Source: a virus. From it: DNA of 20,436 nt. The notes under the pieces were generated by a model. The model was not told where the DNA came from. It saw only the letters and a list, made by a program, of their open reading frames with translations, and did no database searches. The position numbers and the translations under genes are program-made. Positions 1 through 20,436 of the stretch are shown piece after piece (the first letter of the stretch is position 1; each line of letters begins with the position of its first letter). The stretch lies in IMG/VR virus record IMGVR_UViG_3300044302_000522, positions 1 through 20,436 of that record. One strand, given 5' to 3'.

Positions 1-900
1 GTTGTAGTCACCTTTTGTTTCAGGCATGTGTACCTCAGCCATACCACCTTGTTTAATGATCCACTGACAGGCTTTAATAGCCTCTTTCTCACCAGTCTTG
101 GAGTCATCGTTATCTGCCACAAAGATGTGTCGTCTGTCTTTAAGTGTTTCAAAAACGCTTTCAGCAACCTTCGATAGGTTGTAAGCATCAAACGATACAA
201 ACACAGGACATGACATGTCTCTGTAAATATCAGCACAAGTAGCGTAACCCTCACCATAGTAAATCGTGTCTGAGGTCTTGAGTATTTCTTGTCCAAGAAT
301 AAAAAAGCTACCTGCTTTTTTAGAACCAGTCAAAAAACGCTTGGTGCCATCGTCAGAGATAAATTGCATGCCCACCACAGTGAGATCATTGTTCAACATA
401 GGAATCATTAAGAGTCCATTTTCATCTACCTTCAAACCATAAGATAAAACTCCTTTGGTTTCTAAGTAGGGATGTTTCTCACAGTCTTCGCCTTTCTCCC
501 ACATAGCCTGTGAGCGTTTAGCAGATTTGGTATGTTTCTCAGCCTTCTTGACTTCGACTTCTTTCTTGAGTCGATCTATTTCTTCTCGTTCAGTCTTGGT
601 AATGGTTTGGCGTTTACGATTCTCAGGTTTCCAAATCGCTGTCGGTTGGTCTGTAGATACTCTGTAATCTCCCACCCTTCCAAATGGAATACTCTGATCC
701 ATCCACAGTTGATACCAACCTGACAGCTTCCTTTCACCACCTAAGTTGATGTAAGCACGACCAATACTCCCATCAACCACCAAACCTTTGCGTGGATCAA
801 CTTCCATGCCTTGTTCAGATAAAAAACTTAAAAATTGTGACTCTATATCTCCTGATAAAGGTCGTTCAAAATTCTTGGAAGGTGGTCGTCTAATTTTCAA
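1..900 (-). CDS. P4-type TOPRIM DNA primase (partial, C-terminus off left edge)
   Basis: The open frame runs from a TTG at 898-900 to the window edge, giving 300 residues with no stop. Residues 143-150 (HPYLETKG) and 160-200 match the region just before TOPRIM in phage P4-type primases. Residues 214-226 (YYGEGYATCADIY) carry the TOPRIM glutamate (E217). Residues 260-270 (FVADNDDSKTG) carry the DxD pair D263/D265 that binds metal. The protein should make RNA primers at the replication fork; many relatives are fused to a helicase, but that part would be outside the window. An in-frame TAG lies seven codons upstream, so TTG with AGGGA 8 bases upstream is the best start. The next ATG is residue 32, which would cut into the conserved N-terminal region. 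It is divergent from the replication operon at 990. Family assignment is firm; the start is moderately sure. Confidence 0.88.
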   Translation of the reverse strand, partial: MKIRRPPSKNFERPLSGDIESQFLSFLSEQGMEVDPRKGLVVDGSIGRAYINLGGERKLSGWYQLWMDQSIPFGRVGDYRVSTDQPTAIWKPENRKRQTITKTEREEIDRLKKEVEVKKAEKHTKSAKRSQAMWEKGEDCEKHPYLETKGVLSYGLKVDENGLLMIPMLNNDLTVVGMQFISDDGTKRFLTGSKKAGSFFILGQEILKTSDTIYYGEGYATCADIYRDMSCPVFVSFDAYNLSKVAESVFETLKDRRHIFVADNDDSKTGEKEAIKACQWIIKQGGMAEVHMPETKGDYN

Positions 901-915
901 TGTCTGTTTTCCCTG

Positions 916-943
916 TTGCTATATCTATAAAAGTCTGTACAAT
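916..943 (+). promoter_or_regulatory. Candidate sigma70-type promoter for the replication operon
   Basis: TTGCTA at 916-921 and TACAAT at 938-943 are separated by 16 bases, in the 89-base gap between the divergent primase and ssDNA-binding-like genes. Transcription would start near 950, about 40 bases before the ATG at 990. The match is 4/6 and 5/6 to the consensus; this is a pattern match only. Confidence 0.4.
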
Positions 944-989
944 CCTAGACTAATTTACAAATAATTACAACCAATGGAGTAAAAAGATT

Positions 990-1688
990 ATGAGTTTAAC
1001 TATTAAATCAGATAGCAAAGAGTTTGAAGCTCTACCTGAAGGACAACACTTAGGTGTCTGTTATAAGATTATAGACCAAGGGAGCAGAAATGAAACCTAT
1101 CCTAGAGATGCAGAACCAAATTCTGATAACACTAAGAAAAGAAAAACATTAAGTGTGACTTGGGAAATACCTGAGCAAAAAATGTCTGATGGTAGACCCA
1201 TGAGCATTTCTAAAACTTACACTGCATCTTTAAATGAAAACGCCACCTTATATAAAGACTTAGTTACATGGCGTGGCAAATCATTTACCAAAGAAGAACT
1301 TGATGGTTTTGACTTGGACAAAATGATAGGTGCACCTGCTAATTTAGAGATCGAACACAATGCCAATGGTAATGCTAGAGTCAAAGCTATCTTTAAACCT
1401 GATGAGTTTAAAAAGACTGAGACTGTCAATGCAGGGATTATCTTTGACCTAGATGTTTACTGTGAAGAGTTCTCAGGTGATAGCACTGAGGAAACCAAAG
1501 CCATGTGTGATATTTATGATGGTTTACCTGAATGGCAACAAAACCTAATCGAAGAAAGTTTTGAACTCAAAGGTGCCAAAGAGTCAGGTTCTACTTTTGA
1601 AACATCTGAGCCTGCTAAGAGTGGATTAGCTGATCTTGCCAAAGATGAGCCAGTCAAAACTGTTACAGACGAAGACATACCATTTTAG
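990..1688 (+). CDS. Putative ssDNA-binding protein (DUF669-like) with SSB-type acidic tail
   Basis: This 232-residue protein opens with a compact, probably beta-rich domain (about residues 10-145) containing KTLSVTWEIPE, then WRGKSFTKEELDGF and GAPANLEIEHN. Residues 150-220 are more variable and polar. The last residues, VTDEDIPF, copy the acidic hydrophobic tip of bacterial SSB proteins, which recruits replication and repair partners. The layout resembles phage DUF669-type proteins that sit beside exonucleases and annealases. The likely role is binding and protecting single-stranded DNA during replication or recombination. The ATG is preceded by GGAG ten bases upstream. It is the first gene of the rightward operon. 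The tail is directly visible; the family name is from memory of similar proteins, so ssDNA binding is an inference. Confidence 0.6.
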   Translation: MSLTIKSDSKEFEALPEGQHLGVCYKIIDQGSRNETYPRDAEPNSDNTKKRKTLSVTWEIPEQKMSDGRPMSISKTYTASLNENATLYKDLVTWRGKSFTKEELDGFDLDKMIGAPANLEIEHNANGNARVKAIFKPDEFKKTETVNAGIIFDLDVYCEEFSGDSTEETKAMCDIYDGLPEWQQNLIEESFELKGAKESGSTFETSEPAKSGLADLAKDEPVKTVTDEDIPF

Positions 1689-1755
1689 TTTCTGTTGGGT
1701 GACTTAGCTTTTTTGTTTAACATGATGCTTTCCCTAGTTGCCCACAGAATTCGTT

Positions 1756-1983
1756 ATGAGTGATACCACTGATTATGTAAACAAACCACCCCACTATACT
1801 CAAGGTGGGGTTGAGTCTATTGCCTATATCAAACAACAATTAGGCAAAAACTTTAAACATTATTGTGAAGGTAACATGCTCAAGTACAACCACAGGTTTA
1901 AGTACAAAGGTAAAGCAATAGAAGACTTAGAGAAAAGTGAATTTTATTTAAAACTATTATTACAGGAATTAGCCAATGAGTGA
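1756..1983 (+). CDS. DUF3310 family protein
   Basis: The protein has 75 residues from the ATG at 1756. Residues 7-11 (VNKPP) with the following HY, then IAYIKQQLG, HYCEGNMLKYNHRFKYKG and EDLEKSEFYLKLLL, are the typical DUF3310 pattern (an N-terminal NxPxHY and a C-terminal K/RY..R...K...ED..K...YL). These small proteins are common in phage replication clusters and are sometimes labelled nucleotide kinase, but the chain is far too short for a full kinase and no P-loop is visible. An in-frame TTG six codons upstream is open but has no better ribosome site, so the ATG is preferred. The stop overlaps the next gene's start by 8 bases, suggesting translational coupling. Function unknown. Confidence 0.8.
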   Translation: MSDTTDYVNKPPHYTQGGVESIAYIKQQLGKNFKHYCEGNMLKYNHRFKYKGKAIEDLEKSEFYLKLLLQELANE

Positions 1984-2683
1984 AGAAGGCATTAAGTTTA
2001 CAGTATATCCATTGCCATCAGCCATGATGTTGCAACACGATTTGTCTCCTGACATGGTTAATCTACTTAACAAACATCTTAATAATCTAAGGGTTGATAA
2101 GAATAAAACTTCTAGTGGTGACATCTTAGTAGGACAAATCTATTCAGGTGAACAACTTACCATGGATCATAAGTGTGATGAATTAAAACCATTCACACAT
2201 CTTATGGAGAATCTAGGAGTTCAGTACATCCAACAGTTTGTCAAAATGACTCGTTGTGGTGTTTACCCTAAACGAGTAGAGATGGATCAACTGTGGTCAG
2301 TACATTCTTATGCAGGTGACTATAATCCAGTGCACGATCATGGTACTCAGTCATTGATGGGTATTTCTTTTACCACTTGGACTATGGTGCCACCACAAAT
2401 TAAAGACAACAAAAATTTAGATTTATACAACTCATCAGGTGCAGTTGATGGGTACCTAAATTTTATTTATGGGCTCAATCAAATCATTGATCCTGAAAGA
2501 CTGCGACCTGCACAAGCAAGAATAATTAAACCTGAAGTTGGCAAGCTCTTGATGTTTCCATCATGGCTACAACACATGGTTTACCCTTTTCAGGGTGAAG
2601 GTGAAAGACGAACAGTGGCAGGCAACTTAAACTGTTGGGATGTAACACCTGAAGAAATGGAGCAATCAAAAGATGGAATTTAA
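1976..2683 (+). CDS. 2OG-Fe(II) oxygenase (PF13759-like)
   Basis: This 235-residue protein looks like a 2-oxoglutarate- and iron-dependent dioxygenase on a double-stranded beta-helix fold. Residues 108-130 (SVHSYAGDYNPVHDHGTQ...GI) carry candidate iron ligands H120 and H122, like the NpwHxH motif of PF13759. Residues 192-203 (LMFPSWLQHMVYP) carry the distal histidine H200. R211/R212 in RRTVAGNLN would bind 2-oxoglutarate. Chemistry would be hydroxylation coupled to decarboxylation of 2-oxoglutarate; the substrate cannot be told. It lies inside the replication operon, overlapping the DUF3310 gene by 8 bases and the nuclease gene by 11. That place suggests a nucleic-acid or host-protein target, but this is inference. 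It is a different subfamily from the oxygenase at 3441-4151. Confidence 0.8.
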   Translation: MSEEGIKFTVYPLPSAMMLQHDLSPDMVNLLNKHLNNLRVDKNKTSSGDILVGQIYSGEQLTMDHKCDELKPFTHLMENLGVQYIQQFVKMTRCGVYPKRVEMDQLWSVHSYAGDYNPVHDHGTQSLMGISFTTWTMVPPQIKDNKNLDLYNSSGAVDGYLNFIYGLNQIIDPERLRPAQARIIKPEVGKLLMFPSWLQHMVYPFQGEGERRTVAGNLNCWDVTPEEMEQSKDGI

Positions 2684-3449
2684 AGAAGGCGTTTACGAAG
2701 ACTTACCCTTTGAGGAATACAATGAGATACCTGCGTATCGAGCCTCAGACCTAAAGCAAGTCGATCAATGTGTGTACACATGGAAGAATAGATCAGGATT
2801 TACTGAATCACCTGCTCTATTGGAAGGTCGAGTACAACACACAGTATTTTTAGAGAACCACAAGTTTGATGATGATTTTGTCATACAACCTGCGTTAGAT
2901 CGTAGAACCAAAGCAGGCAAAGAAGCCTATGAAGACTTTATGGCAACTGTCGGTAATAGAACTGTAATCAGCCAAGACTTGTACGATGTGTGCATGGACA
3001 GACGAAGAGTGGTACAAAATTTTATTCCAAGCAATGTCAACGATAAAACTGAATTAACTGTTTGTTATAAATTGTATGGGCAAAATTTTAAGTCTCGTTT
3101 TGATTGGTACGATGGTAGGCATGTTTGGGATTTAAAAACCTGTCGTGATGCTTCACCTAGAGGCTTTAAACAAGCGATTAATGTTTATAGGTATCATATG
3201 CAGGCTTCTTTGTATGTAGATGCCTGTAAGAGCTTAGGATTGCCTGTAGAAGGATTTTCGTTCTTGGCACAGGAAAAGGCTCATCCATATCCATATGTGG
3301 TTTATACGATGTCTGAGGAAGCCTTGGAGTATGGTAGAGCTAAGAATGAGCAAGCACTACATACTTTGTTGGAAGCTGAACACAAGAAAGATTACAAGCC
3401 TTACAATGTGCAAGGCACTCAGTTAGTTGAGTTACACGATCTATGGTGA
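2673..3449 (+). CDS. PD-(D/E)XK exonuclease, RecE/exonuclease VIII-like (DUF3799)
   Basis: The protein has 258 residues with motifs in the order of the RecE-like PD-(D/E)XK fold: GRVQHTVFLE at 52-61 (with H56), E127 in the ELTV strand, RFDWYDG and WDLKTCRDAS at 142-161 (D144, D153, K155), then YRYHMQASLYVDA at 172-184 (Q177, Y181). Family members resect double-stranded ends in the 5'-3' direction to give 3' single strands for annealing. The length suits the stand-alone catalytic domain, not full-length RecE. The ATG has GGAG ten bases upstream and overlaps the oxygenase gene. With the acidic-tailed ssDNA-binding-like protein it could form a recombination module, although no annealase is seen here. 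It ends convergent with the leftward oxygenase gene, overlapping 9 bases. Confidence 0.82.
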   Translation: MEFKEGVYEDLPFEEYNEIPAYRASDLKQVDQCVYTWKNRSGFTESPALLEGRVQHTVFLENHKFDDDFVIQPALDRRTKAGKEAYEDFMATVGNRTVISQDLYDVCMDRRRVVQNFIPSNVNDKTELTVCYKLYGQNFKSRFDWYDGRHVWDLKTCRDASPRGFKQAINVYRYHMQASLYVDACKSLGLPVEGFSFLAQEKAHPYPYVVYTMSEEALEYGRAKNEQALHTLLEAEHKKDYKPYNVQGTQLVELHDLW

Positions 3450-4151
3450 TCCATTAGCCAATAACCACTCCATTCGTTTTCGATCATACAACCAAAAAAC
3501 CAATAGGTATCTATCGCCCATTTCTACAGGTAAACCTTTGTGCATGTGGGTAAAGCTAGGGAAGATCAGTGCATGACCTGTGGGTAAAGGTTTGACTTCA
3601 CCATAGTTATGAAACTCAGTGCCACCACCTTTGTACTTACCAGTGTTTAGTGGTATTACCACACTGATGTCTGCTGATTCATCGTGGTGCCAAGCACCTT
3701 GTTGTTTGTCCTTTAGATTGTAATTGGCTATTTGCACTGAACCTATGTTGGAACAATTGCGTTGCCAAATAGAATAGATAATTGGGTTAAGGACTGTTTG
3801 AACCACGAACCACATGTTGCGATATAACTCAGGCACTTGATCTCTTAACACTATCTCAGGTATTTGCCTGAGCTCATCTTCGTCTTCATTAGCTTGGAAT
3901 TTCATTGTTTTGATTTCATCGACTAACATCTTGCAAAACTTTCGTCTAAACAATGGCACTTTGTAAATGTCAGGATGTATCTTGGTAATGTGTTTTTTCA
4001 GTGGTGTTTCTTGCATACGATCTACACCATCACCTGAAGAAAACTTAGATAAGATTGGCAGGGATTCTTCGACTGCTTGATATGTGCTGTGCATGATTGA
4101 CCAATGCGATTGCATTGATAATAGATAGTTATTTAACTTATGAATTGTCAC
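3441..4151 (-). CDS. 2OG-Fe(II) oxygenase, prolyl 4-hydroxylase-like
   Basis: This 236-residue protein ends in a P4Hc-type domain. WHHDESADISVVIPLN at 154-169 gives the H155-x-D157 iron site. GGGTEF at 175-180 and GEVKPLPTGHALIFPS at 184-199 are the core strands. HMHKGLPVEMGDRYLLVFWLY at 202-222 gives the distal H204 and R214, which should hold 2-oxoglutarate. The N-terminal 130 residues are helical and unrecognised. Related enzymes hydroxylate protein side chains; the target here is unknown. The start is a GTG with no visible Shine-Dalgarno site; in-frame ATGs at residues 13 and 20 are alternatives. It is the last gene of the leftward early cluster and converges on the nuclease gene. All catalytic residues appear present. 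Confidence 0.82.
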   Translation of the reverse strand: MTIHKLNNYLLSMQSHWSIMHSTYQAVEESLPILSKFSSGDGVDRMQETPLKKHITKIHPDIYKVPLFRRKFCKMLVDEIKTMKFQANEDEDELRQIPEIVLRDQVPELYRNMWFVVQTVLNPIIYSIWQRNCSNIGSVQIANYNLKDKQQGAWHHDESADISVVIPLNTGKYKGGGTEFHNYGEVKPLPTGHALIFPSFTHMHKGLPVEMGDRYLLVFWLYDRKRMEWLLANGSP

Positions 4152-4169
4152 ATAAGAAGTTTACACGCT

Positions 4170-4343
4170 TTATTCCTCAATAAAAACCATGTAAGTGTCA
4201 TCTTCTATTTTTAAGATTCCTAACACCTCTTCACCTTTAAACTTGCGTAATGCACCTGTAAAAGATTTTGCTTTGACAGTTGGAGTGGAGACTTCGATTT
4301 CACCATCCTCAGTATCAAGAATAATTGCTTTGAGTAGGTTCAT
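4170..4343 (-). CDS. Small hypothetical protein, 57 residues
   Basis: A short gene starting MNLLKAIILDTEDGEIEVST and ending DDTYMVFIEE. The ATG overlaps the upstream stop as ATGA, so it is probably translated by coupling, as no Shine-Dalgarno site is clear. Predicted strands alternate with short turns, suggesting a small beta-rich fold, and the chain is acidic. It fills a space that would otherwise be the only gap in this leftward cluster, and coding fits all 58 codons. No family recognised. Confidence 0.7.
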   Translation of the reverse strand: MNLLKAIILDTEDGEIEVSTPTVKAKSFTGALRKFKGEEVLGILKIEDDTYMVFIEE

Positions 4344-4624
4344 TTGCCAAAGGCTAGTTTGTGTATGATTTCTTCAATCTTGCGACATTTAACTTTTTCT
4401 TCTTGGGTTTGTTTGTCTTTGTCTAATAAAGGTAAACCCAGTTTTGATAGTGCCTCAATAATGATACCTCTTTCTGTATCATTAAACGCCATGCTTTGAT
4501 TTTTATTGATAGCAAAATAAAGTTTGCGATCATTGGCTCTGTCTACCAAGTCTTTAACCATTTCAGGATATTCCTTGGTAGGAGCGTTTTCGAGTTTATA
4601 CTCGATTGTAATTGTATCTAACAT
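4340..4624 (-). CDS. Hypothetical protein, 94 residues
   Basis: The protein starts MLDTITIEYKLENAPTKEYP and is rich in lysine, glutamate and aspartate. The N-terminal strand is followed by helices; residues 18-30 (EYPEMVKDLVDRA) and 50-65 (TERGIIIEALSKLGLP) look amphipathic, and the C-terminus (EEKVKCRKIEEIIHKLAFGK) is a basic helix. It starts at a TAATG junction with the upstream gene, with only a weak AAGG nearby, and ends at an ATGA junction with the next one. It belongs to the leftward cluster of small early-type genes. No family recognised. Confidence 0.75.
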   Translation of the reverse strand: MLDTITIEYKLENAPTKEYPEMVKDLVDRANDRKLYFAINKNQSMAFNDTERGIIIEALSKLGLPLLDKDKQTQEEKVKCRKIEEIIHKLAFGK

Positions 4625-4815
4625 TATAAAACCTTTTTAGGATCAACATTTGCCAATCGTTCAATCACATGACTGGTTATGTTTCTATTATAATCTCTTT
4701 CTTTGCGATTAGTAGCATCGGCTTTGTTGCGATAAGAAGCTACAAAAACATTTTCACCATGCCTACCATAAGTAGGCATGTATTGGTAAACATCGTACAT
4801 GATTGTGGTTGGCAT
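4624..4815 (-). CDS. Hypothetical protein, 63 residues
   Basis: A small basic protein rich in tyrosine, arginine and asparagine. It starts MPTTIMYDVYQYMPTYGRHG and has the segment SYRNKADATNRKERDYNRN at 27-45. It starts at a variant of the repeated junction seam (GGAGGAAGCATAATG), which supplies a strong ribosome site. It ends at a TAATG junction. The basic charge would suit nucleic-acid or protein binding, but nothing identifies a role. Confidence 0.72.
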   Translation of the reverse strand: MPTTIMYDVYQYMPTYGRHGENVFVASYRNKADATNRKERDYNRNITSHVIERLANVDPKKVL

Positions 4816-4827
4816 TATGCTTCCTCC
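4813..4827 (-). repeat. Gene-junction seam, diverged copy (GGAGGAAGCATAATG)
   Basis: Two bases differ from the perfect copies; the upstream protein ends EEEA. It joins the 88- and 63-residue genes and still supplies GGAGG and the TAATG overlap. Confidence 0.7.
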
Positions 4828-5081
4828 TCAATTTCTTCCATAAACTCAAAATCTGTTTCCCATAAATCATTTATTCTGTCATGGTCAATTACAGCTTTTT
4901 TTAGAGCAATCTTTCTGCCATATCCATCTACAACAGTATTGCCCTCTTCATCTAACATTTTTAAAATGCCACTGTCTATAAAAGTAGATACAAAGTATCT
5001 GCCACTAGAACCCTCTAATTGTAAAAATAAACCACTGTCATAGTGTTTTAATGCTCTTTCATATACATTTGTATTTTCCAT
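4815..5081 (-). CDS. Hypothetical acidic protein, 88 residues
   Basis: The protein starts MENTNVYERALKHYDSGLFL and ends in an acidic stretch, ETDFEFMEEIEEEA. The middle (GRYFVSTFIDSGILKMLDEEGNT) looks like short strands with turns. Its start is set by a perfect copy of the repeated seam GGAGGTAGCGTAATG. Its own end provides the variant seam for the next gene. Highly acidic small phage proteins are often inhibitors of host proteins or DNA mimics, but that is only a possibility here. No family recognised. Confidence 0.75.
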   Translation of the reverse strand: MENTNVYERALKHYDSGLFLQLEGSSGRYFVSTFIDSGILKMLDEEGNTVVDGYGRKIALKKAVIDHDRINDLWETDFEFMEEIEEEA

Positions 5082-5093
5082 TACGCTACCTCC
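5079..5093 (-). repeat. Gene-junction seam, perfect copy
   Basis: It joins the 157- and 88-residue genes; the protein end is REVA and the next start ATGGAA. Confidence 0.85.
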
Positions 5094-5554
5094 CTTGAAT
5101 TAAAACTCCAACTTACTTTTGCATCCTTGGACAATTTAGAACCTGCCATATCTCTGATTGCGTTTAATAACCAGTAAGCATCTGTCTCTACCCAGTTATC
5201 AACCTCACATGATTGATACTCAAGACATCTAACCATGTTGTAAATGTCGTCTGCTTTTAGATCACAACTACCTACACCAGTAAGCAAACTAACAGAAGCA
5301 CCATCTGTAGAATATTGAAGTATGTCTAAACAATCTTGAAAAATGCTTTGATGTTTATTTGGATTGTCTTCGTACCTTGCTACTAAACTATCAATGTTAG
5401 CTTGTGCCAAGGTCATGACCATTTGCTTTGGATCACAGTCGATCTGTTCTTTGGTTATTAAGTTATAACAATAACTGACACCACCTTGTTGTGGGTTTGA
5501 TGCCCACTTAACGATTTCAGTTATGTGTTGTGGTTCTACTAAATATGCACTCAT
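5081..5554 (-). CDS. Hypothetical protein, 157 residues
   Basis: This is the largest of the unrecognised small-cluster genes. It starts MSAYLVEPQHITEIVKWASN and carries CDLKADDIYNMVRCLEYQSCE near residues 100-120, then WVETDAYWLLNAIRDMAG. It looks helical and globular with several cysteines (C29, C39, C69 and later ones), with no signal peptide or membrane segment. The ATG overlaps the preceding stop as ATGA and has GAGGT about nine bases upstream. It ends in REVA, the standard end of genes that carry the repeated seam. I do not recognise a family and give no function. Confidence 0.75.
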   Translation of the reverse strand: MSAYLVEPQHITEIVKWASNPQQGGVSYCYNLITKEQIDCDPKQMVMTLAQANIDSLVARYEDNPNKHQSIFQDCLDILQYSTDGASVSLLTGVGSCDLKADDIYNMVRCLEYQSCEVDNWVETDAYWLLNAIRDMAGSKLSKDAKVSWSFNSREVA

Positions 5555-5763
5555 GATTCTATTACCTCAATTATATCGTCAACATAAACGCTACCAATTT
5601 CATCAAACAAACCTATGTCTGAACCTTTGACATCAACAAGTAAAGTTTTTTTAAAACCTTTTCCTTGCTTAATGCTTTCCATGGCTGTTGCCCTAGTTGG
5701 AACTCCTAATTGTTTTGTAATTAATTTTGTTCCTTTTTTTATTGTTTCAAATCCTACTATCAT
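5551..5763 (-). CDS. Hypothetical protein, 70 residues
   Basis: A small protein starting MIVGFETIKKGTKLITKQLG and ending YVDDIIEVIES. The N-terminal half is basic and the C-terminal half acidic, with alternating hydrophobic residues that suggest a small alpha/beta fold. It begins at a variant seam (GGAGGTAGAGTAATG) and ends at an ATGA junction with the 157-residue gene. No family recognised. Confidence 0.72.
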   Translation of the reverse strand: MIVGFETIKKGTKLITKQLGVPTRATAMESIKQGKGFKKTLLVDVKGSDIGLFDEIGSVYVDDIIEVIES

Positions 5764-5775
5764 TACTCTACCTCC
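5761..5775 (-). repeat. Gene-junction seam, variant (GGAGGTAGAGTAATG)
   Basis: One base differs from the perfect copies (GCG to GAG), so the upstream protein ends EVE instead of EVA. It joins the 75- and 70-residue genes. Confidence 0.8.
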
Positions 5776-5990
5776 TTAATTTTAGTAATTTTGATACTCC
5801 ATCCATAAGGTGCATACACTGTGTGTGTGTCACCCACCTCAAGATTTTCTAAATGTTCGATGGTGAACTCGCCATCCTCATCAATACCCCAGTTACCTTC
5901 AATGCCATCAGCTACAAACTCTGCCATTGAAACTGTCTGTGGTTCTGTTTCACCATATGCTTCTTCATTCCAAGTCACTGTAAATTCCAT
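5763..5990 (-). CDS. Hypothetical acidic protein, 75 residues
   Basis: The protein starts MEFTVTWNEEAYGETEPQTV and continues with an acidic middle (WGIDEDGEFTIEHLENLEVGD), ending in a strand pair (YAPYGWSIKITKIKEVE). It is strongly acidic and probably beta-rich. Translation starts at a perfect seam copy. Its own last codons (GAG GTA GAG TAA) form a seam variant for the next gene. No family recognised; charge alone does not establish a role. Confidence 0.74.
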   Translation of the reverse strand: MEFTVTWNEEAYGETEPQTVSMAEFVADGIEGNWGIDEDGEFTIEHLENLEVGDTHTVYAPYGWSIKITKIKEVE

Positions 5991-6002
5991 TACGCTACCT
6001 CC
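5988..6002 (-). repeat. Gene-junction seam, perfect copy
   Basis: It joins the 53- and 75-residue genes. The downstream gene starts ATGGAA, as it does after the copies at 6149 and 5079. Confidence 0.85.
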
Positions 6003-6151
6003 TTTTTTATTTTTTTATCAACCTCATCAAACCAATCTAATGTTTTGATGACCTCAGCCAATAAACCTTTGTGCTGTGAATACTTGCCCAAACAAGCTAC
6101 AGCTTTTAATTCATTTGGCTTATTTTTGATTTTTACTTCGACCACTTCCAT
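5990..6151 (-). CDS. Small hypothetical protein, 53 residues
   Basis: A short gene bounded by two perfect seam copies, one giving its start and one forming its end (KKEVA then TAATG). The protein starts MEVVEVKIKNKPNELKAVAC and continues GKYSQHKGLLAEVIKTLDWF, so it looks like a strand then two helices with a basic end. Every codon of the space between its neighbours is used, and start, stop and ribosome site all match the cluster pattern. This supports it strongly despite its size. Function unknown. Confidence 0.75.
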   Translation of the reverse strand: MEVVEVKIKNKPNELKAVACLGKYSQHKGLLAEVIKTLDWFDEVDKKIKKEVA

Positions 6152-6163
6152 TACGCTACCTCC
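6149..6163 (-). repeat. Gene-junction seam, perfect copy
   Basis: It joins the 132- and 53-residue genes. Identity with the copy at 5988-6002 extends to 24 bases (6146-6169 against 5985-6008), including the lysine codons before the seam and the first bases of the next gene. Confidence 0.85.
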
Positions 6164-6549
6164 TTTTTTTTGTAATATTTACCTTTTCGATTGATGGCTC
6201 TATGTGATATTTTAAAATCACCATAATCTTCAACTTGTTCTTTATAAACCACTGTCCAAGTAGTTCTTGTGTGATATTTGTGAAGAAAGATTCCAAGGTC
6301 AACAAGCACTTTATCCCAAGCACAAACATCAATATAAAGCTGTTGACCCATATCAATGAAGGTATCATCAATATCTTTTTGTGTTGCAAGCATTTTACAA
6401 TGTAAATCGTATTCCAAACTTGCTTTTAGATATTCAGAGACAACTGGTAAAAATGTTGCATCGAATGGTATGACAGAATTGTAAGATGAAATGCCATTTT
6501 TAGACATATCACCCTCAATAGGAACCAAATAAAGTATTTCTTTTTTCAT
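6151..6549 (-). CDS. Hypothetical protein, 132 residues
   Basis: The protein starts MKKEILYLVPIEGDMSKNGI at the ATG inside a seam (GGAGTAGCGTAATG), overlapping the stop of the 38-residue gene by one base. The frame is open 32 codons further upstream, but that extension would run across the small membrane protein gene, lacks a ribosome site and reads like noise. The body includes YLKASLEYDLHCKMLATQKD and IDVCAWDKVLVDLGIFLHKY, probably helices, and a basic C-terminus (INRKGKYYKKKEVA). No signal peptide or membrane segment. Function unknown. Confidence 0.75.
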   Translation of the reverse strand: MKKEILYLVPIEGDMSKNGISSYNSVIPFDATFLPVVSEYLKASLEYDLHCKMLATQKDIDDTFIDMGQQLYIDVCAWDKVLVDLGIFLHKYHTRTTWTVVYKEQVEDYGDFKISHRAINRKGKYYKKKEVA

Positions 6550-6560
6550 TACGCTACTCC
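6547..6560 (-). repeat. Gene-junction seam, variant (GGAGTAGCGTAATG)
   Basis: The copy between the 38- and 132-residue genes lacks one G of the GGAGG element, so the final codons are GGA GTA GCG TAA; otherwise identical. Confidence 0.8.
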
Positions 6561-6665
6561 TGTGATTGTGCCAATTAAGGCGATTAATAAAATTGGTACA
6601 GCCAATGCACTTAATACATTGGCTACTGGATTGTGGTAAAACCACATGTCGATTGTTTGTAACAT
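6549..6665 (-). CDS. Predicted 38-residue single-span membrane protein
   Basis: A tiny gene: MLQTIDMWFYHNPVANVLSA then LAVPILLIALIGTITGVA. Residues about 16-35 form one uninterrupted hydrophobic helix long enough to span a membrane. The start is set by a perfect seam copy (GGAGGTAGCGTAATG) and the end is a near-perfect one, so both borders match the real genes on either side. It could be a small inner-membrane effector, for example in superinfection exclusion or host-envelope change, but no family is recognised. It is much smaller than usual holins and has no endolysin nearby. Confidence 0.68.
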   Translation of the reverse strand: MLQTIDMWFYHNPVANVLSALAVPILLIALIGTITGVA

Positions 6666-6677
6666 TACGCTACCTCC
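6663..6677 (-). repeat. Gene-junction seam, perfect copy (GGAGGTAGCGTAATG)
   Basis: The ribosome site GGAGG, codons GTA GCG, stop TAA and overlapping next ATG are in one 15-base block. It joins the 71- and 38-residue genes. Confidence 0.85.
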
Positions 6678-6880
6678 ATATCTAATTTTTTATCAATTCT
6701 TTTTTTAAGCTCTTTAGGGCTTGTTGCAAAGATAGCCATTTTAGGAACATCATAGTAAGACTGAACAACATAATCTCCATTAAAACTATATGTTCTGCTA
6801 ACTTGAACCTTTACACCCCTGTAAAGATAGTCTTTGCTACCACCTGTTTTGTCTTTGGTAAGTGGATATTGATTACTCAT
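6665..6880 (-). CDS. Hypothetical protein, 71 residues, first gene of leftward cluster
   Basis: The protein starts MSNQYPLTKDKTGGSKDYLY and continues with paired strands (GVKVQVSRTYSFNGDYVVQSYYD), then a lysine-rich helix (SPKELKKRIDKKLDMEVA). A strong AGGAG five bases before the ATG at 6880 sets the start. A longer frame reaches 6943 but would begin inside the candidate -10/-35 region and lacks a ribosome site. It is the promoter-proximal gene of the cluster and is expected to be expressed first. Function unknown. Confidence 0.75.
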   Translation of the reverse strand: MSNQYPLTKDKTGGSKDYLYRGVKVQVSRTYSFNGDYVVQSYYDVPKMAIFATSPKELKKRIDKKLDMEVA

Positions 6881-6922
6881 ATTTTCTCCTTTTTTGTTTT
6901 TAATTTCATTTCCCATATACCT

Positions 6923-6951
6923 ATTATGCACAATTTTGCACAAAAGTACAA
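6923..6951 (-). promoter_or_regulatory. Candidate promoter for the leftward small-gene cluster
   Basis: On the minus strand, TTGTAC (6951-6946) and CATAAT (6928-6923) are 17 bases apart. Transcription would begin near 6916, leaving a leader of about 36 bases before the ATG at 6880. The -10 matches 5/6 and the -35 only 3/6. The spacer holds the direct repeat at 6927-6943, which would suit repression or activation by a DNA-binding protein. Confidence 0.42.
6927..6943. repeat. Direct repeat TGCACAA x2, 10-base period
   Basis: TGCACAA occurs at 6927-6933 and again at 6937-6943, so the units are one DNA turn apart, as is typical for two protein subunits on one face. They lie in the spacer of the candidate leftward promoter. 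Operator function is an inference. Confidence 0.5.
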
Positions 6952-6993
6952 CTATTTATACACTTTATTTACATTTATTTTTATCACTTATTT

Positions 6994-7023
6994 TCAACAA
7001 ATATCTATACATTTTTGTATATT
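6994..7023 (+). promoter_or_regulatory. Candidate promoter for the RHH-like regulator gene
   Basis: TCAACA (6994-6999) and TATATT (7018-7023) are 18 bases apart, with matches of 4/6 and 5/6. A start near 7030 would leave only about 14 bases before the ATG at 7044, with no Shine-Dalgarno site, so the message may be nearly leaderless. A second -10-like TATAAA lies at 7026-7031. Weak evidence because the whole gap is very AT-rich. Confidence 0.33.
7006..7021. repeat. Inverted repeat TATACA-tttt-TGTATA, possible operator
   Basis: A perfect 6-base inverted repeat with a 4-base centre overlaps the -10 and spacer of the candidate rightward promoter, 23 bases before the regulator start. The position suits autorepression by the gene it precedes. 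AT-rich DNA makes chance palindromes more likely. Confidence 0.45.
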
Positions 7024-7043
7024 AGTATAAAATTACACCCACT

Positions 7044-7229
7044 ATGGAAGAAAATACATTACAGAAAGTTAAATACCCACTAGGCAGGAAGAGTTTGGCA
7101 GTAGACTTAGATACCTATAATATGTTGCAAGAAATTTGTGATGTACAAAGGCGATCTAAGATAGATCAGTTGAAAGTGCTAATTGAAACAGCACACGATC
7201 AGTTGGTTGTTGCAGACACTACCTACTAG
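7044..7229 (+). CDS. Ribbon-helix-helix-like small DNA-binding protein
   Basis: The protein has 61 residues. Residues 16-23 (KSLAVDLD) look like the beta ribbon, 24-34 (TYNMLQEICDV) the first helix, the turn QRRSK follows, and 39-53 (IDQLKVLIETAHDQL) the second helix. This is the layout of CopG/Arc/MetJ-type proteins, which bind DNA as dimers through the ribbon. It stands first in a short rightward operon divergent from the early cluster, next to operator-like repeats. It probably controls its own promoter and perhaps the divergent one. The assignment rests on pattern only. A plain ATG start with no ribosome site is the best available. Confidence 0.55.
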   Translation: MEENTLQKVKYPLGRKSLAVDLDTYNMLQEICDVQRRSKIDQLKVLIETAHDQLVVADTTY

Positions 7230-7469
7230 ATGTTTAATACAATTTTTAAAAAGAAACAGTTACCTGTTTCTTATCAAATTGAGCACCCCAGTGAAATTGT
7301 TGAGTTGTTCAGTCGATTAACCTTGCATCATCAAACAGCATTAATAAGATTGATTTCAAGAAATCTTGTGATGAACATAGATGATGAAACCATCATGGGT
7401 TATGAGATGAACTTCGATGTAAAGGGTGCTGTGATTGAAGGAACTTTAGACGAGCCTAGCGATACCTGA
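7230..7469 (+). CDS. Hypothetical protein, 79 residues
   Basis: The ATG directly follows the TAG of the RHH-like gene, so the pair is likely translated together. The protein starts MFNTIFKKKQLPVSYQIEHP. It has a helical middle (SEIVELFSRLTLHHQTALIRLISR) and an acidic end (DDETIMGYEMNF, then GTLDEPSDT). It could be a partner of the regulator, but no family is recognised. Its last 24 bases overlap the end of the convergent virion gene at 7446. Both frames read well in the overlap. Confidence 0.68.
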   Translation: MFNTIFKKKQLPVSYQIEHPSEIVELFSRLTLHHQTALIRLISRNLVMNIDDETIMGYEMNFDVKGAVIEGTLDEPSDT

Positions 7470-9983
7470 ATTTCTTAGAGCAATCTCCCTGTCTTTTTCG
7501 TTAGGAAGAATAGTAGGTGACATGACCTCTATTGGATTTAGGTCAGGTTGGTCATCAAACAAAGGTTGATCTATTTGTGGAACCTCAAAACTTTGCATGG
7601 CACCTTGTAGGTTGTCTGTAGGTGGTTGTGCTTCTGCTTCTTCTTGTGCTCTAATCTCTGCTCTTTCTTCTCTTAATTTGTCTGTGCGACTGGTTGTTTC
7701 AATTAAATTAGCCACTCCATCTACACCACCTCTTGCAAATGTTTGACTGATTGCATAAGTAATAGGTTTAGTAGCTTCTAAAATAGCTTGTGTTTCTGTT
7801 ACTTTTTTTGGATCAACTATGTGGCTTATTAACATATCCATGTAAGCATCCTTCTGTCTGCCTACAAGATTACTTAAACCAATATCAAGACCATTGCCAA
7901 CTGCATATCCACCTAATCTTGATGGTATGTTGATTAAACTTTGTATTAAACCGCCAACTTTCACCACGCCACCTTCTAACATATTTTGATTGCCTAGAAT
8001 TTGTGTAGCTTCTTTAGTCATTAATTGATCTATGGCTAAATTAGAAAAAGTATCAGAACCACCTGCTGTTTGGATTCTGCCTACCATTTGCATCATGTTG
8101 GTCATGTCAATAAAGTTATCTAACTCTTCAGGCTCAAAAATAGCCTCCCACATTTTTGCTTTAGTGCTATATAACCTATATTCAGCCAATTCTTCAGCAA
8201 ATTCTTTTGCGTAGGCATCATCATATTGCAAACGCCTTGTTTGAGGCATAGGCATAGCTTTTGATGGGTTCGGAATACCTAAAGCTCTTAAAAAAGCATT
8301 AGGTTGGTTCAAAGGATTTTTTTGTGATGCAATGACATCATCCCATTGTGTTCTTAACCAAGTACCTTTTAAGTTTTGCCATGCTGTAGCACCATCTTCA
8401 GTTTGTTGCAAAATACCTTTGAGCTCTTTAATTTCTTTAGGCTTGATGTTGCCACTAAATAATTTTTTCGTAAGAGTAGCAGCTTTCTGTCCACCTTTAT
8501 CAGCAATACTTGCAAACTGACCCACAATACTTCTATCTAAATATTGTGCAGTACCCAAAGCATCATCATAAATAGCTGTGACTTCTTTATAAGCAGGGTT
8601 TGCTTCTTTCATTTTGTCTGAGATACTTCTGCGTAACAAACTTACTTCACGCAATAATTCAGGATCAGGTTGTTTTCCTCTACCACTTAATTTGTTTATT
8701 TGTCTTGCAAAGTTATCTTTTAAACCTTGATGCAAGAGTTCAGTGGTATTTCTAGCATTGCCAGTGTTTGCATCTAACAAGCCTTGTTCTAGTTTTTTGT
8801 ATATTGCTTTTTTCTCAGCAGAAACATTTACATCTGCAATTACATCTTGTATTTGTTTGAGCTCTTTGCTTACATCTATGGTTACATCTGTGTCATAAGC
8901 ATTTTTGTACATAGGTGCAGTTCGTTCTGCTAATTTCTTTTTTTCTAACGCAATGTAATCATCTACAGCCTTTACAACATCTAACTCTGCATCAAGAGCA
9001 GGCTTACCAGTTAATTTATTTCTCAAGTCTTGGTTTACATATTTGCCTGATTGTATAAAATCAAAAAAGTTTTCAGCGTGATAATTAATTCTTTGGTTTC
9101 TATCGTTGTAATGTTTTACTAATTTTTCACTGCCTGAATTTTTAACAATCCATGCTTCTATCTTATTACCACTGGTTCCTACTAAATCATTAGCTTCAGC
9201 CCTAGATATAGGAACATCAGGGTATTTTTCTGCCATGTATGCTAATTTGTCATCAACTGTTTTGCCACCATTTTGTATTATGTCAGCAAGAATAGATCGA
9301 CCATCAGTACCGGGGAACTTATCAAACAAACCTTTAGCAAACTTAGGAGCAGTGCTTGTTGGTACACCAAATGGAATACCACCAAAAGCTGATGAAACAG
9401 CCAAATCTTTACCTGCTTTATAAGCATCTAATGGAGGTCCACCCAACGCTGATGATAAACCTGCTCTTATTCCATAAGCATAAGCACCACCTTTAGCTGT
9501 GCCTTTGACACCACCTTTAATAGCCTCTCCAAAAGCTCTAAATTTGTTTGGGCTAAGAGCACCTTTGACAAAACCTTGTGCCATACCAACAGCACCACCA
9601 ATAACTTCACCTAAAAATTGTCCTGTAGGTCCTAAATTATTGACATAATCTACATCGTTACCAAAGTAGTCATCTTTAAATTCTTTTTTGTATTCACCAG
9701 TTTTATAATCTTTGTAAAACAAATCACCATTATCATCAAAATAATAAAACTCAGAAGGATCAATGCCTTGTTCTACTAATTCAGGAAATCTTCTTGATGC
9801 TAACCAATAAACTTGATTGGCTTCGTTGTTTGATAGACCTGCTCTGAAAGCATCAAAAAAACCACTGGCATCAGGGCTATCTTCTATAATAGATGGTTGA
9901 ATTGTTTTACTGCCTACTGGCACACCACCAAAACTATCAGGTGATCCTGTGCTTACTAGAGTTCCACCAAACTCATCAGCCAT
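7446..9983 (-). CDS. Large internal virion / DNA-ejection-type protein, 845 residues
   Basis: Residues 50-100 form a conserved-looking domain (YWLASRRFPELVEQGIDPSEF, FFDDNGDLFY-like). Residues 121-207 are glycine- and alanine-rich and hydrophobic (FLGEVIGGAVGMAQGFVKGA and on), able to enter membranes. Residues about 215-740 are mostly helical and charged, and the final 100 are acidic and proline-rich. This layout, with the position at the end of the tail operon, resembles internal/ejection proteins of podoviruses (T7 gp16 or P22 gp16/gp20 type), which leave the capsid first and help DNA cross the envelope. No lytic transglycosylase motif is clear. It is the last gene of the virion operon and begins at a TAATG junction. 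The role is inferred from layout, not from a recognised domain. Confidence 0.6.
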   Translation of the reverse strand: MADEFGGTLVSTGSPDSFGGVPVGSKTIQPSIIEDSPDASGFFDAFRAGLSNNEANQVYWLASRRFPELVEQGIDPSEFYYFDDNGDLFYKDYKTGEYKKEFKDDYFGNDVDYVNNLGPTGQFLGEVIGGAVGMAQGFVKGALSPNKFRAFGEAIKGGVKGTAKGGAYAYGIRAGLSSALGGPPLDAYKAGKDLAVSSAFGGIPFGVPTSTAPKFAKGLFDKFPGTDGRSILADIIQNGGKTVDDKLAYMAEKYPDVPISRAEANDLVGTSGNKIEAWIVKNSGSEKLVKHYNDRNQRINYHAENFFDFIQSGKYVNQDLRNKLTGKPALDAELDVVKAVDDYIALEKKKLAERTAPMYKNAYDTDVTIDVSKELKQIQDVIADVNVSAEKKAIYKKLEQGLLDANTGNARNTTELLHQGLKDNFARQINKLSGRGKQPDPELLREVSLLRRSISDKMKEANPAYKEVTAIYDDALGTAQYLDRSIVGQFASIADKGGQKAATLTKKLFSGNIKPKEIKELKGILQQTEDGATAWQNLKGTWLRTQWDDVIASQKNPLNQPNAFLRALGIPNPSKAMPMPQTRRLQYDDAYAKEFAEELAEYRLYSTKAKMWEAIFEPEELDNFIDMTNMMQMVGRIQTAGGSDTFSNLAIDQLMTKEATQILGNQNMLEGGVVKVGGLIQSLINIPSRLGGYAVGNGLDIGLSNLVGRQKDAYMDMLISHIVDPKKVTETQAILEATKPITYAISQTFARGGVDGVANLIETTSRTDKLREERAEIRAQEEAEAQPPTDNLQGAMQSFEVPQIDQPLFDDQPDLNPIEVMSPTILPNEKDREIALRNSGIARLV

Positions 9984-11359
9984 TATGGTTTCCTATATAT
10001 TTGACCATCAGTACCTACATACTCATCGCCTTTTTCTAAATCATCATAGTCATCTTGAGTTGTGACTGTCGGTAATAATGCTTTTTTTCTTGAAAGTTCT
10101 GCTTTTCTTTTCTCAAAAGCTATTTGGAAATCAGCAGGGACGAAATCATCAGCCAAACCTTCTCCACTTTCAATTTTCTTTTCTAAAAATTCTACTTCAT
10201 CAGGAGTAAACAATGGGTTTTCTTCAGACCAATTTGAAGTAAATTTATCTAATTGTAATTGCAATTTTCTACCTGTAACGCCTTGATCTTCTAATTCAAT
10301 CATTTTATTTACATAATCTTTATAAAAATCTTTATCTCTGACTGCTAATCTTTCAAGTAATTCAAGTTGTTTCATGTAACCTTCTTTGGTCGAACCAAGC
10401 GTAGGAGAAGCTGATATAAACAATTTCATTTCACGATCAGAAATAGCACCCTTGGTTTGCGAAACGATAGCCATGGTAAAACCCATAGATAACTGGTTAA
10501 GTGCTTTTTGTGGAGCAATAGCTGCTTCTGATTCACCTAACAAAAATTCTCCAAATCCCAAGCCTGATATTAATTCTCTAACTCCCAAAAGACTTCTTGA
10601 GGCAGGACCAAATTGACCACCTGCTTCCTCAATCTCATTTGCAAGAATGTAGGCTTGATTAACTTGATCTCTTATTTGATCTGATGCTCTTGATTTAGCC
10701 TCGTAAGCATCACTTTCTTTGTTAATTGATTTTAACGCTTCTTTGTCTGCAAAACTTGTATTATCACCGGGCATGTTAATTGCTGTGGTGGGTGGTTTTA
10801 CTTCTCTGCCATTTTTATTATTAATAATGTCATTTATGTCATCTCTATTTGATGGTATGTTTGCAAAAGTTTGAGATTGTGTAGTTGTTGTACCAGTAGT
10901 TTCATCTACTTCATCGTATTCAAAAGTTATGTAGTCAACTTTTTTATTGGCACTATCGATCATTTTTATTGCATATTGGTTTAAAAATTCATTGGCTTTT
11001 TGTTCATCTTGCATAGCAAGTTGAGCTGCTTGTAGACCTATTTGTTGTTGAGCCTTGGCATTTGCTTCTTGGTTTTTTTTCATTTTGTCTGATGCTCTAG
11101 TAAAACCAACACCTAAACCTGTAAAAGCTGAAGCTCCACCTGTGTTTGGAGTTGCAAGCAAACCTGCACCCAACTCAGAAGCCAAATCGTAAATGCTCAT
11201 GTTAGGAGCTTGATAAGAATATGGTGCTAATCGTTGTTGATACTTAGCAAAATTTTGATCGTAATTACCAAGTTGACTAGCTAAATCTTGTATGGTGCTA
11301 TCAGTAGCACTTACATCAATCTCTGAATCAAATGGATTGATTGGATCGTTGACTGCCAT
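9983..11359 (-). CDS. Putative internal virion protein with REM motif, 458 residues
   Basis: Residues 55-90 are glycine-rich and hydrophobic; 95-140 are helical and glutamine-rich (KAQQQIGLQAAQLAMQDEQK); 205-245 are charged helix. Residues 302-319 hold TKGAISDREMKLFISASP, a motif seen in ejection-type and other virion proteins of marine phages and present twice in the 644-residue neighbour. The C-terminus is charged and ends in a small beta segment (GDEYVGTDGQIYRKP). There is no signal peptide. It starts and ends at TAATG junctions. It is most likely a structural protein that partners the large proteins on either side; catalytic residues were not identified. Confidence 0.58.
   Translation of the reverse strand: MAVNDPINPFDSEIDVSATDSTIQDLASQLGNYDQNFAKYQQRLAPYSYQAPNMSIYDLASELGAGLLATPNTGGASAFTGLGVGFTRASDKMKKNQEANAKAQQQIGLQAAQLAMQDEQKANEFLNQYAIKMIDSANKKVDYITFEYDEVDETTGTTTTQSQTFANIPSNRDDINDIINNKNGREVKPPTTAINMPGDNTSFADKEALKSINKESDAYEAKSRASDQIRDQVNQAYILANEIEEAGGQFGPASRSLLGVRELISGLGFGEFLLGESEAAIAPQKALNQLSMGFTMAIVSQTKGAISDREMKLFISASPTLGSTKEGYMKQLELLERLAVRDKDFYKDYVNKMIELEDQGVTGRKLQLQLDKFTSNWSEENPLFTPDEVEFLEKKIESGEGLADDFVPADFQIAFEKRKAELSRKKALLPTVTTQDDYDDLEKGDEYVGTDGQIYRKP
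10403..10456 (-). other. REM motif (KGAISDREM) in the 458-residue protein
   Basis: Residues 302-319 read TKGAISDREMKLFISASP. The core matches two copies in the protein encoded at 13150-15084, although the proteins are otherwise unlike. Confidence 0.7.
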
Positions 11360-13140
11360 TAGGTAGTGTACCCTGCGTTTGGTCTTTGCTGTGGTTGGTT
11401 AAAGAAGTTACCCAAAGCACCAAGTGTGCTTAAACCAACACCTAAACCTGCCTGTAAAGCACTTGGTCTTGGAGCAAAGGTTGTAGAAGTTTGGAAAGAA
11501 CCTGTTGGCACTGACTGAACAAAAGGCAGTAAAGATTGATATTGAGCCATAGGAGCCTGTTGAGCTTGTAGCTGATTAGCTCTTTGTGCATCAAGTTGTG
11601 CTTGTTGTTGTGCTTGTTGAGCCTGACCTGCACCCATCAATTGATTGATGTCAAACGCACTAGCTTGTTGAGCTTGTTGCCCAATGTTTTGTAAGTTAGC
11701 ACCTAAGTTTTGTTGTGCTTGTGCTCTTTGTTGTCCTATTTGACCTTCTAAATTACCTAAGTTACTCAAAGCACCTGCTTGTGTTTGTTGTGCACCTAGT
11801 TGTTGTCTTGCAAAGTTTGATAACTGACTGGTTAAATTCTGTTGAGCACCGAGTCTTGAACCTGCTAGTCCTGATAATCCTTGGGCTGTAGCCATTTCTT
11901 GTGCTCTTTGTCTTGCAAACTCACCCAATCCTGTTCTCTGAGCCTCTGAGAAGCCTTGTGAACGCAATGAACCTAAAGCCTGACCTAAACCTCTGCCTAG
12001 AGCTTCTCGCCTTTCATCTGCACTTAAACGAGCTCTTGAACCAAATGCAGATTCACCACCTGTCATGATGTCTCTAGCTCTTTGTGCCATGTCTTGTTTC
12101 TCACCTGCTTCTAACACATCGTCTATGGTTTGTTGTACCACACGATCCTCAAAGGGATTGTAGAAAGCTGAGGTTAAAGATGGGTCATAACCACCCAAAG
12201 TACCTCTGAGCAAGCCCTCAGACTCACCTAAACGATTACCAAACTGATCTGTAGCTCCCAAACTACGACCTGCTAGGGCACCTAATTGAGTGCCAAAGTT
12301 ACCTACACCACTTTGTATGACACCCAATGACTCTAATTCTCTTTGTCTTGCTCTATCTAAACCTGTGTCTAACGCACCAACTCCTGAACGAAAAGCAGAC
12401 TGAGCATCACTCAAATACTGATCTTGTATGCCAGTGGCTTCTCTTGCCATCTCCATAGCCCTAAGTTGGTCAGGAGTTAAGTCTGCAACTTTTTGTTCTA
12501 CAACTCTTGGTGTGCCATCAGGATTAAAGAATGTGCGTTCAGCCGCTCGCATAGCACCGGGTATGAATCCACCTTTACCATCTAAACCAAAGAGTAATTG
12601 TTGGCTCAGAGCATCTAAGCCTGTCTCGTTTCTTAATTGATTGCTTACATATGGAGCAGGATCATTGCCACCTGTGTAGGGTGCTAGAGGCTGTTGTACA
12701 GGTGCAACTGGTTGTGCAGGTGCAGGTGGATTAAGTCCTACTATTGGTCCACCTTGTGATGGTGGTGGTATTATAGGAAAGCCACCACTACTCATAGGAG
12801 AGCCATCAGGGTTACGCATTAGCATGTCTGTTATTTGACCTGTAGGTGCTTGTGGCATCATTTGTTCTTGAGCCTGAGCTCGCTCTATCATGTCTCGAAA
12901 GCCTGTCGGATTAGCATTAATAGCTCTTGGATCAAATTTAGTAACATCCATACCCATAGGTAAATTAGAAAAATCTATGTTTTCTAAACTAGGTATATTT
13001 GGAATACTGCCTATGCCTCTTGGTATGTTTGGCAATGTTCGTGGCATAACAACAGGTCTTCTAGCCATCATTTCAGGCTCACCTTGGATCATACCTCTAA
13101 CATTTCGCATTGCCCTTCTCATGTTATCCATTATTGCCAT
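11359..13140 (-). CDS. Gln/Ala-rich virion structural protein, 593 residues
   Basis: Methionine- and arginine-rich at the start, then proline/glycine linkers (35-165). Residues 205-235 contain FNPDGTPRVVEQKVADLTPD and 317-345 contain GGYDPSLTSAFYNPFED, sequences recurrent in marine phage structural genes. Residues 250-430 are glycine-spaced helices, and 430-535 are dominated by glutamine and alanine (such as QAQQAQQQAQLDAQRANQ), suggesting long coiled or fibrous packing. A hydrophobic segment lies at 560-580. It begins nine bases after the 644-residue gene and ends at a TAATG junction. I infer an internal-core or tail component; no enzymatic motif is visible. The amino-acid bias also produces many false open frames on the other strand. 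Confidence 0.6.
   Translation of the reverse strand: MAIMDNMRRAMRNVRGMIQGEPEMMARRPVVMPRTLPNIPRGIGSIPNIPSLENIDFSNLPMGMDVTKFDPRAINANPTGFRDMIERAQAQEQMMPQAPTGQITDMLMRNPDGSPMSSGGFPIIPPPSQGGPIVGLNPPAPAQPVAPVQQPLAPYTGGNDPAPYVSNQLRNETGLDALSQQLLFGLDGKGGFIPGAMRAAERTFFNPDGTPRVVEQKVADLTPDQLRAMEMAREATGIQDQYLSDAQSAFRSGVGALDTGLDRARQRELESLGVIQSGVGNFGTQLGALAGRSLGATDQFGNRLGESEGLLRGTLGGYDPSLTSAFYNPFEDRVVQQTIDDVLEAGEKQDMAQRARDIMTGGESAFGSRARLSADERREALGRGLGQALGSLRSQGFSEAQRTGLGEFARQRAQEMATAQGLSGLAGSRLGAQQNLTSQLSNFARQQLGAQQTQAGALSNLGNLEGQIGQQRAQAQQNLGANLQNIGQQAQQASAFDINQLMGAGQAQQAQQQAQLDAQRANQLQAQQAPMAQYQSLLPFVQSVPTGSFQTSTTFAPRPSALQAGLGVGLSTLGALGNFFNQPQQRPNAGYTT
11550..11850 (-). repeat. Low-complexity Gln/Ala-coding tract
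   Basis: Repeated CAA/CAG and GCA/GCT-type codons encode the glutamine/alanine-rich segment of the 593-residue protein. It is imperfect and in frame, so it is protein composition rather than a DNA element. Confidence 0.6.
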
Positions 13141-13149
13141 AATTATTTA

Positions 13150-15084
13150 TTAGCTTGCGTTTGCACGATTGCTAAAGACCTCCATCATGTTGTACATAAG
13201 TTCTGTACCACGCTCTCTGTCTTCATCTAACGATGGGATTAGGTTAAGAATACCACCATCACCTTGTTCTAATTGATACGAACCTGCTCCTCTTACAGCT
13301 TGTCCTGTCATGACAAACTCGCCATCAGATAACATCGCAGGTACATCGTCACTGGTTTCAGTGCCCATTCCATTAATCATGCCATTTTTTCTTTCAAAGT
13401 CTTCCATGGCTACATTGCCACCTTCTGCATATTGCATTGGCATGACATAACCACCCATGTTGTAACCCATTCGATCTACAACTTCAGGAGCGACTTTGTT
13501 AAGAGCTTCTAAGCCTTTATTAGGTAAAGAACCACCTTCTGCCATTTCCATCGGCATCATCACTTCACCACCCATCATCATGCCTGTAGGTACTGCTTGA
13601 CCACCTGATAGTTCAGGCAAAGTGTTCTGTGGTAATAAACCAAACTCTACTGGATTAGGTGCTTGTTGACCCATTCTACGAGCTATTTCTGCTTCTAAGT
13701 TAAATCTTCCTGCCGCGTTCATTGTATTTAAAGGAGTTAATGGCACACCTTTGTCTTTTTTGGTTTCATCGTAAGCCATTTTACCCAAAGAACCTGCTAA
13801 ACCTAACAGTCCTGCTGTGCCTAATGCACCAAGTCCACCACCTTGACCTCCACCACCAAACATTCCACCACCTTGTCTGACAGGATCGGATGGTCTATTT
13901 CGTAACATATCTTCTATCATGCCTATTCTACTTTGACCGGGTGTACCACCACCAAAGATGCTTCTGCCACCACTTGACTGTGGAACCATGCCTGATTGTT
14001 GTAAGTTTTGCATGATCTGTGCATCAGACATTCCTTCTGCTCTTAGTCTTTCGATCCTAACTTGTGCCATTGGATCACCTGCACCAATTTCTTCAATGGT
14101 TGGTTGTTGACCACCACCAAGCAAACCACTTAAAGGACCATCACCTACTAAACCTTTTAAAGAACCTAGACCTTTGCCTATGCTACCAAAACCACCTGCT
14201 GTACCACCTGCTATAGAAGATAAGCCCGGTATTCCTGCATTTGCTATGCCACCCATGACTGTGCTTCCAACACTGCCAAGAGCACTTCCTAAGCCACCTA
14301 GACCAACTTTTGTTAAACCTTTGGTTGCTAGACCACCTAAACCACCTAAAGCACCACCTAAAGCAGTACCAACGCCCGGCACTAGCATAGCAATTGGAGC
14401 TACTTTCTTAACTACTTTTTTCAAACTCTTACCAAGTTTCTTAAAAAAACCAAACTCTTCTAATCCTGTTGATTGGTTAAGACTAGCAATACCCATACCT
14501 ACTACAGCTTCTTCAGGGTTAATACCTAATTGATTAAACTTTTCTTCAACAATTGCCTCAAACTGTGGGTCTTCCATCATTTCAGGAGGCAAGACAATCT
14601 CACCCGGTCGTACATGAGCCAAAGCTGTGTCTTCACCACCACCTGCTTGTGCTACTTGTTTTGCTACACCACCTAAAGGTGCCATCATGCCTGCCGATAA
14701 TTTTGCAATCATACGACCTAAGCCTTCAGCTTCTTCAGGATCAGTGGTCATTTGGAGTTCTTGTTGTAAAGAATTTATGGCTTGTTGGGTTTCGTCACCA
14801 CCACCCATTATGCTCATGCTAGGAACAGCATCTCTAAACATTTCCATTTCTCTGTTTGAGATAGCTCCTTTGGTAACGCCTAATCTATCTCTTAACATTT
14901 GCATGGCTTGTTCATCAGGTTGGCTATCAAAACCGAATTGACGATTCTTTCCATCTATTTCGACATCAAATTGCATGTTGCTAGGACTAGCATCTCTAAA
15001 CATTTCCATTTCTTTGTTGGATGTAGCACCCATGCCCTGAGTTAAATTGTTGATTCTTTGTTGTAATTGTTCGCTTATAGCCAT
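13150..15084 (-). CDS. Gly/Met-rich putative tail or ejection protein with twin REM and GEFV motifs, 644 residues
   Basis: Residues 20-35 and 72-89 are two REM copies (SNKEMEMFRDASPS and KGAISNREMEMFRDAVPS). Residues 152-196 hold DTALAHVRPGEIVLPPEMM and the following EEKFNQLGINPEEAVVG. Residues 212-230 are a very basic helix (FFKKLGKSLKKVVKKVAP), followed by a long glycine/alanine-rich hydrophobic part (231-325) that could insert into membranes. Residues 570-600 hold NGMGTETSDDVPAMLSDGEF then VMTGQAVRGAG, a motif common in marine phage tail and tape-measure-like proteins. The make-up suggests a virion protein delivered with DNA, or a tape-measure relative; the two cannot be separated here. 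No protease or lysin motif found. Confidence 0.6.
   Translation of the reverse strand: MAISEQLQQRINNLTQGMGATSNKEMEMFRDASPSNMQFDVEIDGKNRQFGFDSQPDEQAMQMLRDRLGVTKGAISNREMEMFRDAVPSMSIMGGGDETQQAINSLQQELQMTTDPEEAEGLGRMIAKLSAGMMAPLGGVAKQVAQAGGGEDTALAHVRPGEIVLPPEMMEDPQFEAIVEEKFNQLGINPEEAVVGMGIASLNQSTGLEEFGFFKKLGKSLKKVVKKVAPIAMLVPGVGTALGGALGGLGGLATKGLTKVGLGGLGSALGSVGSTVMGGIANAGIPGLSSIAGGTAGGFGSIGKGLGSLKGLVGDGPLSGLLGGGQQPTIEEIGAGDPMAQVRIERLRAEGMSDAQIMQNLQQSGMVPQSSGGRSIFGGGTPGQSRIGMIEDMLRNRPSDPVRQGGGMFGGGGQGGGLGALGTAGLLGLAGSLGKMAYDETKKDKGVPLTPLNTMNAAGRFNLEAEIARRMGQQAPNPVEFGLLPQNTLPELSGGQAVPTGMMMGGEVMMPMEMAEGGSLPNKGLEALNKVAPEVVDRMGYNMGGYVMPMQYAEGGNVAMEDFERKNGMINGMGTETSDDVPAMLSDGEFVMTGQAVRGAGSYQLEQGDGGILNLIPSLDEDRERGTELMYNMMEVFSNRANAS
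14827..14851 (-). repeat. Intragenic direct repeat, copy 2
   Basis: Identical over 25 bases to 14989-15013, 162 bases away (54 codons, so in frame). It encodes the core of the second REM copy (residues 72-89 as a whole). Confidence 0.75.
14989..15013 (-). repeat. Intragenic direct repeat, copy 1
   Basis: Twenty-five bases are identical to 14827-14851 in the same gene and reading frame, encoding the EMEMFRDA core of the first REM copy. This suggests a fairly recent duplication or selection on both sites. Confidence 0.75.
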
Positions 15085-15086
15085 AA

Positions 15087-15398
15087 TTAACCTATTGTAA
15101 CTGTTACTGCTCCTACACTCATTGTAGCACCTAATCCTGTTGGATAGGTTTGATGACTGTACAAGTCTCTGAACCTAGTACCATCAAACGCTTGATGTAT
15201 AGAGTTTGTAGTATTAAATATTATACTACCTGTTGCAAATTGCAATTCAGAAATCTCTGTAGCGTTAAAACTAGGGATTCTATCAGGATCAACATTATCT
15301 AAGTTAATCTCTAATATTCTTATTAAACGATTGAAAAGCTCAGGTGTTACATCAGTGCCTTCAGCCAGTGGCAACCTTGTAACCAAGAGTTTTGTCAT
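15087..15398 (-). CDS. Small virion-associated protein, 103 residues
   Basis: The protein starts MTKLLVTRLPLAEGTDVTPE. Residues 19-35 (PELFNRLIRILEINLDN) are helical, and the rest is beta-rich (ATGSIIFNTTNSIHQAFDGT, ending SVGAVTVTIG). The IIFNTTNSIHQAFDGT pattern resembles short tail-fibre or head-fibre type segments that describe a surface strand, but I cannot name a family. Its ATG overlaps the stop of the tail-hub gene by four bases, so the two are probably coupled. Structural role is inferred from place and composition. Confidence 0.6.
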   Translation of the reverse strand: MTKLLVTRLPLAEGTDVTPELFNRLIRILEINLDNVDPDRIPSFNATEISELQFATGSIIFNTTNSIHQAFDGTRFRDLYSHQTYPTGLGATMSVGAVTVTIG

Positions 15399-17275
15399 GA
15401 TCCTCTACGACCTGATGGCTGTATATCTAGCCTAGTGTTACCCAACCTCCATTTGTAATCTTTTCTATTAACAGTGTCATTATCATCATCTGACTCAAAT
15501 CTAAGCACAAACTGACGACCTCTTGCCCTAACATCTGCTTTGTTGGTATTAGACTTAATTTGTGATGTAGAGTCTGTGGTTAGGCTTTCACCCATAAAAT
15601 CACGATTTTTTAATACTATATTGATGGCACCATCAGGTGAAGTGCCTTGTGCATTAACAAATTTGACATCAGGCAAGATGCGTTTTACAAACGCCAATGA
15701 GTCACCATCACCTAAATCAAAATCAGCAGATTGTATAAACACATTGTCCATCGGCTCAGTGTCATCGTTATAGCCTAATTCGTGGTTGTATAAGTAGTAA
15801 GAACTTGAAGATACACCAGTGGCTTGTGGATTGTTTTGTATACCACCATCAATCCAAGCATGTCGCACCATTGAGCCAATTGACCATAAGTTTTCTTCAT
15901 AATTGTATATGGCGTATCTTGAAATTTCTCTTGTGCCATCATCAATGGATGGATAAAAGAACCAAACTTCTGAAAACTCTGAGTTTAAAGCTACATGACA
16001 TTTGTAAGCCTGAGATAGGTCAAGGTCTTCAAACACATATTCTTGCACTGTACATGGTAGTTTTTGTATAGCACCATTGTAAAAATAAAATCCTTGTTTG
16101 CTCATAAAAAATACACCACTTGGTGCATTTACAAAGGCTTTAGGTCCAAGTAATCCTGCTCCTTCATTAATTAAATTAACAGAAAAAACCAATGGAGCAC
16201 CAATAAAACGCATACTGTAAATACTGGTATCAGTCCAAATGAGCACCTCTTGTCTTGCTTTTATACCACCTACAATCTGTGAACCACTTGATAAACGCAA
16301 CGATCCTGCTGAATTAGTATTGGTGGGGTTCCAATCAATTGCACTTTCTGAATCAGAAAAAGCAATTAACATAGGATCAACCACACCAGTACGACTGCCA
16401 CTGGTAATAGGATCGGCACCCAATACAATTGCATGTCTGTCTGTTTCTGAGACTAAAACCTGTAATCCTACAGTAGGAGCTTTGTCTGCTCCTGATATAT
16501 CTGACAAAGCCACAGCCCTAGTATTCAAACCATCGTTTTCTGTCCATTGATAAACACCACCACCACGAACATTAATTAAGAGATTTTCACCAAAGTTGTC
16601 GTGTGACCATAAACGCAATTGATTAGTAACACTCAAAGTATTTTCAGCACTCCATGTGCCAACACCCCAAGCTCCTGAACCCCAACCAGTGTTTTGCACA
16701 TAGTCATCTAAACCAACATTAATTTGATATAACCCATCTACACCTGACCCACCATTGCCTGAATCACTTGCATTTGCTGTAGCTGATGCCACAAAAGTGT
16801 AGGTATTGGCTGTTGGCACAGTGACAATTTGATGTTCTGTGTTTAAGACTGATGCTGTAATTAAACCACCAAGAGAAGTAGCTCCACTGATAGTAACAAA
16901 ATCACCAATAACAGCACCATGACTAGAATCAGTAGCAGTGATAGTCGCAGAACCATTGGTTGCACTAAAAGTTATTGAATTGGTACTGGTTTTTCTAATA
17001 GGAGTAATGTCACTAAACACACTACCTCTTTCTATGTAATATTTAAGTGTGGTTCCTATTCCGAGATATTTGGTGCCACCAAGACTAACCCATTGATGTA
17101 AAGCTCTAGCTATGCCTAAAAAAGCGTTAGCACTAGCTTTTAGCCAACCACCAATTTTTTCAGGTCGATTTCTTCTAAAACGAATTAAATTAGCATCAAC
17201 ATAACCACCTTCTTCTGAGTAATCAGTCTCTTCTTTGTTGATTCCTGCTTTAAAATTAAATTTTGCTAAAGGCAT
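15395..17275 (-). CDS. Tail hub / nozzle-like protein (P22 gp10-type), 626 residues
   Basis: The first 45 residues (KFNFKAGINKEETDYSEEGG, DANLIRFRRNRPEKIGGW) are typical of podoviral packaged-DNA stabilisation or nozzle proteins. Repeated strands with aromatic residues follow, such as WGSGAWGVGTW at 198-208, DTSIYSMRFIG, GVFFMSKQGFYFYNGAIQKL and EVWFFYPS, as in a beta-propeller. Residues 100-178 look like an inserted beta domain (HGAVIGDFVTISGA, LNTEHQIVTVPTANTYTF), of the FCCH-like kind found in several phage tail proteins. The protein should form the tail tube end below the adaptors. Its ATG lies three bases after a hairpin with no clear ribosome site outside it. It ends at an ATGA overlap with the 103-residue gene. 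Confidence 0.68.
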   Translation of the reverse strand: MPLAKFNFKAGINKEETDYSEEGGYVDANLIRFRRNRPEKIGGWLKASANAFLGIARALHQWVSLGGTKYLGIGTTLKYYIERGSVFSDITPIRKTSTNSITFSATNGSATITATDSSHGAVIGDFVTISGATSLGGLITASVLNTEHQIVTVPTANTYTFVASATANASDSGNGGSGVDGLYQINVGLDDYVQNTGWGSGAWGVGTWSAENTLSVTNQLRLWSHDNFGENLLINVRGGGVYQWTENDGLNTRAVALSDISGADKAPTVGLQVLVSETDRHAIVLGADPITSGSRTGVVDPMLIAFSDSESAIDWNPTNTNSAGSLRLSSGSQIVGGIKARQEVLIWTDTSIYSMRFIGAPLVFSVNLINEGAGLLGPKAFVNAPSGVFFMSKQGFYFYNGAIQKLPCTVQEYVFEDLDLSQAYKCHVALNSEFSEVWFFYPSIDDGTREISRYAIYNYEENLWSIGSMVRHAWIDGGIQNNPQATGVSSSSYYLYNHELGYNDDTEPMDNVFIQSADFDLGDGDSLAFVKRILPDVKFVNAQGTSPDGAINIVLKNRDFMGESLTTDSTSQIKSNTNKADVRARGRQFVLRFESDDDNDTVNRKDYKWRLGNTRLDIQPSGRRGS

Positions 17276-17277
17276 AA

Positions 17278-17307
17278 GTAAACTCTTTTATTGTCATAAA
17301 AGTTTAC
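17278..17307 (-). other. Imperfect RNA hairpin just before the tail-hub gene
   Basis: On the minus strand, GTAAACTTTTAT, loop GACA and ATAAAAGAGTTTAC pair over 12 base pairs with a two-base bulge. The stem ends two bases before the ATG and covers the place where a ribosome site should be. No U-run follows, so it is not a normal terminator. It may be a processing site or may slow translation. Confidence 0.5.
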
Positions 17308-17322
17308 CATAAACTTTAAAAT

Positions 17323-17748
17323 TTACGCCAAACGAATAATCGCACCAGTTGCAGTCGCACTAGGGAAAACCACAGTGAAATCACCTGCTGTACTGGTTTT
17401 GTCTCCACCAAAGTCAATTGCACAAATTGCTTTATTACTATTGGTGCTGTTATACAGTAAACAACCTCTAGCTGTAACTGTAGCTGTACCAAAAGTTAAA
17501 TCTGCAAAATCACACACAGCAGTAGTTCCTGACAACGCAGGAGTAACATTGGTTAATGTTGATCCACCTGCACTGTAATTAGTGCCTGTAGCTTGTCCTG
17601 TGGTTACATATACAGTTGTACCTGCACCTAAAGTTGCTGATGATGTGTAGAGTGCTAACTTAATAGAATCTGCACCATTGGTTAAATTATGTCCTTCGAC
17701 AAGTATTTCTTGTTTAAAACTTGAACATATTGCTGATGTAATTGCCAT
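17323..17748 (-). CDS. Small beta-rich virion protein, 141 residues
   Basis: The protein starts MAITSAICSSFKQEILVEGH, the AIC.SFKQE.L...H pattern seen at the N-terminus of many small structural proteins in marine and other phages. The rest is rich in threonine, serine, glycine and alanine with alternating strands (SIKLALYTSSATLG; CLLYNSTNSNKAICAIDFGG; DFTVVFPSATATGAIIRLA). It is a likely capsid decoration or tail-surface protein; which cannot be told. The ribosome site AAGGAG lies eight bases before the ATG, and the stop of the upstream gene directly touches it. A 47-base gap with a hairpin separates it from the tail-hub gene. Confidence 0.62.
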   Translation of the reverse strand: MAITSAICSSFKQEILVEGHNLTNGADSIKLALYTSSATLGAGTTVYVTTGQATGTNYSAGGSTLTNVTPALSGTTAVCDFADLTFGTATVTARGCLLYNSTNSNKAICAIDFGGDKTSTAGDFTVVFPSATATGAIIRLA

Positions 17749-18033
17749 TTATAGCTCCTTTATAATCTTAGCCATGTCTTCATGACCTTGTTTAACTAAT
17801 AAACCAACCATAGTAACCTTTTTAGATTCTATCGCACTGTTTATATTAGCTAAGATTATACTATAAATATGATTTTTGAAAGCCTCAGCTTGCAACCTTA
17901 CATGTTCAGGTGCATTTTCTGATATGCCTAAAATTTTTTCAGTGGTTTGTTTTGCCCAAAACTCAGGATCATGACCTTTATTTTCTGTGGTATGAACCTC
18001 TACTTTGCCTAATTGTATAAAGCTATCTGACAT
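17749..18033 (-). CDS. Conserved hypothetical protein in tail operon, 94 residues
   Basis: The protein starts MSDSFIQLGKVEVHTTENKG, followed by HDPEFWAKQTTEKILGISEN, APEHVRLQAEAFKNHIYSII and a C-terminal helix (AMAKIIKEL-like). It is almost wholly helical after residue 20, with no membrane segment. The PEFWA...KI..(I/V)SENAP..(V/I)R.QA.AF pattern is familiar from structural clusters of several marine phages, where it has no known role. It begins at a TAATG junction with the Rossmann gene and ends where the next gene starts. Confidence 0.65.
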   Translation of the reverse strand: MSDSFIQLGKVEVHTTENKGHDPEFWAKQTTEKILGISENAPEHVRLQAEAFKNHIYSIILANINSAIESKKVTMVGLLVKQGHEDMAKIIKEL

Positions 18034-18752
18034 TATCCTTTGTAAGGTTCAGGTGGTAATTGATGTTCTTGCAATGTTAATCCATCTTTTGCCAGTTCAC
18101 TATCTACCTCATCATAAGGTTTGATAATCCATTTGTTGCCATGAATTACAGTCACAAAAGGTTTTTCTAAACGATGATAGCCATAGAGCTTTTCTGTGGG
18201 TGGCACATCAGCATCTAAGACTGTTGATCTAGGGCTTACACCTACTGTAATACCATGATCCATCATTTTAGATAGCCAAAATTCAACACAAGCTCTGCCT
18301 GCTTCTGCAAAATGTAAGTCGTTTCTATAGGAAAAATCTATGCCAAATAGATCAATAGACTCTACTTCACTCCACATAGCAAATCCTAAAGCATAAGCAA
18401 CTGTGTTGTTAAAGTAAGCACATTGAGTAGCATTAGCAACTTCCTCTATAGGAAACAAAGTGGCTTTTGGTACTCTTTGATCTAATTCACAAGTGTAAAT
18501 AGGTATTTTAAGGTCAGGTAACATCTTACGCATTACCAAAGTTTGTTTGCCTGCATCATCACTGTCTAAGAATCGACTAGCAGGGTCCATCATAAACAAA
18601 CGATCTAGGTTAAAAACACTGCAAGCTGAGTTTATACCCCAAACTTCATCCCACTCTTTACCATTTTCTTTGCCAATCACATAATCTATTTGTGATATGC
18701 CAAGACCTAACAAGGCAACTCTCTTGCCCTTGAGCGATTTAATTGGTTTCAT
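18033..18752 (-). CDS. Rossmann-fold protein, DUF115/MptE-like
   Basis: The protein has 239 residues. Residues 8-20 (KGKRVALLGLGIS) look like a Rossmann strand and glycine loop. Residues 34-58 (WDEVWGINSACSVFNLDRLF and on to MMDP) follow. Residues 114-142 (FNNTVAYALGFAMWSEVESI, DLFGIDFSY) match the NxTVxxALxxAxxxGxxxIxLxGxD core of the DUF115 (6-hydroxymethylpterin kinase/MAF-like) family. HF at 147-148 and EAGRACVEFWLSKMMDHGI at 150-168 follow. Relatives act on sugar-nucleotide or pterin substrates, and some transfer nonulosonic acids to proteins. Here it is inside the tail operon with 1-base overlaps on both sides, so it is expressed with virion genes. A role in modifying virion proteins or the host surface is only a guess. 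Confidence 0.6.
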   Translation of the reverse strand: MKPIKSLKGKRVALLGLGISQIDYVIGKENGKEWDEVWGINSACSVFNLDRLFMMDPASRFLDSDDAGKQTLVMRKMLPDLKIPIYTCELDQRVPKATLFPIEEVANATQCAYFNNTVAYALGFAMWSEVESIDLFGIDFSYRNDLHFAEAGRACVEFWLSKMMDHGITVGVSPRSTVLDADVPPTEKLYGYHRLEKPFVTVIHGNKWIIKPYDEVDSELAKDGLTLQEHQLPPEPYKG

Positions 18753-19399
18753 TACGATACTACTGTGCGTAGGCTATCGTATCTGTATTCATCTCTAGTA
18801 TCTCTACCTTCTGATAAGTTTTTCATTCTCATAATTGCCTCTTTGAATCTTGCTTCAAACTGAGCAATGACATCAGGAGTCTCTTTGAGAAAAATTGCAC
18901 CTTCAACTAAACTTCCATAAAGTAAAGCATCAGGATAATCTGTACTAAGAACTGTCGTTCCACTGTCACTACCACTTGTTAAAGAAGATGGTTTATATAA
19001 GTAATGTAATTCTACTGTATAAATTGCATCAGGTACAGGTGCAAGAGAAAAAGAGTCTTGGCTGAAGATTGAGTAATATTTAGGTTGACCTGTAACAGTT
19101 GTTGTTGGGCTGTACTCTTTTAAGAAAGAAGCGTGTTTTAAATCAAGATAAGTGTAAGTATTGCTTGATACGATAGCTAAACTCATAGGAGCCAAGAAAT
19201 CACTAGGACAAGCTAAAAATCTTGTGTTTGCTGTGGTTTGACCTTGTACATTTTTTCTTTGTTCAGGCAATTCAACAAATTTTAATATTCTATCTTCTGC
19301 TTCTTTAATAAAAGTAGGTAAATTATTCGTAAAAGTAGTTTCAGCAGATTCTAAATAATCTCCTATTGCTGTCTTTAATGTTGCGTATGTAAAACTCAT
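18752..19399 (-). CDS. Head-tail adaptor-like protein, 215 residues
   Basis: Residues 1-45 (FTYATLKTAIGDYLESAETT, FIKEAEDRILKFVELPEQRK) are helical. The middle is beta-rich with RFLACPSDFLAPMSLAI, GQPKYYSIFSQDSFSLAP and YTVELHYLYKPSSL, and the C-terminus is helical (LLYGSLVEGAIFLKETPDV, then KEAIMRMKNLSEGRDTRDEY). This order is typical of the adaptor proteins that sit below the portal in podoviruses (SU10-adaptor/gp4-like superfamily), closing the neck and joining it to the tail hub. It overlaps the upstream small gene by four bases and ends at a TAATG junction with the Rossmann gene. The family is fairly sure; the exact position in the neck is not. Confidence 0.65.
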   Translation of the reverse strand: MSFTYATLKTAIGDYLESAETTFTNNLPTFIKEAEDRILKFVELPEQRKNVQGQTTANTRFLACPSDFLAPMSLAIVSSNTYTYLDLKHASFLKEYSPTTTVTGQPKYYSIFSQDSFSLAPVPDAIYTVELHYLYKPSSLTSGSDSGTTVLSTDYPDALLYGSLVEGAIFLKETPDVIAQFEARFKEAIMRMKNLSEGRDTRDEYRYDSLRTVVS

Positions 19400-19713
19400 G
19401 ATGTTGTAATAGTAACAGAACCTACGCCACAGGCTACTTCAAAAGTCGTTAATTGTGTGCCTAACTTTCCTAAACCAACATTGGTATAAACTGTAAAAAA
19501 ATTGTTATCGTCTGCTGTATCAGGTCTTGGGTCTTGTAATGCTTGAGGATCAGTGGCTACATTTCTTGGTTCTATCTGTGGATGTTTAGGATCAAACTGG
19601 TCAGGTCCTACCAAAAGACCATTCCATGTTTTTTTCATGTCTTTTAATTTGTAACGAAAACCAGTGACATCACAAATTCCATAAGCATTTTTATTACTTG
19701 CAAATGCACTCAT
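19396..19713 (-). CDS. Conserved phage structural-cluster protein, 105 residues
   Basis: The sequence ASNKNAYGICDVTGFRYKLK, DMKKTWNGLLVGPDQFDPKHPQ and EPRNVATDPQALQDPRPD is a pattern seen in many marine phages beside neck genes. The two cysteine-region residues that bind metal in some relatives are not complete here (only C14 and a later cysteine near the end). The C-terminus is short and beta-rich. It lies between the two adaptor-like genes, with a 1-base overlap upstream and a 4-base overlap downstream. Likely a small neck or virion-assembly protein; mechanism unknown. Confidence 0.62.
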   Translation of the reverse strand: MSAFASNKNAYGICDVTGFRYKLKDMKKTWNGLLVGPDQFDPKHPQIEPRNVATDPQALQDPRPDTADDNNFFTVYTNVGLGKLGTQLTTFEVACGVGSVTITTS

Positions 19714-20408
19714 TAGGCTGAATTATAACTCCTTAAATCAGGACTAACACGAAATGAAGCTCTTTCTTCATCTTGATTCATGGCTCGCAAAAACTCTTCC
19801 TCATACAACTGTTTTAACATAGGTGTTCTTTCAGGTGCTTTTTTAAGAGATATGTAATATGCAAGACCTGCCGCTAAACATGGATAGAACCTATAAGGCA
19901 TATCCATGGTATTAGCACCTACATCAGCATCATCCATGCGTGTCAACACATTCATGTACACAGTGTATGTTGCAGACTTATCAGGTGTTGGGTAAACACT
20001 AATAGTTGGAGATAGTTGTTTATCTATAACAAACTGATTGGGTTTACCTGTTTGTGCTTTGTTAGGTATAGCTGAGTATTGTGAACGACTAATTCTAGCC
20101 ATGGCAATGTCAGTTACATCTGAACCAATGGTTTCTCTAACAAAAGCATCTAAAACATCAATCGGTGCAGTGCTATTAGTGGTGTCTATGTTGTAAGAGG
20201 TGGTATCTTTAACCATGGCTACAGTTTTTTGTGTCACAGTCCACTGGTTTAATCCTCTGTTAGCCCATTCTGCTAACAGAAGATTAAGACTTCTTTGTGC
20301 TGTTTTAAGATCGTAACCTGTGCGAAGCTCTAAACCACATCGTTCAAAGGCTTCTTCTACAAATTCACCTACATCAGGTTCAAAATTTTTACTGTTTGAT
20401 GTTGCCAT
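19713..20408 (-). CDS. Packaged-DNA stabilisation / adaptor protein, P22 gp4-like, 231 residues
   Basis: Residues 9-57 (DVGEFVEEAFERCGLELRTG, LKTAQRSLNLLLAEWANRGL, NQWTVTQK) form the helical start typical of gp4-like adaptors. A beta domain follows (TSYNIDTTNSTAPIDVLDAF; SRSQYSAIPNKAQTGKPNQF; SPTISVYPTPDKSATYTVYM), then a C-terminal helical region (FYPCLAAGLAYYISLKKAPE, RTPMLKQLYEEEFLRAMNQD). This type binds the portal after DNA packaging. It lies directly upstream of a second adaptor-like gene, which suggests a two-ring neck or a duplicated function. The ATG directly follows the stop of an upstream gene, with only a weak GGATAG as a ribosome site. Confidence 0.68.
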   Translation of the reverse strand: MATSNSKNFEPDVGEFVEEAFERCGLELRTGYDLKTAQRSLNLLLAEWANRGLNQWTVTQKTVAMVKDTTSYNIDTTNSTAPIDVLDAFVRETIGSDVTDIAMARISRSQYSAIPNKAQTGKPNQFVIDKQLSPTISVYPTPDKSATYTVYMNVLTRMDDADVGANTMDMPYRFYPCLAAGLAYYISLKKAPERTPMLKQLYEEEFLRAMNQDEERASFRVSPDLRSYNSA

Positions 20409-20436
20409 CTATCCATAGTTTTTAATTAATTCAAGA
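20409..20436 (-). CDS. End of an upstream gene (partial, 8 residues)
   Basis: Only one minus-strand frame is open across the last 28 bases. It reads LELIKNYG then TAG, directly before the ATG at 20408. The tight spacing used throughout this operon suggests this is the real C-terminus of the next virion gene upstream. No product can be named from so little. Confidence 0.45.

What the first reader, a model, noticed from the sequence alone, without database searches (positions are those of the whole stretch)
1976..4151. Two 2OG-Fe(II) oxygenases of different subfamilies, on opposite strands around the replication operon
Seen: one with NPVHDH...FPSWLQH (PF13759-like) inside the replication operon, one with WHHD...HMHKGLPV (P4Hc-like) at the end of the early cluster, with all expected ligands present. 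Known: such enzymes are frequent in marine phages, with few substrates proven. Inference: they act at different times on different targets; the first may modify nucleic acid or a replication protein, the second a host protein.
Basis: partly seen in the sequence, partly recalled or inferred. Interest (0 to 1): 0.52.

Follow-up and report, generated by a model that had tools for sequence, protein, structure and literature searches.

The report
Two unlike phage iron oxygenases
A marine phage carries two very different iron-oxygenase genes side by side: one resembles the enzymes that hydroxylate lysine in animal collagen, and the other belongs to a common but unstudied phage family whose iron-binding site appears to be built from three histidines instead of the usual two histidines and an acid.

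Summary
Both genes are real, at the stated coordinates, in different subfamilies and on opposite strands. Gene 2 (3441-4151, minus) is more than 'P4Hc-like': sequence and predicted fold place it with lysyl hydroxylases (mimivirus L230, human LH3; Z 21-24 against 15.8 for the next oxygenase), with a canonical HxD...H...R site. It lacks the lysyl-hydroxylase dimer leucine and the glycosyltransferase domain. Relatives occur in T7-like Pseudomonas phages, before the RNA polymerase or primase genes in three of four regions read.
Gene 1 (1976-2683, plus) is PF13759/TIGR02466-like. 'All expected ligands present' is wrong for it: where 2OG oxygenases have HxD/E, it has HxH. This holds in 46 of 46 distinct family members aligned, while 30 of 30 PF13640 oxygenases from eight cultured phages have HxD/E. 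No compensating acid is conserved. The family probably has a three-histidine metal site; I found no description of this in the papers I could search.
Gene 1 is an optional insert between DUF3310 and exonuclease genes. Replication or recombination neighbours recur in unrelated phages, but sister copies follow tail-spike genes, sometimes in the same genome. DNA modification has only positional support; no cytosine methylase was found in ten related records. The substrates remain unknown.

The parts
1976..2683 (+). Gene 1: PF13759/TIGR02466-type putative 2OG-Fe(II) oxygenase, 235 aa (P0001)
   Evidence: fold model pLDDT 68.7 closest to 3bvc/2rg4
2333..2341 (+). H120-D121-H122 of gene 1: HxH in place of the canonical HxD/E
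   Evidence: H120 and H122 in 91 of 91 rows of the clade, in 46 of 46 distinct family rows
2573..2575 (+). H200 of gene 1, distal metal ligand (predicted)
   Evidence: 46 of 46 distinct rows
2606..2608 (+). R211 of gene 1, predicted 2-oxoglutarate C5-carboxylate anchor
   Evidence: 46 of 46 distinct rows
3441..4151 (-). Gene 2: stand-alone lysyl-hydroxylase-like 2OG-Fe(II) oxygenase, 236 aa (P0002)
3681..3689 (-). H155-H156-D157 of gene 2: canonical HxD
   Evidence: H155 and D157 in 71 of 71 rows; kept in 4 Pseudomonas phage relatives
3540..3542 (-). H204 of gene 2, distal ligand
   Evidence: 70 of 71 rows, 1 gap
3510..3512 (-). R214 of gene 2, 2-oxoglutarate anchor (L230 R887)
   Evidence: 69 of 71 rows, 2 gaps; L230 residue from PMC5802723 passages
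3720..3722 (-). Y144 of gene 2, corresponds to L230 Y814 (2OG C5 carboxyl)
   Evidence: 71 of 71 rows; alignment
2673..3449 (+). Exonuclease VIII-like PDDEXK (DUF3799), neighbour of both
1738..1983 (+). DUF3310 protein, upstream neighbour of gene 1
990..1688 (+). phrog_862 protein, unknown function, first gene of the plus-strand replication cassette
1..900 (-). Toprim/DNA primase, 5' part (runs off the window)

Best explanation
Two independent protein-oxidising accessory genes that share only a superfamily fold. Gene 2 is a stand-alone lysyl-hydroxylase-type enzyme. It would use Fe(II), O2 and 2-oxoglutarate, held by H155/D157/H204 and Y144/R214, to hydroxylate a lysine side chain in a host or phage protein. 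Gene 1 belongs to the PF13759/TIGR02466 family, whose metal site is predicted to be three histidines (H120, H122, H200) with R211 holding 2-oxoglutarate. It most likely oxidises a protein (or possibly a nucleotide or DNA) with this atypical site, as an optional accessory gene carried in the replication cassette. Shown by computation: frames, families, fold class, ligand pattern, neighbourhoods, presence/absence. Inferred: metal, cosubstrate use, lysine specificity, any substrate, timing.
For: Gene 2: phmmer to human LH3 4.2e-9 and mimivirus lysyl hydroxylase 9.3e-8; profile 1.7e-13. Model pLDDT 86.4; VIA Z 23.9 (rmsd 1.8, 185 aligned, 6ax6_B) and 22.9 (rmsd 2.1, 193 aligned, 8one_A), then a step down to 15.8 (rmsd 3.3, 189 aligned, OGFOD1). 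Catalytic residues conserved. Gene 1: PF13759 above cut-off; H120, H122, H200, R211 in 46 of 46 distinct rows; 30 of 30 PF13759 loci HxH against 30 of 30 PF13640 loci HxD/E in the same 8 phages; solved relatives 3bvc (2.3e-17) and 2rg4 (1.4e-16) also read HxH. Optional insert: absent in L041-L046 at an empty site.
Against: No activity or substrate is shown for either gene. The gene 2 family lacks the leucine (L230 L873) that locks lysyl-hydroxylase dimers: F in 69 of 71 rows, Y in 1, gap in 1; R, S or K in the four Pseudomonas relatives aligned. Pfam finds in gene 2 only a below-cut-off OGFOD2-like domain, so an OGFOD2-like function is possible. Gene 1's model is of modest confidence (residues 146-181 under pLDDT 50) and its fold matches do not separate protein hydroxylases (Z 13.2) from AlkB/ALKBH1 (11.8/12.3). 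A three-His site could mean another metal or another reaction. The profile-profile comparison aligned only the C-terminal motif of the two families, so the H122/D157 equivalence rests on motif spacing and on PF13640 as control.
Confidence: 0.55

Rival explanations
1. Gene 1 modifies phage DNA or a nucleotide (TET/AlkB-like), which is why it sits with replication genes.
For: Inside the DUF3310-exonuclease cassette; between nrdA and nrdB in L138, after nrdA in L140; relatives between gp43, uvsX and gp41-type genes or next to the recombination endonuclease. Fold matches include AlkB/ALKBH1.
Against: Sister copies (51-57% identity) lie behind tail-spike genes, and G001 and G018 carry two copies each. 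No C5-cytosine methylase in 10 of 10 related records. No thymidylate-synthase-type gene in the four records with the replication copy; four other records have one. Near-identical phages lack the gene. All records may be fragments.
Confidence: 0.2
2. Gene 2 is not a lysyl hydroxylase in function but a prolyl or other protein hydroxylase (OGFOD2- or PiuC-like) on a lysyl-hydroxylase-type fold.
For: OGFOD2-like domain weakly matched in 17 of 17 family members; NCBIfam Fe2+-dependent dioxygenase (PRK05467) weakly matched (1.4e-5, far under cut-off); the dimer leucine is lost.
Against: Solved lysyl hydroxylases beat all other solved oxygenases listed by 5.6 Z units or more and by sequence. No OGFOD2 structure was among the rows, so this comparison is open.
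Confidence: 0.3
3. Gene 1 is not a 2OG oxygenase at all: the three-His site binds another metal or runs a cosubstrate-free reaction, as in cupin dioxygenases (recalled: cysteine dioxygenase, Dke1).
For: HxH...H with no conserved acid.
Against: R211 is as invariant as the histidines (46 of 46) at H+11, about where 2OG oxygenases keep their 2OG-binding arginine; overall fold matches are 2OG oxygenases.
Confidence: 0.2
4. Gene 1 is a passenger without a current function.
For: Absent in very close relatives.
Confidence: 0.05

Closest known systems
PF13759 / TIGR02466 (2OG-FeII_Oxy_5), incl. solved 2rg4 and 3bvc
   Same: Gene 1: family match, HxH...H...R, fold
   Different: Below the TIGR02466 cut-off (40.5 of 62.5 bits); no function known for the family in the papers seen
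Cyanophage and pelagimyophage 2OG oxygenases (P-SSM2, S-SCSM1, HTVC008M)
   Same: Gene 1: same domain, same ligand pattern, often among replication/recombination genes
   Different: Only 19-30% identity for the cyanophage/pelagimyophage rows of A3; other phage type
Procollagen lysyl hydroxylases (human LH3/PLOD3, mimivirus L230)
   Same: Gene 2: fold and HxD...H...R, Y814 equivalent
   Different: No glycosyltransferase domain; dimer leucine L873 replaced by F; Y801 and Y831 equivalents not aromatic
2OG oxygenases of T7-like Pseudomonas phages (phTUNSv, Salado, P-2FD)
   Same: Gene 2: relatives with the same catalytic residues
   Different: 27-34% identity for the four aligned; genes lie before the RNA polymerase or the primase

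Membership tests
Canonical 2OG-Fe(II) oxygenase (gene 1) | HxD/E...H iron triad | tested here: not met
   HxH...H in 46 of 46 distinct PF13759 rows; PF13640 control HxD/E 30 of 30
Canonical 2OG-Fe(II) oxygenase (gene 1) | Arginine after the distal His for 2OG | tested here: met
   R211 46 of 46
PF13759 (gene 1) | Pfam match above gathering score | tested here: met
   53.6 bits against 27
TIGR02466 (gene 1) | NCBIfam cut-off | tested here: not met
   40.5 bits against 62.5, E 2.5e-10
TET/JBP DNA hydroxylase (gene 1) | Companion C5-methylase supplying the substrate | tested here: inconclusive
   0 of 10 related records, all possible fragments
TET/JBP or AlkB (gene 1) | Closest fold | tested here: inconclusive
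   AlkB Z 11.8 (rmsd 3.4, 165 aligned); best 14.3 to 3bvc (rmsd 3.8, 176 aligned)
Lysyl hydroxylase LH/PLOD (gene 2) | HxD...H and 2OG Y/R | tested here: met
Lysyl hydroxylase LH/PLOD (gene 2) | LH fold | tested here: met
   Z 23.9/22.9, rmsd 1.8/2.1, 185/193 aligned
Lysyl hydroxylase LH/PLOD (gene 2) | Dimer leucine (L230 L873) and aromatic pocket | tested here: not met
   F in 69, Y in 1, gap in 1 of 71 rows; W129 aromatic 71 of 71, but Y801 falls in a gap and Y831 at D161/I162 (residues from PMC5802723)
Lysyl hydroxylase LH/PLOD (gene 2) | Hydroxylates peptidyl lysine | not testable with these tools
   needs an assay
OGFOD2-like (gene 2) | PF25238 above gathering score | tested here: not met
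   27.4 bits against 31 for gene 2; 17 of 17 family members match at E 0.01 or better, best 3.5e-8

The most novel reading that the evidence does not exclude
PF13759, a common 'oxygenase' family of marine phages, is a natural three-histidine branch of the 2-oxoglutarate oxygenases: the metal-binding carboxylate has been replaced throughout the family by a histidine while the 2OG arginine is kept, giving chemistry different from the ordinary hydroxylases carried in the same genomes. The phage of this window combines this enzyme with a stand-alone collagen-type lysyl hydroxylase.
Probability: 0.4. Interest if true: 0.72.

Novelty: new variant of a known kind. Interest (0 to 1): 0.52.

Why it matters
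One cultured marine T4-like phage carries 24 '2OG-Fe(II) oxygenase' genes, ten of them with the pfam13759 domain, and their viral functions 'have not been specifically investigated' (PMC9602691, passages read). If the family lacks the metal carboxylate, its members should not be read as ordinary hydroxylases, and published guesses (effects on 2OG levels, DNA repair) need rethinking. The claim is directly testable with one purified protein. Gene 2 adds a small lysyl-hydroxylase-type enzyme with relatives in cultured Pseudomonas phages, where a knock-out and proteomics are simple.

Tried and rejected
Tried without gain: A2 against genome contigs found no relative; A1 found one, in a Sphingobacteriales MAG (L173), whose genome (G021) carries five PF13759 matches; of 61 genomes searched from that phylum, only G021 matched. 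Defence-gene profiles gave for genes 1 and 2 only generic '2OG' models. Rfam and tRNA scans: none. Promoter-like sites: 19 found, 23.9 expected. hhalign of the two families aligned only the C-terminal motif.

Rejected: collagen-glycosyltransferase annotation of the Pseudomonas relatives ('glycosyltransferase' in several records): the four relatives aligned (in L095-L098) are about 230-243 aa with only the hydroxylase part. A hydroxylysine-glycosylation pair with the gene at 18033-18752: that gene is in 15 of 20 related records and seems a core virion-module gene, so co-occurrence says nothing. PLOD membership in the strict sense: dimer lock not met.

Counts and dropped rows: 29 of 31 rows are HxH; the two others (L177:5045-5557 and L178:4187-4882) were dropped before alignment A3. 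The second is a PF13640 match above cut-off; the first is a PF13640 match below cut-off and has no PF13759 match at its place. Ten near-duplicate rows were also left out of A3. One search used the 30 loci made by the tool out of 82 PF13759 and the 30 out of 73 PF13640 matches; 46 distinct of 50 rows. Rows are ORFs of the fetched loci with a BLAST match over more than 150 residues at E 1e-10 or better. The presence/absence count (57 with, 20 without gene 1, of 77 distinct exonuclease DNAs from 103 loci) is biased, since the loci were fetched with genes 1 and 2 as queries.

Full report
The window is a 20.4-kb virus record of a tailed phage without close cultured relatives; its primase is at most about 32% identical to cultured phages in the rows shown. 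Structural genes on the minus strand match phrog_3287, phrog_644 and phrog_2941. A related record, G001, is 60 kb, so the window is probably a fragment.

Gene 1. Frame 1976-2683 matches PF13759 at E 3.1e-14, phrog_81 and TIGR02466 below its cut-off. It sits between DUF3310 and an exonuclease VIII-like gene. Its relatives in L002-L024 and L099-L137 lie in the same cassette, upstream of the exonuclease where the contig reaches it, with or without a recognised DUF3310 gene before them. L041-L046, whose gene 2 is 93% identical, lack gene 1: DUF3310 runs straight into the exonuclease start. Gene 1 is therefore an optional accessory.

The metal site is the main result. 2OG oxygenases carry HxD/E (stated for example in PMC10598087 and PMC11481915, passages read). 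Gene 1 reads H120-D121-H122, then H200 and R211. In 91 distinct rows of its own clade H120 and H122 never vary. Across far relatives, position 121 changes freely while both histidines stay. In 46 distinct rows from podovirus-like contigs, cyanophages, pelagimyophages and bacterial contigs, W107, H120, H122, H200 and R211 are invariant; the only column with 60% or more acidic residues is 208 (37 of 46), three residues before R211. As a control, PF13640 matches from the same eight cultured phages are HxD or HxE in 30 of 30, PF13759 matches HxH in 30 of 30. The two solved relatives also read HxH; I could not read their coordinates. A three-His facial site with a kept 2OG arginine is the simplest reading. 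Literature searches with '2OG-Fe'/phage/hydroxylation, PF13759, three-histidine/facial triad, TIGR02466/2RG4 and HXH listed no paper that I recognised as describing this for PF13759; I read passages of only some of those listed. The HXH search returned only SidB, with HXH...E, which is different.

Context of gene 1. Cultured relatives lie between DNA polymerase, uvsX/recA and primase genes in P-SSM2, S-SSM7 and S-SCSM1 and beside the recombination endonuclease in HTVC008M and Mosig. IMG/VR relatives lie between nrdA and nrdB (L138) or after nrdA (L140). Against a replication-only role: Syn30's copy is near baseplate genes, copies in L153, L167 and L254 follow tail-spike-like genes, and G001 and G018 carry two copies each. 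No C5-cytosine methylase was found in ten related records; a thymidylate-synthase-type gene was found in 4 of these 10, none of them among the four with the replication copy.

Gene 2. Frame 3441-4151, minus. The nearest solved proteins by sequence are human LH3 and mimivirus L230. The model (pLDDT 86.4) matches them at Z 21-24, with the next oxygenases at 15.8 and below. From passages of PMC5802723, L230 uses H825, D827, H877, Y814 and R887; gene 2 has H155, D157, H204, Y144 and R214. The lysyl-hydroxylase dimer lock L873 is F200 here (69 of 71 rows), Y801 falls in a gap and Y831 at D161/I162, so that dimer is probably not formed. The glycosyltransferase domain is absent. In IMG/VR the gene is widespread: 70 loci, and 19 of 25 records searched. 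In cultured phages 187 of 192 matching records are Pseudomonas phages by name. Of four regions read, two have it a short way before the RNA polymerase, one directly before the primase and one upstream of a helicase. In L084 a relative lies between a virion protein and a tape-measure-like gene.

Mechanism. Gene 2: most likely O2- and 2OG-dependent hydroxylation of a lysine in a protein; lysine specificity is inferred from the fold only. Gene 1: oxidation of an unknown, probably protein, substrate at a three-His iron site. Neither substrate nor timing is shown.

Verdict. Interest 0.52.

Noticed in passing
5070-5096, 5979-6005, 6140-6166, 6654-6680: The same gene junction (minus strand GGAGGTAGCGTAATG: ribosome-binding site inside the upstream gene's C-terminal codons, then the next start) recurs at four early-gene boundaries.
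   Followed up: no
14817-14868, 14979-15030, 10399-10450: A 52-nt repeat encodes a shared peptide (GAISNREMEMFRDA-like) twice in ORF 13150-15084 and once, diverged, in ORF 9983-11359: possibly a processing or packaging signal of virion proteins.
   Followed up: no
18033-18752 (-): A 239-aa protein with a Rossmann-like start, no PHROG match and no convincing Pfam match and no match in cultured phages, conserved in 15 of 20 related records.
   Followed up: partly
L118:78-638 and L123:344-898 (-): Related phages carry a second, diverged gene 2-like frame (29% identity over 102 residues) upstream of the primase.
   Followed up: no
L173, L182, L189, L191-L193 (genome G021): One Sphingobacteriales MAG carries five PF13759 matches, at least two close to the phage clade (L173/L192, L191); these may be phage contigs binned with it.
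   Followed up: partly
L180:2785-4605: P-SSM3 carries two PF13759 genes shortly before a restriction endonuclease and a DNA methyltransferase.
   Followed up: no
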